64,000 nucleotides of DNA. It comes from Chloroflexota bacterium (GTDB taxonomy: Bacteria > Chloroflexota > Dehalococcoidia > Tepidiformales > Tepidiformaceae). This document shows positions 1-64,000 of the stretch, one piece after another. The stretch is taken from positions 1 to 64,000 of the forward strand of contig JACRBT010000002.1 of assembly GCA_016234445.1 (NCBI GenBank), read 5' to 3'. The notes beneath the pieces were generated by a model. The model was not told the origin of the DNA, made no database searches, and worked only from the letters and a program-made list of their open reading frames with translations. A program made the position numbers and the translations under genes. Each line of letters begins with the position of its first letter. Positions within the stretch are counted from its first letter, which is position 1.

Positions 1-1
1 G

Positions 2-148
2 TTCCCCCGGCTCCTCCATGCCACACCCGCGCAGCGAGGCCATTGGGAAGTGGCCGGGGCCGGTTTCGGGATCCATTGGCCCGAGATCGACGAAGACCTG
101 AGCACCGAAGGCCTCCTCGCCGGAGTCCCGGCGGCCGCCGCGCGGTAG
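2..148 (+). CDS. DUF2442 domain protein, 3' end only
   Basis: The gene enters from the left edge of the window; 48 codons are visible before TAG at 146-148. The C-terminal segment contains IHWPEIDEDLSTEGLLAG, which matches the hallmark end of the DUF2442 family (small proteins of unknown function, often near antitoxin-like genes). The start and any partner gene lie outside the window. Function cannot be stated. The family match rests on motif recognition only. Confidence 0.75.
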   Translation, partial: FPRLLHATPAQRGHWEVAGAGFGIHWPEIDEDLSTEGLLAGVPAAAAR

Positions 149-169
149 CCGCGGCCCCCTCACGCCCAC

Positions 170-197
170 GGCTTTCGGCTCTCGGCTTTCGGCCCGC
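170..197. repeat. 7-bp tandem repeat, four units
   Basis: Four consecutive heptamers GGCTTTC, GGCTCTC, GGCTTTC and GGCCCGC. The tract lies in the 293-bp gene-free stretch between the DUF2442 end and the beta-helix gene. Confidence 0.6.
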
Positions 198-310
198 GGC
201 GCTTCCCCGCACGCCAACATTTCCCCCGCGCAGCGCCACCACCACCGCCGTCCCGAGGGCCGATCCGCCCTCCGCGAGAAAAAAACACGCGTTGAACGCG
301 TCTCCGGGCA

Positions 311-339
311 GTTCCGAGGCCCGAGTTCCGAGGCCCGAG
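311..339. repeat. 14-bp direct repeat built from heptamers
   Basis: GTTCCGAGGCCCGA occurs twice head to tail. The units GAGTTCC and GAGGCCC belong to the same heptamer family as the long tract at 4300-4454 on the other side of the beta-helix gene. Confidence 0.65.
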
Positions 340-373
340 CGGTAACCCCGGCCTGGTACCCGGGAGTCGAAAG

Positions 374-405
374 AAGGCCCGCGCTCCTGAGGAAGCGCGG
401 GCCTT
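374..405 (-). terminator. Rho-independent-type terminator
   Basis: Perfect 12-bp stem AAGGCCCGCGCT / AGCGCGGGCCTT with an 8-nt loop. It sits 37 bp past the stop codon of the minus-strand beta-helix gene and is followed on that strand by TTCTTTC. Confidence 0.75.
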
Positions 406-441
406 GAAGCCGAGATTCGGGGCGGGCTGTTGCCTCGACGT

Positions 442-3400
442 CTACTTGTGGATGACGATGCTCCCCGACAAGAGCGACTGCACCCCGTTTGCGTTGTCGA
501 TGTCCTCGGACTGGCCGAACCGGTTGTCGTAGACGAGCGAACCGGCCGAGTCCCAGATTTGCATGCGAATCTTGTCACCGCCCGAGACATCCCAGGCAGT
601 GAGCTTGAAGGTGAAGCCCGCGACGCCGTTGACTGCGCCCGAGCCGCGATACTGGGCCTTGTTGCCCGTGACTACGAGCCAGTCGTAGGCGGTGCTGCTG
701 AAGATGAGCCCGGCCGTCTTGAACTGGAACTCCGTGTTGCCGACGGGCAGGGTCTTCCCCTTCACGTACTTGGAGACGAAGCCGAAGGTGGCCTTGCCCT
801 CGAGCGAGAGGTTGCCCCTGAAGGCGCCGGCGGGGGAGTAGATTGTGCCGCCGCCGGTGACGAACCCTGCCGAGGGGTCGTAGACAACGACCATGACGGT
901 CTCGGTGTCCGAGGCGCCGGCGCCATCGGCGACCGTGACGCTGATGGTGTAGACGCCGGCACTGGTGAAGGCATGGCTGCCGTTGCAGTTCCCGCTCCCG
1001 CCAGACGCGGAGGTGGAACTCCCAACCGGTGAGCCGTCGTCCCACGTGATGCTGCACGTGTAGTTGTCGAGGGGCGTGACGTCTGTGTACGACGACGTGA
1101 GCGTGACTGGCGCGTTCACCGCGAAGAGCGCGCCAGGCGTGGGCGAGGTGATGGTGAGGTCCGGCGGCCCATTGGGGCAGGGACCGTCGAGGTTGGAAGT
1201 CAGCAGCCACGGGCTGAAGGTTGCCCCGGCGGAGACTGTGTCACCCGCGCCGAGCCCGACGGGGCCGGGGCCCGTGATGGAGCCCCACCAGTTACAGGTG
1301 GCATCGACGTCCGAGGCGGGGGTGCCGTCAACAAGAACGCCCGTCGTGTTGCCCACGATCGAGTTGCGGTTGATCAGCACCCCCGTGTTCGTGGGATCGA
1401 CGTAGATCCCGTTCAGAGAACCGGTCAGCAGGTTCTTGGTAATCGTGGCGTTGGCGCTGCCCCCGTACACTCCGATGCCATCATCACCACCGGTGACGGT
1501 GTTGCCTGTGACCGAGGCCCCCGGGGAAGTGTCCAGGCCAATGCTAAGGAACCCGCTCCCCGAGATGTCGTTGCCGGCAATCACCGCGTCGGCAGTGGAA
1601 ATCACGTAGATGCCGCTTTGCGCGGTCGACACCTGGTTGCCGGTTACCGTCACGATGCTCGCCTGGTAGAGGAGCACCCCGGTCGACGTGGCCGTGTCCG
1701 GCGTGTAGTCGAGAGCGGAGATGCTGTTGCCAGTTACGGAGCCGGTCGCGCCGCGCGATACCTGGACGCCGTTCTGAGCAATGGTCGTGGTTGGCCCCGC
1801 ACCAGTGATGGTGTTGCCAACGATGCTTGCCGATGACCCCGGCCCGTCTACCGTGATCCCGTTCTTCTGGAATCCCGTGATGACGTTGTCCGTTATCGTC
1901 GCTGTCCCGGCAGTGCCGAGGAAGTTTCGGCCCACCTGGATCCCTACGCCGTTCTGACACCCGCTGAATGGCTGGTCCCGGATGTCTGTGATGGTGTTGT
2001 CATGGATGTCGGCGTCAGCTCCGTCACGGACGAAGATCCCATACGCGATGCTGCCACACCCGGAGGGGCCCGGACCGGACACCGTGAATCCCGCGACCTC
2101 CGCGAGGACCCCCGGGCCAGCGACCTTCACCACGGCAGAGTCCGGGTTCGAGGCAACGGGGATGGTGGCGGGAGCCCTGATCACCGAGAGACCGGCCCCC
2201 GCGCCCAGGACCTTCAAGCTCCTGTCGATGACGACCTGCTCCGGATACGTTCCCGCTTTCACGAGGACCGTGTCGCCGGCCTGGGCGTGGGTGATGGCGC
2301 CATCCTGGATTTCGCCCTGGATGGTCGCGCCAATGCGCCGGACGTTGTTGAACGTCCCGTAGAAATTCGGATAGGAGTAGGTCCGAACGTCGAAGGGGAT
2401 CTCCGTGATCAGTGCCACGGTGGCCTTGTCGAAGCTGTTGTCGTCCCAGAAGGACTGCCAGTCGAACTGGCTGTTGTCGTAGGTGCCGCGGGCGCGGATG
2501 TACTGGAGGCTGCCGCCGGCGAAGCTGTTCCCGGTGATAACGGCGCCGCCCACCGTGTTCACGAACCACGGCACCCCGGTGCCTGAGCCGTTGAAGCTGA
2601 TCGCGTTCCAGTCCCCGCCGACGAGGTTGAACGAGTTCCCAAGAATCTCCCGGTTGGTGGGGCCGAGTGGCGTTGAGGACCCGGCGCCGCTCGCGATGTC
2701 GATACTGGTGCCGTCCGGGAAGATGTTGTCGAGGATGTGGTAGCTCATGACCACGTTGCCGGCCAGGGACCAGTCGTTGAGGTAAACGGATCCGCCGCCG
2801 CCGGGGATGGCAGTATTGCTGTCGCGGAGCGTGAAGTTGTCGCCAATCACCTCGACGGTCTTGTTGTCGCCCGCCGCGTTCGGGCCGATCCTCAACCCCT
2901 GGATCGTTGTGTTGGCCGCCTCGACGAAGATGCCGCTGTAGCCGAAGCTGTTGGTGGCGTTGGTGTTGATGGTCGCCAGCGTGGACCCGGCGGCCGGGAT
3001 CGGCGAGTCGGCGCCATCCACCCCCATAAGCGTTATCCCCGGCTTAGACGCGGGGAAGAAGAGCCCGAACTGGTACGGGCCGCTCAGCCCGATGAAGCGG
3101 TTGGTGGCCTTTTCGCTGTACGTGCCGGGAAGAACGCGCACCTGGCCGCCCGCGCTGACCTGGTCGATCGCCGCCTGGATGGTCTTCTTCGGGCTTGTCG
3201 AGTTGCCGGGGTTCAGGTCGTCGCCTGAGGTGGCGTCGGCGTAGCAGACCGCACTGCATTGTGCTTCTGCTTCGAAGTTGACCGTGGCCACGGAGCCGTC
3301 GGTCAGTTCAATGCGGAAGCCGTCCAGTTGGCCCGTGAAGCCCAGGGCCCACGCGCTGCCGGTCTGGATGGAAAAGAAGAGGATAGCGTGCCCGCCGTAG

Positions 3401-3993
3401 GGCGAGCCGGAGAGCGCGTTGTTGGCTTTCAGGGTGTCCCAATCAGGGTCCGTATATGCGCCGAACGTGGCTCCCGGGGCGCCGGCGGTCGACTCGAAGA
3501 AGCGAAGCTTGTTGTTGGGGCCGTCGGTCGACCACTGGTTCCAGGTGGCTGCCGGGTCCGCGAGGCTGGCGGAAAAGTAGGGCTCGGCGCCGATGCGATC
3601 GCCGTACCAGCTCGGGGTGCTGACATCGCCGGGATAGGGCTTCGTGTAGATGGTCAGGTACCAGTCGCGGGGGTCGACAGCGTGGGTGGCGCCAGTCTTG
3701 GTCCAGTAGCTGATCTTCGCCACCTCGCCAACCGTGACGGCCCTGCCGAACCGGCTCTCGGGCGTGAAGTACATGTCCGTCTTGGCAACGCCGTTCGACT
3801 GGAGGCTCCCCGTGGAGAACCCCGGGGCTGCGTCCGCCGCGACGGCGACGACGTTGTTGGAGTCATAGACCGGGGTCGCCGGCGTCACCACGAGGTTGGT
3901 AGCGGTGGCTACCGCCCTGGCATTCGGGGTTGTCTGCATGGCGAAGGCGCCTGCGATCATGGCCATCGCCACCAACAGCACCAGCCGTTTCAT
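442..3993 (-). CDS. Secreted right-handed beta-helix protein with PKD-like and C-terminal post-COAP-1-like domains
   Basis: 1183 residues with an N-terminal signal peptide (MKRLVLLVAMAMIAGAFA, cleavage near 27). A roughly 220-residue N-terminal region is followed by a DUF1565-type segment near 245-300 (ADATSGDDLNPGNSTSPKK, then LPGTYSE). A second such segment lies near 560-600 (KAGTYPEQVVIDRS). Long parallel beta-helix repeats rich in G-N-x-I/V-T-G run to about residue 940. A PKD-like domain covers about 970-1060, and the C-terminal domain begins GFVTGGGTIYSP. Beta-helix proteins often bind or cleave polysaccharide, but no catalytic residues could be recognised. A Shine-Dalgarno-like GGGAG precedes the ATG. 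It is transcribed alone and is probably exported. The C-terminal family name is from memory of the GGG-T-I pattern. Confidence 0.85.
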   Translation of the reverse strand: MKRLVLLVAMAMIAGAFAMQTTPNARAVATATNLVVTPATPVYDSNNVVAVAADAAPGFSTGSLQSNGVAKTDMYFTPESRFGRAVTVGEVAKISYWTKTGATHAVDPRDWYLTIYTKPYPGDVSTPSWYGDRIGAEPYFSASLADPAATWNQWSTDGPNNKLRFFESTAGAPGATFGAYTDPDWDTLKANNALSGSPYGGHAILFFSIQTGSAWALGFTGQLDGFRIELTDGSVATVNFEAEAQCSAVCYADATSGDDLNPGNSTSPKKTIQAAIDQVSAGGQVRVLPGTYSEKATNRFIGLSGPYQFGLFFPASKPGITLMGVDGADSPIPAAGSTLATINTNATNSFGYSGIFVEAANTTIQGLRIGPNAAGDNKTVEVIGDNFTLRDSNTAIPGGGGSVYLNDWSLAGNVVMSYHILDNIFPDGTSIDIASGAGSSTPLGPTNREILGNSFNLVGGDWNAISFNGSGTGVPWFVNTVGGAVITGNSFAGGSLQYIRARGTYDNSQFDWQSFWDDNSFDKATVALITEIPFDVRTYSYPNFYGTFNNVRRIGATIQGEIQDGAITHAQAGDTVLVKAGTYPEQVVIDRSLKVLGAGAGLSVIRAPATIPVASNPDSAVVKVAGPGVLAEVAGFTVSGPGPSGCGSIAYGIFVRDGADADIHDNTITDIRDQPFSGCQNGVGIQVGRNFLGTAGTATITDNVITGFQKNGITVDGPGSSASIVGNTITGAGPTTTIAQNGVQVSRGATGSVTGNSISALDYTPDTATSTGVLLYQASIVTVTGNQVSTAQSGIYVISTADAVIAGNDISGSGFLSIGLDTSPGASVTGNTVTGGDDGIGVYGGSANATITKNLLTGSLNGIYVDPTNTGVLINRNSIVGNTTGVLVDGTPASDVDATCNWWGSITGPGPVGLGAGDTVSAGATFSPWLLTSNLDGPCPNGPPDLTITSPTPGALFAVNAPVTLTSSYTDVTPLDNYTCSITWDDGSPVGSSTSASGGSGNCNGSHAFTSAGVYTISVTVADGAGASDTETVMVVVYDPSAGFVTGGGTIYSPAGAFRGNLSLEGKATFGFVSKYVKGKTLPVGNTEFQFKTAGLIFSSTAYDWLVVTGNKAQYRGSGAVNGVAGFTFKLTAWDVSGGDKIRMQIWDSAGSLVYDNRFGQSEDIDNANGVQSLLSGSIVIHK

Positions 3994-4299
3994 CCTGAAT
4001 CTCCCACCGTCGCCCCGCCCTGTCGTCGGGTGCGCCAGCCGGCCGGCAGCGTCAGGGTTTTCCCTTAGCTACCACGCGGTAGGCAGAGTGGAGAAACGGT
4101 GAATGGCCTGTCAATGGCCCCTCTCATCCTTCCGTACAATCTGTGGCGGGAATACGCGACAGTTTCTGTCGCGATAACTCCTGCCCCAGGGCCGAATCAG
4201 ATTCGAGATTGGCTGACTGAGCGCGCACTAGGGGAATTGTTAGAATTTTGTCTCAACGCAGATCGTCGTGCGGAGTATCCAGGAGCATGCCAGCTGTTC
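3994..4299. other. Divergent intergenic region with a perfect 8-bp-arm palindrome
   Basis: There is no gene in this 306-bp stretch between the beta-helix gene (minus) and the repeat tract upstream of hflX (plus). CGCGACAG-TTT-CTGTCGCG at 4155-4173 is a perfect inverted repeat that could be an operator or hairpin. A -10-like TACAAT occurs at 4134-4139 on the plus strand. No -35 box could be paired with it convincingly. Confidence 0.5.
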
Positions 4300-4454
4300 G
4301 TCCCGAGTCCCGAGTCCGGAGTCCGAGTCCCGAGTCCCGAGTCCCGAGTTCCGAGTTCCGAGTTCCGAGTTCCGAGTTCCGAGTTCCGAGTTCCAAGGTC
4401 CCAAGTCCTCAGTCCCAAGTCCTCAGTCCCAAGTCCCAAGTCCTCAGTCCTCCC
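4300..4454. repeat. Degenerate heptanucleotide tandem repeat, about 21 units
   Basis: Units GAGTCCC, GAGTTCC, AAGTCCC and CAGTCCT follow each other with a strict 7-bp period. Because 7 is not a multiple of 3, all frames are open and encode a repetitive pseudo-peptide. That falsely extends the hflX reading frame upstream; the tract ends 20 bp before the real hflX start. Confidence 0.9.
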
Positions 4455-4462
4455 CACTCCGG

Positions 4463-4468
4463 TACACT
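4463..4468 (+). promoter_or_regulatory. -10-like box for hflX, leaderless arrangement
   Basis: TACACT ends six bases before the hflX ATG, so transcription would begin at or next to the start codon. No Shine-Dalgarno sequence is present. The upstream -35 position falls inside the heptamer repeat. Confidence 0.45.
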
Positions 4469-4474
4469 ACCCCT

Positions 4475-5692
4475 ATGCCCCGTACCGCCTCCCACTCCAC
4501 CGCCGCCACCGCCGACCGCGCCGTCCTTGTCGCCGCCGACATGAAAGGGGCGCTGTTGCCGGCGGCCGAATCTCTCCAGGAGCTGGCGGAGCTTGCCCGG
4601 ACTGCCGGGGCGGAGGTCGTCGGCACCACCAGCCAACGGCTCGACCATCCCCACCCGGCGACCTACATCGGCAAAGGCAAGGTCGAGGAAGTGGCCGAGA
4701 CGCGCGCCAACCTCGACGCCAACGTCGTCATCTTCGACGACGAGCTCTCGCCGTCGCAGCAACGCAACCTCGAAAAGGCGCTCGGCGTGAAGGTGATCGA
4801 CCGGACGGCGCTGATCCTCGACATCTTCGCCACCCGCGCCCACACCGCGGAGGGCCGGCTCCAGGTGTCGCTCGCGCAGATGCAGTACCTCCTGCCGCGG
4901 CTCGCCGGGCAGTGGTCCCACCTCGAGCGCATGGAAGGGGCCATTGGCACCCGCGGCCCGGGCGAAACCCAGATCGAGACCGACCGCCGACTCATCCGGA
5001 GCCGGATCTCCCGGATCAAGCGCGAACTCGAAGACGTCCGCACCCGCCGCTCGCTCTATCGCCGCCAACGGGAACGCGCCGGGGTGCCCGTCGTCGCCCT
5101 CGTGGGCTACACGAACGCCGGCAAGTCGACGCTGATGCGGACGCTGTCCGGGGCCGACGTCCTCGCCGAAGACAAGCTCTTCGCGACCCTTGACCCGGTG
5201 ACCCGCCGCCTCCGCCTGCCCACGGGCGAAACCGTGCTCCTGACCGACACCGTCGGCTTCATCCAGAAGCTCCCGACCGACCTCGTCGCCGCCTTTCGCG
5301 CCACCCTCGAAGAGCTCGAAGAGGCCGACCTGCTGCTGCATGTGGTCGACATCGCCCACCCCAACGCCTTCGAACACGTCCAGACGGTAGAAGCGACCCT
5401 CAAGGACCTCGGCGTCTCCGAGAAGCCCGTGCTCCTGGCGCTGAACAAGGTCGACATGCTGAGCAACGAGGAGGGCGCCCCCGTCCACGACTTCGACGAG
5501 GCGAAAGCGGTGCTCCACGGCGCCGGGAGCCCGCCCGCGAACGTAGTGCTGGTTTCGGCGGAGAAGCGCTGGGGCCTCGACCTCCTCCTCTCCCGCGTCG
5601 CGGACGCCCTCGACGGCCGCATCCCCACGGGCGGCGAGACCGCGGCGCTGCTCGGCCGCGGGGATGGCCATGCATCCTTGCGCGCCGTTTGA
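4475..5692 (+). CDS. hflX: HflX-type ribosome-associated GTPase
   Basis: 405 residues with the full HflX architecture. The N-terminal HflX domain (residues 15-130, with HPATYIGKGKVEE) leads into the GPGETQIETDRR linker near 165. The G domain follows: P-loop GYTNAGKST near 210, DTVGF near 257 and NKVD near 323. HflX binds the large ribosomal subunit and rescues or dissociates stalled ribosomes under stress, hydrolysing GTP. The start was placed at ATG 4475 because everything upstream in frame is translated heptamer repeat. The gene is followed 31 bp later by a CoA-transferase gene and may be co-transcribed with it. Confidence 0.93.
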   Translation: MPRTASHSTAATADRAVLVAADMKGALLPAAESLQELAELARTAGAEVVGTTSQRLDHPHPATYIGKGKVEEVAETRANLDANVVIFDDELSPSQQRNLEKALGVKVIDRTALILDIFATRAHTAEGRLQVSLAQMQYLLPRLAGQWSHLERMEGAIGTRGPGETQIETDRRLIRSRISRIKRELEDVRTRRSLYRRQRERAGVPVVALVGYTNAGKSTLMRTLSGADVLAEDKLFATLDPVTRRLRLPTGETVLLTDTVGFIQKLPTDLVAAFRATLEELEEADLLLHVVDIAHPNAFEHVQTVEATLKDLGVSEKPVLLALNKVDMLSNEEGAPVHDFDEAKAVLHGAGSPPANVVLVSAEKRWGLDLLLSRVADALDGRIPTGGETAALLGRGDGHASLRAV

Positions 5693-5723
5693 ATCACGGC
5701 CCCTGAGCCGGTAGAACAAGGGG

Positions 5724-7004
5724 GTGCCTGAATCGCCCCCGGTGCCGCTCCCTCACCCCGCGGGTCCGCTCGCCGGTTACCGCGTCCTCGACTTCGCCGA
5801 CGAGAAGGGGCAGCTCTGTGCCCGGCTCCTGGGCGAACTCGGCGCCGACGTGATCAAGGTCGAACCCCCGCGCGACGGCGACCCCACGCGCCAGAACGGC
5901 CCGTTCTTCCGGGACGAAGCGGCGCCGAACACGAGCCTTTACTGGTGGGCGATGAACGCCGGCAAGCGCTCCATCACCTGCCAGCTGCGGCTCGAAGCGG
6001 GGCGTGACCTCGTCCGCCGCCTCGCCGCCGTCTCGGACATCGTCATCGAGACGGGCATGCCTGGGACTGCGGCCGAACTCGGGCTCGACTACCCGGCGCT
6101 TTCGGCGGTGAATCCGGGGGTGATCGTCGTGAGCATCACCAACTTCGGCCAGGCCGGGCCCTACAAGGACATGCTCGCGACCGACATCGTGGGCTCGGCG
6201 ATGGGCGGACACATGTACCTCAATGGCGACGACGAGCGCGGGCCGGTGCGCACGCTCGCGCCGCAGGCCTACGCCCAAGCGAACGTCCAGGGCGCGGTGG
6301 GCGCGATGATCGCGCTCTACGCCCGCGGCGTGAACGACGGCGGCGGCCAGCACGTCGACGTCTCGATGCAGGAGGCGGTCGCCAACGCCCTCGACAACGC
6401 GCAGCAGACGTGGGACATCCGCCACATCAACAACCGTGGCCCGGGCACCGGCCGGATGGTCGGCGGCAACCCCGGCCCCCGTTACCTTTACGAGACCGCC
6501 GATGGCTGGGTGACCTGTCTCGCGCTTGGGGGGCTGATCGGGCCGAGCGCCGGTGTCGCCATCGACTGGCTGGCGGCCACCGGGGAAGCGCGCGACCTTG
6601 ACTCGCTCGCGTGGCGGACGAAGCTGGCGGCGCTGGTCCCGCTGGAGCCGAAGGACCGCGCCTACGTGGAGGAGACGCTGGCCGCCTTCTGCAAGACGAA
6701 GCCCAAGGAATCGCTCGTGGAACAGGCGCAGCAGCGGGGCTTCGGCTGGGCGCCGGTGTTTTCGCCCCGCGAGGTCGTGGAGAGCAAGCACCTGAAGGCG
6801 CGTGACTTCTGGGTGAGAGTGCGCCACGAGGACATCGGGGAGTCGTTCATCTACCCGGGGCCACCGTTCCGGCTGGGGCTGACGCCCTGGGCGCAGCGCG
6901 GGCGGGCGCCGCTGGTCGGCGAACACAACGAACAGGTCTACGGCGAACTCCTCGGCCTCGATGCCGCCGAGCTCCGGCGCCTCCGGATGAGGATGGTGGT
7001 ATGA
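5724..7004 (+). CDS. Class III CoA-transferase (CaiB/BaiF), subunit with catalytic Asp
   Basis: 426 residues of the CaiB/BaiF family, which moves CoA between acyl groups through an enzyme aspartyl anhydride. The N-terminal segment GYRVLDFADEKGQ with ADVIKVEPP is typical. The nucleophilic Asp is probably D154 in LATDIVGSAMGG. GTG start at 5724, six bases after a TAGAAC box, so the message may be leaderless. Its stop overlaps the next gene (ATGA), a second CoA-transferase that lacks this Asp. The pair therefore resembles two-subunit enzymes such as benzylsuccinate CoA-transferase BbsEF. The substrate is unknown. Confidence 0.88.
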   Translation: MPESPPVPLPHPAGPLAGYRVLDFADEKGQLCARLLGELGADVIKVEPPRDGDPTRQNGPFFRDEAAPNTSLYWWAMNAGKRSITCQLRLEAGRDLVRRLAAVSDIVIETGMPGTAAELGLDYPALSAVNPGVIVVSITNFGQAGPYKDMLATDIVGSAMGGHMYLNGDDERGPVRTLAPQAYAQANVQGAVGAMIALYARGVNDGGGQHVDVSMQEAVANALDNAQQTWDIRHINNRGPGTGRMVGGNPGPRYLYETADGWVTCLALGGLIGPSAGVAIDWLAATGEARDLDSLAWRTKLAALVPLEPKDRAYVEETLAAFCKTKPKESLVEQAQQRGFGWAPVFSPREVVESKHLKARDFWVRVRHEDIGESFIYPGPPFRLGLTPWAQRGRAPLVGEHNEQVYGELLGLDAAELRRLRMRMVV

Positions 7005-8296
7005 GCGAGGGGAAGGTGCTGAAGAAGCCGTTCGCCGGGATTCGGGTGGCGGACTTCGCCTGGGTTGGCGTAGGCCCGACCGTGTCGAAGTACCTCGCCG
7101 ACCACGGCGCCGAGGTCATCCGGATCGAGTCGTCGACCTACCCGGAGGCACTCCGCCGTGTGGGGCCGTTCGTGGACGACACGCCCGGGATGGACAACTC
7201 CGGCTACTACGCCAACTTCAACAGCTCGAAGCTGGGCGCGTCCGTGAACCTGAAGCACCCGCGGGGGCCGGAACTCGTGAAGCGCCTCCTGGCGACCTGC
7301 GACGTGGTCACCGAGTCGTTCACGCCGGGCACCCTGGAGCGCTTCGGGCTGGGCTACGAGACGATCCGGGCCATCCGCCCGGACGTGGTGATGATTGCGA
7401 TGCCTCTCTACGGGCAGACGGGGCCGTGGGCGGGCTATTCGGGCTACGGGCACGTGCTCCAGGCGGCTTCGGGGTTCAACCACCTGACCGGCTGGGAGGA
7501 TGGTCCCCCGATCGGTACGGGCATCGCCTACACGGACTTCCTCGTGCCGCACATCGCGGCGGTCGCGCTGATCGCCGCCCTGGACCACCGGCGGCGGACC
7601 GGCCAGGGGCAGTACATCGACTTCGGCCAGATGGAGGCGGCGGTCCACGCGCTCGGTACCGCCGTCCTCGACTGGACCGCGAACGGCCACGAGCAGAAGC
7701 GCATGGGCAACCGGGACCCGGAAGCGGCGCCGCACGGTTGCTATCGCTGCAAGGACGGCCGCTACCTGGTCATCGCCTGCTTCACGGAGAAGCACTGGGA
7801 GGCCTTGAAGGCGGCGCTCGGGCGGCCGGAATGGTGCGACATGGACCGGATGCGCCGCCGTTGGCAGCGGCTCGACGAGCAAAAGGAGATCGACCGCCAC
7901 CTGGGCTACTGGATCGAGGACTTCACGCGGATGCCGCCGGATTCGCCGTTCTACACGGAGGAAGGGGTCGAAGCGCCGCCCGTCCGCAAGTTCACCACCG
8001 AGGAGATGATGGCGCACATGCAGTCGTTCGGGGTGCCGTGCGGCATCGTCCAGAGCGCCGAGGACCTGCAGCGGGACCCGCAACTGGCGTTTCGCGGCCA
8101 CTACTGGAAGCTTCAGCACCCGGTGATGGGCCTGCGGACCTACGACGGCCCGTCCTTCCGGCTCTCGCGGACGCCCGCTGAGCTAACGAAGGCGGCGCCG
8201 CTCCTTGGCGAAGACAACGAATACGCCTGGAAGACCCTGGCGGGGCTCAGCGACGACGAATACACCGAACTCCTGGTCGAAGGGGCGTTCGAATAA
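7001..8296 (+). CDS. Class III CoA-transferase-like subunit, catalytic Asp missing
   Basis: 431 residues, CaiB/BaiF family (RVADFAWVGVGPTVSKYLADHGAEVIRI at the N-terminus, quoted here only as residues 15-42 in outline). Where active members have an Asp in the motif aligned with YDLLLQAMSG, this protein reads YGHVLQAASG, so Gly150 replaces the nucleophile. The start codon overlaps the stop of the preceding catalytic subunit by 4 bp, implying translational coupling and a 1:1 complex. In heteromeric class III CoA-transferases one subunit can be catalytic while the other supplies binding surface; that role is inferred here. A terminator follows at 8330-8354. Confidence 0.85.
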   Translation: MSEGKVLKKPFAGIRVADFAWVGVGPTVSKYLADHGAEVIRIESSTYPEALRRVGPFVDDTPGMDNSGYYANFNSSKLGASVNLKHPRGPELVKRLLATCDVVTESFTPGTLERFGLGYETIRAIRPDVVMIAMPLYGQTGPWAGYSGYGHVLQAASGFNHLTGWEDGPPIGTGIAYTDFLVPHIAAVALIAALDHRRRTGQGQYIDFGQMEAAVHALGTAVLDWTANGHEQKRMGNRDPEAAPHGCYRCKDGRYLVIACFTEKHWEALKAALGRPEWCDMDRMRRRWQRLDEQKEIDRHLGYWIEDFTRMPPDSPFYTEEGVEAPPVRKFTTEEMMAHMQSFGVPCGIVQSAEDLQRDPQLAFRGHYWKLQHPVMGLRTYDGPSFRLSRTPAELTKAAPLLGEDNEYAWKTLAGLSDDEYTELLVEGAFE

Positions 8297-8329
8297 GGCG
8301 CTGCCCGTGGGCTGGCGGGGACAATGAAG

Positions 8330-8354
8330 AAAGGGCTGCCCATCGCAGCCCTTT
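8330..8354. terminator. Bidirectional terminator between convergent genes
   Basis: AAAGGGCTGC-CCATC-GCAGCCCTTT forms a perfect 10-bp stem. It lies between the CoA-transferase operon (plus) and the membrane cupredoxin gene (minus) and could end both. Confidence 0.8.
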
Positions 8355-8380
8355 CGATTGTCCGGCCGTTTGGCGACCAG

Positions 8381-9436
8381 TTACTTGACCGTGAACGTGC
8401 CCTTCATCTCGGTAGGGTGGAGGTCGCACTGGTAGTAGAAGGAGCCCGCGGATGGCGGCGTGAACTTCACCTGCACCGTCCCGGACGGGATGATGTCGCC
8501 GTTGCTGCCACTGGCGAGGTCGGTACCGCCGGCAGCAGTCAGGAAGTGGACGTTGTGGCTGACCTTCCCCTTGTTCTCGAAGGTGAGGTCCACCGCCTTG
8601 CCGGCAGCGCCGGTGAGCGTTGTCTGGTCGAACTTGTTGTCGCGCGCGACGAGCGTGCAGGTGCCATCGGAGCAGTCGGTGTCGACGCCCGCGGGCGGAG
8701 TGACCGCGCCGCCACCACCGGCGGCGGCGTTGTCGTCTTCGAAGGCGGTGAGGCCTGCGCCCACCATGAAGCCCCCGACGATGAGGCCGCAGACAATGGT
8801 CGTGGCGGCGCCCATGCCGAAGCTCAGGCGCACCTCCTTGGTGTCGCGGACGACTTCCATGTCGAAGACCTGGACCGTCCCGGCGACCACCTCATCGGCG
8901 TGCTGGTTCACCAGGTCAAGCAGGGTTCGCTGCGTTTCTTCGTAGCTGGCCAGGCCTTCGCGGGCGGCCCAGGTGGTTTCGACGAGTGCTTGCGAGGGGC
9001 CTACGGCGGCCGGCGAGACCGTGATCCGGAGGTCCTGGAAACCGCGCAGGCCGCGGAGTGCGCTGTCGGAGTGGTCGAGGGCGTGGAGGACGCCACCGGC
9101 GGCGCGGGCGGCGTCGAGCTGGCCGTCGGCGATGGCGAAGGTTACGACCTGGGTGTAGCGAGCTTCGCCGCCACCCGTCGCGGCGGCGTCGCTGGCCCGG
9201 CGCTTCGCCGAGGCTTCGGCGACGGCCCAGCCGGCGGCGGCAACGACGGTCACGGCGATGCTCGCGCCGAGGAACGACATCGCGAAGTTGCTTTCCTGAT
9301 CGCGGTTCCACCAGAGGAGCGCGACGGCGAGCAGCAGGGCAGTCAGCCCGCCCAGGATGGCCCACGAAGTCGGGTGGGGGCGGGGTCCTGCACCGTGCCC
9401 ACCGTAGGCACCATGGGCGTCGCTATGCTGGTCCAT
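8381..9436 (-). CDS. Membrane protein with monooxygenase-like (ABM) fold and C-terminal cupredoxin domain
   Basis: 351 residues from the ATG at 9436, which has GGAGAA upstream. Order: Gly/His-rich N-terminus, two membrane segments (about 25-75), a soluble segment about 95-200 that looks like an ABM/ferredoxin-like fold, another membrane segment near 215-240, and a C-terminal cupredoxin domain. The type 1 copper ligands are visible: His in SHNVHF, then Cys, His and Met in YYQCDLHPTEM. The cupredoxin domain faces outside and probably carries electrons or copper. It is separated from ctaB-ctaA, on the same strand, by its own consensus promoter. The ABM assignment is weak; the cupredoxin assignment is firm. 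Confidence 0.8.
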   Translation of the reverse strand: MDQHSDAHGAYGGHGAGPRPHPTSWAILGGLTALLLAVALLWWNRDQESNFAMSFLGASIAVTVVAAAGWAVAEASAKRRASDAAATGGGEARYTQVVTFAIADGQLDAARAAGGVLHALDHSDSALRGLRGFQDLRITVSPAAVGPSQALVETTWAAREGLASYEETQRTLLDLVNQHADEVVAGTVQVFDMEVVRDTKEVRLSFGMGAATTIVCGLIVGGFMVGAGLTAFEDDNAAAGGGGAVTPPAGVDTDCSDGTCTLVARDNKFDQTTLTGAAGKAVDLTFENKGKVSHNVHFLTAAGGTDLASGSNGDIIPSGTVQVKFTPPSAGSFYYQCDLHPTEMKGTFTVK

Positions 9437-9555
9437 GAAGGCTGGTTCTCCTGTTACCTGGCATTCCCGGATCCCGGTCCGACGGGGCGCCCACTGGTTC
9501 GACTCGGGGCACGAAAACGGGTCGCAGCCGCATTGTGAACGGCTTCGCAATCGCA

Positions 9556-9584
9556 GTTATATCCGGCGCTCCCATGGGCGTCAA
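9556..9584 (-). promoter_or_regulatory. Consensus sigma-70-type promoter for the cupredoxin gene
   Basis: On the minus strand TTGACG, a 17-bp spacer and TATAAC. The predicted transcript start near 9549 leaves a leader of about 110 nt before the ATG at 9436. Confidence 0.8.
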
Positions 9585-9708
9585 GGAAAACCGGGGCCGT
9601 TCCGGGCGGCCTCCGGGGGAGGTGGCCGCGGGACCACGAGAGGCTTTCGGCCGGCCACCGAAAGGGCCTTGAACCGCTGAACGGGCCTGCCCGGCCGCCC
9701 GCACGGGC

Positions 9709-10614
9709 CTATCCGAGGAGGGCGCCATCGACACCCATCGCCACGAAGAGGAGGGCGAGGTAGAGCAGGGAAAACTTGTAGAGGCGCATCGGCGGGACGT
9801 CGGCCGGGAATCGCCAGAGCCGGAAGGCGGACCAGATGAAGCCAGCGCCGAGCACGGCGGCCGTGACCGCGTAGATCCAGCCGATGTCCGCGGCCGGGAC
9901 CAGGGCCAGTGTTACCACGACGAGGACGATCGAGTAGATGAGGATCTGCACACGCGTGGCGGCTGGCCCCCTGGCAACGGGGAGCATCGGCACGCCGGCG
10001 TCAGTGTAGTCGTCTTTGAGCCGGAGCGAGAGTGCCCAGAAGTGGGGCGGAGTCCACATGAAGATGATGGCGAACATCGTCAGGCTGGCGAGCGAGACGT
10101 CGCCGGTTACCGCGGCCCAGCCGACCATCGGCGGGAACGCCCCGGCGGCGCCACCGATGACGATGTTCTGGGGCGTGCGGCGCTTGAGCCAGATGGTGTA
10201 GACGAAGACGTAGAAGAGGAGCGCGGCGAGGGAGAGGGCCGCCGCCATGAGCGTGGTCGTGGCCCACAGCCAGGCGAAGGCGGCGGCGCCGAGGATGATG
10301 CCGAAGGCGAGCGCGCGGGCGGGTTCGATCGCGCCCGTGACGAGGGGCCGGCTCCGGGTCCGGCGCATCACGCCGTCGATGTCCCGGTCGTACCAGCAGT
10401 TGATGGCGTTGGCGCCACCGGCCGAGAGCGAGCCGCCGATGAGCGTGGCGAGGACGAGCCAGCCCGATGGCCATCCCCGCTCGGCGACCATCATTGCGGG
10501 GACGGTGGTGATGAGAAGGAGCACGATCACCCGCGGCTTCGTCAGCGACAGGTAGTTCCGCAACGTATCGAGGACCTGGGGGCGTGGCACGGCGACGGCC
10601 TCCAAACTGCTCAT
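9709..10614 (-). CDS. ctaB: Protohaem IX farnesyltransferase (haem O synthase)
   Basis: 301 residues, a UbiA-family membrane prenyltransferase. It attaches farnesyl to haem B to make haem O for cytochrome oxidases. The first Asp-rich motif is visible in NCWYDRDIDGVMRRTRSRPL near residues 75-94 and the second in LKDDYTDAGVPM near 200. About eight hydrophobic segments follow. The ATG at 10614 overlaps the stop of the upstream ctaA gene (ATGA), so the two haem A biosynthesis genes are translationally coupled. The reading frame upstream of this ATG is noise antisense to nothing and out of frame with ctaA. No oxidase subunit genes are in the window. Confidence 0.95.
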   Translation of the reverse strand: MSSLEAVAVPRPQVLDTLRNYLSLTKPRVIVLLLITTVPAMMVAERGWPSGWLVLATLIGGSLSAGGANAINCWYDRDIDGVMRRTRSRPLVTGAIEPARALAFGIILGAAAFAWLWATTTLMAAALSLAALLFYVFVYTIWLKRRTPQNIVIGGAAGAFPPMVGWAAVTGDVSLASLTMFAIIFMWTPPHFWALSLRLKDDYTDAGVPMLPVARGPAATRVQILIYSIVLVVVTLALVPAADIGWIYAVTAAVLGAGFIWSAFRLWRFPADVPPMRLYKFSLLYLALLFVAMGVDGALLG

Positions 10615-11561
10615 GCGGTGGCCCTCGCGGTGGCGGACGGGCGCCGATCGCGTGCCGCGGCGGGCACGTACAACGCGAGCATCACCGCCGCGCTCAGGGC
10701 GGTCCAGATGAGTGAGGCGATGACGGTGTGCGAGATCGCCAGCCAGTTGGGGAAGGTGTACCAGACGTTGAGCGCACCCACGACCACCTGGAGCGCGTAG
10801 AGGAGAGCGGTGGTGACGGCGAACAAGGCTGCCCACGGCACCGTGGAGCGCTGACGCCATGCCGGGATGACGGCGGCGACGACGAAGAACAGGAACGCCG
10901 CGGCGAGGTAGCGATGGAGCATGTGGGTGACTTCGTGGTCGTTGCTGGCGGGGAGGAGGGACGCGGCTCCGGTGCAGCCGGGCCAGCTGTCGCAGGCGGT
11001 GCTGGCGCCGCTTTCGGTCATGTAACCCCCAACCCAGAGGACGACGGCGAGCCAGGCGATCGCCGCCAGAGAGACTGTGCCAATCCGGCGGCGGGCGGCG
11101 GAGGAGAAGGTTCCCAGGCGGCGGCCCCAGGCACTGTCTTCCATGTACATGGCGGCGGCGACGGCCACCTGGCAACTGAGCACGATCATCGCTGTCAACA
11201 GGTGTGAGGCGACGATCTCGGGCGGGAGTTCTTTCACCACGGTGATGGCGCCGAGGAGGCCCTGGAAACCGACCAGGGGCACCCCGATGATCGCGGTCCA
11301 GAGGATGAAGGGGTTGTCGCGGTAGTAGCGCCAGGCCATTACGGCAACGGCGATGACGAGGAGCCCGACGGCGGTGGCGGTGAACCGGTGCGACATTTCG
11401 ATGACGGGGTGCTTGTTTCCGGGAGGGAGGACGCCGCCGTGGCAGGTGGGCCAGTCGGGGCAGCCAAGACCGGAACCGGTGGCGCGGACGAGCACGCCTA
11501 CGCCGATGAGCACGAGCGTTGCCAGGACGGTGAGAAGGGCGAGGCGCCGGGCGAGTTCCAT
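10611..11561 (-). CDS. ctaA: Haem A synthase, COX15/CtaA family
   Basis: 316 residues from the ATG at 11561. It oxidises the methyl group of haem O to the formyl of haem A. Eight transmembrane helices are apparent. The characteristic early motif RATGSGLGCPDWPTCHGG contains the paired extracytoplasmic cysteines. Haem-binding histidines are seen in EMSHRFTATAVG and THMLHRYLAA, with others in SHLLTAM and ISHTVIA. A second Cys pair occurs in ACDSWPGC. The N-terminus MELARRLALLTVLATLVL is a membrane helix; an in-frame ATG at 11624 would add a charged, poorly supported 21-residue extension. It forms an operon with ctaB. Confidence 0.93.
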   Translation of the reverse strand: MELARRLALLTVLATLVLIGVGVLVRATGSGLGCPDWPTCHGGVLPPGNKHPVIEMSHRFTATAVGLLVIAVAVMAWRYYRDNPFILWTAIIGVPLVGFQGLLGAITVVKELPPEIVASHLLTAMIVLSCQVAVAAAMYMEDSAWGRRLGTFSSAARRRIGTVSLAAIAWLAVVLWVGGYMTESGASTACDSWPGCTGAASLLPASNDHEVTHMLHRYLAAAFLFFVVAAVIPAWRQRSTVPWAALFAVTTALLYALQVVVGALNVWYTFPNWLAISHTVIASLIWTALSAAVMLALYVPAAARDRRPSATARATA

Positions 11562-11775
11562 CCTGAGCCAGCACAACCTTTCGAAGGCGTTTCGCGCGCC
11601 GTGCCCTGGCCCGGCAACCACCAATCAGGGTGCCACAGGGAGATGGCTTTGCGCCACCATCGGGAAAGGGTGGGGCGGCCTCGTGAACCGTAACCGGGCG
11701 CGGTCCTATACTCGCTGAGGCGGGCGACGCGCCAGCACGGCGCCTCCCTCAGCGCCAACCATCCGTGGGGCAGAA

Positions 11776-12384
11776 GTGACGACTGTAACTGATTCGGCGG
11801 GGCCGGGCCGGGGGCCCGAAGTGCGCGACCGCATCTTCGCGAGCGCGCTTCGCCACTTCTCACGGAGCGGCTACGCGGCGACTTCGCTGCGCGAGATCTC
11901 GGCGGACGCCCAGACGACGAAGCCGATGATCTACTACTACTTCGGCTCGAAGGAAGGCCTCTACGTCCACATCGTCAGGCAGATCCTCGAGGAGATGGCG
12001 GAGGCGATCCGCAGCCGGGTGCCCGCCGGCGCTCCTCCCGCGGACCAGGTGCTGGCTTTCGCCGAGCGCTACCTGGACCACTTCCTCGCGCAGGAAGAGA
12101 TCATCGCGCTCGTCCTCAGGGAGGTCTTCGGGCTTGGGGGCGCGCCGATGGCCGCGCTCGCCCAGACGCTGGCCGAGCAGGTGCGCCAGCCGCTGGATGA
12201 GATCCTCCGCCACGGGATAGAGGCAGGGGCGTTCGAGCCGGGCCACGTCAGCAGCTGCGCGACGGCGATCACCGGCATCCTGAACATGTTCATCCTTGCC
12301 CATGTGTTCGGCGGGGCCTCCATCGATCGCGAAACGCCGATCGAGCAGGTGCGTTACTACATCCGCGGACTTGCCTGCAGGTGA
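11776..12384 (+). CDS. TetR/AcrR family transcriptional regulator
   Basis: 202 residues starting at GTG 11776. The N-terminal helix-turn-helix runs about 20-65 (SLREISADAQTTKPMIYYYF with GSKEGLY following), then a ligand-binding domain. TATACT at 11707-11712 is a plausible -10 box. It is divergent from ctaA (215 bp between starts) and is followed 75 bp later by a J-like protein gene. No clear palindromic operator was found in the intergenic region, so the target genes are not evident. Confidence 0.88.
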   Translation: MTTVTDSAGPGRGPEVRDRIFASALRHFSRSGYAATSLREISADAQTTKPMIYYYFGSKEGLYVHIVRQILEEMAEAIRSRVPAGAPPADQVLAFAERYLDHFLAQEEIIALVLREVFGLGGAPMAALAQTLAEQVRQPLDEILRHGIEAGAFEPGHVSSCATAITGILNMFILAHVFGGASIDRETPIEQVRYYIRGLACR

Positions 12385-12459
12385 ACGTTCGGGGACACGG
12401 CGCTTTGCCCCCTTGATTCCCGGAAGCCGCGGTCGTCTTTCTGAATAGAGGGTTCCACC

Positions 12460-12876
12460 GTGGCGCAAGCCAAGATCATCGACTACTACGCGATTCTCAA
12501 CCTTCCCCCGACCGCCGACCTCACCGGGATCGAAAACGCCTACGCGCGTCTTTCCGATGAACTGGCGCTGAGCATGGCGGAGGACACGCTTGGGGCGGAG
12601 GCGCTGGCCCGTCTGAACGAGGCCTACGCAGTGCTCTCCCGCCCGCCGCTGAGGCGAGACTACGACAAGGTCTACTTCAGCCGCGAGATCCAGCACGCGC
12701 GTGCCCGCAAGAGTGCGGATGCGCGCCGCCGAGGGCTCGTCCGCAGCTTCCTGACGGCGGGGTTGATCCTTCTGATCGCGGTCCAGGGCGCCGCGCTCGC
12801 CTACATCGGCCGCGAGGAAGTGGCGAACGCAGCGGCGACGGTTTTCGGTCCCCTGCTCCCGGGCGAAGCGAACTAA
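12460..12876 (+). CDS. Degenerate J-domain-like protein with C-terminal membrane anchor
   Basis: 138 residues with a GTG start. Residues 8-68 resemble a DnaJ J-domain (DYYAILNLPPTADLTGIENAY, then LNEAYAVLSRPPLRRDYD). The HPD tripeptide required to stimulate DnaK ATPase is absent: the helix II-III loop reads ELALSMAEDTLG. A basic stretch is followed by one transmembrane helix near 100-122 (SFLTAGLILLIAVQGAALAY). It is more likely a tethered scaffold or binding module than a DnaK co-chaperone. It ends just before a dispersed repeat, convergent with the ubiB-like kinase gene. Confidence 0.75.
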   Translation: MAQAKIIDYYAILNLPPTADLTGIENAYARLSDELALSMAEDTLGAEALARLNEAYAVLSRPPLRRDYDKVYFSREIQHARARKSADARRRGLVRSFLTAGLILLIAVQGAALAYIGREEVANAAATVFGPLLPGEAN

Positions 12877-12890
12877 CCAGGGCGTCGCAC

Positions 12891-12983
12891 GGCCCCTCAC
12901 CCCCTGCCCCCTCTCCCACTGCGGTGGGCGAGGGGAACGCGGTCGTGGACAGCCTTCATCCAGGTGGAGTTGGCAGGGCGCTA
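12891..12983. repeat. 93-bp dispersed hairpin repeat, copy A
   Basis: Same length as and about 88% identical to 21232-21324. The core is a near-perfect hairpin CCCCTCTCCCAC / GGTGGGCGAGGGG. It lies between two convergent gene ends and may act as a terminator. It also creates spurious N-terminal extensions reading MGEGAGGEGPC in nearby minus-strand frames. Confidence 0.85.
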
Positions 12984-12986
12984 CGA

Positions 12987-14333
12987 CTAGCCCGCGGCGG
13001 CTCCGGCGGCTCCGGCGGCTTCGGCCTCGGCGTATGGGGTGATCGTGTCGATCATGTTGACGCGGCTGTCGAGGCGCTTCTGGAGGCCGCTCATGAGCCC
13101 GATCACGCGGAAGATCAGGAGCACGTCCCCGGGGATCTCCGTGACGGGGTTCGCCTTGAGGATGCGGGCGAGGCGCTCGTTCACCTCCGGCATCACATCC
13201 ACGTCGACGTAGGGCTTGGCTTCGGGCCCGCCGACTTCGAAGAACGACTTGCCGAGGGCGATCAGGGACTCCGGGTCGTCGGAGCGGGTCTTGAAGCCCA
13301 GCGCGCGGAACGCCTGGACCATGGCTTCGTGGTCGCCGCCAATGATGGCGATGATGAGACGGGCGTAGTTGCGGCGGAATTCGTCCGGAAGTTCCTTGGC
13401 GAGGCCAAAGTCCAGGAAGACGACCACCGGACCGGGCATGACCAGGAGGTTGCCGGGGTGCGGGTCGGCATGGAAGAAGCCGTGGACGAGGATCTGTTCG
13501 CAGTAGGCCTCGGTCATGATGAGCGCGACCTGGTTGGGGTCGATGCCGGCCTCGTCGAGGCGGGGAATGTCTGAGATCTTGATCCCGTCGATGTACTCGA
13601 GGGTGAGGACGCGGCGGGCGCTGTGCTCCCAGACGACCTTCGGGACACGGATGTCGGCCCTGTGGGCGAGGTCGCGGGCGACGCGCTCGGCACTTTCGCC
13701 CTCGAGGACGAAGTCGAGTTCGCGGGGGACGTACTTACGCATTTCGTCCATCAGCACGCGGAAGTCGAAGTTGCGTTCGATGCGGGCGAGGATGCGGACG
13801 AGGATGGAGATGTTGACGAGGTCGGTTTCGACGACGCGTTCGATGCCGGGGTACTGGACCTTCACGGCGACGTCGCGGCCATCCTTCGTGCGGGCGCGGT
13901 GGACCTGCGCGAGGGAGGCGGAAGCGACCGGGGTGCGCTCGAAGCCGTCGTAGATCTCGTCGGGGCTGGCGCCAAGCTCGCGGCGGACCTGGGCTTCGAC
14001 TTCCGGGAACGGGCGGATGGGGACGCGGTCCTGGAGGTGGCTGAGGACGGCGACGTATTCAGGCGGGGCGACGTCGGCGCGGCTGCTGATGAACTGGCAG
14101 GTCTTGATCAGCAGGCCTTCCATCCGGGTTGCGAGCTTGTAGATGCGTTCGGCGGCGCGCTGGTGCTGGGCCGAATAGCGACGGTCCTTCTCTCCGGGAC
14201 TGAGGCCTTTCTTACGCTGGATGCGCTTGTAGCCGGCGTAGATCGCGACGAAGTTCCAGCCGACGAGGGCGAAGCGGTGGGCCCGCGTGTGGAGCGGGAG
14301 CGGCCTGGCGCCGGTGTAGGAAGTGCGAGCCAT
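12987..14333 (-). CDS. ABC1/AarF/UbiB-family atypical kinase
   Basis: 448 residues. Family motifs are in order: a KxGQ-like motif as KTCQF near 80, the Ala-rich nucleotide loop ASASLAQVHRA near 137, the invariant Lys in VAVKVQYPG near 158, the ExD region EYIDG, the catalytic loop HADPHPGN near 290 and metal-binding DFG near 305. UbiB-type proteins support quinone or isoprenoid lipid synthesis, probably as membrane-associated ATPases. KTCQ instead of KxGQ is a variant of the auto-inhibitory motif worth noting. An Ala/Gly-rich tail (AEAEAAGAAGAAAG) ends the protein. The gene is monocistronic, with the repeat at its 3' side. Confidence 0.88.
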   Translation of the reverse strand: MARTSYTGARPLPLHTRAHRFALVGWNFVAIYAGYKRIQRKKGLSPGEKDRRYSAQHQRAAERIYKLATRMEGLLIKTCQFISSRADVAPPEYVAVLSHLQDRVPIRPFPEVEAQVRRELGASPDEIYDGFERTPVASASLAQVHRARTKDGRDVAVKVQYPGIERVVETDLVNISILVRILARIERNFDFRVLMDEMRKYVPRELDFVLEGESAERVARDLAHRADIRVPKVVWEHSARRVLTLEYIDGIKISDIPRLDEAGIDPNQVALIMTEAYCEQILVHGFFHADPHPGNLLVMPGPVVVFLDFGLAKELPDEFRRNYARLIIAIIGGDHEAMVQAFRALGFKTRSDDPESLIALGKSFFEVGGPEAKPYVDVDVMPEVNERLARILKANPVTEIPGDVLLIFRVIGLMSGLQKRLDSRVNMIDTITPYAEAEAAGAAGAAAG

Positions 14334-14420
14334 CGATTCATCCTACGGAACGGCGGGCATTGAAAACCAGAGGCTGCCCGCGCGGACGGCCCCGGCCGGG
14401 TAAAGGAAGGGGACGCGGAA

Positions 14421-14723
14421 TCAGGCCTTGAGGGACATGTCGTCGACTTTCCAGGCGCCGGCGACATCCTTCCAGCGGGTGACCATCACGCCATCGCCGT
14501 CGGGGCTCTGCATGGTGATCTCGACAACCTGGTCATCGCCGTCGGGGCCAATGACGTTCACGGAGAAGCCCGTGGCGGGGGCCTGGGCGGTTCCCGCGCG
14601 TTGGGCCTGCATGGCCATGGCCTTGCCCATGCCGTTGGGGGTGAAGATCATCATGAGCCCGCCAATGTTCTGGGCGATAAGGTCCTTTGCGAACTGTTCG
14701 GCGGCGGCAGCGATGTCGGCCAT
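14421..14723 (-). CDS. Small hypothetical protein, possibly NTF2/SnoaL-like
   Basis: 100 residues from ATG 14723, which has AGGAGA nine bases upstream. The longer frame to 14885 adds a Pro/Arg-rich extension without support. An N-terminal helix is followed by a Met-rich GLMMIFTPNGMGKAMAM and then beta strands ending WKDVAGAWKVDDMSL. The WKxxxGxWKVxDM ending is common in NTF2-like ligand-binding folds. Function is unknown. It is separated from the kinase gene by 87 bp and could share its transcript. Confidence 0.7.
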   Translation of the reverse strand: MADIAAAAEQFAKDLIAQNIGGLMMIFTPNGMGKAMAMQAQRAGTAQAPATGFSVNVIGPDGDDQVVEITMQSPDGDGVMVTRWKDVAGAWKVDDMSLKA

Positions 14724-14870
14724 CTGAGGTCTCCTTCTTGGGGGGCCGGAGGGGAAGTTACGGGCCGGCCTTCCGCCGATGGTAGGCTCGAACGGGGGGG
14801 TGTCAAGTGAGACGGGGGAAGCCGGGCGTGTTGCTTCTTCGCCCCGGCCCCATGAGACTTGGAGATGCCT

Positions 14871-14945
14871 TCCCCGGTAGCTCAACGGTAGAGCGTTCGG
14901 CTGTTAACCGATAGGTTCGGGGTTCGAATCCCTGCCGGGGAGCCA
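14871..14945 (+). tRNA. tRNA-Asn (GTT) with encoded CCA
   Basis: Cloverleaf with acceptor TCCCCGG / CCGGGGA, D arm GCTC...GAGC, anticodon loop CTGTTAA (anticodon GTT) and T arm with TTCGAAT. Discriminator G and CCA at 14943-14945 are encoded. Its last bases are repeated at 16363-16379, marking it as an integration site. Confidence 0.95.
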
Positions 14946-14964
14946 ACACCCATGCGGTACTGGT

Positions 14965-15321
14965 CTAGACGGCGGTTCCCCTCGTGAAGCGCTGAGCGCG
15001 CAGCACAGCGAGGAGTGCGATCGCCGGGCCGAGCAACAGCGGCAGCAGGGCCCAGAAGTAGAAGGCCGAGAACGCGAGGGCGCCGATCGCCGCGACCACC
15101 ATCCCCGGCAGAGCGTGCTTTCGGCCAAGAGCGAACCCGACGCACCCGAGCCAGTTGGCCACTCCCACAACTCCCCAGATCGTGCGTTCGCCCGCTCCGA
15201 AGTCCTGGGAGTTTTTCGCAATGACCGCGACCGAGAACAGGCCCGAGAGTAAGAGGAGCACCGTCGAACCGACGGCGAAGGCTCCGATGACACCCCCCGG
15301 TTCGCGAATGTTTCGAAACAT
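14965..15321 (-). CDS. Small integral membrane protein, unknown function
   Basis: 118 residues with about four hydrophobic helices (AFAVGSTVLLLLSGLFSVAV, IWGVVGVANWLGCVGFAL, MVVAAIGALAFSAFYFW, LLLGPAIALLAVL) and short charged loops. No family was recognised. It lies within the tRNA-Asn mini-island, 48 bp downstream of another membrane protein gene on the same strand, so it is probably third in a PadR-controlled operon. Confidence 0.65.
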   Translation of the reverse strand: MFRNIREPGGVIGAFAVGSTVLLLLSGLFSVAVIAKNSQDFGAGERTIWGVVGVANWLGCVGFALGRKHALPGMVVAAIGALAFSAFYFWALLPLLLGPAIALLAVLRAQRFTRGTAV

Positions 15322-15369
15322 GGCTCGGACCTCCCGTTGTGGCTGGCGTGAAACTTACAAGATATCTGG

Positions 15370-15945
15370 TCAGTTCCGCAAGGGCGGAACCTCGGTCCGC
15401 TTCGGGAGGGCGAGGATTGTCGCTATCCCTGCGGCACCCACGAGGAATGCCAGTGGCGTCCACCAGAGCGTTCCCGAGATGCCCAGGACCCCTGCCGACA
15501 TCAGCGTTCGGCCGGCACGAGGGTAGTACGCCGCCGACGCGGCGCCGCCTACAACGGCACAGGCGAGGGAGAGCGCGGTGGAAACGACATACCAGACTTG
15601 CAGCCCCGGCTGGCCCGGGTCGCCGGCCAGCGCGACGGCCCACCAGACGCTGGCGGGAATCGTGAAGACAACGAACCCGGCGATGGCTACGAGCAGGAGT
15701 GTTTCATGGGCGCGCGCCTTGCTCAACCCGTCTCGGCCGAAGCGCGCCCGCCAGGCGACATCATCGGCAATGCCGCCGGTGAGCCTGGCGAGCCGCTCGA
15801 CTCGGGGTCTCCCGGAGCAAGCATGCTGATATTCCCACTGGTCGGATCTGATCTCAGCGCGTCGATCGTCCCCTTCCTCAGGCGGTAGACCGGCCGTGTA
15901 GGTCCACAGCCACGCCTCCTCGGCCAGAGCCAGAAGCCGTTTCAC
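15370..15945 (-). CDS. PadR-linked membrane protein, copy 1
   Basis: 191 residues from GTG 15945. The cytoplasmic N-terminal part has EEAWLWTYTAGLPPEEGDDR and ADDVAWRARFGRDG. Four hydrophobic segments follow. The start codon overlaps the stop of the PadR gene (GTGA). The product at 51442-52038 is a paralogue with the same layout (W-x-W/MYTAALPEEA, then ADVAWRVQLG) and the same GTGA overlap with its own PadR gene. It is probably a membrane effector or sensor controlled by the PadR repressor; its chemistry is unknown. Confidence 0.7.
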   Translation of the reverse strand: MKRLLALAEEAWLWTYTAGLPPEEGDDRRAEIRSDQWEYQHACSGRPRVERLARLTGGIADDVAWRARFGRDGLSKARAHETLLLVAIAGFVVFTIPASVWWAVALAGDPGQPGLQVWYVVSTALSLACAVVGGAASAAYYPRAGRTLMSAGVLGISGTLWWTPLAFLVGAAGIATILALPKRTEVPPLRN

Positions 15946-16295
15946 AGTTCGACTCCCGCCAACCCGCCCACTTGCGGCGGGACCTGCTTTTCGGCTGCTG
16001 CCAACGCTGACCTGCCGGTTGCCGTGATGCAGTACAACCGCCGGCGTGGGCGGCCGGCCTGCTCGCTCAACGAAACGTCTTCCCACCGGCTCTCCAGGAA
16101 CCCGGCTCGTCGCAACCTGTCGAGGTTGGTGTAGATGGTGCCGGTCGCTGCCAGTTTGGGCTGAAACCCCGCTTGCTCGAGGAGCTGTGCCGCGAGGAAT
16201 CCATGGAAGAGCGGCGAGCCCTCGGCGTCGAAACGGACCGCGACCGCAAGCAGCGCGTGCTCGAGAGGCAAGAGGCCGGAAGGGCGACCACGCAT
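15942..16295 (-). CDS. PadR-family transcriptional regulator, copy 1
   Basis: 117 residues. The winged helix has the PadR pattern: an N-terminal LPLEHALLAVAVRF, then GTIYTNLDRLRRAGFLESRW and GRPRRRLYCITATGRSAL. PadR proteins repress neighbouring membrane or efflux genes and are inactivated by small molecules. The ATG at 16295 is preceded by CATAAT six bases upstream, suggesting a leaderless message. It overlaps the downstream membrane protein gene by 4 bp. The closest relative in the window is the product of 52035-52394. Confidence 0.87.
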   Translation of the reverse strand: MRGRPSGLLPLEHALLAVAVRFDAEGSPLFHGFLAAQLLEQAGFQPKLAATGTIYTNLDRLRRAGFLESRWEDVSLSEQAGRPRRRLYCITATGRSALAAAEKQVPPQVGGLAGVEL

Positions 16296-16362
16296 GGCTG
16301 TATTATGGCAGAGTCGACCGGCTCGGCGATGAAGCGCTACGGACCTGCGAAACCTGAAGCCA

Positions 16363-16379
16363 CCTGCCGGGGAGCCAAC
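16363..16379. repeat. Distal att-like copy of the tRNA-Asn 3' end
   Basis: CCTGCCGGGGAGCCAAC, identical to 14931-14947. The T-loop upstream is not conserved, so this is not a second tRNA. The surrounding 185-bp stretch (16296-16479) has no other feature I can support. Confidence 0.75.
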
Positions 16380-16479
16380 CTGACTCTCATCGACGCAACA
16401 ACGTGACTTGTCATAATGCGTCGAGAATTCCCCGCTCTCGCAACTCCCGCGCCGAAGTCGTTGTGCCGCGAGGGGTCGC

Positions 16480-17664
16480 TCAGAGGATGACGCGGTCTTC
16501 GCGGAGCGCGCTGATCTCGGGCCAGCCGTAGCCGAGGTCCAGGAGCACTTCCTCCGTGTGCTGGCCCAGATCGGGCGCCGCAGTCTTGACCGCCGCGGGC
16601 GTCAGGCTTAGTTCGACGGAAGGGCCAACAACGCGAATCGGCCCGTGGCCCGGCACATCGACGGTCGCCAGGTAGCCGTTCGCCCGCACCTGGGGGTCGG
16701 CTTCGAGGTCGGCGTAGCCGTTCACGGGGCCACAGGGGATCTCGACCTGTTCCATCGCCGCCAGCCACTCTCCCCGCGGCCGGCTCGCGAAGGCGGTACC
16801 CAAGAGGGCAGTCAGTTCCTCGCGGTGGCGTTCGCGGGCGTCTCGCCCGGTGAAGCGGGGATCATCCGCAAGGGCGGGGAGCCCGGCGAGCCCGGCCAGC
16901 ACGGGCCACTGGCGCTCGTCGATGATGGCGATCGCGAACCAGCCGTCGCTCGCGCGGTACATGGTGAAGAGGGGCGAGACGGCGTTCACGCGGCCGCCAC
17001 GGACCTGTTCGCCGGTAAGCAGGAAGTTCGCGATGTTCCACGCCTGGAGCGTCATCTGCGAACCGAGGAGGGACACGTCGACCTGCTGGCCCTCGCCGGT
17101 GCGAAGCCGGTGGACGAGTGCGACAAGGATCCCGTAGGCGAGGACGAGCGACCCTGACTGGTCGGCGACGGTGGGACCAACGGGCGATGGTCCCTGCGAC
17201 TCCGCCGCCGCGTTCGCCATCGCGAGTCCGCCCGCCGCCTGGGCGACCATGTCCATCGCCGGAAGATGCGCTCGTGGGCCGCGGGGCCCGAAGCCGCTGG
17301 CTGAGCCATAAATGATGTCGGACTTCACCTGGCGGATGCGCTCGTAGTCCAACTCTAGCCGCTCGATCGTGCCGGGAGACCAGCTCTGGACGAAGATGTC
17401 GCTGCCGGCTGCCAGGCGCCGCACGATCTCTTTCCCGGCCGGGCGGCGGAGGTTGACGGTCACGCTCTTCTTGCCGCGGTTGTGAGCCTGGAAGAACGGC
17501 GAAAGGCCGTCCGGCTGGAGGGCAATCCCGCGGCCGGGGTCGCCCATCCGGGGCGACTCGACCTTGATCACCTCGGCGCCCATGTCGGCCAACATCATCG
17601 TCGCATGGGCGCCGAACTGGGCGATGGTGAGGTCGCAGACGCGGATACCTTCGAGCGGCAGCAT
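16480..17664 (-). CDS. Class III CoA-transferase (CaiB/BaiF)
   Basis: 394 residues, single-chain CaiB/BaiF family. The catalytic Asp is D138 in PAMDMVAQAAGG. The N-terminus is MLPLEGIRVCDLTIAQFGAH with ADMGAEVIKVESP. The C-terminal part carries the usual EIPCGPVNGYADL lid region. It probably activates an organic acid by CoA transfer or recycles CoA at the end of the acyl-CoA pathway encoded upstream. It is last in a nine-gene minus-strand run (25723 to 16480) and starts 8 bp after the enoyl-CoA hydratase gene. The substrate cannot be read from sequence. Confidence 0.9.
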   Translation of the reverse strand: MLPLEGIRVCDLTIAQFGAHATMMLADMGAEVIKVESPRMGDPGRGIALQPDGLSPFFQAHNRGKKSVTVNLRRPAGKEIVRRLAAGSDIFVQSWSPGTIERLELDYERIRQVKSDIIYGSASGFGPRGPRAHLPAMDMVAQAAGGLAMANAAAESQGPSPVGPTVADQSGSLVLAYGILVALVHRLRTGEGQQVDVSLLGSQMTLQAWNIANFLLTGEQVRGGRVNAVSPLFTMYRASDGWFAIAIIDERQWPVLAGLAGLPALADDPRFTGRDARERHREELTALLGTAFASRPRGEWLAAMEQVEIPCGPVNGYADLEADPQVRANGYLATVDVPGHGPIRVVGPSVELSLTPAAVKTAAPDLGQHTEEVLLDLGYGWPEISALREDRVIL

Positions 17665-17672
17665 CGGCTGGT

Positions 17673-18335
17673 TCAGCCGGCCGGGAACCGGAACGGCGCC
17701 GCTTCCACGATGGATGCCTTGATCTGCCGGAGCGCGGGCAGGGGCGCTTCCGCAATCACCCCGGCAAGCGCTTTCGCCTCCCGGAGCAGATCCGCCGGTG
17801 GGACGACTTTGTTCACGACGCCAATGGTCAGGGCTTCGGCCGCGTCGATCCGGCGGCCGGAGAGACAGAGGTCCCGGGCCACGCTGCCACCGACGACGGC
17901 GGCCAACGGACCGTAGAGCGCGGCAGCCCCGAACTTGATCTCCGGGTGGCCGAAGCTGGCGGTCTCGGCGGCGACGCGGAGGTCGGCGAGGACGGCGATG
18001 TCGAACCCGCCTCCCATCGCGGAGCCGTTGATGGCGGCGACGAGCGGTTTGGCGAAGTGCTGGAGCCGGTGATGGTAGCGGCGCGACGACTCGCCGGAGA
18101 AGATCTGCTCTGGCGGCACGGTCGCGAACTCGCTCGTATCGAACCCCGCACAGAAGACAGCGCCCGCGCCGGTGATGATCGCCACGCTGACCGAGTCGTC
18201 GCCTTCGAGTTCTTCCAGCGCCACCCGGACTTCGTCGCGAAGGGCGGTATTCAGGGCGTTGCGCTTGTCCGGCCGGTTCAGGGTGATGGTGGCGACCTTG
18301 CCGTCGCGTTCGAGGATCAACAGTTCGTAGGGCAC
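17673..18335 (-). CDS. Short enoyl-CoA hydratase/isomerase
   Basis: 220 residues, about 40 shorter than a typical crotonase; the C-terminal helical trimerisation segment is cut back. Oxyanion-hole motifs are GAGAVFCAGFD and GSAMGGGFDIAVLADLR. Of the two hydratase glutamates, the first is present (E132 in GHPEIKFG) while the second is Asp (D155 in VARDLCLSG). Hydration of a 2-enoyl-CoA is likely, but isomerase activity cannot be excluded. It is within the acyl-CoA operon between the dehydrogenase and the CoA-transferase. The gene ends normally, so the shortness is not caused by a frameshift I can see. Confidence 0.85.
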   Translation of the reverse strand: MPYELLILERDGKVATITLNRPDKRNALNTALRDEVRVALEELEGDDSVSVAIITGAGAVFCAGFDTSEFATVPPEQIFSGESSRRYHHRLQHFAKPLVAAINGSAMGGGFDIAVLADLRVAAETASFGHPEIKFGAAALYGPLAAVVGGSVARDLCLSGRRIDAAEALTIGVVNKVVPPADLLREAKALAGVIAEAPLPALRQIKASIVEAAPFRFPAG

Positions 18336-18354
18336 GCGGTACCTCCTTCGGGTG

Positions 18355-19497
18355 CTACAGGCCGAGTTGTCTGGCGATGGTATTGCGCTGGATGTGCGAT
18401 GTCCCTTCGCCGATCTCCATGACCTTGACGTCGCGGTAGAAGCGCTGGATGTCCGACTCCATCATGTAGCCCGAGGCGCCGTGGAGGAGGACGGCCTGGC
18501 CGGTGATCCGGGCACACATCTCGGTCGCGTAGAGCTTGGCCATCGAAGCTTCCTTGATGTGGGGGAGCCCCTGATCCGCCATCCAGGCCGCCTGCCAGGT
18601 GAGCAGCTTCGCGCATTCGAGTTCCACCGCCATGTCGGCGAATTGCCACTGGATGCCCTGGAACTGGCCGACGGGCTGGCCGAACGCCTGGCGGCCGCTG
18701 ACGTGCTTGAGGGACTGGTCGAAGGCGGCCCTGGCTGTCCCGACCGCGAACCCGGCGGAGACGATCCGTCCCGCGGTGAGCACGCGCATCGCGTTCATGA
18801 AGCCGCCGCTTTCGTCCCCGAGCAGCGCCCCCCTGCCAACGCGGCAGGCGTGGAAAGAGAGTTCGGCTGTGTCGGAGGCCCTTACGCCGAGCTTGCGGAA
18901 CTTGCGCGCGACGGTGAAGCCGGGGGCGCCGGCATCGACGATGAAGAGGCTGAGCCCGCGCATCCCTTTCGCGGGGTCGGTGTTGGCGGTGACCACGACG
19001 AAGTCGGCGATCGAGCCGTTGGTGATGTAGGTCTTGGTCCCGTCAAGCACGTAGTCGTCCCCGTCGCGGGTGGCGCGAGTGGTCATGGAGCCGGGGTCGG
19101 AGCCCGCGTCGGGTTCGGCGAACCCCCAGGCGCCGACCTTATTCCCGCCCATCCCGGGCACCAGGTAGCGGCGCTTCTGCTCGTCGTTGCCGAAGCGGGC
19201 AATGGCGTTGAGGGCGAGGAAGACGTGGACGTAGACGCCAAGGTAGATGCCGGCCGAGGCGTAGCCCATCTCTTCGGACATGATCGCGGCCATGATGCTG
19301 TTGCCGCCGCCGCCGCCAATTTCGCGTGAGAAGGGCACGCCCAGGTATCCGAGCTCGCCCATCTTCTGGAGGATGTGGATGGGGTACTCTTCGCGCTCGT
19401 CGTATTCGCGGGCGATCGGCGCTACCTCGCGGGTGGCGAAGGAGCGGATGGCGTCCTGGAACAGGCGCTGTTCCTCGGTCAACGAAAACCCAATCAT
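18355..19497 (-). CDS. Acyl-CoA dehydrogenase
   Basis: 380 residues, the normal family length. FAD-dependent alpha,beta-desaturation of an acyl-CoA ester. Visible motifs are WGFAEPDAGSDPGSM (flavin and substrate loop), TYITNGSIADFVVV, GRQAFGQPVGQFQ, and the C-terminal EIGEGTSHIQR. The Glu in EGTS (about E364) is in the position of the catalytic base of medium-chain and related enzymes. It is flanked by two enoyl-CoA hydratase genes in the same operon, giving successive desaturation and hydration steps. The chain-length or branched specificity is not evident. Confidence 0.93.
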   Translation of the reverse strand: MIGFSLTEEQRLFQDAIRSFATREVAPIAREYDEREEYPIHILQKMGELGYLGVPFSREIGGGGGNSIMAAIMSEEMGYASAGIYLGVYVHVFLALNAIARFGNDEQKRRYLVPGMGGNKVGAWGFAEPDAGSDPGSMTTRATRDGDDYVLDGTKTYITNGSIADFVVVTANTDPAKGMRGLSLFIVDAGAPGFTVARKFRKLGVRASDTAELSFHACRVGRGALLGDESGGFMNAMRVLTAGRIVSAGFAVGTARAAFDQSLKHVSGRQAFGQPVGQFQGIQWQFADMAVELECAKLLTWQAAWMADQGLPHIKEASMAKLYATEMCARITGQAVLLHGASGYMMESDIQRFYRDVKVMEIGEGTSHIQRNTIARQLGL

Positions 19498-19505
19498 CGC
19501 GGTTC

Positions 19506-20291
19506 CTATCGCCCGGTGTAGAGGGGCGCGCGCTTTTCCTTGAAGGCGTTCGCCCCCTCAAGGTGGTCGTCGGAAAGGATGCACATGGTCTGTGCGTAGG
19601 TTTCGAAGTCGAACTCGGCGTCCATGCTGCGCTCAAGGCTGGCGTTGAGGGCCTCCTTGGTGAAGCGCAACCCCATGGGTGGGCCGGCGGCGAGCTTGCG
19701 GGCGTAGTCGTCCACCGCCCGGTCGAGTTCGTCGTGGGGGACCACGCGGTTGACCAGCCCGATGCGGAGCGCTTCCTCGGCGTCCACGACCTCGCCCCCG
19801 TAGAGGAGCTCGGTGGCCTTCCCGAGCCCGACCACCCGGGGGAGGAAGTAGGTGGAACCCATGTCGGCGCCGGCGAGGCCAACGCCGACGAAGACGAATC
19901 CAAACCGGGCACGGTCGGAGGCGATGCGGATGTCGCAGGCCAGGGCGGTGCAGGCGCCGCCACCCGCGGCCACGCCGTTGACCTTGGCGATCACCGGGAT
20001 CGGCAGCTCGCGGATGGCGCGGATGTAGTCCAGGTACATGACGACGATGTCGCTCGCGTCCTTGGGCGAGCGCTTCACCATGTCGGCGAGGTCGGCGCCG
20101 GCGCAGAACGCCCGCGACCCTGACCCGGTCATGATCAGCACGCGGGCCTCGGGGTCGGCCCGTACTTCGGCGAGGGCCTGGAGGAGTTCGGGGACGGTGT
20201 CGACGCTGATGCAATTCATCCGGTCGGGCCGGTTGAAGGTGATCGTTGCGATCGGCCCGCCTTTTTCCAGGAGGATGTAGTTGAAACTCAT
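19506..20291 (-). CDS. Enoyl-CoA hydratase/isomerase family protein
   Basis: 261 residues, crotonase fold. The oxyanion-hole segments are GSGSRAFCAGADLADM and GVAAGGGACTALACDIR. The first catalytic Glu is replaced (ARFGFVFVGVG, no Glu), while a Glu equivalent to the second site is kept (E161 in ATELLYGG). The STYFLPRVVG motif is typical of PaaG-like isomerases/hydratases. It may act as an isomerase or a hydratase of special substrates rather than a standard two-Glu hydratase. It is 8 bp upstream of the acyl-CoA dehydrogenase gene. Confidence 0.88.
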   Translation of the reverse strand: MSFNYILLEKGGPIATITFNRPDRMNCISVDTVPELLQALAEVRADPEARVLIMTGSGSRAFCAGADLADMVKRSPKDASDIVVMYLDYIRAIRELPIPVIAKVNGVAAGGGACTALACDIRIASDRARFGFVFVGVGLAGADMGSTYFLPRVVGLGKATELLYGGEVVDAEEALRIGLVNRVVPHDELDRAVDDYARKLAAGPPMGLRFTKEALNASLERSMDAEFDFETYAQTMCILSDDHLEGANAFKEKRAPLYTGR

Positions 20292-20330
20292 GAGTGGCTC
20301 CTTTCGCTGTGACTGGCGCCGGATCAGGGT

Positions 20331-21188
20331 TCAGGGATGCCGGCCGGGAAGGTGACGTTCCGGGGGGCCGGTGTAGGTGGCCCCCAGCGCGTCGGGGATG
20401 ATCCGCAGGGGGACGCCATCGCGGATCTCTTCGACGGCGTGGGCCACGAGCGCCCAGCCGTATTCGATGGCGGAGACGCCCTCGGCCATCAGCGGGTCGA
20501 AGTCGAGGTCGCAGTAGACGGCGGCGAGCATGCCCGCGAGGTTGATGGTGACCGTCCGCCCGAGGGCCGCTTCCAGGGAGCCGTGGATCGCTTCGAGAAG
20601 CTGGCCGTGCTCGCCCCAGCCGCCTTTGGCGCGGACCACCTTCCGGACCGACTCGGCCCGCGGTTCGACCCCGCCGCGGTGAGTGGGGTGGCCGTACCCG
20701 GGGAGCGTCTCGCGGCGCGCGCGGTATTCTGAGACGGTGAGGGCGGCAACGGCGGCGGGCGTGAGCGATTCCTCCCGCGCGCGGGCGGCAACGGCGTAGA
20801 GCATCTCCATGGCGGGGCGGGGAGAGCCGGTTACTACCCCGGTGGCGAGCATGCCGGCGGCGACGGCGCTCACCGGGGAACGCGAGGCGGAAGCGGCAAA
20901 GCGGGTGGCGCTCGCAGCCGAGCTGATGAACTGCTGGTCCATCCCGCTTCGCAGGCAGACGTCGAAGATCTCGGCCTGCTGGCGCGTTGGGAGCTCGCCT
21001 TTGAGCAGGAGCCAGTGTGCCTCGACCGAGGTGAGGTCCTCGATGATCTCCTCGATGCGGTAGCCGCGGACGAGGATGCGGCCTTCGCTGGCGAGGCTGA
21101 TGGCGGTGCGCCAGTAGTCGCTCCAGTCGCCGCTTTGCATGTACTGGCCGACGTGGCGGGCGGGCATGGCAAGGTCATACTTTCCCAT
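20331..21188 (-). CDS. Citrate synthase/citryl-CoA lyase-like protein with altered active site
   Basis: 285 residues from ATG 21188. A longer frame to 21260 is an artefact of the hairpin repeat (MGEGAGGEGPC). Citrate synthase features are GRILVRGYRIEEIIEDLTSV, GYGHPTHRGGVEPRAESV (the His-loop that binds oxaloacetate) and DLDFDPLM (catalytic Asp region). The segment equivalent to the active-site HGGA reads TGSPRPAMEML, so the first catalytic His is missing. It is shorter than standard citrate synthase (about 370-430). It may act as a lyase or on an unusual substrate within the acyl-CoA operon; the chemistry is uncertain. Confidence 0.75.
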   Translation of the reverse strand: MGKYDLAMPARHVGQYMQSGDWSDYWRTAISLASEGRILVRGYRIEEIIEDLTSVEAHWLLLKGELPTRQQAEIFDVCLRSGMDQQFISSAASATRFAASASRSPVSAVAAGMLATGVVTGSPRPAMEMLYAVAARAREESLTPAAVAALTVSEYRARRETLPGYGHPTHRGGVEPRAESVRKVVRAKGGWGEHGQLLEAIHGSLEAALGRTVTINLAGMLAAVYCDLDFDPLMAEGVSAIEYGWALVAHAVEEIRDGVPLRIIPDALGATYTGPPERHLPGRHP

Positions 21189-21231
21189 GGCTAGCGCGGC
21201 TCCAGGTTCACGGCGGGGAATGCGGCCGCAG

Positions 21232-21324
21232 GGGCCCTCACCCCCTGCCCCCTCTCCCACGGCGGTGGGAGAGGGGAACGCGGGCGTTGACAGGCTTCAT
21301 CCGGGTCGAGTTGGAAGGACACTA
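21232..21324. repeat. 93-bp dispersed hairpin repeat, copy B
   Basis: Contains the perfect 12-bp stem CCCCTCTCCCAC / GTGGGAGAGGGG with loop GGCG. It matches copy A at 12891-12983 with 11 mismatches. It lies inside the acyl-CoA operon between the citrate synthase-like and alcohol dehydrogenase genes, overlaps the stop of the latter by 3 bp, and may attenuate read-through. Confidence 0.85.
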
Positions 21325-22371
21325 GTCCCCTCCCCCGGCCGGCTGGATGACCACCCGGACGGCGTTTCGGTCGGGCGACCGCAGGAGTTCGAGCCCGCGG
21401 TTCACTTCGGCGAGCGGGAGCACATCCGAGACCGAGGCCCGGAGGTCGAGCCGGCCCGAGGCGACCATGCCGAGGAGCCGCCGGACGCTTTCGGCGGAAC
21501 TGCCGAAGGAGCCGATCAGGGAGTGCTCACTCCAGGTGAACGTATTGGGTGGCGGCAGGGCGATGGCTTCGGCGCCCATTCCGACGACGACGGCGCGGCC
21601 GCCCCGCTTCAGGCTCTTCACGGCTTCGGAGATGGTTTCGGCGCGGCCGATGCACTCGATCGCGAGGTCCACGCCGCCGGTCAGTTCACGGATGCGCCGC
21701 GAGACACGGCCCTCCGCCGCGTTCACGGTCGCCGTGGCGCCGCATTCCCGCGCCTGCGCGAGAGCCGGGTCGCGCACGTCGATCGCGACCACCTGTTCCG
21801 CCCCGGCCAGCCTCGCCAGCTGGACCGCGTGGATGCCGAGCCCGCCACAGCCGAAGACCGCGACGGATTCGCCCGCGCGGAGCCCGCCACGTTCGACGAG
21901 AGCGTGGTAGGGAGTCGCCACCGCATCGCTGACGATGGCGGCCTGTTCGAAAGGGACGCCCTCCGGGATGGGGATGAGGTCGGCTGCCCTGGCCACGACG
22001 TACTCGGCGAGCCCGCCGTCGACGTGCATGCCGAGGACGCTTGAGCGCTCGCAGAGGTTGTCACGGCCGGAGCCGCACGCCTGGCACTCGCCGCAACGGT
22101 CACCGGGACGGACGACAACGCGGTCTCCCGGACTGAAGCCCGCGACTCCGGGGCCGGTCTCCTCGACCGTTCCCGCCGGTTCGTGGCCGAGGGTGATTGG
22201 CGTCCGTGCGACGGGGGCGTGCCCATCCATGAAGTGGACGTCGGAGCCGCAAATCCCGCAGGCGTTCACGCGCACGAGCACCTGGCCGTGACCGGGGACC
22301 GGGACCGGCACCTGTTCAAGCCGAAGCGGTTCGCCCGGGGCGTGGAAGCGGGCGGCGAGCATCGTCGTCAC
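21322..22371 (-). CDS. Zinc-dependent alcohol dehydrogenase (MDR family)
   Basis: 349 residues from GTG 22371, which has GAGG six bases upstream; ATG 22362 is the alternative. Medium-chain dehydrogenase: catalytic zinc ligands in ACGICGSDVHF and GHEPAGTVEE, structural zinc cysteines in RCGECQACGSGRDNLC, and Rossmann motif VFGCGGLGIHAVQLA. It oxidises an alcohol or reduces an aldehyde with NAD(P). In this operon it could process a hydroxyacyl or alcohol intermediate. It starts 8 bp after the nitronate monooxygenase-like gene. Confidence 0.9.
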   Translation of the reverse strand: MTTMLAARFHAPGEPLRLEQVPVPVPGHGQVLVRVNACGICGSDVHFMDGHAPVARTPITLGHEPAGTVEETGPGVAGFSPGDRVVVRPGDRCGECQACGSGRDNLCERSSVLGMHVDGGLAEYVVARAADLIPIPEGVPFEQAAIVSDAVATPYHALVERGGLRAGESVAVFGCGGLGIHAVQLARLAGAEQVVAIDVRDPALAQARECGATATVNAAEGRVSRRIRELTGGVDLAIECIGRAETISEAVKSLKRGGRAVVVGMGAEAIALPPPNTFTWSEHSLIGSFGSSAESVRRLLGMVASGRLDLRASVSDVLPLAEVNRGLELLRSPDRNAVRVVIQPAGGGD

Positions 22372-22379
22372 AGGGCGCC

Positions 22380-23333
22380 TCAGCGGACGCCGGCGGCCGT
22401 GAAGCCGGCCATGATCGCTTCGGCCTGGGCCATCATCGAACGAACGATGTCCGCGGCTCCTTCGACCGCGTGGATCATCCCGGAGGCCTGGCCGGCCGGG
22501 AGCATGCCGACGCCGGTGTTGCCTTCCTCGACGGCAGCCTGGACATTGGCCCAGTTCTTCTGCAGCTGGATTGGGAAGCGGTCGATCTCGCTGTCGCGGC
22601 CGGCCCATTCGTCGACGTAGGCGTTGCGGATGACGCGGGCACTCTTGCCGGTGTAGACGCGCGTGACGGCGGTGTCGTCTTCACCGGCGGTGACGACCGC
22701 CTGCTTGTAGTTGTCGTGACCGTGGGCCTCCCGGGAGGCGACGAACCGGGTGCCGACAACGGCAGCGGAGGCACCGAGGGCGAGCGCGGCGACAAGTCCG
22801 CGGCCGTCGGCAATGCCCCCGGCGGCGGCCACGGGCAGCGGCCGGATAGCATCGACGACGGCAGGAACGAGCGGGAAGGTGGCGACGCGGCCGGTGTGGC
22901 CGCCGGCCTCCGTGCCCTGGGCGACGACGATGTCGACGCCGGCGTCGGCGCACTTGCGGGCCTGGCGCACGTTCCCGATCATCGCGAGGACTTTCATCCC
23001 TCGGCCGTGCATCTCGTCGACGAGCGCGCCCGGGTTCCCGAGGCCGGAAACGAATACGGGAACATCCTCTTCGAAGACGACCTTCATGAGTTCCTCCATG
23101 CCGGGGGCGCCGTCGGCGAGGAGGAGGTCAACGCCGAAGGGTTTGGTGGTCAGCTTCTTGACGTTCCGGATCTCCTTACGGAGGTATTCGGGGGGCCAGA
23201 AGGCTCCGCCAAGGACGCCGAGGCCGCCCGCGTTCGAAACGGCCGCGGTCAGGGCCGAACCGGAGACGTTGCCCATGCCCGCGAGGATGATCGGGTGCTC
23301 GATGCCGAGGAGTTCGGTTATTGCGGTTTTCAT
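22380..23333 (-). CDS. Nitronate monooxygenase-type FMN protein
   Basis: 317 residues, NMO/2-nitropropane dioxygenase TIM barrel. FMN-binding motifs are PIILAGMGNVSG, VVAQGTEAGGHTG (phosphate and flavin loop with the conserved His), VAAAGGIADGRGL and GASAAVVGTRF. Members oxidise nitronates, but many, including relatives found in acyl-CoA catabolic operons, act as flavin-dependent enoyl reductases. That second role is plausible here. The ATG at 23333 is preceded by the 5' end of the operon's hydratase gene product, with 18 bp between genes. Confidence 0.88.
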   Translation of the reverse strand: MKTAITELLGIEHPIILAGMGNVSGSALTAAVSNAGGLGVLGGAFWPPEYLRKEIRNVKKLTTKPFGVDLLLADGAPGMEELMKVVFEEDVPVFVSGLGNPGALVDEMHGRGMKVLAMIGNVRQARKCADAGVDIVVAQGTEAGGHTGRVATFPLVPAVVDAIRPLPVAAAGGIADGRGLVAALALGASAAVVGTRFVASREAHGHDNYKQAVVTAGEDDTAVTRVYTGKSARVIRNAYVDEWAGRDSEIDRFPIQLQKNWANVQAAVEEGNTGVGMLPAGQASGMIHAVEGAADIVRSMMAQAEAIMAGFTAAGVR

Positions 23334-23351
23334 TGGCTGTTCCTCTCTGTC

Positions 23352-24152
23352 CTATTCGCCGGTGAAGATTGGCTGACGCTTCTGGAGGAAGGCAGCCGCC
23401 GCTTCGCGCAGGTCCGCGCTGTCCATGGTTGCCGCCTCGAGGAAGGTGGAGACGTCGAGGGCCTGGTCGACCTGGGCCCGGAGCACCCGGTTCAGCGAGT
23501 ACTTGGTCCAGCGAACGGCTTTGGGGGCGGCCAGGGCGAGGCGGTCGGCCCAGGCGAGGGCCGTGGGCATGAGGTCGTCCTGGGAGACGGCCCGGTTGAC
23601 CATCCCGAAGCGGAGGGCATCTTCGGCATTGACCCAGTCGCCGAGAAGCAGGTACTCCTTCGCCCGGGCCCAACCGACGAGCGCGGGCCAGATGATGACC
23701 CCGCCATCGCCGGCGACGAGGCCCATCTTCGTGTGGGTGTCGGCGAAGCGGGCGCGGTCCCCGGCGATGATGATGTCGCAGCAGAGGGCGATCGTCGCCC
23801 CAAGGCCGGCGGCATCGCCGTTCACGGCTGCGACGATTGGCTGCTCGACTTCGAGCATGTTGTGCATGAGCGTCCGGACAGCGCGGAACGGGGTGGCGGG
23901 GCCGCTGGGAAGGAACGACCCGTCGTCCATGGAGGTGGCGTCGCCGCCGGAACAGAAGGACCGGCCGGCGCCGGTGAGGACAACGGCACGAATGGTGTCG
24001 TCGCTCCCGATCTCCATCCAGAGGCGCTCCAGCTCGGAGTGCATGTCGTTGTTGATGGCGTTCCGGCGCTCAGGCCGGTTCAGCGTGACAACAGCGACGC
24101 CGTGGTCGCGCCGCTCCAAGAGGATGTACTGGTAGTCGTCGTAGGCTCGCAA
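23352..24152 (-). CDS. Enoyl-CoA hydratase/isomerase family protein
   Basis: 266 residues from TTG 24152, chosen because GGAG lies six bases upstream and it begins 11 bp after the ligase stop. A longer frame upstream runs antiparallel through the ligase gene and is noise. Crotonase motifs are GAGRSFCSGGDATSM and GDAAGLGATIALCCDI. The catalytic region reads ADTHTKMGLVAGDGG, typical of PaaB/EchA-like members with Asp rather than the canonical first Glu. It is second in the operon after the acyl-CoA ligase. Confidence 0.88.
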   Translation of the reverse strand: MRAYDDYQYILLERRDHGVAVVTLNRPERRNAINNDMHSELERLWMEIGSDDTIRAVVLTGAGRSFCSGGDATSMDDGSFLPSGPATPFRAVRTLMHNMLEVEQPIVAAVNGDAAGLGATIALCCDIIIAGDRARFADTHTKMGLVAGDGGVIIWPALVGWARAKEYLLLGDWVNAEDALRFGMVNRAVSQDDLMPTALAWADRLALAAPKAVRWTKYSLNRVLRAQVDQALDVSTFLEAATMDSADLREAAAAFLQKRQPIFTGE

Positions 24153-24163
24153 GAAAGGCTCCT

Positions 24164-25723
24164 TCAGTTGTTCTGACCCGAGGCGCGCGACCGTTCGCGT
24201 TCGATGAGTTCGCGCCGCAGGATCTTTCCGGATGGGTTCTTGGGGATGGCGTCCACGAATTCGAGTTCGCGGACGCGGCTGATCGGGCTGACGCGCTCGG
24301 CCACGTAGTCCATCAGCTCCTGGGCTAGCACGCGGGCGCCGGGCTTGAGCACGACGCAGGCCTTCGGGATCTCGCCGGCTTCGATGTCCGCCTTCGGGAT
24401 GACGGCCGCGTCGGCGACGGCGGGATGTTCGAGGAGGATCGCTTCGAGATCCGAGGGCGCGACCTGGTGGGCCTTGTAGCGGATCATCTCCTTCAGGCGG
24501 TCGACGATCGTGAGGTAGCCGTCGCCATCGAGGCGGCCGAGGTCCCCGGTCCGCAACCAGCCGTCGGGGGTCATGCATTCGGCGGTCGCATCGGGCCGGC
24601 GCCAGTAGCCGCGCATCACCTGTGGGCCTCGCACCCAGACCTCGCCGGCCGAGCCCTCGGGGAGCTCGGCGCCGGAGTCGGGGTCCACAACCTTCTCTTC
24701 GGTATCGGGAAGCGGTGGCCCGCAGGTTCCGCGCTTGATGCGGTGGAAGGGGTTCATGTTCGTGGCGGCGGTGGCTTCGGAGAGGCCGTAGGGCTGGCAG
24801 ACGGGTACGCCGAATGCGTCTTCGGCGTCATTCCAGAGGTCCGGTGGAGTCGCGGCCGCGCCGCTGACGATGACGCGAATCGACGGGGCGGGACGGCCAC
24901 TGGCGCGCTTCTGGGCGACGAGGGCACGGAGGGCGGGAGGCGGCGCGTAGAGCGTGTGGATGCCCTGTTCGCCGGCAAGCCGCAAGACGAGGTCGGGGTC
25001 GAACCGGGGAATGATGACCTGGGGGATGCCGAGGGCGAAGGCCATGCCCATGATCGCCGCGAAACCGTAGACGTGGAAGAACGGCATGTAGTTGAGGAGG
25101 GGCGAGTAGGGCGGGGTCATCCCGGTCGCGAGCGTCTGGCGCATGTTCGCGATGAGGTTGTAGTGGGAGAGCATCACTCCCTTTGGGGAACCGGTTGTGC
25201 CGCTGGAAAAGACGAGCGCGGCGATGTCCTCGCGGGCGTTGATGTTCGCGACGGGCGCCCTGCCGGGCAGGGAGTCGAGGCGTGCCCAGAGGCCGTCAAG
25301 GCTCTCGACCCGGGTGAGCGATGGCACCTGGGGGCGGAGGGACTCGATGAGCGCAACCGCTTCACCGGCGGCGAAGGCGGCCACCGGTTCGGTATCGGTG
25401 AGGGCGCGGAGCAGTTCTGCCGGCTTGAACAGGGGGTTCAGGGGGACCACGGTCGCCCCGGCCGTCATCGCGCCGTAGAGCGCGACCGCATAGGCCGGAG
25501 AACTGGGTCCGAGGAAGACGACGCGGTCTCCGGGGCGAATAGCGGGATGGAGGAGCCGGGCGACCCGGTTGACGCCCTCCTGGACCTGGGAAAACGTCCA
25601 GGACTCGCCCTCCGGGGTGAGGAGCGCGGGGCGGCGGGCGTGGCTGATGGCTGCCTGTTCGAGGTAGCGAAAGAGGGGGAACTCGGGGTATGGCTGGAGG
25701 GAGTACCAGGGACTGCCGGCCAT
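24164..25723 (-). CDS. Fatty-acid/aryl-CoA ligase (AMP-forming)
   Basis: 519 residues, ANL superfamily. It adenylates a carboxylic acid and transfers it to CoA. Motifs in order: P-loop FSSGTTGSPKGVMLSH near 170, NYMPFFHVYGF, YGLSEATAATN near 315, DGWLRTGDLGRLDGDGY near 390, and PKNPSGKILRRE with the C-terminal catalytic Lys near 500. Resembles 4-coumarate/acyl-CoA ligases. It is first in the nine-gene operon, with its own consensus promoter at 25754-25782, so it probably commits the pathway substrate. Substrate identity is not evident. Confidence 0.92.
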   Translation of the reverse strand: MAGSPWYSLQPYPEFPLFRYLEQAAISHARRPALLTPEGESWTFSQVQEGVNRVARLLHPAIRPGDRVVFLGPSSPAYAVALYGAMTAGATVVPLNPLFKPAELLRALTDTEPVAAFAAGEAVALIESLRPQVPSLTRVESLDGLWARLDSLPGRAPVANINAREDIAALVFSSGTTGSPKGVMLSHYNLIANMRQTLATGMTPPYSPLLNYMPFFHVYGFAAIMGMAFALGIPQVIIPRFDPDLVLRLAGEQGIHTLYAPPPALRALVAQKRASGRPAPSIRVIVSGAAATPPDLWNDAEDAFGVPVCQPYGLSEATAATNMNPFHRIKRGTCGPPLPDTEEKVVDPDSGAELPEGSAGEVWVRGPQVMRGYWRRPDATAECMTPDGWLRTGDLGRLDGDGYLTIVDRLKEMIRYKAHQVAPSDLEAILLEHPAVADAAVIPKADIEAGEIPKACVVLKPGARVLAQELMDYVAERVSPISRVRELEFVDAIPKNPSGKILRRELIERERSRASGQNN

Positions 25724-25742
25724 GCTTGCCTCAGGTTAGTTT

Positions 25743-25751
25743 GTACTCACT
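25743..25751 (-). promoter_or_regulatory. Possible second TetR half-operator at the operon start
   Basis: AGTGAGTAC on the minus strand, just downstream of the -10 box. It shares AGTGAG(C/T)AC with the palindrome at 25890-25907 and sits within an AT-rich imperfect palindrome (GTAAGT...ACTAAC). Confidence 0.4.
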
Positions 25752-25753
25752 TA

Positions 25754-25782
25754 CTTTTACGAGTGCCAGGGTGCCGTGTCAA
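25754..25782 (-). promoter_or_regulatory. Promoter of the acyl-CoA degradation operon
   Basis: On the minus strand TTGACA, a 17-bp spacer and TAAAAG, ending 31 bp before the ligase ATG at 25723. Confidence 0.7.
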
Positions 25783-25889
25783 GCACGCGGGCGCGAATCT
25801 TCACAAATCGTGACGAGCGCGTCCAAATGGCCGGAATTCGCCCCGCGGCCTGCAGCGAGCGGATTTGTCGGATGCCCGGCGCTTCGTTA

Positions 25890-25907
25890 GGCTAGTGAGC
25901 ACTAGCC
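25890..25907. promoter_or_regulatory. 18-bp palindromic operator for the divergent TetR regulator
   Basis: GGCTAGTG-AG-CACTAGCC, perfect 8-bp arms, 29 bp before the regulator's GTG. The size and position are typical of a TetR operator that would shut off both the regulator and the divergent acyl-CoA operon. Confidence 0.7.
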
Positions 25908-25936
25908 GTCCTCGTATCCGCGGCCAGGCAGGTGTC

Positions 25937-26599
25937 GTGACAACTTCAGAGCCGTCGACCCCGCCCCGGCACCCCCGCCGGGGCACGCGCGACCGTAAGC
26001 GGTCCATCCTTTCCGCGGCCGAGCGTCTCTTCGCCGAACGGGGCTATGCGCGGGCTTCGATGAAGGAGATCGCGGCCGCCGTGGGGATCACGGACGCGGC
26101 CCTCTACAAGCACTTCGAGTCCAAGCGCGAGATCCTCGAGGTCCTCTACGAAGAGCGTGGCTTCTTCCGTGCCATCGAGGTGCTCGAACATCTCCCCGGG
26201 AAGCTCGGCATGGAGGCGCAGTTCAGGGTGAACGTGCTGGCCAGCGCCGATCTCTGGGCGAACAACACGGACTTCCTCCGCGTCATCTTCATGGAGGCCC
26301 TCATCGGCGACATGATGGCGGTCGACGTCCACCTTGGCGTCATGGACCGTTGGCGGAAGGGCATCGAACGACTTTTCCGCCTCTATGCGGACCGTGGCGA
26401 AGTTGATGGGTCACTCGCCGAAGACTTCTCGGGCATGGTGGTGAACATGCTCTTCGGGGCATTCATGGACCGGCTCCTCACCCAGCGTCCGACCGACGGG
26501 GAACTCCCGTTTTCCGATCCCGCCTTCCGGGCGCGACTCACCGGCGAAGTCACCAGGCTCGTCGCGGCCTGCCGTCTCCCGCAACCCCAGGAGGGGTAA
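25937..26599 (+). CDS. TetR-family regulator of the acyl-CoA operon
   Basis: 220 residues from GTG 25937. The N-terminal HTH covers about 25-65 (SMKEIAAAVGITDAALYKHF, followed by ESKREIL). The C-terminal ligand pocket resembles fatty-acyl-CoA-responsive regulators of the FadR/PsrA type only in general terms. The gene is divergent from the nine-gene degradation operon, with a perfect palindrome between them, so repression relieved by an acyl-CoA intermediate is the natural model. The frame upstream of the GTG crosses the palindrome and is unlikely to be translated. Confidence 0.88.
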   Translation: MTTSEPSTPPRHPRRGTRDRKRSILSAAERLFAERGYARASMKEIAAAVGITDAALYKHFESKREILEVLYEERGFFRAIEVLEHLPGKLGMEAQFRVNVLASADLWANNTDFLRVIFMEALIGDMMAVDVHLGVMDRWRKGIERLFRLYADRGEVDGSLAEDFSGMVVNMLFGAFMDRLLTQRPTDGELPFSDPAFRARLTGEVTRLVAACRLPQPQEG

Positions 26600-26722
26600 A
26601 GGGCGAGAGGCGTGGTCGTCCCCTCCGCGAGGGCCGCGCGGGTCCCCGGGGTGTGACCAATGGGCCCCTGATTCGTGACCGCCTGGCCCCTATCGCCGTT
26701 TGCCTGGAAGGACGATACTTCG

Positions 26723-26746
26723 ATTACTACGACATGAGGTAGTAAT
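26723..26746 (+). promoter_or_regulatory. BlaI-type operator O1
   Basis: ATTACTAC-GACATGAG-GTAGTAAT, perfect 8-bp arms, ending 1 bp before the GTG of the small membrane protein gene. It contains the island-wide pattern TACGAC-N6-TAGTA (TACGAC 26728-26733, TAGTAAT 26740-26746). Confidence 0.85.
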
Positions 26747-26747
26747 T

Positions 26748-26972
26748 GTGAACGACCACAAACACGAAGTTGGCGGGGGGCGCCCCCAGGGCGACAGCGG
26801 CGGAATCGCCATGATGGTGATGATGATGGCCTGCTGCATGAGCGTGGTGCTGCTTTTCCTGCTAATCCCGGTGGTGGGTTGGCCGATCGGCCTCGTCATC
26901 GGCGCGGCGGGGTTCGTTGCCATGTACTTCGCGCACCAGCGGATGATGGGCGGCCACGGCGGGCATCACTGA
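26748..26972 (+). CDS. Small His/Met-rich membrane protein
   Basis: 74 residues from GTG 26748. The N-terminus is polar with NDHKHEVGGG. Two tight hydrophobic segments (MMVMMMACCMSVVLLFLLIP and VVGWPIGLVIGAAGFVAMY) follow, then a metal-binding tail MMGGHGGHH. The Met/Cys-rich helix and His tail suggest a copper-binding membrane component. BlaI operator O1 abuts the start codon, so expression should be derepressed with the rest of the island. copA follows 152 bp downstream from its own control region. Confidence 0.75.
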   Translation: MNDHKHEVGGGRPQGDSGGIAMMVMMMACCMSVVLLFLLIPVVGWPIGLVIGAAGFVAMYFAHQRMMGGHGGHH

Positions 26973-27059
26973 GCTACGACAGCCGCCCGAGATCGGCGCC
27001 GAGCCCGGGCCGTGGCTCGGGGTGATTGTGGGGGCGGGCTGAGGCGCTTTCGCGGGGGC

Positions 27060-27098
27060 TTGACAGGTGTGGTATACAGGATAGGGGGGTATCCTATT
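27060..27098 (+). promoter_or_regulatory. copA control region with CsoR-like G-tract palindrome
   Basis: TTGACA at 27060-27065 (possible -35) is followed by GGATA-GGGGGG-TATCC at 27079-27094, a palindrome around a G tract with GTATAC just upstream. CsoR-type copper repressors bind similar ATAC...GGGGTAT sites. The -10 box could not be placed confidently. Confidence 0.5.
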
Positions 27099-27124
27099 TA
27101 GACCCACACAGGGAGATGGCTCGA

Positions 27125-29316
<2,192 letters not shown>

Positions 29317-29320
<4 letters not shown>

Positions 29321-29523
29321 GAGACGACGACCTTGCCTACGTGGCGTTCGCGGCCTTCTTCCTGGTCTGCACGGTGGTGGCGGTGGGCTTCGTGCTGATC
29401 GCATGGCTGGGCCTGGCGTTCGGGCTTGCCTGGATAGCCGCTGTTGCGCCGTTCGCCGTCTTCTTGCTCATCCTGCTCCGGCGCTACAGCGCGCCCGGGC
29501 GGGGGCGGGGGCCGGGGAGATGA
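29317..29523 (+). CDS. Small two-helix membrane protein
   Basis: 68 residues: a short acidic N-terminus MRDDDL, two adjacent hydrophobic helices spanning about 8-55, and a basic tail (RRYSAPGRGRGPGR). The start overlaps the copA stop by 4 bp, so it is translationally coupled to the ATPase and may be an accessory subunit. No family recognised. Confidence 0.7.
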
Positions 29524-29588
29524 AGGCGGGCCGCCGAGACCATACCGATGACAACTACGACGTAGCAGCTTCCAAGGAGGTACAGATC

Positions 29589-30002
29589 ATGCCTAAACGG
29601 GATCGAATCGTCCGGATTGGGGTCGTTGCCGCGGTTACGGGGTTGCTGGCCCTGGCGGCGGCTTGCGGTGGAAGCCCGGGCGCCGGCTCCACGCCGCAGG
29701 TGCAATCGAAGCCCACGGGCGCCAGCGCCGCATCGGCGACGCCCGCACACACCGATCACGCCGCCGTGATCGACCAGCTGGACATGGCGTTCAAGCCGGC
29801 GCGAGTGTCGATCAAGGTTGGCCAGACGGTGCTGATCAAGAACAGCGAGGCGCCTATCCACACCGGCAACATCAACGGGAAAAACATCACCGGCAACATG
29901 AAGAAGGGCGACAGCACCGCCTGGACCGCCACTGCGCCCGGCGAATACAAGGTTACTTGCGACTACCACCCGCAGATGAGCGCGACGATCGTCGTGTCGT
30001 AG
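29589..30002 (+). CDS. Plastocyanin-like blue-copper lipoprotein
   Basis: 137 residues from ATG 29589, with a strong AAGGAGG upstream. A signal peptide ends in lipobox LAAAC (Cys about 28), giving a lipid-anchored extracytoplasmic protein. The cupredoxin domain covers about 60-137. The type 1 copper ligands are visible: His in EAPIHTGN, then Cys, His and Met in VTCDYHPQM. It probably carries copper or electrons at the outer face of the membrane. ACTACGAC at 29554-29561 upstream is a left half of the BlaI operator pattern without a matching right half. It is followed 26 bp later by the Lgt-like gene. Confidence 0.9.
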   Translation: MPKRDRIVRIGVVAAVTGLLALAAACGGSPGAGSTPQVQSKPTGASAASATPAHTDHAAVIDQLDMAFKPARVSIKVGQTVLIKNSEAPIHTGNINGKNITGNMKKGDSTAWTATAPGEYKVTCDYHPQMSATIVVS

Positions 30003-30028
30003 GGTTCGCCGAAAGGAAGGCGCAAAGC

Positions 30029-30877
30029 GTGCTACAAGTCCTACCGTCCGCAGCCCGTCCCTTCGCCGCGATTACGGTCGACATCGACCCGGCGCTGCTT
30101 CGCGTCGGCCATCTTCACATCGGCTGGTACGGGATCGCCGTGGCGTTGGCGATCGCCGCGGGACTACTCGTCGCCCGCCGCGAAGCGAGGAGACGCCAGC
30201 TCGACCCGGACGCGGTCCTGGCAGTGGGCGGCTGGGCGGTGGCAGGGGGACTGGTGGGCGCACGGCTGCTCTTCGTGGTCGACCACTGGTCGAGGTTCCG
30301 TGGAAGCCCACTCGACGTCATCGCTTTCCAGGAAGGCGGCCTTGCGATCCAGGGGGCCGTGATCGGGGGGCTGGTGGCCGGCGGGCTCTACGCAAGGCAC
30401 GCCCGCCTCCCTGTACTCGCGTTCGCGGATGCCGCGGCCCCGGCGGTCATTCTCGGCCAGGCCATTGGCCGGTTCGGTTGCCTTGTGACGGGAGATGCGC
30501 TCGGCGCGCCGACGTCGCTTCCCTGGGGCGTGCGCTACGTGAATCCAGCAGCCATGGCGCCGCAACTCGGAGTGCCGTTCCAGCCGGTCTTCGCCTACGA
30601 GGCGCTGTTCGACGTCGCAGTGTTCGCGCTTCTCTGGACCATCCGGAAGCGCGTCACCCGGCCCGGGCGCCTTTTCGCCCTGTACCTGGGGCTTTACGCG
30701 ATTGGCAAGTTCGGGGTCACGTTCCTGAGGCAGGAGCGCACCTGGGCCTGGGGGATGCAGGAGGCGCAATTCCTGGCGCTCGCTCTCCTTGCGGGGGCGG
30801 TGGCGTTCTGGGCCCTCGGCCTCCTGCGAAACATGGGTCCGGCCGCCGCCAGGGCCGCTGTCGGGTCAGAAGGGTGA
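30029..30877 (+). CDS. Divergent prolipoprotein diacylglyceryl transferase (Lgt-like)
   Basis: 282 residues from GTG 30029 (GGAAGG upstream). Seven hydrophobic segments. The family signature is present in altered form: GQAIGRFGCLVTGDALG where canonical Lgt has GRxGNFxNGE, and GGLAIQGAVIGG where it has a conserved His. The invariant Arg remains, but the Asn, Glu and His positions are changed. Lgt attaches diacylglycerol to the lipobox Cys of lipoproteins. Placed directly after a cupredoxin lipoprotein, it may serve the island's lipoproteins, or it may have a changed activity. Its housekeeping counterpart is presumably elsewhere. Confidence 0.8.
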   Translation: MLQVLPSAARPFAAITVDIDPALLRVGHLHIGWYGIAVALAIAAGLLVARREARRRQLDPDAVLAVGGWAVAGGLVGARLLFVVDHWSRFRGSPLDVIAFQEGGLAIQGAVIGGLVAGGLYARHARLPVLAFADAAAPAVILGQAIGRFGCLVTGDALGAPTSLPWGVRYVNPAAMAPQLGVPFQPVFAYEALFDVAVFALLWTIRKRVTRPGRLFALYLGLYAIGKFGVTFLRQERTWAWGMQEAQFLALALLAGAVAFWALGLLRNMGPAAARAAVGSEG

Positions 30878-31034
30878 TGCGGGATGGAAACGAACGCCAA
30901 CCGGGCCAATGGTCCGCCACCCGCTCAAGAGCCCCGGGCGTGGCGGGCGACCGCGGCATGCGGGCTCTCAGCGACTACGACTCTGGTTGTCACACATGGC
31001 CGGTGTTGCCGGCTCAAGTAAGGAGCGCGAACCG

Positions 31035-31178
31035 ATGAAGAGAGATCCTGTCTGTGGCATGACGATCGCCGAGAAGGACGCCGTTGGAACCGCTGTCCAC
31101 CAGGGGGTGACGTACTACTTCTGCTCGGAGGGCTGCCGGAGGCGGTTTGCCGCCGATCCCGCGGAGTTCGTGAAGTGA
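31035..31178 (+). CDS. Stand-alone YHS metal-binding protein
   Basis: 47 residues, only a YHS domain: KRDPVCGMTIAEKDAVG, then VTYYFCSEGCRRRFA. YHS domains bind copper or other soft metals through their cysteines and deliver them to ATPases or enzymes. ATG 31035 has AAGGAG upstream. The stop overlaps the GTG of the first ABC permease. This makes it the lead gene of a four-gene operon ending in an ABC ATPase that carries the same domain. A degenerate half-operator (ACTACGAC, 30974-30981) lies upstream. Confidence 0.85.
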   Translation: MKRDPVCGMTIAEKDAVGTAVHQGVTYYFCSEGCRRRFAADPAEFVK

Positions 31179-32326
31179 CAGGCGTGGCGGGGGCGGTGCC
31201 GTTCCGGTCCGCGGCCTCGGCGCTGCGGCTGGGGATGCGCAACCTGTTCCAGGACAGGCTGAGGTTCGCCCTCAGCGTGGCCGGGGTGGGCCTCTCGCTG
31301 ATGCTCGTGCTGTTCATGCTCGGCATCCGCGCGGGCGCTCTCCGAAGCGCGGTCGTCTACCTCGACAACGCCCCTGGGACCGTCGAGGTGCTTCCGCCGG
31401 GCGGTCGCAGCACCGCCGCGGGCTCGGCGCAGTTCCTCGGTCCCGAGACGGTGGCGGCGGTCGCCGGCACCCCCGGCGTGGAGGCGGTCACGCCTGTCCT
31501 GCTGACGATGGGCTTCTCCGACCTCCATGGCACGAAAGCCGTCATCAAGCTTGTCGGCTATGACGCGGCGCTCGGTGGCGGGCCCTGGAAGCTTGCGAGC
31601 GGCCGCGTCCCGGCAGCCGATGGCGAAGTGGTGCTCGACCGGGTGTTGGCCAACCGCCACGGGCTGGGGATGGGCGATGCCTTCGAGATCGGCGGCATCC
31701 AGCTGACGATCGTCGGGCTCTCTAACGAGACGAGCTCCTGGACCGGGAGCTATGCCTTCGTCCGCAAGGGCATGGTCGAAGCGCTGCTCCTCGCGCCCGG
31801 GGCCGCCAGCTTCGTGCTGGTCACACCGGAGCCGGGGACGTCGCGGGACGAACTGATGGCGCGGCTGCGGGCGATCGACGGCACCAACGTGCTGCTCAAG
31901 AGCGATGTGATGGCAAACGACCAGGAGGTGGTGGCCGGGATCTTCGACCAGGTAATTCTCCTCATGGTTGGGGCGGCGTTTGTTGTCGGCGCTCTCGTTG
32001 TCGGGATGGTGATCTACACCGCGACGAACGAGCGCCGGGCGGAGTACGGGATCCTCAAGGCGATCGGGGCGCGAAACGCCGTGCTCTACCGGGTTGTGGC
32101 CTGCCAGGCGCTGGTCGCCGCTGGGGTGGGGTCCGTGGTCGGGGTTGGCTTCTCCTACGCGATGGGCTGGGTGGTGATGAACGCGCGGCCCCAGTTCCTC
32201 GTGGTCATCGAGCCACCTGCGATCGGCGCGACCCTGGCAGCCGGGGTCGTGATGGCCCTGGCCGGGGGCCTCTTCCCGGCGCGGGCGGCCGCCCGCCTTG
32301 AACCGGCCGAAGTCTTCCGGAGGTAG
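31175..32326 (+). CDS. FtsX/MacB-type ABC transporter permease 1
   Basis: 383 residues from GTG 31175, overlapping the YHS gene stop. One N-terminal helix (about 25-50), a large extracytoplasmic domain (50-260) and three C-terminal helices give the MacB/LolC-FtsX topology. The cytoplasmic motif YGILKAIGARNAVLYRVV and the ending ARLEPAEVFRR are typical coupling segments. Such permeases do not move solutes through the bilayer; they pull lipoproteins or other extracytoplasmic substrates mechanically. It partners with the permease at 32332 and the ATPase at 33447. Confidence 0.88.
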   Translation: MTGVAGAVPFRSAASALRLGMRNLFQDRLRFALSVAGVGLSLMLVLFMLGIRAGALRSAVVYLDNAPGTVEVLPPGGRSTAAGSAQFLGPETVAAVAGTPGVEAVTPVLLTMGFSDLHGTKAVIKLVGYDAALGGGPWKLASGRVPAADGEVVLDRVLANRHGLGMGDAFEIGGIQLTIVGLSNETSSWTGSYAFVRKGMVEALLLAPGAASFVLVTPEPGTSRDELMARLRAIDGTNVLLKSDVMANDQEVVAGIFDQVILLMVGAAFVVGALVVGMVIYTATNERRAEYGILKAIGARNAVLYRVVACQALVAAGVGSVVGVGFSYAMGWVVMNARPQFLVVIEPPAIGATLAAGVVMALAGGLFPARAAARLEPAEVFRR

Positions 32327-32331
32327 ATGCC

Positions 32332-33444
32332 GTGTTTCGCCTCGCACTCGGCAACCTGACCCAGAACAAGGCACGGCTCCTCTTTTCCGTGGGGGGCACC
32401 GGACTGGCGCTCACGCTGGTGCTCTTCTTTGGAGCGGTCTTCGCTGGCGCGAGCAGCCGGCTCACGGTCTACATCGACAACGCCGGGGCCGACGTGTGGG
32501 TGTCCCAGGAGGGCGTCCGGACGATGCACATGTCCTCGTCGGCACTGCCCGCCTCGGTAGCGGACGAAGTAGAGAGCGTGCCCGGAGTCGAGCAAGTCGT
32601 GCCAATCCTCTACGCCGAAGACATGGTGGAGGCGGCTGGCAAGCAGTACATCACCTACGTCTTTGGGGTGCCAGAGGGCGCCCCGATGGGCAGCCCCTGG
32701 CGGATCGTGGAAGGCTCGGCGGCGCTCGCCCCGGGTGAAGTGATCATCGACCGTGCGATCGCAACGCAAGCGGGAGTTGGCGTCGGCGACGGCCTGATGG
32801 TGCTGGGCCAGGAGATGCGGATCACGGGCCTCACGGCCGGGACATCGAGCCTCGCCAGTTCCGTCGCCTTCGTTCGAATGGAGGACTTCGAACGGGTCCG
32901 GGGCGAAGGCAGTGTCATCAGCTTTGTGCTGGTGAAGGTCGAACCAGGGGAGTCCGCGGCGGCCGTCTCCAGCCGGATCGCCGGGTCCGTTGGCGGGGTC
33001 ACCGTGCAGACGCGCGACGACTTCAGATCGCAAGAACGGCGGCTGGTGAAGGACATGAGCGCGGACCTCATCAACATCATGAACATCGCCGGCTACCTGA
33101 CCGGCCTTGCCGTCGTCGCGCTCACCGTCTACACGGCGACCATCGCCCGCCGCAGGGAGTACGGCCTGCTGAAGGCGATCGGTGTCCGCAACAGCAGGCT
33201 CTACCAGGTGGTGCTCGTCCAGGCGCTGCTCAGCGTGGCGATGGGGTTCGTGACCGGGCTCGCGATCACCCTGCTGCTGACGGCGGTCATCCCCCGTTTC
33301 AACGAGTTGATCGTGCTCTCGCTTGGGGTGGCGCCTGTGCTTCGCGTCGCCGGCGTCTCGGTTGTGCTGGCCGGCGTCGCGGCGCTGCTCCCGGCGCGGC
33401 AGATTGCGGGGCTCGAACCCGTCGCCATCATCCGGAGGAGGTAG
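32332..33444 (+). CDS. FtsX/MacB-type ABC transporter permease 2
   Basis: 370 residues, GTG start. Same topology as the preceding gene: helix about 17-40, an extracytoplasmic domain, then three helices from about 245. Coupling motif YGLLKAIGVRNSRLYQVV and the ending IAGLEPVAIIRRR. It is clearly a paralogue of permease 1, so the transporter is a heterodimer as in LolCE or DevC-like systems. Intergenic gaps are 5 bp upstream and 2 bp downstream, indicating tight operon coupling with the ATPase gene. Confidence 0.88.
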   Translation: MFRLALGNLTQNKARLLFSVGGTGLALTLVLFFGAVFAGASSRLTVYIDNAGADVWVSQEGVRTMHMSSSALPASVADEVESVPGVEQVVPILYAEDMVEAAGKQYITYVFGVPEGAPMGSPWRIVEGSAALAPGEVIIDRAIATQAGVGVGDGLMVLGQEMRITGLTAGTSSLASSVAFVRMEDFERVRGEGSVISFVLVKVEPGESAAAVSSRIAGSVGGVTVQTRDDFRSQERRLVKDMSADLINIMNIAGYLTGLAVVALTVYTATIARRREYGLLKAIGVRNSRLYQVVLVQALLSVAMGFVTGLAITLLLTAVIPRFNELIVLSLGVAPVLRVAGVSVVLAGVAALLPARQIAGLEPVAIIRRR

Positions 33445-33446
33445 CC

Positions 33447-34268
33447 ATGACTGAAGCAGGCCTGCGGGTCGACCACGTAACGAAGCGCTTCGGGTCGGCA
33501 GACACCGAGGTAGTCGCGGTGAGGGATGTCTCTCTCCAGGTGAAGCCGGGCGAGGTCGTGCTGATCATGGGCCCGTCGGGCTCGGGGAAGACGACGCTGC
33601 TGCTGATGCTGGGGGCTCTTCTGAAGCCGACGGAAGGCACGATTGCGCTCGGGGACCTTGAGCTCAGCGCCATGTCCGAGGGCAAGCTGCCGGATATCCG
33701 GCTACGGCACTTCGGCTTCATCTTCCAGGATTTCAACCTGCTTTCGGCCCTCAGCGTGCAGGACAACGTCGCCTTCGCGGCCGAACTCACCGGGGTGAGC
33801 CGCGGAGTCGCCCGGAGCAAGGCAGCGGCGCTGTTGACGGAACTCGGCCTCGACCATCGCCTGCGCTTCCCGCCGGAGAAGCTCTCTGGCGGTGAAAAGC
33901 AACGCGTGGCGATCGCCCGGGCGTTGGTCAACGACCCTGCACTGATCCTCGCGGACGAGCCAACCGCGAACCTCGACTCAAGCCACGGCCGCGAGACGAT
34001 GCGCCTCCTCCGCGAAATCGCTCAGAAGCGTGGCCGGAGCGTCGTCATCGTTTCGCATGACACCCGGATCAAGGAGATCGCCGACCGCGTCCTCTGGTTG
34101 GAAGACGGGGAGTTCACGAACGCTGTTGAAATGGCGACCGACCCGGTCTGCGGGATGGCGGTCGAACGAGACGTCGCCATCGCCGGTGACCGCGACGGGC
34201 AGACGTACTACTTCTGCGCGAGGGGATGCCGCGACGAATTCCTTGCCGGGGTGGCTGGGCCTCCATAA
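33447..34268 (+). CDS. ABC transporter ATPase fused to a C-terminal YHS domain
   Basis: 273 residues. Residues 1-225 form a LolD/MacB-type ATPase: Walker A GPSGSGKTTL near 43, Q-loop FIFQDFNLL, signature LSGGEKQRVAIARAL near 150 and Walker B LILADEPTANLD. A YHS domain follows at about 228-268 (ATDPVCGMAVERD, then TYYFCARGCRDEF). I do not know this fusion as a described family. The YHS domain could sense or bind the metal on the cytoplasmic side and gate ATP hydrolysis, or hand metal over. It completes the YHS-permease-permease-ATPase operon and is convergent with the M56 protease gene. Confidence 0.9.
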   Translation: MTEAGLRVDHVTKRFGSADTEVVAVRDVSLQVKPGEVVLIMGPSGSGKTTLLLMLGALLKPTEGTIALGDLELSAMSEGKLPDIRLRHFGFIFQDFNLLSALSVQDNVAFAAELTGVSRGVARSKAAALLTELGLDHRLRFPPEKLSGGEKQRVAIARALVNDPALILADEPTANLDSSHGRETMRLLREIAQKRGRSVVIVSHDTRIKEIADRVLWLEDGEFTNAVEMATDPVCGMAVERDVAIAGDRDGQTYYFCARGCRDEFLAGVAGPP

Positions 34269-34296
34269 GGCGTGTGCCGCAGGGTGGGCGGCGCGG

Positions 34297-35112
34297 CTAC
34301 ATCATGTAGTGCGTGGTGCAATAGGCGGCGAGGAGCGCGGTGGCGTGTGCGAGGCCTGCGGGGAGAGCGGCGGCGGCGGCCAGGACAAGGAGACTCTTCG
34401 TGGGAGGTCCAGGCAACGGGGTTTCCGGGTGGACCAGCCGCAAGAGCCGTAGCTCGACGCTCGCATCGGTGAGGCCCGCCGCGAGGATGGCCGGCGAGGG
34501 GCTGGCCGCCGCCACGATCGCTTCGAAAAGGTCGCGGCGATTGGCGCCATTGCGGATGGCGTAGTCGTCCGCCCTGCATTCGGTCCGGAGGGTCTCGGTT
34601 TCAACCGCGAGGCGGACCCAGGGCACAAAGGCGAACCCCCGGCCAACAGCCGTGAGGATGAGCCGCCAAAGGATGTCCCGCCGGCGGGCGTGGGACTGTT
34701 CGTGGAGCAAGGCCGCCCGGAACTGTTCGGGGCGCAGCGAGCGCTCGGCCCCCGTGCTCGCGAAGGCGACCGGTCGAAAGACGCCGGCCGTGAATATGAC
34801 CACCCCGTCCGACGGGAAGCGCCTGTACCGAAGGTCGCCAAGTTGGGCCGGCTGGCTACCTTGAAAGAGTTCCCGGGCGTGGTCACGGCCACGTTCTGCG
34901 CGGAGGAGCGAGAGGAGGAAGCCTGCTGTCGGGAGGGCGGAGATGAGCGCCATCGTCACGAGGCCAAATACGCGCGGATGCCGGATTTCTGCTGACAGGT
35001 CCGACCACCCGGCCGCATAGAGGTGGGTGGCCGCCGGGTGCAGCGCCAGCAGGGGCCCCAGGATGAGGATCAGCCCGAGGGTGACGAGTGCCAGCTGGCT
35101 CCCCCTGGTCAC
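34297..35112 (-). CDS. M56-family (BlaR1-like) membrane metalloprotease
   Basis: 271 residues from GTG 35112, whose start overlaps the blaI stop (GTGA). Membrane helices near 8-25, 48-70, 105-118 and 225-265. The zinc-protease motif is LLHEQSHARRRD (HExxH at 137-141), with a distal Glu in ETLRTECRADDYAI. Members cleave a partner repressor of the BlaI family on sensing an outside signal. There is no penicillin-binding sensor domain, so the signal is not a beta-lactam bound there; a metal or redox cue is likely given the neighbourhood. Confidence 0.88.
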   Translation of the reverse strand: MTRGSQLALVTLGLILILGPLLALHPAATHLYAAGWSDLSAEIRHPRVFGLVTMALISALPTAGFLLSLLRAERGRDHARELFQGSQPAQLGDLRYRRFPSDGVVIFTAGVFRPVAFASTGAERSLRPEQFRAALLHEQSHARRRDILWRLILTAVGRGFAFVPWVRLAVETETLRTECRADDYAIRNGANRRDLFEAIVAAASPSPAILAAGLTDASVELRLLRLVHPETPLPGPPTKSLLVLAAAAALPAGLAHATALLAAYCTTHYMM

Positions 35113-35519
35113 GGCTCGGCTCCCTCCAGCTGGCTCCGGAGCATGGCGACGAATGCGGGGTCGAGCCGCTTCGCCTCCGTGAGGAAGGCGGAAAGCCCGG
35201 CGCCGCTGAGTTCGACCATCGCCCCCGCCAGGACGTGGCCGCGGCGTTGGGAGAACTGGTCGCGGGTGACGGCCGGCGAGTAGATGTGCGCTTTTCCTTC
35301 GCCCCGGCGAGCAACGAGTCCCTTGCGATGGAGCCGTTGGAGGACGGTGAGGATTGTCGTGTAGGCGAGGTTCCGCGGCTTGCCCACCTGTTCGTAGACC
35401 GCGGGGGTGCTCAGTTCGCCGCACTCCCAGAGGGCGGAGAGCACTGTCGCCTCAAGCTCGCCGACCGACGCGGCCCCAACCGCCTGGTTGCCGTCGTTCA
35501 TCGTGTCATCGTAAGGCAT
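35109..35519 (-). CDS. blaI: BlaI/MecI/CopY-family repressor
   Basis: 136 residues from ATG 35519 (AGGAGA six bases upstream). The winged HTH spans about 15-85: GELEATVLSALWECGELST, then NLAYTTILTVLQRLHRKGLVARR. A C-terminal dimerisation region follows. BlaI proteins bind TAC...GTA dyads and are inactivated by proteolysis by their M56 partner, encoded next door and translationally coupled. Operator O2 lies 90 bp upstream between this gene and the divergent lipoprotein gene, so it should be autoregulated. The same dyad in front of three more units makes this the likely master regulator of the island. Confidence 0.92.
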   Translation of the reverse strand: MPYDDTMNDGNQAVGAASVGELEATVLSALWECGELSTPAVYEQVGKPRNLAYTTILTVLQRLHRKGLVARRGEGKAHIYSPAVTRDQFSQRRGHVLAGAMVELSGAGLSAFLTEAKRLDPAFVAMLRSQLEGAEP

Positions 35520-35608
35520 CGAACGTCTCCTGGGCTTGGGCCTGTTAGTCCCCGGAAGAGGGGCCACCTGGCCGTCTCGTCCGGGGACATCGTCGCGGAC
35601 ACTTCCAT

Positions 35609-35632
35609 GGTAGTACGACGGCAGGTAGTAAT
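35609..35632 (+). promoter_or_regulatory. BlaI-type operator O2
   Basis: GGTAGTACGACGGCAGGTAGTAAT: TACGAC at 35614-35619, six bases, TAGTAAT at 35626-35632. It ends 3 bp before the ATG of the lipoprotein gene and controls the blaI-M56 side as well. Confidence 0.85.
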
Positions 35633-35635
35633 CCA

Positions 35636-36127
35636 ATGAGGCAGAGCCATCCTTCGAATCCGCCAGCTTCAGCGAGGCCGCGAAAGCCGCGGCGGGCGTT
35701 CGGCCTGGCTGCGGGGGCACTGCTTGCGCTGGCGGTGCTGCTGGCGAGTTGCTCCGGGCCGGGCGAGGACGGACAGGCGAAGTCTGCCGGGGGCGGCAAG
35801 CGCAGTTCGGACGCGGGGAGCGTGACCCTGGACATAACCTGGGAAGGCCAGGACTCGGGCCTCGTCTTCACGGTGCAGATGGACACACACGCGGTCGACC
35901 TGGACGGGTTCGATCTCAAGGAACTCGCCGTGCTTCGGACGGACGAGGGCGTGGAGGTGTCACCGGCATCGTGGGAGTCCCCGGCCGGCGGACATCACCG
36001 GGAGGGGACGCTGACCTTCCCGGCAGTCGTCGATGGGCGCCCCGTGCTGGGAGAGGCCACGCGGGGCGTCACCGTGGTCGTCCGCGACGTCGCCGCCCCG
36101 GAGAGGAGCTTCCGGTGGACGTGGTGA
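35636..36127 (+). CDS. Lipoprotein of unknown function
   Basis: 163 residues. Basic N-terminus, hydrophobic stretch and lipobox LLASC (Cys about 40) mark a lipoprotein. The mature part is a compact beta-rich domain (VTLDITWEGQDSGLVFTVQM near 62-81) with HAVDLDGFDLKEL and GGHHREGTLTFPAV; the HH pair may bind metal. No family recognised. Operator O2 directly precedes the start codon and no Shine-Dalgarno site is present, so the message may be leaderless. The next gene overlaps by 13 bp. Confidence 0.8.
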   Translation: MRQSHPSNPPASARPRKPRRAFGLAAGALLALAVLLASCSGPGEDGQAKSAGGGKRSSDAGSVTLDITWEGQDSGLVFTVQMDTHAVDLDGFDLKELAVLRTDEGVEVSPASWESPAGGHHREGTLTFPAVVDGRPVLGEATRGVTVVVRDVAAPERSFRWTW

Positions 36128-36606
36128 TCGGCGGCCGGCGGGCAGCGGCCCACGGGCGGGACTGGTTGATGCCTGTCTGCGGGGGGCTGGTGGCAGGGAC
36201 CGCACTCCTGAGCCTGTATCTGGGGATCATTACCCTCGCCCAGGACTGGGACCACGCCCGGGAACAGCTCGGGGCCGACCGGTGGTTCGTCGCCGGGATC
36301 ACCGGGGGGTTCGGCACGCAAGCCGGGCTCTTCGTCTATCTCCGGTCGCTCCACGCGCGGACGAACCCCGGCGCGATGGCGGCGAGCACGGGCACCAGCA
36401 CGGCGGCGATGGTCGCCTGTTGCGCACACCACGTGGCCGATGCCCTCCCGCTGATCGGGCTGTCGGGCGCGGCCATGTTCCTCAATGACTACAGGGAACC
36501 GATTCTCTGGTCCGGGATCGCGATGAACGGCCTGGGGATCGGCTACTTGCTCTTGAAGATCACGAGGGAGCGGTCGCGGTTCAGAGGATGGGGGATGCCA
36601 GCATGA
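36115..36606 (+). CDS. Four-helix membrane protein with CCxHH motif
   Basis: 163 residues from GTG 36115 (GGAG upstream), overlapping the lipoprotein gene. Hydrophobic segments are near 18-40, 60-75, 95-120 and 130-150. The third contains MVACCAHHVADALPLIG: two cysteines and two histidines within a helix, a likely metal or redox site. I recall related sequences in thermophile metal-resistance loci but cannot name a family. It is paired with the preceding lipoprotein in one BlaI-controlled operon. Confidence 0.75.
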   Translation: MDVVIGGRRAAAHGRDWLMPVCGGLVAGTALLSLYLGIITLAQDWDHAREQLGADRWFVAGITGGFGTQAGLFVYLRSLHARTNPGAMAASTGTSTAAMVACCAHHVADALPLIGLSGAAMFLNDYREPILWSGIAMNGLGIGYLLLKITRERSRFRGWGMPA

Positions 36607-36728
36607 CGGACCTCCCGGGCGCCGGCCGCTCCACCGCGCGCGCCCTGGCCGCCGGTCAAGAGCGCCGAAAGCCCCCGAAATTCGGGACCGTTCGTCCGTT
36701 GGACAGCGGCCCCCGGGCGGCCGACACT

Positions 36729-36752
36729 GAAGTACGACAGGTGATAGTAGTT
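36729..36752 (+). promoter_or_regulatory. BlaI-type operator O3
   Basis: GAAGTACGACAGGTGATAGTAGTT: TACGAC at 36733-36738, six bases, TAGTAGT at 36745-36751. It ends 20 bp upstream of the SHOCT-protein gene, leaving room for that gene's GAGGAG ribosome-binding site. Confidence 0.82.
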
Positions 36753-36772
36753 CACCGGAAGAGGAGCTTACG

Positions 36773-37093
36773 ATGGCGAGGATCCGAGATGTCCTTTCGC
36801 CCGGGATTGGTTCCTATGCCACGGTGCCAGCTGGCCTGGGGACAATTGCGGCCCGGTTCCAGGCGAACAGCGACGGGCACATGGACTGGGGGGACGGCGG
36901 TTTCGTCGTGATGTGGATCACGATGGCCGTGTTCTGGTTCGGCGTCCTCGCCCTCGGCGCCTGGGGCGTCGCCACCTACGCGAAGAGGGGCGGGGAAGCG
37001 GGGCCATCGGCGCTGGAGATTGCCAGGGCGCGCTACGCCCGCGGCGAAATCACGGCGGAAGAGTTCGAACAGATCAAGCAGGGGCTGCGCTGA
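36773..37093 (+). CDS. Membrane protein with C-terminal SHOCT domain
   Basis: 106 residues. One transmembrane helix near 45-70 (VMWITMAVFWFGVLALGAWG), preceded by a short outside part with DGHMDWGDGG. A SHOCT helix-loop-helix domain follows at the C-terminus (LEIARARYARGEITAEEFEQI). SHOCT domains are short oligomerisation modules often found on copper- and stress-related membrane proteins. GAGGAG lies upstream of the ATG. First gene of a three-gene unit under operator O3 that ends at the terminator 38174-38194. Confidence 0.85.
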   Translation: MARIRDVLSPGIGSYATVPAGLGTIAARFQANSDGHMDWGDGGFVVMWITMAVFWFGVLALGAWGVATYAKRGGEAGPSALEIARARYARGEITAEEFEQIKQGLR

Positions 37094-37146
37094 TGGGCGG
37101 CGGCCGGTTGGAGCCGAGCGCCATCGCCGCCGTTGGGAGGAAGCGA

Positions 37147-37581
37147 ATGACGACAGCGCGGAAGGTTGCCGTAGCGGGCGTCGTCGCGGCGGTGCTGCTG
37201 GGAGGCGCCGCCCTCGGCTTCTTCGTGGGAGACGGTTCTTCGGGGGCCACCAGGAGCGACAAGGAACACACGATCGACCTCGGCACACAGCCACCCGACG
37301 TGGTCGCCGCCTATCGCTACATCGAAAGCCACCCGGAGATGGCGAGCCGGATCCCGTGCTACTGCGGCTGTGGGAAGTCGCTCGGGCACCAGTCCCTGCT
37401 CGACTGCTACGTGATCGTCCCCGGGACATACAGCGACCACGCCTCGGTCTGCCTCATCTGCGGGAGGGAGGCGGCCGACCTGGAGCGGCTTGCCGCGGAG
37501 GGACAGGAACTCAGCGCGATTCGCGCATGGATCGACGGCGAGTACTCCCCGTACGGGCCACCCACGAACACACGAGAGTGA
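37147..37581 (+). CDS. PCYCGC-motif exported protein
   Basis: 144 residues from ATG 37147, chosen for its strong GGAGG six bases upstream; ATG 37093 overlaps the previous stop and would add 18 residues. An N-terminal signal-anchor helix (VAVAGVVAAVLLGGAALGFF) precedes the family motif IPCYCGCGKSLGHQSLLDCYV near 75, with two more cysteines in SVCLICGREA. PCYCGC-type proteins are small exported proteins of unknown function; the Cys cluster suggests metal or thiol-redox activity. It precedes the selenoprotein gene by 7 bp, so the two are likely partners. Confidence 0.87.
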   Translation: MTTARKVAVAGVVAAVLLGGAALGFFVGDGSSGATRSDKEHTIDLGTQPPDVVAAYRYIESHPEMASRIPCYCGCGKSLGHQSLLDCYVIVPGTYSDHASVCLICGREAADLERLAAEGQELSAIRAWIDGEYSPYGPPTNTRE

Positions 37582-37588
37582 GGATGCG

Positions 37589-38143
37589 ATGAGCCAATCG
37601 AGGTCCCGCGGGGGGAAGGCGCCACGGCCACCGCAGCGGCGGGCGAGGGTCACCCTGCCGGTCGTGGTGATCAGCGGGGCGGTCGCGCTTTTCGCTTTCG
37701 CGGTTGGGATGCAGATCTGGAATTCCACGAGAGGCGAGGGAAATGGTGGCGGGGCCGAGGCCGCGAGCGCGAAGTCTCATTCGCTCCCCGACGGCGCCAT
37801 CCAGGTCGCGGGCGTGGAGGTGCTGGCGCCGGTTGCCGATGCCGGCCGGGTGCCGCTCAACACCGGTGTCGAAAAGCAGTGGATGCTGAAAAACACGGGG
37901 ACCGGCCCGGTGACGCTCGGGAGGGCAACGATCAAAGTCCTGGAGGGTTGCTGACCGGCCGACCCGGTCGTGGGTGCCACGACGATCGAGCCGGGCGGAG
38001 AAGTGCCCGTGACGCTTTCGCTGCCGATGGGCATGCATGCCGGGATGGATGGGCCGCACCTGTTCCGGATCAACGTCCCGGTCAAGAACGCCGCCGGCGA
38101 GTCGGGGGATGTCGAGCTCTACTTCAAGGCGATGTTCCGCTGA
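37589..38143 (+). CDS. Selenoprotein with Cys-Sec motif, exported DUF1573-like domain
   Basis: 184 codons if the in-frame TGA at 37952-37954 is read as selenocysteine (residue 122). Without recoding the frame stops after KVLEGC. The continuation (PADPVVGATTIEPGGEVPVTL... to FKAMFR) is a normal domain ending at TGA 38141. Order: basic N-terminus, transmembrane or signal helix near 22-42, then an Ig-like domain beginning about 70. Relatives of this type carry VLEGCCPP, so Sec replaces the second Cys. MGMHAGMDGPHLF adds Met/His ligands. A hairpin 12 nt past the UGA fits a bacterial SECIS. It is last in the O3 operon. Alternative: a nonsense-mutated gene, which I consider less likely. Confidence 0.85.
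37967..37983 (+). promoter_or_regulatory. Bacterial SECIS-like hairpin, selenoprotein 1
   Basis: GTCGTGG-GTG-CCACGAC, a perfect 7-bp stem with a small loop starting with G. The loop begins 20 nt after the UGA, within the spacing used by bacterial SECIS elements for SelB binding. Confidence 0.7.
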
Positions 38144-38173
38144 GTGAGCGCGTGGGCGGCGCCGGGGCCAGGG

Positions 38174-38194
38174 GCCGCCCGCGGGGCGGCTTTT
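38174..38194 (+). terminator. Rho-independent terminator
   Basis: GCCGCCC-GCG-GGGCGGC followed by TTTT, 31 bp after the selenoprotein stop. It closes the O3 operon. Confidence 0.85.
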
Positions 38195-38241
38195 CCCTTC
38201 CCATTACCTCGGCCGTGCACGAACGGCGGCCATGTGGGCAT

Positions 38242-38260
38242 ACTACTACCAGAAGTCGTA
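38242..38260 (-). promoter_or_regulatory. BlaI-type operator O4 (reverse orientation)
   Basis: On the minus strand TACGAC (38255-38260), six bases, TAGTAGT (38242-38248). It lies 44 bp upstream of the sulfocyanin-like lipoprotein gene. Orientation is reversed relative to O1-O3, which is acceptable for a dyad. Confidence 0.8.
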
Positions 38261-38303
38261 TCAACGGCCGCGGGCGGCGGTCGAACCTTACCCGGAGGAA
38301 TCA

Positions 38304-38798
38304 ATGAAGCGCTTCTTTCTTTCGCTCGCCGTTGCAGGGGCCCTGTTCGGGGCCGTGGCAGTGACCGCGGCCTGTGGCGGAGACGGGGACTCAGGCGGCA
38401 TGGGGGACATGGGCGGCATGGGCGGCGGCATGACGAACGCCAGCCAGCCCGCCGGGTCCATCAGGGTCGGTCTCGTGAACTGGGAAGTGGAACCGGCCCA
38501 GTCCGAGGCCAAGGCCGGCACGGTGACGTTCTGGGCCGTCCACGACATGGACCACGGGCACATGAGTTCCGACGGCGGCGTCACCCACGACCTCCAGGTG
38601 ATGAAGAAGAACGCTGACGGCAGCCTGCAACTCGTTGGGCAGGTGCAGGGGCTGACCATGGGCCAGGCGAAGGAGCTGACGCTGACCCTAGCCCCGGGCG
38701 ACTACGAGCTCTCCTGCAACGTGGTCGAGCAGGTCGACGGGAAGGTGGTCGGGCACTACGCGAAGGGGATGCGGGCGCCGTTCAAGGTCACCGCATAG
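38304..38798 (+). CDS. Sulfocyanin-like blue-copper lipoprotein
   Basis: 164 residues from ATG 38304 (CGGAGGA upstream). A signal peptide ends at lipobox VTAAC. A Met/Gly-rich stretch (GGMGDMGGMGGGM, residues about 31-45) looks like a Met-only copper site. The cupredoxin domain then shows ligands His in GVTHDLQV and Cys/His/Met in LSCNVVEQVDGK...HYAKGM. The long loop between Cys and His is typical of sulfocyanin-type proteins. Likely role: extracytoplasmic copper binding or electron transfer. Controlled by operator O4, monocistronic. Confidence 0.88.
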   Translation: MKRFFLSLAVAGALFGAVAVTAACGGDGDSGGMGDMGGMGGGMTNASQPAGSIRVGLVNWEVEPAQSEAKAGTVTFWAVHDMDHGHMSSDGGVTHDLQVMKKNADGSLQLVGQVQGLTMGQAKELTLTLAPGDYELSCNVVEQVDGKVVGHYAKGMRAPFKVTA

Positions 38799-38843
38799 CG
38801 CGCGGAGGGCATGCGGCCGCCGGGGGCGGTACGGAGACTGTGC

Positions 38844-38872
38844 TTGCAGATCCGGCCCGAAGGCCCTATACC
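38844..38872 (+). promoter_or_regulatory. Promoter of the tetR-isomerase operon
   Basis: TTGCAG (38844-38849), 17-bp spacer, TATACC (38867-38872). The predicted start falls inside the large inverted repeat that follows. Confidence 0.65.
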
Positions 38873-38907
38873 TAATGCCATTAGAAATAGCGAATGGTAT
38901 TAGGTAT
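38868..38907. promoter_or_regulatory. TetR operator: 15-bp-arm inverted repeat overlapping the start codon
   Basis: ATACCTAATGCCATT (38868-38882) and AATGGTATTAGGTAT (38893-38907) are inverted copies with one mismatch. The left arm also contains its own palindrome CTAATG-C-CATTAG (38872-38884). The right arm covers the ATG at 38906. Confidence 0.8.
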
Positions 38908-39556
38908 GACAAGTCTCGTGCTTCCCCACCGGCGCCACGGCTTCGCTGTCACCCGGCAGCAGATCATCGAGGCCGCCCGCGAAATCATGCGGGAGGAAGG
39001 CGTTGGGGCGCTGAGCCTCCATGAAGTCGCTCGCCGGGTGGGGATGAAGGCTCCTTCGCTTTACACCTATTTCGAAAGCAAACACGCACTCTACGACGAG
39101 GTCTTCCGCCTCGGCATGCAGAAGTACCGCGCGGAGGTGGAAGAACTCGAACGGAACCCGGGTGACGGACCAGGCTCGCTGGAAGCCAGCATCAGGCACT
39201 ACATGCGCTTCGCCGACGAGAACCCGGAACTCTATTCGCTCCTGTTCGAACGCCCGGTGCCCGGCTTCGAACCGTCCGCGGCTTCCATGGCCGAAGCTGA
39301 GGGGCTGCTGGCGGATGCGGGCGCCCGGGTCAACGCGCTGCTCGATGCGGGGACGATCAGGTCGGGACTGCCCGTCGACCAAACGCGCGACATCGTCATC
39401 GTGCTCATGCACGGCCTCACCTCACTCAAACGGGCCAACGAACCCGAGGCCGGCGCCGGCGAGGGGCGCTTTGACGCACTTGTCCCCCACATCGTGGCCC
39501 TGCTGCGGGCGGCGTGGATGCCCGAGGACGGTCCCGTCCCGGGAGGACACCAATGA
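38906..39556 (+). CDS. TetR-family regulator
   Basis: 216 residues from ATG 38906; a start at 38894 would add four residues and lie inside the operator. HTH at about 15-60 (SLHEVARRVGMKAPSLYTYF, then ESKHAL). The C-terminal domain resembles the TetR_C_33/MDMPI-linked type in outline. The operator overlaps its own start, implying strong autorepression. The stop overlaps the ATG of the maleylpyruvate-isomerase-like gene (ATGA), which is therefore its co-regulated partner. Confidence 0.9.
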   Translation: MTSLVLPHRRHGFAVTRQQIIEAAREIMREEGVGALSLHEVARRVGMKAPSLYTYFESKHALYDEVFRLGMQKYRAEVEELERNPGDGPGSLEASIRHYMRFADENPELYSLLFERPVPGFEPSAASMAEAEGLLADAGARVNALLDAGTIRSGLPVDQTRDIVIVLMHGLTSLKRANEPEAGAGEGRFDALVPHIVALLRAAWMPEDGPVPGGHQ

Positions 39557-40389
39557 CTGCTTCCGAACCCGGCAACATCGTCGACGCCCGCGACATCCCA
39601 CCGTTGACCCGCGAGCAGACCGACCAGCTGGCGTACGGCGAACTCGATGGGTTCGTCCGGTTGCTCGACCAGATCGAGGGGGCCGACTGGGACAGGCCAA
39701 CCGCCTGCGACCTCTGGAGCGTCCGCGACGTTGTCGCCCACCAGGGCGGCCACGTGCAGGCAGGGATGGGTCTCCGGGGCATGATTTCGCAGCTCAACCC
39801 GAAGCTGGCGAAACCCTTCAAGAAGCGCGGCATGAACACGCTCGATGCTATGAACGAGGCACAGGTTGAGATGCGCCGGGAATGGTCGATAGAGGAACTG
39901 GTGGGCGAGGTGCGGGCACGCACCCCGGAGGCCATCGTGTCGCGTCGAGGCATGCGATGGCCCGCCCGGCTCGTCCGGGTGCCAGCCCCCGACTACGGTC
40001 TGATCCGGGTCGACTACTTGCTCCATGTGGTATTCCCGCGGGACATGTGGATTCACCGGCTCGACATTGCCGATGCCACCGGCCGGCCATTCAGCATGAC
40101 GGTCGAACACGATGGGTTGATGCTGGAGCATGTGGTCCGGGACATGGACCGGATCATCAGGAAGCGGCTCCCAGGTCAATCCATCCGGCTCACGGTCGAC
40201 GGCCCCGCCGGCGGCACATGGAAGCTGGGCAGGGGCGATGAGACAGAGGTTACGATGGACATCCTCGACTTCATGCGGGCGTCGAGTGGGCGGCTCGCCC
40301 TGGCGCGGCGTCTCGAGGTTGCGGAAGTGTCTACGGCCGATGCCGCATTGAAGGAGCGGGTGCTCGGATCTCTCGCAGCGGTCTACTAG
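39553..40389 (+). CDS. Maleylpyruvate isomerase/DinB-like metalloenzyme
   Basis: 278 residues. The N-terminal DinB-like four-helix domain has metal ligands in VRDVVAHQGGHVQAG (H63, H67) and a distal His in FPRDMWIHRLDIADATG. The C-terminal SCP-like domain is present (SIRLTVDGPAGGTWKLG). The family includes mycothiol-dependent maleylpyruvate isomerase; many members are thiol-dependent transferases of unknown substrate. It is translationally coupled to its TetR regulator. A terminator at 40450-40486 separates it from the convergent gene. Confidence 0.85.
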   Translation: MTASEPGNIVDARDIPPLTREQTDQLAYGELDGFVRLLDQIEGADWDRPTACDLWSVRDVVAHQGGHVQAGMGLRGMISQLNPKLAKPFKKRGMNTLDAMNEAQVEMRREWSIEELVGEVRARTPEAIVSRRGMRWPARLVRVPAPDYGLIRVDYLLHVVFPRDMWIHRLDIADATGRPFSMTVEHDGLMLEHVVRDMDRIIRKRLPGQSIRLTVDGPAGGTWKLGRGDETEVTMDILDFMRASSGRLALARRLEVAEVSTADAALKERVLGSLAAVY

Positions 40390-40449
40390 GGTTCGTTGTG
40401 ACACGCGGAACTCCCGCGCGAGCCGCGGCGGTTGGTGAGAGGCCAGCGT

Positions 40450-40486
40450 AACCGCTCCGCGCTGACCCCGGCCCGGCGGAGCGGTT
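40450..40486. terminator. Bidirectional terminator-like hairpin
   Basis: AACCGCTCCGC / GCGGAGCGGTT, a perfect 11-bp stem with a 15-nt loop, between the convergent isomerase-like gene and the 40510-41049 gene. Confidence 0.7.
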
Positions 40487-40509
40487 CCGGTGATCAGGAC
40501 CCGGGCCGG

Positions 40510-41049
40510 CTACGAGCGTGAGAACGTGACCTCGCAGACGCAGGACGCGTCTCCCCACTTCTCTTCGCCGACCACACTGTCATCCGCTTCGACGCCCATC
40601 GCGTCGTACCAGCCCTGGCGGTGGTGACTGGAGCTGCAGGCGGTGATGCCCTTCCAGTTGTTCTGTTCGAAGCGTTCGAAGACGGGGCATACGGTGACGC
40701 TGATCCGGATGGAGTCGTCGGTGAGGCGGTCGATGCTGCCCTGGAATCCGCGGGGGAGCATGAAGACCTCGTACCCGAGGGCGACGAGTTCGGCGGCGAT
40801 CCTGGGAGATGGGGGATTCTTGATCCCGAGGGCGGTCATGAGCGCGGCCATCTCGGCGCGGCCGCGTTGGCGGTGCCAGGCAAGGTAGTCGCGGTTGGCC
40901 TCGGCCCAGCCGCGGTCGTGGGCCACCGCCAGCACCCAGCTGTCGTCCTGGTCGAGGGGGAAGGCCTGCCGCAGTTTATCCGCGGTTTGGGGAAGGAGGG
41001 GGAGCGGGACTCGAGAGACTGCCACTCCTTCGGAGCTCACAGTGAACAT
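40510..41049 (-). CDS. Hypothetical Cys-containing protein
   Basis: 179 residues from ATG 41049, with GGAGG six bases upstream. It is soluble and has no signal peptide. Features are a Trp/Arg-rich helix (NRDYLAWHRQRGRAEMAAL), TVCPVFERFEQNNWKGITAC, SSSHHRQGWYDAMG and a terminal SCVCEVTF. The arrangement CP...C...HH...CxC suggests a metal or cofactor site. I do not recognise the family; the CPxxER segment recalls small domains of unknown function from Chloroflexota. Divergent from the large cyclase-type regulator. Confidence 0.6.
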   Translation of the reverse strand: MFTVSSEGVAVSRVPLPLLPQTADKLRQAFPLDQDDSWVLAVAHDRGWAEANRDYLAWHRQRGRAEMAALMTALGIKNPPSPRIAAELVALGYEVFMLPRGFQGSIDRLTDDSIRISVTVCPVFERFEQNNWKGITACSSSHHRQGWYDAMGVEADDSVVGEEKWGDASCVCEVTFSRS

Positions 41050-41324
41050 GGCACACCTCCATACCTTGCCACTAGCACCCTGGCGGTGGGTCCATACAAG
41101 GGCCAATCGAGCCCCACAATTGGGCCATTGGATCCTGATTTCGCCGCGCGTCCGGGAGCGGGCGATGCCGGCGCGGGGATGGGTTGCCGCCGCCGCTCCA
41201 GGCTGCGGCGGTGGCAACCATGCGACGCACCCTCTCGGGGCCGGGCCTTGCATCACGGCGTAGAATGGTGTTGCGCTGGCGGCTTGATGGGCGGTCCGGT
41301 CGCGAGGCAGAAAGCCGCGTCATC

Positions 41325-44300
41325 ATGGCGACGAGAGCGGCCGCGGGCACGGTCACGCTCCTCTTCACCGACCTTGTCGGGTCGACGGAGACCCTGCAGC
41401 GGCTTGGCGAGGAGGGGGCGGAACAGTTCCGGCGCACGCATTTCAGGCTCCTGCGTGAGGCAGTGGTTGCCCACAAGGGCCAGGAAGTGAAGAACCTGGG
41501 CGACGGACTGATGGTGGCCTTCGGCAGCGCCCTTGAGGCAACGCGTTGCGCGATCGCGATGCAGCAGGCGGTGGAACGCCACAACCGTCGCGACGGGGAG
41601 CCGCTGGCAGTCCGCATCGGCCTGCATGTGGGCGAACCGAACCGCGAAGAGGAAGACTACTTCGGGACGCCGGTGGTCATTGCCCAGCGGCTCTGCGCGA
41701 CCGCGACCGGGGGCCAAGTCATTGCCTCGGACCTCGTCCGCGCGCTGGTTGGCGACCGTTCCGGGTTGAGCTACCGGTCGCTCGGGGCGCTGCCGCTCAA
41801 GGGTATTACCGATCCGGTCGCTGCTTGCGAAGTCGCGTGGGAACCGGCACCGGCCCTGACGCCCGGCCTCCCTCGGGCGCCGGCCGGCGCGCGCACCCCT
41901 TTCGTCGGGAGGGAGCGGGAGTTGGCCGCGCTGGAGGCGATGCTCGATGAGACCGCGCGGGGCAGCGGCCGGGTGGCGCTGGTTGGGGGCGAACCTGGCA
42001 TCGGGAAGACACGCCTGCTGGTGGAAGTGGCGGAACGTGCCGCTGCGAATGGGTGGCGGGTGCTCGTCGGCCGGGCCTACGACTCTGAGGGGATGCCGCC
42101 GTATATCCCGTTCACTGAGGCCTTGCGGGAGTACGTGACGGGCTGTCCCTCGGGAGAGCTCGTCACACAGCTGGGCCGTGGCGCTGCTGAGGTTGCACTC
42201 CTGGTGCCGGAGCTCCGTGAACGGATACCCGGCATTGAGGCCAGCCCGCCGCTCACCCGGGAGGAGCGTTACCGCCTTTTCGAGGGGGTGGCTGGCTTCC
42301 TCCTCAACGCCGCCACCGCGCGGCCGCCGGGGCTGCTACTCGTCATCGACGACCTTCACTGGGCCGACCAGGCCACCCTCCTGCTCCTTCAGCACCTGGC
42401 CAGGCGGCTGTCTGAGGCACCGCTGATGGTGGCCGCCGCCTGCCGCACGACCGAGGTGGACCGCTCCCGATCCTTCGGCGACGTGGTTGCCCGGATGCAC
42501 CGCGAACGGCTTTGCGAACAGGTGGATGTCGGAGCACTGACAGGTGAAGAGGCGGGTCGCCTCGTCGAGCGACTCGCTGGAGCGAAGCCCTCCGTCCGGA
42601 TGCTCTCGGCTCTGCAAGGCCGAACCGGGGGGAATCCATTTTTCCTCGAGGAAGCGGTCCGCCACCTGGTCACGGGAGGCCACGGCCTGGCGGAGGACCG
42701 GACCACGCCGCTGGAGGGGCAGATTCCCGAGACGGTGCGGCAGGTGATTGGCAGCCGCCTTGCGCGCCTCCAGCCCGGGACCCTCGGTGTCCTCCAGGTG
42801 GCGTCGGCGTTGGGCGACGCCTTCTCCTTCGACACGCTGGCTGCCGCGGCCGGCGTGGACCTCCTCCCTCTGATGGATGCGCTGGACGAGGCGGCAAGCT
42901 GCGGCTTCCTCAGGGAGGCAGGAGACGGCGGCTATGAGTTCAACCACGCCCTGGTGCGAGAAACGATCTACGCAGGGCTGAGCGCGCCGCGCCGGATGGT
43001 GCTCCATGCACAGGTGGCGGAGAAGCTCGAAGCACACCATCACGGGAATGCAGCCGAGCACGCGGAGGAACTGGCGCATCACTTCGTCATCGGCGGGCGC
43101 CGCGGAGACCTCGGAAAGGCGATGGGTTACGCCCTCCAGGCCGCGGAACGTGCCATGACCGGTCTCGCCTTCGAAGCGGCGGTAGGGTTCTACCAGATGG
43201 CGCTCGACGCTCACCAAAGGAACGACGAACGCGACGAGGCCCGCCGCTGCGAGATGCTCCTGGCACTCGGCATGGCCAGGGTCAAGGCCGGCGATTGGGA
43301 GGGCTCCACCAAGATCAACCTGGCCGCCGCGGAAGCGGCGCGAGCAGCACAACTGCCTGAGATGCTCGCGCGCGCCTGCCTGGCGACAGCCCAGCTCTGG
43401 GCGGTGCCGGAGGCTCGTGTCATCCCGTTCCTCGAAGACGCGCTGGCGGCGATCCCTGCGGGAGACAGCGCCTACCGATCGCGCATACTCTCGCTCCTGG
43501 CCTACCAACACTTGATGGCCGGGTCGCGGTCAGTGTCGGCCCCGATGCGGGAAGAGAGCATCGCCATGGCCCGCCGCCTCGGCGATGTCCGAGCGCTGGC
43601 GTTCGCTCTCCGCAACGGCTACGTGGGCTGGGGCATCGATCGGCTCGAGGATCGGCGGGAGGCTGCCGCCGAAGTAGTCCAGCTTGCCCGGGAGTTGGGC
43701 GACAAGGAGCTTGAAGTCTCGACGCAGTGCGACCACCTCCAGGACTCGCTGATATTGGGAGACATCGCCGCCGTCGACAGCGGAATCGAGGCCCACGCGA
43801 GGCTCAGCAACGCACTGCAGCAGCGCATCCAGGCGCTTCACCTGAGTTGCCTGCGGGTCATGCGGGCCCTTCTCTCGGGTCCGTTGTCCGGTGCGGAACG
43901 AGCCCATGCCGACCTGGGACGCCTCGGCAAAAGGTACCGCGCAGGCTGGGCGTCGCCGGCCGCGGCTCTACTCTCGGCGTCCACGGTTGTCCTCCGTTGG
44001 GAGCAGGGACGCCTGGCCGAGCTTCAAGAGGCACACCGGACCGCCTTTCGGCAGCCGGCGGGCGGGCCGGCGAATACGATCCGGGCCCAGCTCGCCTTCA
44101 TGAACAGCCAGCTGGGCGACGAGCGGGAAGCGGGGTTGCTGGTCGACCAGTTGAGCGCGGACCGGTTTGGGGTGATTCCGGACGACTGGGACCGGCCGTA
44201 CGTGCTGTCGATGCTGTCGCTGGCCTGCTTTGCGACCGGGAACGTCGTACACGCAGAGGCGCTCTACGACCTGCTTCTTCCCCGCGCGCGCTGCGTGGTC

Positions 44301-44837
44301 ACCGTGGACAGTTCGGCGGTCTGCCTCGGATCGGCCTCCCGGTACCTCGGCTTGCTCGCCACCACCATGGGGCGCTTCGAAGACGCCGAGGGCCATTTCG
44401 ACGACTCCGATGCCATGAACACTCGTATCGAGGCGCACCCGCTCCTTGCCCACACGAAGGTTGACCGGGCGAAGATGCACCTGGCCCGCCACGCCCGCGG
44501 GGACATCCCCCGGGCCCGCGAGCTACTCGTTGAAGCAGCCGGTGCTTTCGATGGCCTGGAGATGACTTACCACGCCGGCAAAGCACGGGAACTGCTCGGG
44601 AGCCTGCCGTCGCGAGAGCTGGCTCGCCCCACCCTCCCCGGCGGCCTTTCCACGCGCGAGGTCGAAGTCCTCCGGCTCGTGGCGCGGGGGCGGACGAACC
44701 AGCAGATCGCGGACGAACTGGTGATCGCCTTGAACACCGTGGCACGGCACGTTTCGAACATCTTCGACAAGACGGGGGCGGCGAACAGGGCAGAGGCGGC
44801 CACCTACGCCGCCCGCCACGGCCTCAGCGACGGCTGA
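41325..44837 (+). CDS. Class III adenylate cyclase-ATPase-LuxR giant regulator
   Basis: 1170 residues from ATG 41325. Residues 1-165 are a class III nucleotide cyclase domain: metal Asp residues in [12 protein letters not shown] and [12 protein letters not shown], the latter with the base-recognising Lys. Residues about 180-450 are an AAA/STAND ATPase (Walker [13 protein letters not shown], Walker [14 protein letters not shown]). A long alpha-helical TPR-like region follows. The end (about 1105-1165) is a LuxR-type HTH ([20 protein letters not shown]). Cyclase-ATPase-TPR proteins are common; a LuxR HTH on the same chain makes it a candidate one-protein signal integrator and transcription factor. 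TAGAAT at 41261-41266 is a possible -10 box. Confidence 0.9.
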
Positions 44838-44945
44838 ACCGAACCTGGCCTAACAAGTTCTTGTTACCAGCCTCGGCGATGGCACGTTTCCGGCCGTACT
44901 GAAGATCCCCAGTTCAGGCGATGGAGGGGCGAAGGGAAAGCAGGA

Positions 44946-44990
44946 GACTCCTCTTAGCCGGCGGGCCAACCGCCGGGAAACAGAGGAGTC
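44946..44990 (+). promoter_or_regulatory. 5'-leader nested hairpin that hides the ribosome-binding site
   Basis: Outer stem GACTCCTCT / AGAGGAGTC (9 bp) encloses inner stem CCGGCGG / CCGCCGG (7 bp). The 3' outer arm includes the Shine-Dalgarno AGAGGAG (44982-44988) of the gene starting at 44995. Confidence 0.7.
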
Positions 44991-44994
44991 CCCG

Positions 44995-45465
44995 ATGAGA
45001 GTCCAAACCAAATCCCCTTCGATCGAGTCCGGCGCCTTCAAGCACGGCACCGGGCGCCTCATCCTCGCCGTCGCGGGCGGTGCGATCCTCCTCGCAGGGG
45101 TGGCCGCCGCCGGCGTTTGGGCGTACCACAGCGGCGATTCGCCTTCGGCCACGGTCGCTCCGCTGGCGGCCGTCGTCCCGGCCGCGTCCGGGGCGCCGGT
45201 GGCTTCCCCGGCGGGCCAGAGCCGCCGGGGCGAGACCGTGTACATCGTCGGCTCTGAGGCGCAGGCCGCAGGCGTCATGGCTGGCATCAGCGAAGCGAAC
45301 GTCATTCGGGCCGTCAGCGGCGAACCACCGTTCCTCGACACGGTTGTGGTCGTGGCCTCGGACGCACAGGCAGCCGAAGTGATGAACGCCGTGGTGGAGG
45401 GCAACCGCACCCTCGCGGCACGCGGAGAGCCCGAGCGCACTGTTGTCGATCTCCGCGGAAGCTGA
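44995..45465 (+). CDS. Membrane-anchored protein with an internal duplication
   Basis: 156 residues. N-terminal anchor helix near 22-43 (LILAVAGGAILLAGVAAAGV), an Ala/Pro/Ser linker, then two copies of a 30-residue unit: VGSEAQAAGVMAGISEANVI...SGEP and ASDAQAAEVMNAVVEGNRT...RGEPE. It is probably outside the cell membrane. No family recognised. Translation looks controlled by the hairpin at 44946-44990. A terminator follows at 45512-45540. Confidence 0.7.
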   Translation: MRVQTKSPSIESGAFKHGTGRLILAVAGGAILLAGVAAAGVWAYHSGDSPSATVAPLAAVVPAASGAPVASPAGQSRRGETVYIVGSEAQAAGVMAGISEANVIRAVSGEPPFLDTVVVVASDAQAAEVMNAVVEGNRTLAARGEPERTVVDLRGS

Positions 45466-45511
45466 TCAGCACATGGGGCCGCCCCCCGGCGACAGGATTG
45501 CCGCCACCTTC

Positions 45512-45540
45512 GAGGCCCGCGCTTCGGTCGCGCGGGCCTC
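45512..45540. terminator. Bidirectional terminator
   Basis: GAGGCCCGCGC-TTCGGTC-GCGCGGGCCTC, a perfect 11-bp stem between convergent genes. Its stem core resembles the terminator at 374-405. Confidence 0.82.
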
Positions 45541-45566
45541 CTGGTTTGTGGTCGCGGAACGCGGCG

Positions 45567-46469
45567 TCAGGCCCTGGCGGCGGCTTCCCGCGCTCTCTGG
45601 GCGGCTTGCTGGGCGCGGCGGATTTCGCCTGCTTCACGGAGTTCGGCCGCGTGGGATTCGTCGACCTCCATGAAGCGCTGGCGCCATTGATCAGTGGGCC
45701 AGTGGAAGGGCGTCTGGACGGTGGTCCGGGGGAACGCGGCCGATTCGAGGAGCACGAGGGCCATCTCCGCGACCTGGCGCTGCATGGTGCGGTCGTACGG
45801 GGCGCCGCAGGGGTTCCCGAGGGGGAAGTCGGTGAAGAGGAAACGGGGGACGGCGCACTGTTCGACGATGTCGCGCGCGGAGCCGAGGACGACGGTCGGG
45901 ATGCCGTTCTCTTCCAGGTGGCGGGCGGTCAGACTCACGGTCTGATGGCAGACTGGTCAGAGGGCGACAAGGAGGGCGACGTCGACGCCGTCTTCGCGGC
46001 AGAGGCGAAGGATCTCGGGGGCGTCGGAGGCGATGGTCTGGCGCTGGCTGTACTGGGTGGGGACGCCGTAGAAACGAGCGGACACGCCGGCGATCCGGCC
46101 CTCGATGGCGAAGTCGCGCATCACTTGCAGGGGGAAGAAGGAGCCGAGGTCGTCGGTGTGGGTGGCTTCCTTGTCCCAGGAGCGGTGCATCGTGTAGAGG
46201 CTGGCCGGCGGGGGGTCGACCGGCGCCGAGTAGACCACCCGTGGCATCGAGAAGGGCTCGGGGCCGGGGTCGTTGTCGTCGATGAGGCTGGCGGTGGTGA
46301 CAATGCCGACGCGGGAATCGGCGAGGGGTTTCGGTAGCGGCGTGAATGGCGCCGCCGTGTTGTAGGCCCACCGGTAGGGGTTCCCGTAGCCCTGTGCCTC
46401 GTAGTAGTCGCGGGATTTGTCGATGTAGCTGACGAAGATGCGACGCGCGGGGTCTGGTTGTCCGGACAT
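45567..46469 (-). CDS. GrdB-family selenoprotein (glycine/betaine reductase selenoprotein B-like), UxxC
   Basis: 300 residues if the in-frame TGA at 45959-45957 is read as selenocysteine (residue 171). The sequence crosses it as VALLVAL-Sec-PVCHQTVSL, giving a UxxC redox motif. Both halves belong to one protein: the first has IGIVTTASL-type SRVGIVTTASLIDD and FAIEGRIAG, the second RHLEENGIPTVVLGS and FTDFPLGNPCG. These are features of the glycine/sarcosine/betaine/D-proline reductase B family. True GrdB acts in anaerobic reductases; here no grdA/grdC are present, so the substrate is unknown. A hairpin at 45929-45945 fits a SECIS. ATG 46469 is divergent from a rhodanese gene. Confidence 0.85.
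45929..45945 (-). promoter_or_regulatory. Bacterial SECIS-like hairpin, selenoprotein 2
   Basis: On the minus strand TCAGAC-CGTGA-GTCTGA, a 6-bp perfect stem with a 5-nt loop having G at its second position. The loop starts 18 nt after the UGA. Confidence 0.7.
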
Positions 46470-46562
46470 GGGAGCCTCTGCGCGCATTGTACGCCGGTTC
46501 GCCGCCCTCCCCATGGGCGAAGGCCGTAGAATCGACCGCACACCGCGAGCCGTGAGGATGCC

Positions 46563-46982
46563 ATGCCCATCAAGAAAGCCTGGGACCTGGTCGAGGAAGC
46601 GAAGCAGGGGATCGAGAACCTCAGCGTCGAGGAGCTGAAGGCGGAGATGGCCGCGAACCCGGAAGCGCTCGTCGTCGACATCCGCGAGATCCAGGAGCGG
46701 GTGGACCTTGGCGCGATCCCCGGTTCGAAGCACGTCGCTCGCGGGATGCTGGAATTCTGGGCCGACCCGGCCTCGGTGTACTACCGTGACTTCTTTCAGC
46801 CCGACCGGCGGACCATTGTCTATTGCGCCGGGGGCGGCCGTTCGGCGCTGGCGGCGCGGGTGTTGCTCGACATGGGCTTCACGAACGTCGCTCACCTGGA
46901 GGTGGGGTTCAACGGCTGGGCGAAAGCCGGCCAGCCGGTTGAGGATGTGTCGAAGACGAGCAAGTGGGTCCGGCGGAGTTGA
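46563..46982 (+). CDS. Rhodanese-domain sulfurtransferase
   Basis: 139 residues with a single rhodanese domain. The active-site loop is VYCAGGGRSALA with catalytic Cys88. The typical LVVDIREIQERVDLGAIPGS segment at about 36-55 (quoted in outline) and the ending GFNGWAKAGQPVE are present. It transfers sulfane sulfur or, given the divergent selenoprotein gene, possibly selenium; the latter is only an idea. TAGAAT near 46527 is a possible -10 box. The dipeptidase gene starts inside its 3' end (19-bp overlap). Confidence 0.9.
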   Translation: MPIKKAWDLVEEAKQGIENLSVEELKAEMAANPEALVVDIREIQERVDLGAIPGSKHVARGMLEFWADPASVYYRDFFQPDRRTIVYCAGGGRSALAARVLLDMGFTNVAHLEVGFNGWAKAGQPVEDVSKTSKWVRRS

Positions 46983-47995
46983 CCCCGGCGCTCAACCGCG
47001 AGTTCCCACCCGTGTTCGACGGCCACGAGGACTTCATCACGCAGATGAAGGAGCGGCCGGGCGGCCACCCACCGCTGCGGGCAGTGCCCCGTGACTTCCT
47101 GGCGGAATCCGAGGAAGGGCACGTCGACCTGCCCAGGGCGATGAAGGGCGGGCTCGGCGGCTGCTTCACCTCCATCTACCTCAGCACCGAGCGGGCGGAA
47201 ATGAACGCCCTCGCCTTCACGATGGACCAGCTGAATGACGTCTTCCGGATCGCTGACCGCTCGGAAGGGCGCTTCCGTGTCTGCCGAACGGTCGAGGAAG
47301 TCCGGCGGGCGTTCGACGCCGACGCGTTCGCCTCGGTGTTCATGTTCGAAGGGGCTGACGCGATCTCGTGGAGCCTGAAGGAGCTGCGCGTTTTCCACGA
47401 GCTTGGGTTGCGGGTCCTGGCGCCGACCTGGAGCCGCTCGACGATCTTCGCGCACGGGGTTTCGTTCGAAGGGAAGCTGCCCGAGAGCGGGCTGACGGAC
47501 CTCGGGCGCGAGCTCGTGGCGGAGTGCGACCGGCTGGGGATCGTCCTCGACGTTTCGCACATCAACCCGGCGGGCTTCTGGGACATGATCGAAACGTCGG
47601 CTAACCCCATCATCGCGACGCATTCGAGCGTGAAGGCGATTTCGCCCCATGCGCGGAACCTGGACGACGACCAGATCCGGGCTATCGCGAACAAGGGCGG
47701 GACGATCGGGATCAACTTCGCGACGTTCTTCTTGCGGCCGGACATGCAGGGCGACGCCGACGTGCCGGTGGACGTTGTGCTCCGGCATTTCGACCACATC
47801 ATCAACCTCGTCGGCGACGAGCACGTTTCCTTCGGGACGGACTTCGACGGCGCGCCGATCCCGGCGTTCGTGAAAGACGCGACCGGGCTGACGGCGGTCC
47901 TGCGGGCGATGAAGGCCAGCGGCTACAGCGACGCCAGGCTTGAGCGAATCTGCAACGGCAACTTCCTGCGGGTGGCGGCGCAGGTATGGAAATAG
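46964..47995 (+). CDS. Membrane dipeptidase (M19 renal dipeptidase family)
   Basis: 343 residues from GTG 46964; TTG 46979 is another possible start. Zinc-site residues are in order: FDGHEDF (H21, D23), FMFEGAD, DVSHINPAGF, IIATHSSVKAISPH and FGTDFDG. The family hydrolyses dipeptides, including D-residue forms. It overlaps the rhodanese gene, so the two are co-transcribed, with a dienelactone hydrolase-like gene 16 bp downstream. No signal peptide is visible, so it is probably cytoplasmic. Confidence 0.9.
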   Translation: MGPAELTPALNREFPPVFDGHEDFITQMKERPGGHPPLRAVPRDFLAESEEGHVDLPRAMKGGLGGCFTSIYLSTERAEMNALAFTMDQLNDVFRIADRSEGRFRVCRTVEEVRRAFDADAFASVFMFEGADAISWSLKELRVFHELGLRVLAPTWSRSTIFAHGVSFEGKLPESGLTDLGRELVAECDRLGIVLDVSHINPAGFWDMIETSANPIIATHSSVKAISPHARNLDDDQIRAIANKGGTIGINFATFFLRPDMQGDADVPVDVVLRHFDHIINLVGDEHVSFGTDFDGAPIPAFVKDATGLTAVLRAMKASGYSDARLERICNGNFLRVAAQVWK

Positions 47996-48011
47996 CCGTG
48001 GGGAGAGCCTG

Positions 48012-48743
48012 ATGGCGGTCGTGGAAGGCGTGCAGGAGGTCTCGTTTCCGTCCGGGAGCGGGCGGCCGATGCGTGGGGCGTTCGCGCCTCCACCGCCGGG
48101 GAGCGAACCGCGGCCGGGAGTCATCGTCATCCACGAGATCTTCGGGCTGAACACGGACATCCGCGAGAAGGTCAAGCAGGTGGCGGCGATGGGGTACGCG
48201 GCGATGGCGCCCGACCTCTACGACACGGGCGGACCGCGCCTGCTTTGCGTCGCGAAGACGATGCGGACCCTCACTCGCGGCCGTGGGGGCGCCTTCGACG
48301 ACCTGGAGGCCGCGCGGCGATGGCTCGCGGGCCAACCGGGGGTCGACGGCTCACGGATGGGCGCGATCGGATTCTGCCTGGGGGGCGGGTTCGCGCTCCT
48401 GTTCGCGGCGAAGGCTCCGCTCGGCGCCTCAGCCGTGTTCTACGGCGCCGTGCCAAAGGAACGCGACCTCATCGAGGGTGTGTGCCCGGTGATTGGGAGC
48501 TATGGCGGCCGGGACCGGGTGTTCCGGGGGCAGGCGCCGCGGCTGGAGCGGTTCCTTTCGGAGATGGCCGTGCCGCACGACGTGAAGACCTACCCGGACG
48601 CGGGGCACAGCTTCGTGAGCGACCACCATGGCGTCGCCGCGAAGCTGTCCGCATGGGGGCCGATGAAGGTGGGGTTCAACCCCGAGGCCGCGGACGACGC
48701 CTGGGTGCGGGTGCGGTCGTTCTTCGGCGAACACCTGGGGTAG
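48012..48743 (+). CDS. Dienelactone hydrolase family protein
   Basis: 243 residues from ATG 48012. Alpha/beta hydrolase with the dienelactone hydrolase catalytic set: E42 in HEIFGLN, nucleophile C122 in GFCLGGGF, Asp in SYGGRDRVF, and His in DAGHSFVSDHH. These enzymes open lactone rings in aromatic degradation, but many act as general esterases. Last in a rhodanese-dipeptidase-hydrolase run. A second member of the family is encoded at 55464-56231. Confidence 0.92.
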   Translation: MAVVEGVQEVSFPSGSGRPMRGAFAPPPPGSEPRPGVIVIHEIFGLNTDIREKVKQVAAMGYAAMAPDLYDTGGPRLLCVAKTMRTLTRGRGGAFDDLEAARRWLAGQPGVDGSRMGAIGFCLGGGFALLFAAKAPLGASAVFYGAVPKERDLIEGVCPVIGSYGGRDRVFRGQAPRLERFLSEMAVPHDVKTYPDAGHSFVSDHHGVAAKLSAWGPMKVGFNPEAADDAWVRVRSFFGEHLG

Positions 48744-48821
48744 GTGGGAGTGGTGCGATACGCGCTCGACCTCGCAGATTGAACGCGTCTTAAGGTGGCA
48801 CAGCCTGGAGCCTCGTCTCCG

Positions 48822-49439
48822 CTACCGGCCGTCCCGGTGCGCGGCCTGCCACCCGGCGGCCCACCCGGGAGCGCGGCCGCCGGTGGGGAGCGGGATCGAA
48901 GTGGGGTCAAGGCCCGCCCTGAGGAGCAACCACGAAATGGCGGAGTTGGAGGTCCACATCTCCTTTGTCCCCCGGACGCGGAGGCCCCACGTGTGGCGGG
49001 GGATCGAAGGCGCAAGCGTCAGCAGATCCCGGGCGACGCGGTCGTCACCGGTCAGGCGGATCGGACTCTCGACGGCCCACTCTTCATCGGGGAGGGTGTC
49101 CGTTTCGAGAGCGCGAAGCTGATAGCGGAACAGCCGGAAGCGGTCGGCGCCCGGCAAGCCGACGGGGCCGGTCATCGCGGGCGGGGCGTCGCCGCCGATG
49201 AATGCAGGCGTTAGTTCCAGGGTGAAGGTGGCGCCCCGGGCGAGGCGCAGCTTGAGGCCGCAGTGGTAGAGGGCTCCCCGTGACCGCCGGTGCACCGCGG
49301 CGTCGGCGAACTCCCAGAGGGCGAGGCTCCAGAGGCGCACCCGTGAGTTGGTGCCGGCCGCGACGGGGAGCCAGTAGAAGTCGACGAACGGACCCGTTTG
49401 GGCCAAATCCGTGGAGTCGGCGCCGGGGGAAGCCGTCAT
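48822..49439 (-). CDS. Conserved hypothetical protein (actinobacterial-type)
   Basis: 205 residues from ATG 49439; an upstream extension to 49538 is poorly supported and overlaps the preceding gene. Recognisable conserved stretches are GPFVDFYWLPVAAGTNSRVRL, ALYHCGLKLRL and FRLFRYQLRALETDTLPD, shown here in parts, plus EMWTSNSAISWLLLRAGLD. I recall this pattern from uncharacterised actinobacterial and Chloroflexota proteins. No catalytic motif or membrane segment can be pointed out. Function unknown. Confidence 0.75.
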   Translation of the reverse strand: MTASPGADSTDLAQTGPFVDFYWLPVAAGTNSRVRLWSLALWEFADAAVHRRSRGALYHCGLKLRLARGATFTLELTPAFIGGDAPPAMTGPVGLPGADRFRLFRYQLRALETDTLPDEEWAVESPIRLTGDDRVARDLLTLAPSIPRHTWGLRVRGTKEMWTSNSAISWLLLRAGLDPTSIPLPTGGRAPGWAAGWQAAHRDGR

Positions 49440-49494
49440 GAATGCCGTCCTCTCAGGGAGAGCCAGCCGGGCCGCGGGCAGGGTGCCGGGCTCG

Positions 49495-49698
49495 CTAGCG
49501 GTCCTCGCGCCTTCCCCGCTTCGCGTTGGCGGCGCCAAGGAAAGGCGAGCCGGCGCCGAGGAGGAACCCGAACTGGTACCAGCCGCCGTCGCGGCCGACG
49601 TTGTAGACGGGGTAACGTTCCCAGGCGTCGAAGACGTGGATGATGAGGAGAATCCAGGCGGTGAGGCCGTTCCAGAAGCCCCAGAGAAAGTCTTCCAT
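49495..49698 (-). CDS. Small single-helix membrane protein
   Basis: 67 residues with AGGAGG upstream of the ATG. One hydrophobic segment (FWNGLTAWILLIIHVFDAW), then WERYPVYNVGRDGGWYQFGF and a basic tail KRGRREDR. The Trp/Tyr-rich middle is typical of small conserved membrane proteins of unknown function. Probably co-transcribed with the gene at 48822-49439, 55 bp downstream. Confidence 0.7.
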   Translation of the reverse strand: MEDFLWGFWNGLTAWILLIIHVFDAWERYPVYNVGRDGGWYQFGFLLGAGSPFLGAANAKRGRREDR

Positions 49699-49884
49699 GC
49701 GATCCTCCTTCAGCCGCGGTTTCGCGGGGAGTGGGCTACGGTTTGAACCAGCTCAGCGCTAGCGGCCCGCCGGTTCGTGGATTGTACACGGGGGATGGAC
49801 GGGAGCATCAACCCGGCGGCGACGGCTCCCGCCATCAGGTCAGCGCCTTCCCAACACGGGTTGGTGTCGCACGGCGATGCGATG

Positions 49885-50622
49885 TCACTTTCTGAAGAGG
49901 TACACCGCCCAGCCAAACAAGTCGCGTTCCCAGCGGAGGTAATGGTCGCGAGCCGTACGCAGCCGTGCGAGCACGGGCTCGCGGTCGGGATCGCCGGGGT
50001 TTGCAGCGGCCCAGCGTTCTCCGGCACGCCAGGTCAGGCCGTGGTAGCGGTCCCAGTCGTCCTCACTGCTCGTCAGGGTGTAGAGCAGCGTGAGGCCCTG
50101 TTCAAGTCCAGCAGCGACGTTGCCCATGTGGTCTCGAAAAGAGCGGCGTTCCATGCCTGTCGCCTTGAGATAATCGGCGGGGGGATCCTTCTTCCAGAAG
50201 GGTTCGCCGACCAGAACCAGGCCGCCGGGCCGGACCCAGCCGGCCAGCGCGCCGAGGGTGCCGGGGTAACCGCCGAACGTCCAGCTCGCACCCACGCACA
50301 TGGCGAGGTCGAAGCTGGCCGGTTCCGCCTTGAATCCGGCTCCATCCTGCTCGACGATGTCCAGCTTCCCGGGAACACGCAGGCCTGCCCGGGCGCGGGC
50401 ATCACTCGCGGCGTAGGGCGAGATATCGACACCGATGCCGGTGCACTCGTAGCGCTCGGAGATGCGGACGAGCATCTCAGCCTTGCCGCAGGCGATGTCG
50501 AGAACGCGCGCCCCGGCGGACAGGTCCAGGAGCTGCACAAGCTCGTCCACCTTCTCAACGCTCAGGGGGTTGCAGACCACATGGTCGCGATGCGTGATGC
50601 CGAAGAACTTCCAGCGGTCCAT
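49885..50622 (-). CDS. SAM-dependent methyltransferase
   Basis: 245 residues from ATG 50622 (MDRWKFFGITHRDHVVCNPL). Class I methyltransferase: motif I is VLDIACGKAEML near 47, followed by GIGVDISPYAASDA, then LAMCVGASWTFGGY and the post-motif WVRPGGLVLVGEPFW. It uses S-adenosylmethionine on an unknown acceptor; the fold is close to methyltransferase type 11 families. It is monocistronic. The 186-bp region on its 3' side (49699-49884) holds no feature I can support. Confidence 0.88.
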   Translation of the reverse strand: MDRWKFFGITHRDHVVCNPLSVEKVDELVQLLDLSAGARVLDIACGKAEMLVRISERYECTGIGVDISPYAASDARARAGLRVPGKLDIVEQDGAGFKAEPASFDLAMCVGASWTFGGYPGTLGALAGWVRPGGLVLVGEPFWKKDPPADYLKATGMERRSFRDHMGNVAAGLEQGLTLLYTLTSSEDDWDRYHGLTWRAGERWAAANPGDPDREPVLARLRTARDHYLRWERDLFGWAVYLFRK

Positions 50623-50875
50623 TGAGGTGAGTGCCGATGCGGGTGCCAGATGGCTAAGCGGGGAGCATACGCGGCCGGGCGCAGGTGGCAACTGCCCGAG
50701 CATTCCGTCAGGTCACGTGGGATGGCAGCGCGAATTCACCCAGGAGCGGCACCCTGTGGACCTGGTCAGTCTTGAACGAGGGCGACCGGCCCCCCGTCCC
50801 CGCCGAGCGCCCGGGTCTCTCGATGCGCCGAAGTCCACATTGGCGCACCGGGCTTCCCGGTCGGGGACTGGAAGG

Positions 50876-51340
50876 CTAGCCGAACATGTTGGCGGCTGCG
50901 CCGGCGACCGTGCCGAGGGCGGCAAGGACGATACCCGCAATCGCCTTCGCGCGTGTTGACCCGCCGCGCTCCTTGAGCGCCGCCCCGCCGAGGACGAAGC
51001 TGCCCGCGGCGAAGACCGCGTAGACCCCCAGCCAAAACACCGGGATCGACACGAGGGCGACGATCCCGAAGCCGAGGCCACGATTGGCGGCGCCCTGGAT
51101 GTTCCCGGCCACCGTGCCGCCCTTGCCAACCATCCAGACGACGGCGGCGGCAACAACGATCGCCGCGAGCCCGATAAGCCACCCGGAGAGCTCGGAGGCG
51201 CCCGGGTCGGCCTCGTCGCTGAATGTGCCGAAGGCACCGAATGCGGTGAAGACGGCGGCGAACAAGAACGACCCGGCGATGGCCCTGACGAGGACCCTGC
51301 GAAGGGTGGTGGACTGGCTGCGAACGGCTGGCGTATTCAA
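50876..51340 (-). CDS. Four-helix membrane protein, unknown function
   Basis: 154 residues from TTG 51340, chosen because GGAGG lies seven bases upstream; an ATG at 51382 lacks one. Four hydrophobic segments: AIAGSFLFAAVFTAFGAFG, WLIGLAAIVVAAAVVWMVG, LGFGIVALVSIPVFWLGVYA and AIAGIVLAALGTVAGAAANM. An acidic loop (FSDEADPGASE) joins the first two. The fold recalls DUF4190-like proteins (C-terminal KERGGSTRAKAIAGIVLA), but I cannot confirm it. Confidence 0.65.
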   Translation of the reverse strand: MNTPAVRSQSTTLRRVLVRAIAGSFLFAAVFTAFGAFGTFSDEADPGASELSGWLIGLAAIVVAAAVVWMVGKGGTVAGNIQGAANRGLGFGIVALVSIPVFWLGVYAVFAAGSFVLGGAALKERGGSTRAKAIAGIVLAALGTVAGAAANMFG

Positions 51341-51441
51341 TGGGGCTCCTCCAAGAAAGGCTGCGACGACGACCGGCGTCATTGTGGAGGATATCTTCCT
51401 AGTTCGTCAACACCGTGATTTGCGTATGGATGGGGCGTGCT

Positions 51442-52038
51442 TCAACGGCGGCGGAGGGATTCGAGGCGAACGGTGCACACCGCGGCCGCGGCGGTTCCGA
51501 CGAGGAGTACGCCCATCGCCTCCCGGAGCCACCAGAATTCGGCCATGAGACAGAGGCACCCAATCAGGACCAGCAAACCACCGGCGACCGGCCAGCGATC
51601 GATCACGAGGACGCCCGGCAATACCAGCCCGAGGATCACGATCAGGGTGTGGGCGAGCAGGAACGCGCTGATGTGTGGTGCGCCGCCGAGCACCATGTCC
51701 GAGCGGGGGAGAACAAGGCCGGAGATCGGCAATGCCACGAGCAGCCCGAAAGCCAGCAGAGAGGCGACGAGGAGCTCGAGGCCACTCCGGCGTTCGAACC
51801 CGCGCCGCCCCAGCTGAACCCGCCAGGCCACGTCGGCGGGCATGCCGAGGATGACGCGATAGGCGAATTCGAGACCGAAACGTCCCCCGCGCTGGCGCGC
51901 ATCGGCTTCATGCTCCCATGCGTCGCTGTGGAGCTCTTCCGCGCGAAGGGACCGGGCTTCTTCGGGCAGGGCCGCGGTGTACATCCAGAACCAGCCGCTT
52001 TCGGCCTCGCGGAGGAGGAGGGTGAAGAACTCGCTCAC
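51442..52038 (-). CDS. PadR-linked membrane protein, copy 2
   Basis: 198 residues from GTG 52038, overlapping the PadR gene stop (GTGA). Cytoplasmic N-terminal part with GWFWMYTAALPEEARSLRA and MPADVAWRVQLGRRGFE, then four hydrophobic segments. Paralogous to 15370-15945: same W-x-W/M-Y-T-A-x-L-P-E-E and ADDVAWR-type motifs, same position after a PadR gene, same GTGA overlap. Likely regulated membrane effector of unknown activity. Confidence 0.72.
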   Translation of the reverse strand: MSEFFTLLLREAESGWFWMYTAALPEEARSLRAEELHSDAWEHEADARQRGGRFGLEFAYRVILGMPADVAWRVQLGRRGFERRSGLELLVASLLAFGLLVALPISGLVLPRSDMVLGGAPHISAFLLAHTLIVILGLVLPGVLVIDRWPVAGGLLVLIGCLCLMAEFWWLREAMGVLLVGTAAAAVCTVRLESLRRR

Positions 52039-52394
52039 GAGGATGCCCCGCCGGATTGGAGGCGGCGGGCCCCGGCGGCCGAAGGGACCCGGGGGCTGCT
52101 CAGAGCGAGCTCGCCGGCAGGGGTGACGTGGTAGAGGCGGCGCCGGGGACGGCCGTCGAGGAGGGCGACATCCGGGTCTTCCCACCGGCTCGCGAGGAAT
52201 CCCTGCCGCTCCAGCCGGTCCAGTGCCTTGTACAACGTCCCGCGGGAGGTCAGCATCCGGGCCTCGCCGGTGTCGCGCATGCGGCTGGCGGCGAGGAAGC
52301 CGTGGAACTCCGGAGCGCCGTCGCGGCGGAGTTCGATGCCCGTCTCCAGGATGGAGCGTTCGATTGGGAGGAGCCCCGGCTTTCGGCCTCGCAT
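52035..52394 (-). CDS. PadR-family transcriptional regulator, copy 2
   Basis: 119 residues from ATG 52394. Winged helix with GTLYKALDRLERQGFLASRW and GRPRRRLYHVTPAGELAL; the N-terminus MRGRKPGLLPIERSIL matches copy 1 (MRGRPSGLLPLEHALL). The ATG is preceded by TTAACT six bases upstream and no ribosome-binding site, so it is probably leaderless like copy 1. It should repress itself and the coupled membrane protein gene. Confidence 0.87.
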   Translation of the reverse strand: MRGRKPGLLPIERSILETGIELRRDGAPEFHGFLAASRMRDTGEARMLTSRGTLYKALDRLERQGFLASRWEDPDVALLDGRPRRRLYHVTPAGELALSSPRVPSAAGARRLQSGGASS

Positions 52395-52451
52395 GGGCAC
52401 AGTTAACCACATCAGCGGGGCGCACGATACGAACGGAGACATGGTCCCGGC

Positions 52452-52457
52452 TACAAT
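52452..52457 (+). promoter_or_regulatory. -10-like box before the nhaA leader ORF
   Basis: TACAAT ends six bases before the ATG at 52464, the same spacing as at hflX and the PadR genes, suggesting a leaderless transcript. Confidence 0.45.
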
Positions 52458-52463
52458 AGCCGC

Positions 52464-52568
52464 ATGGAGCCATGGTCCGCCGCTGCCCCCGCGGTCTCCG
52501 CAGCCCCCGGGCGTTCCTGCCCATCGCTGCCTCGCGCTGGCGGGGCGGGCCGGCTGTTCACGCGGTGA
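52464..52568 (+). CDS. Possible leader ORF upstream of nhaA
   Basis: 34 codons beginning MEPWSAAAPAVSAAPGR and ending at TGA 52566-52568, which overlaps the GTG start of nhaA (GTGA). It lies in a different frame from nhaA. The -10 box six bases before its ATG suggests it is the first thing translated on the transcript. It may be a coupling or attenuation ORF. No homology can be claimed for so short a peptide. Confidence 0.4.
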   Translation: MEPWSAAAPAVSAAPGRSCPSLPRAGGAGRLFTR

Positions 52569-53887
52569 ACCAGCGAATCCTCCTCCCCCTCCAGGCGTTC
52601 ATCCGGACCGAGGCCTTCGGAGGCATCCTCTTGCTGGCGGCGGCCGTGGCGGCCCTCGCCTGGGTCAACTCGCCCTGGGATGCGTCCTACGCCGACCTCT
52701 GGGACACCCACCTCACCGTCGACCTGGGCTTCTATCGCCTGGAAGAAAGCCTCGCCCACTTCGTCAACGACGGGCTGATGGCGATCTTCTTCTTCGTGGT
52801 CGGGATGGAGATAAAGCGAGAGATCGTGCACGGCGAACTGCGGGAACCGCGGCGGGCGGCACTGCCGATTGTGGCGGCGCTGGGCGGGATGGCCGTGCCT
52901 GCGCTGATCTACACGGCCTTCAACGCCGGGGGGCCGGCGGCGCACGGCTGGGGGATCCCGATGGCGACCGACATCGCCTTCGCGGTGGGGGTGCTGGCGC
53001 TGCTCGGGAGGAGGATCCCGCTCGGCCTGAAGGTGTTCCTGCTCGCCCTCGCGATCGTGGACGACCTCGGCGCGATCGTCGTCATCGCCGTGTTCTACAC
53101 GGATTCGTTGTCGGTCGCGGCGCTTGGCTGGGCCGCGCTGACGCTTGCCGGGATCCTGGTGATGAACCGAGCCGGCATCCGGAACTTCGCGGTCTACGCG
53201 CCATTCGCGGTGGTGTTCTGGGCGGCCGTGCTCGAGTCGGGGATCCACGCGACGCTGGCCGGGGTCGCCCTCGCCGTCCTTGTGCCTTCACGGCCCGTGG
53301 GTGACCGTTCGCTCTTCGAAGGCCGCCTCGGGTGGTTTGCCCGGCGCTTCCGAGCCGCCCGGGCGCGAGGAGCTGAAGAGGAGGTGGAGGTCGTGATCGA
53401 GGGCGTGGAGGAGCTGGCGCGCGAGGCGGAGACCCCGCTCGACCGGCTGGAGCGGCTGCTCCACCCGTGGGTGAGCTACGGGGTCGTCCCGGTGTTCGCG
53501 TTGGCGAACGCGGGGGTGGCGATCAGCGCCGGGTCGGTCACGGATGCCCTGGGGAGTTCGGCCGGGGCCGGGGCCGCCCTCGGGCTGCTGATCGGGAAGC
53601 CCGTGGGGATCTTCGCGTCCAGCTGGCTGGCGGTGCGGATGGGGCTGGCGGCGCTGCCGGTGGGGGTGGGTTGGCGGCACATCGGCGGAGCAGGGTTGGT
53701 GGCGGGGATGGGGTTCACGGTGTCGCTGTTCATCACCGCCCTGGCCTTCGAGGACCCGACCGTGATCGACGACGCGAAGATCGCGATCCTCGTGGCGACC
53801 ATCGCCGCCGGGTCCGCGGGCTACGCGCTCTTGCGCCGGGTGGCGCCTTTGCCGGCGAACGGGGACGTAGCTGGCGGCGGGCGATAG
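52565..53887 (+). CDS. nhaA: Na+/H+ antiporter NhaA
   Basis: 440 residues from GTG 52565 (VNQRILLPLQAFIRTEAFGG, a normal NhaA N-terminus); ATG 52472 would add 31 atypical residues. Twelve membrane segments. The family fingerprint is clear: FFFVVGMEIKREIVHGEL, MATDIAFAVGVLALLG, and the paired aspartates in ALAIVDDLGAIVVIAVFY that bind Na+ and protons. A charged insertion near 260-290 (RARGAEEEVEVVIEGVEELA) lies in a cytoplasmic loop. It exports Na+ in exchange for H+, regulating cytoplasmic pH. Confidence 0.93.
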   Translation: MNQRILLPLQAFIRTEAFGGILLLAAAVAALAWVNSPWDASYADLWDTHLTVDLGFYRLEESLAHFVNDGLMAIFFFVVGMEIKREIVHGELREPRRAALPIVAALGGMAVPALIYTAFNAGGPAAHGWGIPMATDIAFAVGVLALLGRRIPLGLKVFLLALAIVDDLGAIVVIAVFYTDSLSVAALGWAALTLAGILVMNRAGIRNFAVYAPFAVVFWAAVLESGIHATLAGVALAVLVPSRPVGDRSLFEGRLGWFARRFRAARARGAEEEVEVVIEGVEELAREAETPLDRLERLLHPWVSYGVVPVFALANAGVAISAGSVTDALGSSAGAGAALGLLIGKPVGIFASSWLAVRMGLAALPVGVGWRHIGGAGLVAGMGFTVSLFITALAFEDPTVIDDAKIAILVATIAAGSAGYALLRRVAPLPANGDVAGGGR

Positions 53888-53922
53888 CGGGCGGGAGGTG
53901 CGGTTGCGGCGCAGCTTCTGAC

Positions 53923-53966
53923 TGGTTGCCGAGCAGGGATTTGAACCCCGACCAAAGGCTCCAAAG
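53923..53966 (-). repeat. Truncated tRNA-Gln 3' half (distal att-like copy)
   Basis: 44 bp identical to 54957-55000 except one base (T for C in the T loop). It covers the tRNA-Gln 3' half from the anticodon loop to CCA; the 5' half is missing, so it is not a working tRNA. Confidence 0.88.
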
Positions 53967-54134
53967 GCGGCGTTCTGCGTTCAGAACCCCCGATCGCCCC
54001 GGTCAATTCGGGGGCATGGCGCGTCGGTCACGCCGGTGACCAGTCCTGTTGTCGCCTCGTTTTGGGGCAACCATGGGACTATATCAGGCCTTCGGGCAGC
54101 ATCGTTGCAGGTCGCTTAGGCCGCGCCCGCGTTG

Positions 54135-54521
54135 TTAAGACCGAGTCTGGACGGCGGCAGCCACTTTTGCGGCGGCACGGGAATCGAAGTATTCGCGGAG
54201 GCTGGTGAGCTTGCCATTGACAATGGTTGCGACCAGGCACGCTGGGACGCGGGCTTCGGTCCCGTCGGGCAGCGTGGCGCAAAAGTCATGTTCCTCGACG
54301 AAGCCATCCGAGGTTTCGCGGGTGACGATGTTTTCGTAACGGGGATTCCGGACGGCGGCGATGGTGACCGAGTTGAATCTGAGGAATGCCTCGAGGTTCA
54401 TTGGCCGTCCGCCATTCGTGGAAAATCCGACGTCGTCTGCGCAGAGCGAGCGGAGCGTGGCGGTATCGGCACGCTCGGCGGCGTCGAAGACTTGACGGGC
54501 GAGTTCGGTATTCGTTTGCAT
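54135..54521 (-). CDS. SnoaL/NTF2-like protein
   Basis: 128 residues from ATG 54521; a TTG at 54557 would extend it by 12. NTF2-like cone fold: helix ELARQVFDAAERADTATLRS, then LCADDVGFSTNGG, SVTIAAVRNPRYENIV, EEHDFCATLPDGTEARVPA and the closing strand-helix KLTSLREYFDSRAAAKV. Such proteins are small isomerases, hydrolases or binding proteins. Cargo of the tRNA-Gln mini-island; no Shine-Dalgarno sequence seen. Confidence 0.8.
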   Translation of the reverse strand: MQTNTELARQVFDAAERADTATLRSLCADDVGFSTNGGRPMNLEAFLRFNSVTIAAVRNPRYENIVTRETSDGFVEEHDFCATLPDGTEARVPACLVATIVNGKLTSLREYFDSRAAAKVAAAVQTRS

Positions 54522-54568
54522 TGGGGGGATCGTGGAGGAGGAGCTACTGGTCGTCAAGGCTGGCGAAG

Positions 54569-54829
54569 AGTTCCCAGCCCGCCGGCACGACGGGCCAGTC
54601 GACCGCGCGAGCTGTCTGCGACAACGGCACCTTCAAGTTCGTCCGTCTGAGACCCGAGACGTTCCTGCGTACCATCACGCCCGCCGGCGCGTTCCATCGG
54701 CCGCCCGGACGGGCCTTACACCATTCGATGACGGGCCAGGTGGCTGGCAATTCAGTCACCGGCACATACAAGGCAACGCCCGCGGGCTGCACTCAAACTT
54801 GGTCGATGACGCTCACCCTTGGCACATAG
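54569..54829 (+). pseudogene. 3' fragment of an exported beta-rich protein
   Basis: The frame shows a coherent protein end, CDNGTFKFVRLRPETFLRT, then HHSMTGQVAGNSVTGTYKA and TPAGCTQTWSMTLTLGT, typical of the C-terminus of secreted lipocalin-like domains with two Cys. No start codon, signal peptide or plausible 5' part exists upstream; that strand is antisense to the SnoaL-like gene. It is probably a truncated remnant within the island. The 5' boundary is approximate. Confidence 0.5.
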
Positions 54830-54956
54830 TGCGTCCGGTGATCGGAGAACCCGAACAAAGGACTGAAACGAGAACTCGCGACAACGAAAACAGTCCTTTG
54901 TACACGAACGAGTCTCATGGTGGGCTTTTCACGACGTTATGGTGAATCTAGATTCG

Positions 54957-55030
54957 TGGTTGCCGAGCAGGGATTCGAACCCCGACCAAAGGCTCCAAAG
55001 ACCCGTGTGCTACCGTTACACCACTCGGCA
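54957..55030 (-). tRNA. tRNA-Gln (TTG) with encoded CCA
   Basis: Minus-strand cloverleaf: acceptor TGCCGAG / CTCGGCA, D arm GTGT...GCAC, anticodon loop CTTTGGA (anticodon TTG), T arm GGGGTTCGAATCCC, discriminator A and CCA at 54957-54959. Integration target of the adjacent mini-island. Confidence 0.92.
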
Positions 55031-55162
55031 ATGGCTGGGCGGGCGTCTGGCGTGAGACGCCGGGCGCCGGTTGCTCCCGATCCGAGAGTACAGGGGGACT
55101 CTGGGGGAGTCGAGACGACGGGCGGTCTACCGCTCGTTCGCGCCTGACCGTGGGGAGGCTGG

Positions 55163-55444
55163 TCAGCCGGCCGGGGATTCGGCTGCGGCTTCGTGAGCAT
55201 CGGCCCGTTCGAGCGCCTGGAGGATGGTGGCGGCAAGGGACCGGGCCGACTCCCGCGTCAGTTCGACGGCCACGCGTGCATCCAGGCCCGACGCTTCGTT
55301 GACGAAGTCGATGTTCAGGGCGTGCTCGAGCTGGACGTGGAACGGGTGGTCGTAGGAGACGTAGGCGTGGTCGACGGAGAACCATCCGCCCGCGCCCTTG
55401 CCGCTGCCCGAGATGCCGGTCTTCTCAACGATGTAGGTGCACAT
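55163..55444 (-). CDS. DUF6295-like small protein
   Basis: 93 residues from ATG 55444 (MCTYIVEKTGISGSGKG). The sequence GWFSVDHAYVSYDHPFH and EHALNIDFVNEASG is a conserved pattern I associate with DUF6295, a small soluble family of unknown function, common in Actinobacteria and Chloroflexota. A C-terminal amphipathic helix (ESARSLAATILQALERA) ends it. It is 19 bp downstream of a dienelactone hydrolase-like gene and likely co-transcribed. Confidence 0.78.
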   Translation of the reverse strand: MCTYIVEKTGISGSGKGAGGWFSVDHAYVSYDHPFHVQLEHALNIDFVNEASGLDARVAVELTRESARSLAATILQALERADAHEAAAESPAG

Positions 55445-55463
55445 GCGGTTTCCTCTCGCGGGC

Positions 55464-56231
55464 TCAGGCGGTCGCGCCCAGGTGCTTTTCGAAGAATGCC
55501 CAGAGATTCGCCCAGCCGTCGACTGCCTGTTCGGCGCGGTAGGCGGCGGGGCGGTCGTAGTAGAAGAAGCCATGGCCGGCGTTGGGGTAGCGGTGGAACT
55601 CGTAGTCCTTGCCGTGTTGCTTCAGCGCTTCCTCGTGTTGGTTGACCTGTTCGGCGGTGGGGCTGCGGTCGTCGTCGCCGAAGATGCCGAGGAGTGGGCA
55701 GGAGAGGTCGCTCGTGTAGTCGATTGGCGCAACGGGCCGGTTCGGGGAGAGGTCGCCCGGGCCCATCACCACGCCGCCACCCCAGCAGTCGACGGCGGCG
55801 TCGATGCCGGGGGCCCGGCAGGCGGCGAGATAGGTGTGGCGGCCGCCGGAACAGGTGCCCATGACGCCGACCTTCCCGTTGAGGATGGGCAGCGCCCGGA
55901 GGTACTCGACGCAGCCGGCCAGGTCCGCGACGACGCGGTCGTCGGGGACGCCGGCCTGGGCGCGGACCTTCGCCATCACGTCTTCGGGCGCGCCGTGGCC
56001 CTCGCGGCAGTAGAGGTCGGGGCAGATGGCGGCGTAGCCGTGGTGGGCGAAGCGCCGGGTCGCCTCCTTGTACCATTCGTCCCAGCCGGGCATGTGGTGG
56101 ACGAGGACGACGCCGGGGAACGGACCCGGTCCCATGGGGCGCGCGAAGTAGGCGTGGATGAGGTCACCGTCGGCGCCGCGCACTGCCGTTGTCTCGGCCA
56201 CCATCCCTTCGAAGTCGCCAGTTCGATACAT
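55464..56231 (-). CDS. Dienelactone hydrolase family protein
   Basis: 255 residues. Alpha/beta hydrolase with nucleophile C127 in MGTCSGGRHTYL, oxyanion and acidic positions in VLVHHMPGWDEW, Asp in FGDDDRSP and His in NAGHGFFYYDRPAAY. FYYDRPA is typical of carboxymethylenebutenolidase-like enzymes. Substrate unknown. It precedes the DUF6295-like gene; the second DLH in the window is at 48012-48743 and is not closely similar. Confidence 0.9.
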   Translation of the reverse strand: MYRTGDFEGMVAETTAVRGADGDLIHAYFARPMGPGPFPGVVLVHHMPGWDEWYKEATRRFAHHGYAAICPDLYCREGHGAPEDVMAKVRAQAGVPDDRVVADLAGCVEYLRALPILNGKVGVMGTCSGGRHTYLAACRAPGIDAAVDCWGGGVVMGPGDLSPNRPVAPIDYTSDLSCPLLGIFGDDDRSPTAEQVNQHEEALKQHGKDYEFHRYPNAGHGFFYYDRPAAYRAEQAVDGWANLWAFFEKHLGATA

Positions 56232-56336
56232 CGCTCACCTCTGTAGCGCGGCTGGCCCGGGTTGCGTCAGCGGGCGGGCCGCGTTTCGCGGAGTGTAGCA
56301 TCACGCCAGCCCGGCGCCCGGGCCTGGCCGCCAGCG

Positions 56337-57326
56337 TTATCTGAAGTGGGGCATGACTTCGCGGGCGAAGCGCTCGAGCCTTGGGTTGAGGTCCTCCGGG
56401 TCCATGCCGGGAGGGGTGCCCCAGCCGATGATGTCCGTCAGCGGCAGGCCTTGGGTCACGTCGTCGATCTGGGCGATCAGATCCCGCGGCGACCCCAGCA
56501 TGTAGCCCTGGTCGATGGGGACGGCGCCGGGACCGGGGCGCACGTATCCCGCCGCGAGCCAGGGGGCGTAGGTGGAGCCGCGGTACCGCTCCCGCTCCCG
56601 GACGACCTGCCAGAGGGGGTCGTCGCGCCCCTGGTCGGTGAGGAACCAGGACTTGATGAGCCCAACGCGGTAGTCGCCGGGAGAGCGGCCCTGGCGCTGG
56701 AGCTCGTCGACCCAAGCGTCGTAGCCGCCGGTGCGGTCGGCCTGGGGGAGGAGGTTGAGGCCGAGCCGCGCCGCGCGTCTCGCTGCGGGCTCGGCGGTCG
56801 CGGCCATCCACAGCGGCGGATGGGGCTTCTGCACGGGTTTCGGCACGACGTCGATGGAATCGCAGCGGTAGTGGCGGCCGACGTAGGAGAAAGGACCGTT
56901 GCCCCAGCACCCGCGAAGCATCGCCACGCCCTCTTCCATCCGGCCGGCCCGCTCCTTGCGGGTGGCGCCGAACGCGGCGAACTCCTCGTCCCGGTATCCC
57001 GAGCCGACGCCCAGCATGACGCGGCCGTTCGAAAGCACGTCGATCGTGGCGATGTCCTCCGCCAGCTTGACGGGGTGGTAGAGGGGGAGGATGAGGATGT
57101 CCGTGGAGATCTCGACGCGGCGTGTCCGCGCGGCGATGGCGGCCATGAGCGGCACCGGCGACGGCGTGTAGCCGTCCTCTACGAAGTGGTGCTCGGTGAG
57201 CCAGATCGAGTCGAAGCCAAGCCCTTCGGCGAAGCTGATCTGCCGGAGGAGCCCCTCGTAGACCTCGTGCCAGGGTTTTCGCCATTGGGCCGGGTTGCGG
57301 AAATCGTAGACCAGTCCGAAACGCAT
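56337..57326 (-). CDS. LLM-class flavin-dependent oxidoreductase
   Basis: 329 residues, luciferase-like monooxygenase TIM barrel. N-terminal MRFGLVYDFRNPAQWRKPW, then GFDSIWLTEHHFVEDGY, TDILILPLYHPVKLAEDIA, LGVGSGYRDEEFAAFG and PPLWMAATAEPAARRAA, all family segments for F420- or FMN-dependent members. Its cofactor, F420 or FMN, cannot be decided from sequence alone. Monocistronic; a 140-bp region upstream (57327-57466) contains a short fragment of the 93-bp repeat near 57443. Confidence 0.88.
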   Translation of the reverse strand: MRFGLVYDFRNPAQWRKPWHEVYEGLLRQISFAEGLGFDSIWLTEHHFVEDGYTPSPVPLMAAIAARTRRVEISTDILILPLYHPVKLAEDIATIDVLSNGRVMLGVGSGYRDEEFAAFGATRKERAGRMEEGVAMLRGCWGNGPFSYVGRHYRCDSIDVVPKPVQKPHPPLWMAATAEPAARRAARLGLNLLPQADRTGGYDAWVDELQRQGRSPGDYRVGLIKSWFLTDQGRDDPLWQVVRERERYRGSTYAPWLAAGYVRPGPGAVPIDQGYMLGSPRDLIAQIDDVTQGLPLTDIIGWGTPPGMDPEDLNPRLERFAREVMPHFR

Positions 57327-57466
57327 GCCTTTGCTCCGAGCGCGCTCGACTGCGATGGCCGGCGCGGCGCGGGCACATTCTAGCGGCGGCGGCCTCGGGG
57401 GGGGGCGCTCTACGGACGGTAGTCACGAAGGAGAGCGGACGGGGCCCTCACCCTCCTGGTCGATGG

Positions 57467-58630
57467 CTACTCATGTATCTCGGTGGGGAGGCCAGCGATT
57501 GGCACTTCGCTCGAAACCAGGAGGCGGATCGGGTTGTCGAACGGGACCGCCGCCGGAAGCTTAAGGCCCGGGGTGAAGAAGTTTCGCAGCGCCGGGTCGG
57601 ACTTGTAGTAGCGGCCAATAGCGCCCTCGACCCTGTCATGAAGATGGCGGTCGCCCGTGAGCGGGGCGACATGGACGTTGATGAGACGGACGAGGGCGAT
57701 GATGCTCGGCGCGAACCGCTCGTAGTTTTCCAGGAACGACGGAAGCGTCTCAGGCCACGTGTCAACGACAGCGCCATCGGCGAGCTGGTTCTCGCCCCGC
57801 GCGAGTGCCGCCGGGTCATACGTCGCGTACGCTCCCGACAAGAAGTTGGCGAAGTGTTGGGCCATCCGCGTCCCGAAGCCCTGCCGCGTTTGCCCTACAT
57901 ACCAGGGACGCTCCTCCCCGTCGACGGTGATCGTCCAGAGATAGACGCCGCTGCGCGTGGCGATCTCGTCGCGGAACAGGCAGCGGCGTTCTCCATCATC
58001 AACAGCGGCGAACGGCCCCGAGAACTTCACCGTTACCTCCTCCTCCGGGCCGCGGGGAAGCTCCATGTTATTGGGAATCCCGTAGTTCCCTGCCATGCCA
58101 TAAAGGGCGTTTCGTACCGGTCGGAAACGCTCCTCCTGGAGTTGGCGCAAGTCCCAGTCCAGCATCCCGACGGCGGCGGCGAGCGTCGCTCGTGCCGTGG
58201 GTCCGAGGTGCGCCCTCCCGGGCCCGCTCTCCTGAACACCCGCCTCACCATACCCGAACACGATGTCGAAGGGCGCGTGGCCCTGGAGGCGGAACCCGTC
58301 TCCTTCGCTAGCGCACGACGCCTTGCAGTCCGTTGATTCGGCGTTCTTCGGCTCTTTCAGGACGAATACGCTGTTTGTCTCGTCGAGGGCGCTGTTTACG
58401 GCCGCGAGCACCCGGGAGTCGAAACACTTGTAGATTCCGCGGTCGGCAACTCCCCACTCATACACAGCCCGGCGCAACCTGGACAAGTCGTCACGCGTAA
58501 ACGACCAGTCGAACTCCACGATGCGGCCACGGGCCTTGCGCGCGACCTTCACGAGCCTCCCGACGTCGGCGTAGTCATCAGGTACGACAGGCTGATCGCG
58601 CCACCGGGTTGTGCTGACCGCTGCGGGCAT
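57467..58630 (-). CDS. Protein with GIY-YIG-like C-terminal region
   Basis: 387 residues from ATG 58630 (AAAGGA eight bases upstream); ATG 58639 has the ribosome-binding bases abutting it. The N-terminal half (to about 215) is unrecognised, with DWSFTRDDLSRLRRAVYEW and SRVLAAVNSALDETNSVFVL. From about 228 it reads RSGVYLWTITVDG, then PWYVGQTRQGFGTRMAQHF, matching the GIY-YIG layout (GVY...YVG, then the Arg helix). It may be a structure-specific nuclease or a degenerate binding domain. Its location beside tRNA-Leu and tRNA-Gly suggests acquired DNA. Confidence 0.65.
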   Translation of the reverse strand: MPAAVSTTRWRDQPVVPDDYADVGRLVKVARKARGRIVEFDWSFTRDDLSRLRRAVYEWGVADRGIYKCFDSRVLAAVNSALDETNSVFVLKEPKNAESTDCKASCASEGDGFRLQGHAPFDIVFGYGEAGVQESGPGRAHLGPTARATLAAAVGMLDWDLRQLQEERFRPVRNALYGMAGNYGIPNNMELPRGPEEEVTVKFSGPFAAVDDGERRCLFRDEIATRSGVYLWTITVDGEERPWYVGQTRQGFGTRMAQHFANFLSGAYATYDPAALARGENQLADGAVVDTWPETLPSFLENYERFAPSIIALVRLINVHVAPLTGDRHLHDRVEGAIGRYYKSDPALRNFFTPGLKLPAAVPFDNPIRLLVSSEVPIAGLPTEIHE

Positions 58631-58788
58631 GTTCGACATCCTTTCGGGAGGCGTCCGGCTGGCTGGTCAGTATGGCGCGACCCACGCGCGTTGGCCACCG
58701 GCACTTTCACGCGGCCGGCTCGGGGGCTCTGGGAGCTGGGAGATGGTCCGCGCCGCTGCTAACGCGTGGGCAAGGCGTGGGGAAGCGC

Positions 58789-58874
58789 TGGTGCCGAAGG
58801 TGGGATTCGAACCCACATGGGTTTGAGCCCAGCGGTGTTTGAGACCGCCGCGTCTGCCATTCCGCCACTTCGGC
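58789..58874 (-). tRNA. tRNA-Leu (CAA) with encoded CCA
   Basis: Minus-strand type II tRNA: acceptor GCCGAAG / CTTCGGC, anticodon loop TCTCAAA (anticodon CAA), a long variable arm, T arm GTGGGTTCGAATCCCAC, discriminator A, and CCA at 58789-58791. Confidence 0.93.
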
Positions 58875-58970
58875 CCGCGTGCGTCCGCTGCTGCCCGGGA
58901 TGAGGAAGCGGGGCAGTCGAACCCTGCCATCATAGCGCGGGCTGTGGCGTCGCCCCAACCGGGAAACGAG

Positions 58971-58994
58971 AAAGCCCACCTTGCGATGGGCTTT
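58971..58994 (-). terminator. Terminator after tRNA-Gly
   Basis: AAAGCCCA / TGGGCTTT, 8-bp stem with an 8-nt loop. On the minus strand it follows the tRNA-Gly 3' end by 15 bp and is trailed by a T-rich stretch. Confidence 0.72.
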
Positions 58995-59008
58995 CGGAAG
59001 AGGAGGGA

Positions 59009-59083
59009 TGGAGCGGAAGACGAGGGTCGAACTCGCGACCTCCTCCTTGGCAAGGAGGCGCTCTGCCACTGAGCTACTTCCGC
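59009..59083 (-). tRNA. tRNA-Gly (GCC) with encoded CCA
   Basis: Minus-strand cloverleaf: acceptor GCGGAAG / CTTCCGC, D arm GCTC...GAGC, anticodon loop TTGCCAA (anticodon GCC), T arm with GTTCGAC, discriminator T, CCA at 59009-59011. Confidence 0.93.
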
Positions 59084-59095
59084 GGCCGGAACCTG

Positions 59096-59101
59096 ATTAT
59101 A
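59096..59101 (-). promoter_or_regulatory. -10 box of tRNA-Gly
   Basis: Perfect TATAAT on the minus strand, 12 bp upstream of the tRNA-Gly 5' end. The -35 region is weak (CTTTTC-like). Confidence 0.7.
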
Positions 59102-59137
59102 GCATCGGCGGTGTTCGGGAAAAGCGAACCGCCGGGG

Positions 59138-59683
59138 TCAGTCGCCGAGGAGGGTGGTGTAGCCGAGGCCGATGACGTCCTCGACGTACTGGCTGCGCCA
59201 GCCGGGGTCGGGCACGGGTTGGTGGTGTTCGCGGAACCAGCGATGGAGCTGGAGGTACTCCTCTTCGAGCCGGAGCCGCCAGCTGTCTTCTTCGCGGAAG
59301 AGCTCGGGGTCGACCTCGTCGAGGCCCTTGTCCATGTCCTCGTACTCGATCTCGGCGTCTTCCTTCCAGTAGCCGGCGAGGTAGTCGACCGACTCTTCGA
59401 GGTTGTGGCGGCACTCATCGAGCATGACGCCCATCATCGCGGCTTCGTCCATCCGCTGGCCGTTGACCCGGTAGGTGCGGGCGCAGGCTTCGCAGACAAC
59501 GACGAGCTTGCGAGCGTCGCAGTCGGACTTGTCGGTGCAATCGCGGCAGCGGAGAGCGAACTCGGCCGCCTCGGCGTTGCGGGTGTAGCCGACGATCATC
59601 TCTTCGCCGAGGGCGTTGCATGCCTGGCACGCCATCTTCTCGGCGAGGATCTCGTTGATTGCCTTGTCCCAGTCCACCTGCAT
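59138..59683 (-). CDS. Zinc-ribbon-like acidic protein
   Basis: 181 residues from ATG 59683. Cysteine pairs C19/C22 (MACQACNALG), C46/C49 (LRCRDCTDKSDC) and C64/C67 (VVCEACARTYRV) suggest two or three zinc or Fe-S sites. The second half is very acidic (EYEDMDKGLDEVDPELFREE) with a Trp/Glu helix. No family recognised. It is upstream of tRNA-Gly and 37 bp downstream of queD on the same strand, so it may be co-expressed with it. Confidence 0.65.
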   Translation of the reverse strand: MQVDWDKAINEILAEKMACQACNALGEEMIVGYTRNAEAAEFALRCRDCTDKSDCDARKLVVVCEACARTYRVNGQRMDEAAMMGVMLDECRHNLEESVDYLAGYWKEDAEIEYEDMDKGLDEVDPELFREEDSWRLRLEEEYLQLHRWFREHHQPVPDPGWRSQYVEDVIGLGYTTLLGD

Positions 59684-59720
59684 CAAACCCTCCAGGGGGC
59701 TCCATTGGCGCGGGATGTCT

Positions 59721-60206
59721 TCACAGATCCACAGTATACCAGCCGGCCTGCCCCGGCATCTCTTCGATCCCGATGGTCAGCTTGCGAGCGGTGGTGGCAC
59801 CCTCGCTGCGAAGGTGGGCAGAGAGCCGCGTCGCGACCCACTCAGCGAGGCGCTCGGCGGTGGAATTGTCGATCTCGAGGGCGGCGACGTCACTCTTCGG
59901 CAGGACATAACCGTGGTCGCCAAAGCGGACCTTCCAGTTCGCCTCCCCCTCGTCGATGGTGAGGACGCGGCTCCTGAGCTGGAGGATGAAGCGGTGGTCG
60001 AGCTGGTCCACGATGGCTTTGGTGGCGCGCTTGAGGTCGCCGAAGTCCCATACCCAGGAGTCCTCGGTGAGGTCGCCTTCGAGTTCGACGATGACGTCGT
60101 AGTTGTGGCCGTGGAGGGGTTCGCAGCCGCCGTGGAAAGTGGCCATGTGGGCGGCGGCGAAGCGCAGGCGGTTCCGTTCGACAGAGACGCGGCGGGTGAC
60201 AGTCAT
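59721..60206 (-). CDS. queD: 6-carboxytetrahydropterin synthase-type enzyme
   Basis: 161 residues, PTPS/QueD fold. Zinc ligands H20 (RFAAAH), H32 and H34 (PLHGHNYDV) are in place, with catalytic C28 (GGCEPLHGH). DHRF and the pterin-binding Glu in TIGIEEMPGQAGWY complete the site. Converts 7,8-dihydroneopterin triphosphate into 6-carboxytetrahydropterin in queuosine synthesis, or acts in another pterin pathway. No queC/queE/queF genes are in the window. Confidence 0.88.
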   Translation of the reverse strand: MTVTRRVSVERNRLRFAAAHMATFHGGCEPLHGHNYDVIVELEGDLTEDSWVWDFGDLKRATKAIVDQLDHRFILQLRSRVLTIDEGEANWKVRFGDHGYVLPKSDVAALEIDNSTAERLAEWVATRLSAHLRSEGATTARKLTIGIEEMPGQAGWYTVDL

Positions 60207-60311
60207 GGTGCGATTCTACGGCGGGACGGGGCGGCGGGGAGGCGTCCTTGCCGCAATTCGTGGCGTTCGTCACAATCGGCGTGGCGCCCGGCGCGCCCAC
60301 GGAGTTCTCTC

Positions 60312-61181
60312 GTGCCAACCGTTGTCGTCACATCGGCTTCCCCCGGCGAGGGCAAGAGCGGCGTCGCTGCGGCGATCGCCCGGCACTTCGCCTACGCGGG
60401 GAAGGCCGTCCGGCTTGTCCGCCTGGCTGGCGGCGCGAACTCCGCGGCCGATGCGGCATGGTTCGCTTCGCTCACGTTCGCCCCGGGCAGCCCGGCCGAG
60501 CCAGCAGATACCGTGCCTGCGGCGGGCGACGGACTGACGGTCGTCGAAGCCGACCTCGCGCAAGCGGCGATCACGGGGGCGAGCGTGGTGCTCGTGGCTC
60601 GCGGGGCTGCCCCGGCGGCGCTCCCGGCCGGGCTCGATGCAGCCGCTGTCGTCGTCACGGCCGTGCCCGCGGCGCGGGTGGGGAAAGTGGCGGCGGAGGT
60701 CGGCGGGAAGCCCGTCGTTGTACTCGCCGAAGACCGCACCCTCGCCGGGTTCAGCGTGGCGGAGGCGCAGGCGCTGCTCAACGCGGATGTGCTCGTCGAG
60801 GGAGACCCGGCGCTGGCCGGCGCGACCTGCGACCACCTCGTCATCGCCCCGATCGCGTCCGACGCCAGCCAGCCGCACTTCCGGCGGTTCCCGGCGAAGG
60901 CCGTTGTGGTGCGCTTCGACAAGACGGACCAGCACCTGGCGGCGATGCGCGGCGACCCGGCCTGCCTCATCCTCACGGGCGGGCGGCGACCCTCGGACTA
61001 CCTCTTCGACGCGGCGACGGCCAATGGCGTGCCGGTGCTGCTTTCGCGCACGGACACGGAGAACACGGTCATCGCGCTGGAGGGTGTGTTCGACCAGACG
61101 CGGTTCCAGGGTGAACGGAAGCTCGACCGGATGGCGAGCCTGCTGGAAGGCTCGGCCCTCTTCGCTGCCCTGAGCCCTTAG
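60312..61181 (+). CDS. P-loop protein with DRTGG domain
   Basis: 289 residues from GTG 60312. The N-terminal P-loop ASPGEGKSGVAAAIARHF at about 8-25 belongs to the BioD/CobQ-like NTPase group. A C-terminal DRTGG-like domain follows at about 190-285 (HLAAMRGDPACLILTGG, then VPVLLSRTDTENTV). This pair of domains forms the N-terminal regulatory part of phosphotransacetylases and also occurs as stand-alone proteins. Function is uncertain; a phosphate or nucleotide sensor is possible. It converges with the zinc-ribbon gene (4-bp overlap of stops). Confidence 0.82.
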   Translation: MPTVVVTSASPGEGKSGVAAAIARHFAYAGKAVRLVRLAGGANSAADAAWFASLTFAPGSPAEPADTVPAAGDGLTVVEADLAQAAITGASVVLVARGAAPAALPAGLDAAAVVVTAVPAARVGKVAAEVGGKPVVVLAEDRTLAGFSVAEAQALLNADVLVEGDPALAGATCDHLVIAPIASDASQPHFRRFPAKAVVVRFDKTDQHLAAMRGDPACLILTGGRRPSDYLFDAATANGVPVLLSRTDTENTVIALEGVFDQTRFQGERKLDRMASLLEGSALFAALSP

Positions 61182-61831
61182 ACCGACCCGGCGTCGCTGG
61201 TGGAGTCGATGACGGGCGCGTCTTCGCTGAGGCGGCGCGTGGCGAAGGGATCGCGCTGGGGCTCGGTGTAACCGCTGGCTTGCGGTGGCGCGGGGCGGGG
61301 GCGGGTGGTGGCGCGGGCTGCCCCTCCCGAGGGCTGAGAGGTGGGCCGGGCTCCGGGCGGGCGCGCCGGGCGGGGCATCTCACGCGCGGGCTTGTCGACT
61401 GCGCAGTAGGGACAGGAGACCCAGGCGTAGCTAAGCGGCTTCCCGCAGTTGCGGCAGGGCTCCTTGAGCTGGGTGCGGCAGGACGGACAGATGAGGTAGT
61501 CGTCGAGGACGCGGCGCTTGCAGGTGGGGCAGGCCTTCTGGTCTTCGAGGTCCTGGAGGAGGGCCTCTTCTTCGAGGGAACGTTCGTAGAGCTCGGTGAG
61601 CGTGTAGCGCGGGCGAAGGATGAGGTAGACCCAGTGGCCGGGGAGGAAGAAGAGGAGGACGAGGAGGACCGCGGCGGCCTGGATGACGGGGTCCCGGCTG
61701 CGCTGGCGGATGTCGCGGTAGGCCCAGAAGACGAGCGTTACCCAGAGGATGGCGAAGTAGATCGAGAGGACGACCACGACGTACTTGACGGTGGTCTCCC
61801 AGTCTCCGCCCGGCCAACTGACCAGGAACAT
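61178..61831 (-). CDS. Membrane protein with double zinc ribbon
   Basis: 217 residues from ATG 61831. Two membrane helices (VKYVVVVLSIYFAILWVTLV and AAAVLLVLLFFLPGHWVYLI), an acidic helix (ELYERSLEEEALLQDLEDQ), then a double zinc ribbon: CPTCKRRVLDDYLICPSC and CRNCGKPLSYAWVSCPYC. A disordered Pro/Arg-rich tail follows. Looks like a zinc-ribbon membrane protein of unknown function common in Chloroflexota. The pcrA gene is divergent, 106 bp away. Confidence 0.8.
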   Translation of the reverse strand: MFLVSWPGGDWETTVKYVVVVLSIYFAILWVTLVFWAYRDIRQRSRDPVIQAAAVLLVLLFFLPGHWVYLILRPRYTLTELYERSLEEEALLQDLEDQKACPTCKRRVLDDYLICPSCRTQLKEPCRNCGKPLSYAWVSCPYCAVDKPAREMPRPARPPGARPTSQPSGGAARATTRPRPAPPQASGYTEPQRDPFATRRLSEDAPVIDSTSDAGSV

Positions 61832-61937
61832 GCGTCTCACCTCTCGGCGCTGGAACACGCCGGCCGGTGCAAGTATCCCATCCCGGGGCGTGTGAGGAAA
61901 TCGCTCAGTTGCTTGAGCAAATGATAAAGTGAAAGGA

Positions 61938-64000
61938 GTGACGTCGATCGAACCGCTCGCCTCCCCGGCCGAGGGGCTGAACCCGCCGCAGCTGGCGGCC
62001 GTCCAGCATGGGGAAGGCGCGGTCTTGATTGTCGCCGGGCCGGGAAGCGGCAAGACGCGCGTCATCACCCACCGGATCGCCCACCTTGTCCGCGAAGGGC
62101 GGGTGGCGCCATGGCGGATCCTCGCGGTGACGTTCACGAACAAAGCGGCGCGAGAGATGCGGGAACGGGCCGCGGCGCTGCTCGGCGAAGACGCGGCGGC
62201 GCTCCACCTCGGGACCTTCCACTCGATGTGCGCGCGATGGCTCCGGATCGACGGCGCCGCGATCGGGGTCGACCGCGACTTCGTCATCTACGACGACGCC
62301 GACCAGATGGCGCTGATGAAGCGGGTCATCGAAGACCTGCACCTGGACCCCCGGCGGTTCTCCCCGCGGGCGGTGCTCGGGGCCGTTTCCACCGCGAAGA
62401 GTGAGATGCTCACGCCCGCGGACGTCGAACGCAAGGCCCGGGGGTACTGGGACGAGGTGATCGGCCGGGCCTACCGGAAGTACCAGGAGGGCCTCCGCGC
62501 AGCCGCGGCGCTCGACTTCGACGACCTTCTCGTCGAGGCAGTCAGGCTCTTCGAGGAGTCGGACGAGGTGCGCGAGAAGTACGCGGGGCGCTACCTCCAC
62601 GTGCTGGTCGACGAATTCCAGGACACGAACCCGGCCCAGTACCGGCTGGCGCGGCAACTGTCGTCGATCCACGGGAACATCTGCGTCGTGGGCGACCCGG
62701 ACCAGGGCATCTATTCCTGGCGGTCGGCGGACGTCCGGAACCTCCAGTACTTCGAGGCGGACTTCCCGGGCCGGGCAGTTTACCTGCTCGAGCAGAACTA
62801 CCGATCGACGGCGCCGATCCTGGCAGCCGCGGGCGCGGTGATCAGCAAGAACCCGGGCAGGAAGCCGCTCGAACTCTGGACGGGACGAACGGGCGGCGAG
62901 CCGATCGCCACCTACGAGGCCTACAACGACGAGGAAGAGGGCGAGTTCGCCGCGACCCAGGTGGGCAACCTGATCGCCGCCGGGACGAGCCCGGGCGACA
63001 TCGCCGTGATGTACCGCACCAACGCCCAGTCGCGGCCGGTGGAAGAGGCGATGGTGCGGCACCGGATTCCCTACCGGCTGGTGGGCGGCGTGCGGTTCTA
63101 CCAGCGGCGCGAGATCAAGGACCTCATTGCCTACCTGAGGCTGGTCCACAACCGCCACGACGAAGCCAGCCTGCTGCGGGTGATCAACGTGCCGGCGCGG
63201 GGGATCGGCACGACCACGGTGCAGCGGCTCCGGGAGGCAACGACCGCCGGGACCACCTTCTGGGACGCCTGCGAGGCCGTTGCGGAGGGCAGGAGCGTCT
63301 CCGGCGTCACGGGGCGGTCGGCGGCGGCGGTGCGGGCGTTCGTCCACGCCATCGAACAGCTGCGGGCCAGGCGCGACCAGCCGCTGACAAAGCTGCTCGA
63401 CTCGTTGCTCACGGTCACCGGGTATGTGCAGTACCTGAAGGACGGGGACCCGGAGTCGGAGGACCGGCTGGAGAACTTGCTCGAACTGCGCTCCGTGATG
63501 AGCCAGTACGAGGAGACGGCGAGCGAGGGCGGCGACCTCGCGACCTTCCTCCAGGACGTCGCCCTCGTCGCGGACGTGGACGAGATGCGGGAGGGTTCGG
63601 ACGCGGTGACGCTGATCACGCTCCACGCCGCCAAGGGCCTGGAGTTCCCGACGGTGTTCATCCTCGGGATGGAGGAGGGGGTGCTGCCCCACATCCGCTC
63701 GTTCGACGACCCCCGCCAGATGGAGGAAGAGCGGCGGCTGGCCTACGTGGGGATCACCCGGGCGAAGGACCGCCTCTACCTGACGCGGGCGTTCCGGCGC
63801 TACTCGATGGGCTCGGGGTCGGCGAACCCGGCCTCGCGCTTCCTGGCGGACATCCCGAAGCACCTGCTCCGCCCGGCGGGGTCGACGGCGCCACGGACGT
63901 TCGCCGAAGCCGTCGTCGCGCCGCCGAGGGAGGAGTTCCGGCCGGCTGAGGCCGACTGGAAGGCCGGGGACCGCGTCCGCCACCCGAAGTTCGGCGAGGG
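61938..64000 (+). CDS. pcrA: UvrD/PcrA-type superfamily 1 DNA helicase, 5' part
   Basis: 687 codons visible; the gene continues past the window edge. GTG start at 61938, with AAAGGA just upstream. Helicase motifs in order: LNPPQLAAVQHGEGAVLIVA (Q motif region) with GPGSGKT (I), FTNKAAREMRER (Ia), LDFDDLL, LVDEFQDTN (II), GDPDQGIYSWR (III), EQNYRST (IV), LHAAKGLEF (V) and RRLAYVGITRAKDRLYL (VI). A 3'-5' helicase for repair and replication-fork maintenance. The end of the visible part, DRVRHPKFGEG, begins the Tudor-like C-terminal domain of PcrA. Palindrome TTGCT-TG-AGCAA at 61908-61919 lies upstream. Confidence 0.95.
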   Translation, partial: MTSIEPLASPAEGLNPPQLAAVQHGEGAVLIVAGPGSGKTRVITHRIAHLVREGRVAPWRILAVTFTNKAAREMRERAAALLGEDAAALHLGTFHSMCARWLRIDGAAIGVDRDFVIYDDADQMALMKRVIEDLHLDPRRFSPRAVLGAVSTAKSEMLTPADVERKARGYWDEVIGRAYRKYQEGLRAAAALDFDDLLVEAVRLFEESDEVREKYAGRYLHVLVDEFQDTNPAQYRLARQLSSIHGNICVVGDPDQGIYSWRSADVRNLQYFEADFPGRAVYLLEQNYRSTAPILAAAGAVISKNPGRKPLELWTGRTGGEPIATYEAYNDEEEGEFAATQVGNLIAAGTSPGDIAVMYRTNAQSRPVEEAMVRHRIPYRLVGGVRFYQRREIKDLIAYLRLVHNRHDEASLLRVINVPARGIGTTTVQRLREATTAGTTFWDACEAVAEGRSVSGVTGRSAAAVRAFVHAIEQLRARRDQPLTKLLDSLLTVTGYVQYLKDGDPESEDRLENLLELRSVMSQYEETASEGGDLATFLQDVALVADVDEMREGSDAVTLITLHAAKGLEFPTVFILGMEEGVLPHIRSFDDPRQMEEERRLAYVGITRAKDRLYLTRAFRRYSMGSGSANPASRFLADIPKHLLRPAGSTAPRTFAEAVVAPPREEFRPAEADWKAGDRVRHPKFGE

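Follow-up and report, generated by a model that had tools for sequence, protein, structure and literature searches.

Does the TGA codon that interrupts a DUF1573-like reading frame in a genome of the Chloroflexota family Tepidiformaceae specify selenocysteine (Sec), or does it end the protein? The frame lies within the 64,000-nucleotide stretch analysed here, hereafter the window (Table 1). It comprises an ATG start and 121 codons, the TGA, 62 further sense codons and a TGA stop at 38141-38143, and the motif around the internal TGA is EGC-U-PADP. The GC content by codon position after the TGA (0.69/0.45/0.89) retains the coding pattern seen upstream of it (0.67/0.56/0.83), bearing out the sequence-only reading, which had noted a single TGA directly after a Cys and a continuation of normal composition. 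As that reading also foresaw, a standard ORF caller terminated the frame at Cys121. The clean stop that it described is present; the terminator placed after it corresponds to a GC-rich hairpin followed by TTTT, seen by eye at 38174-38194, where a terminator scanner made no call.

Table 1. Features of the window related to the predicted selenoprotein gene.
Feature	Coordinates	Strand	Basis
Predicted selenoprotein gene (184 residues, counting Sec122); N-terminal membrane anchor followed by an exported, DUF1573-related Ig-like domain	37589..38143	+	Translation, homologue alignments, model
In-frame TGA, predicted to be read as Sec122, directly 3' of Cys121	37952..37954	+	Same-site TGA shared by 26 further genomes; tandem paralogue L019 has Cys
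bSECIS hairpin with GUG apical loop on a stem of 7 bp; spacing from the UGA 19 nt	37967..37983	+	Conservation, covariation, RNAalifold, published criteria (PMC13188914)
PCYCGC / CYCXC-family exported protein (Cys form), conserved neighbour 7 bp upstream	37147..37581	+	PF13798 67.9 bits; NF041379 (OS_HP4) 68.5 bits, below cut-off 90; neighbour in other loci
Small SHOCT-domain membrane protein encoded upstream	36773..37093	+	PF09851 36.9 bits; also near L025, L028
Cupredoxin-like exported lipoprotein, Met-rich N terminus, downstream	38304..38798	+	PF13473 20.5 bits, below cut-off 27; homologue adjoins the gene in L025, L028, L029
Copper P-type ATPase (CopA type) with YHS domain	27026..29320	+	TIGR01511 597.9 bits, cut-off 397; PF04945
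Cupredoxin-domain protein	29403..30002	+	PF13473 36.6 bits
BlaI/CopY-type repressor	35109..35720	-	PF03965 76.6 bits; CopY_TcrY 32.5 bits, below cut-off

Taken alone, the data from a single genome, together with the halt of the ORF caller, are compatible with the TGA being an ordinary stop or a sequencing or assembly error, leaving a 121-residue truncated product or a pseudogene. The homologues argue against this. Six genomes of the same order, including the source, carry TGA copies of the gene, and when 400 Chloroflexota genomes were searched with a profile, 21 more had TGA-bearing matches, so that the codon occurs at the same place in 27 genomes (26 besides the source) from 11 family-level groups. 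The common motif of these copies is (G/S)C-TGA-P, mostly Gly-Cys-TGA-Pro. Downstream of the TGA, dN/dS is 0.03-0.25 within two groups, indicating purifying selection, and residues M91, M95, G97 and H99 (exported-fragment numbering) are invariant among 17 diverse sequences. An intact tandem paralogue (L019), the only intact Cys homologue found, has TGT (Cys) in the TGA column and the motif GCCP, which agrees with the earlier proposal that Sec occupies the second Cys of a CCP motif. An ordinary stop or an error is thus extremely improbable.

A second GCCP copy, frameshifted, is located upstream of the Sec gene in genome G018. The Cys-form tandem paralogue is directly 5' of the Sec-form gene both in G015 (L077 / G015:C135), where it is intact, and in G018 (L075 / G018:C23). 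Extra frameshifted or partial copies were observed in f33 genomes (L122, G149:C1:4125000-4125800; L121, G042:C1:3108500-3109300), with L122 still carrying the TGA and hairpin. A broader profile (A4), applied to the 400 genomes, revealed no extra TGA-bearing genome and no further Cys-type (GCCP) homologue; its non-TGA matches were at or beside CGC-type DUF1573 proteins (G165, G220, G228) or were partial or frameshifted pieces (G042, G149, G305), with one more match in G335. Chloroflexota was the only phylum sampled in depth, and every hit of one wider contig scan was a MAG with the label Dehalococcoidia, Anaerolinea or Chloroflexi/Chloroflexota. Comparison of L047 with plasmid records gave no match.

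Decoding of UGA as Sec in bacteria is associated with a downstream bSECIS hairpin, for which a loop of 3-9 nt, a stem of 4-16 bp, a G in the first two loop positions, a spacing of 16-37 nt and an MFE of at most -7.5 kcal/mol have been specified (PMC13188914). The hairpin in the window, formed by 37967-37973 and 37977-37983 with the loop GTG at 37974-37976 (-24.6 kcal/mol), falls within every one of these constraints, including spacing and the G[G/U] loop, as expected from the 7-bp hairpin with a G-starting loop at the usual SECIS distance that had been described from the sequence alone. Since 5.8% of the window's TGA triplets have a hairpin that fits the bacterial SECIS model with a stem of 7 bp or more, this single hairpin is weak evidence and was not relied on by itself. 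Its conservation and covariation across genomes, however, exceed chance. In the homologues examined, the 7-bp stem is in register, starting 12 nt after the UGA and enclosing a 3-nt loop, and the loop begins with GU in 32 of 33 sequences. Among 29 distinct sequences, 97% of cells are paired versus 78% in shuffles, and pairing does not exceed 70% when the partner is slid along. The covariation score is 0.645, which none of 500 shuffles reached, versus 0.281 for shuffles, and compensatory two-sided changes occur in five of the seven stem pairs. RNAalifold, unaided, recovered the same stem with six of its seven pairs. The hairpin codons +5 to +8 show zero synonymous variation in 12 f33 sequences, the mean elsewhere being 0.44. 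In the Cys paralogue L019 six of eight positions are unpaired and the hairpin is lost.

The genome of the source organism contains the genes necessary for Sec incorporation, for which the sequence-only reading had recommended a search: selA (540.8 bits), selB (317.5 bits) and selD (360.7 bits), each above its curated cut-off, and tRNA-Sec (selC; 66.9 bits), classified by ARAGORN as tRNA-SeC with anticodon tca. The selD gene itself has the usual in-frame TGA, in the motif GGUASKAGP, and thus represents a second, textbook selenoprotein gene in this genome. All 27 TGA-bearing genomes contain selA and/or tRNA-Sec: tRNA-Sec is present in 23 of the 26 other than the source, the remaining three (G158, G166, G294) have selA, and the two with no selA match (G066, G305) both have tRNA-Sec. 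This co-occurrence is supportive rather than decisive, because as many as 321 of the 400 Chloroflexota genomes carry selA, and it was not retained as strong evidence. In G002, where neither selA nor tRNA-Sec gave a match, only the C-terminal third of the gene is left, next to a cupredoxin-like gene (G002:C19:86766-86903; L015, L124); the locus looks like decay following loss of the Sec system.

The same data bear on programmed readthrough, in which an ordinary amino acid would be inserted with the aid of the UGAC context and the hairpin. TGAC is a leaky stop context and is found in all sequences, and the hairpin is conserved. On the other hand, the replacement in the paralogue is Cys rather than Trp or Arg, the hairpin has the properties of a bSECIS element and is gone in the Cys copy, Sec genes accompany every TGA copy, and only a remnant is left in G002. 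Readthrough of this kind is therefore very unlikely, and the in-frame TGA is almost certainly read as selenocysteine. UGA122 would be decoded by SelB and tRNA-Sec, directed by the downstream hairpin, and the product is predicted to be an exported selenoprotein, about 184 residues long and anchored in the membrane.

The confident structure model of the exported domain (mean pLDDT 89) gives this membrane-anchored, Ig-like, DUF1573-related protein an Ig/PapD/ASH-like beta sandwich and not a thioredoxin fold. Matches in Foldseek and VIA reflect only this common fold, carry no functional information and were set aside; a sequence search of the PDB gave no meaningful match. The description "DUF1573-like" is appropriate in a wide sense, given the Ig/PapD-like fold and two relatives that exceed the PF07610 gathering cut-off of 26.1 bits (L047, 39.0; L054, 33.6), while the window protein itself, at 12.2 bits, remains below it.

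A DUF1573 selenoprotein, OS_HP2, has already been described, with the motif UGC (PMC9312934, PMC13188914) or UxC (PMC2398784), and the protein could be a plain member of that family. It shares with OS_HP2 a DUF1573-type domain and Sec at a conserved Cys site; besides the distant homology of L047 and L054 to PF07610, these relatives weakly match NF041425, the OS_HP2 model (28.8 bits for L047, the best relative, and 18.1 for L054). The cut-off of that model is, however, 100 bits, a value exceeded nowhere in the 400 Chloroflexota genomes, and the window protein is absent from its matches. The motif is GCU-P, not the UGC of OS_HP2 with Sec at the first Cys of CGC; when CGC-type DUF1573 proteins are aligned with the family, the U column coincides with the second Cys of their CGC or adjoins that Cys. 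A conserved MHxGMxGxH block further separates the two, and the GCU family was seen in Chloroflexota only, the sole phylum sampled in depth. No GCU DUF1573 entry occurs in the 119-entry 2026 selenoprotein catalogue, no matching family in NCBIfam 20.0, and no Chloroflexota selenoprotein of this kind was found in the open-licence papers searched. The motif, the low NF041425 score and the absence from the catalogue indicate a new subfamily; plain membership of OS_HP2 is improbable, and the selenoprotein assignment taken together with the new-subfamily reading is very likely correct. Since OS_HP2 was known, the "new selenoprotein" of the sequence-only reading is new in its subfamily and in the position of Sec, not as a selenoprotein in DUF1573 as such.

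Adjacent Cys-Sec ("CU") pairs are also present in SaoL, SaoC, HgcA, MbdU and KCU-star (PMC13188914), several of them involved in metal or mercury handling; these are other families by name and model, whereas here the pair would be carried by an exported Ig-like domain. A different DUF1573-like frame in G166 (L123; G166:C226:500-1300) contains GGC-T-TGA (C-x-Sec), followed at an equal distance by a GTT-loop hairpin; this single example is possibly another Sec variant of DUF1573.

The gene is preceded, at the distance reported earlier, by a PCYCGC gene. Such a gene lies near most copies of the Sec gene, with 11 genomes besides this one showing it; for L058, L062, L066, L067, L072, L074 and L077 none was found within the stretch searched. 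It is a Cys-form relative of OS_HP4 / CYCXC (PF13798, NF041379), a protein separate from the one described here, and this neighbour carries no Sec. No established function of PCYCGC was found in the literature. Homologues of CopA are encoded near L028, L029, L067 and L073 (three family-level groups), and across the phylum the recurrent neighbours are cupredoxin/COX2, cytochrome c and NapH-like 4Fe-4S proteins. The copper-linked region 27026-36606 of the window contains, in addition to the CopA-type ATPase, the cupredoxin-domain protein and the BlaI/CopY repressor of Table 1, MacB-like permeases, an ABC ATPase fused to YHS, an M56 peptidase accompanying the repressor, and an ACCAHH-motif membrane protein that exceeds the cut-off of no family.

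The Cys-Sec pair, the conserved Met and His residues and the copper-related neighbours make copper binding or copper-site redox chemistry in the envelope the best guess for the function, and a copper-linked role, suggested by gene neighbourhood and the conserved Met/His, has somewhat less than an even chance of being right. The Ig-like domain would present the vicinal Cys121-Sec122 pair, to which the Met and His of MHxGMxGxH may be close, and together with the neighbouring PCYCGC protein it could act on copper or another soft metal in the envelope, in one of two ways: Cu(I) binding by selenolate, thiolate, Met and His ligands, or maintenance of the Cu-site cysteines of cupredoxin/CuA-type proteins in the reduced state. 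The most specific version is rather unlikely as a whole: Sec would ligate a soft metal (Cu(I)) within an exported, non-thioredoxin Ig-fold copper chaperone that works with PCYCGC, in a Chloroflexota family almost never replacing Sec by Cys. Alternatively, the selenoprotein may act in thiol redox during cytochrome or CuA-oxidase maturation, the Cys-Sec pair reducing PCYCGC or the cysteines of CuA/heme sites without binding metal. Redox activity is attributed to most selenoproteins (PMC13188914), and several families have cupredoxin/COX2-like, cytochrome c, NapH-like 4Fe-4S and CcmF proteins encoded next to the gene. Such a role is a serious though doubtful candidate, given that the model is Ig/PapD-like with no thioredoxin fold, that the neighbours in the window are CopA, YHS and CopY-like proteins, and that conserved Met/His besides Cys-Sec would suit a soft-metal site.

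Overall, the gene, which standard ORF calling cuts at the TGA, adds a selenoprotein subfamily for which neither the current catalogue nor the NCBIfam models showed an entry. Nearly all members found retain Sec, which suggests that sulfur would be a poor substitute for selenium in this protein. The frequent neighbours provide a concrete and testable link from selenium to copper or cytochrome handling within the cell envelope of the little-studied phylum Chloroflexota.
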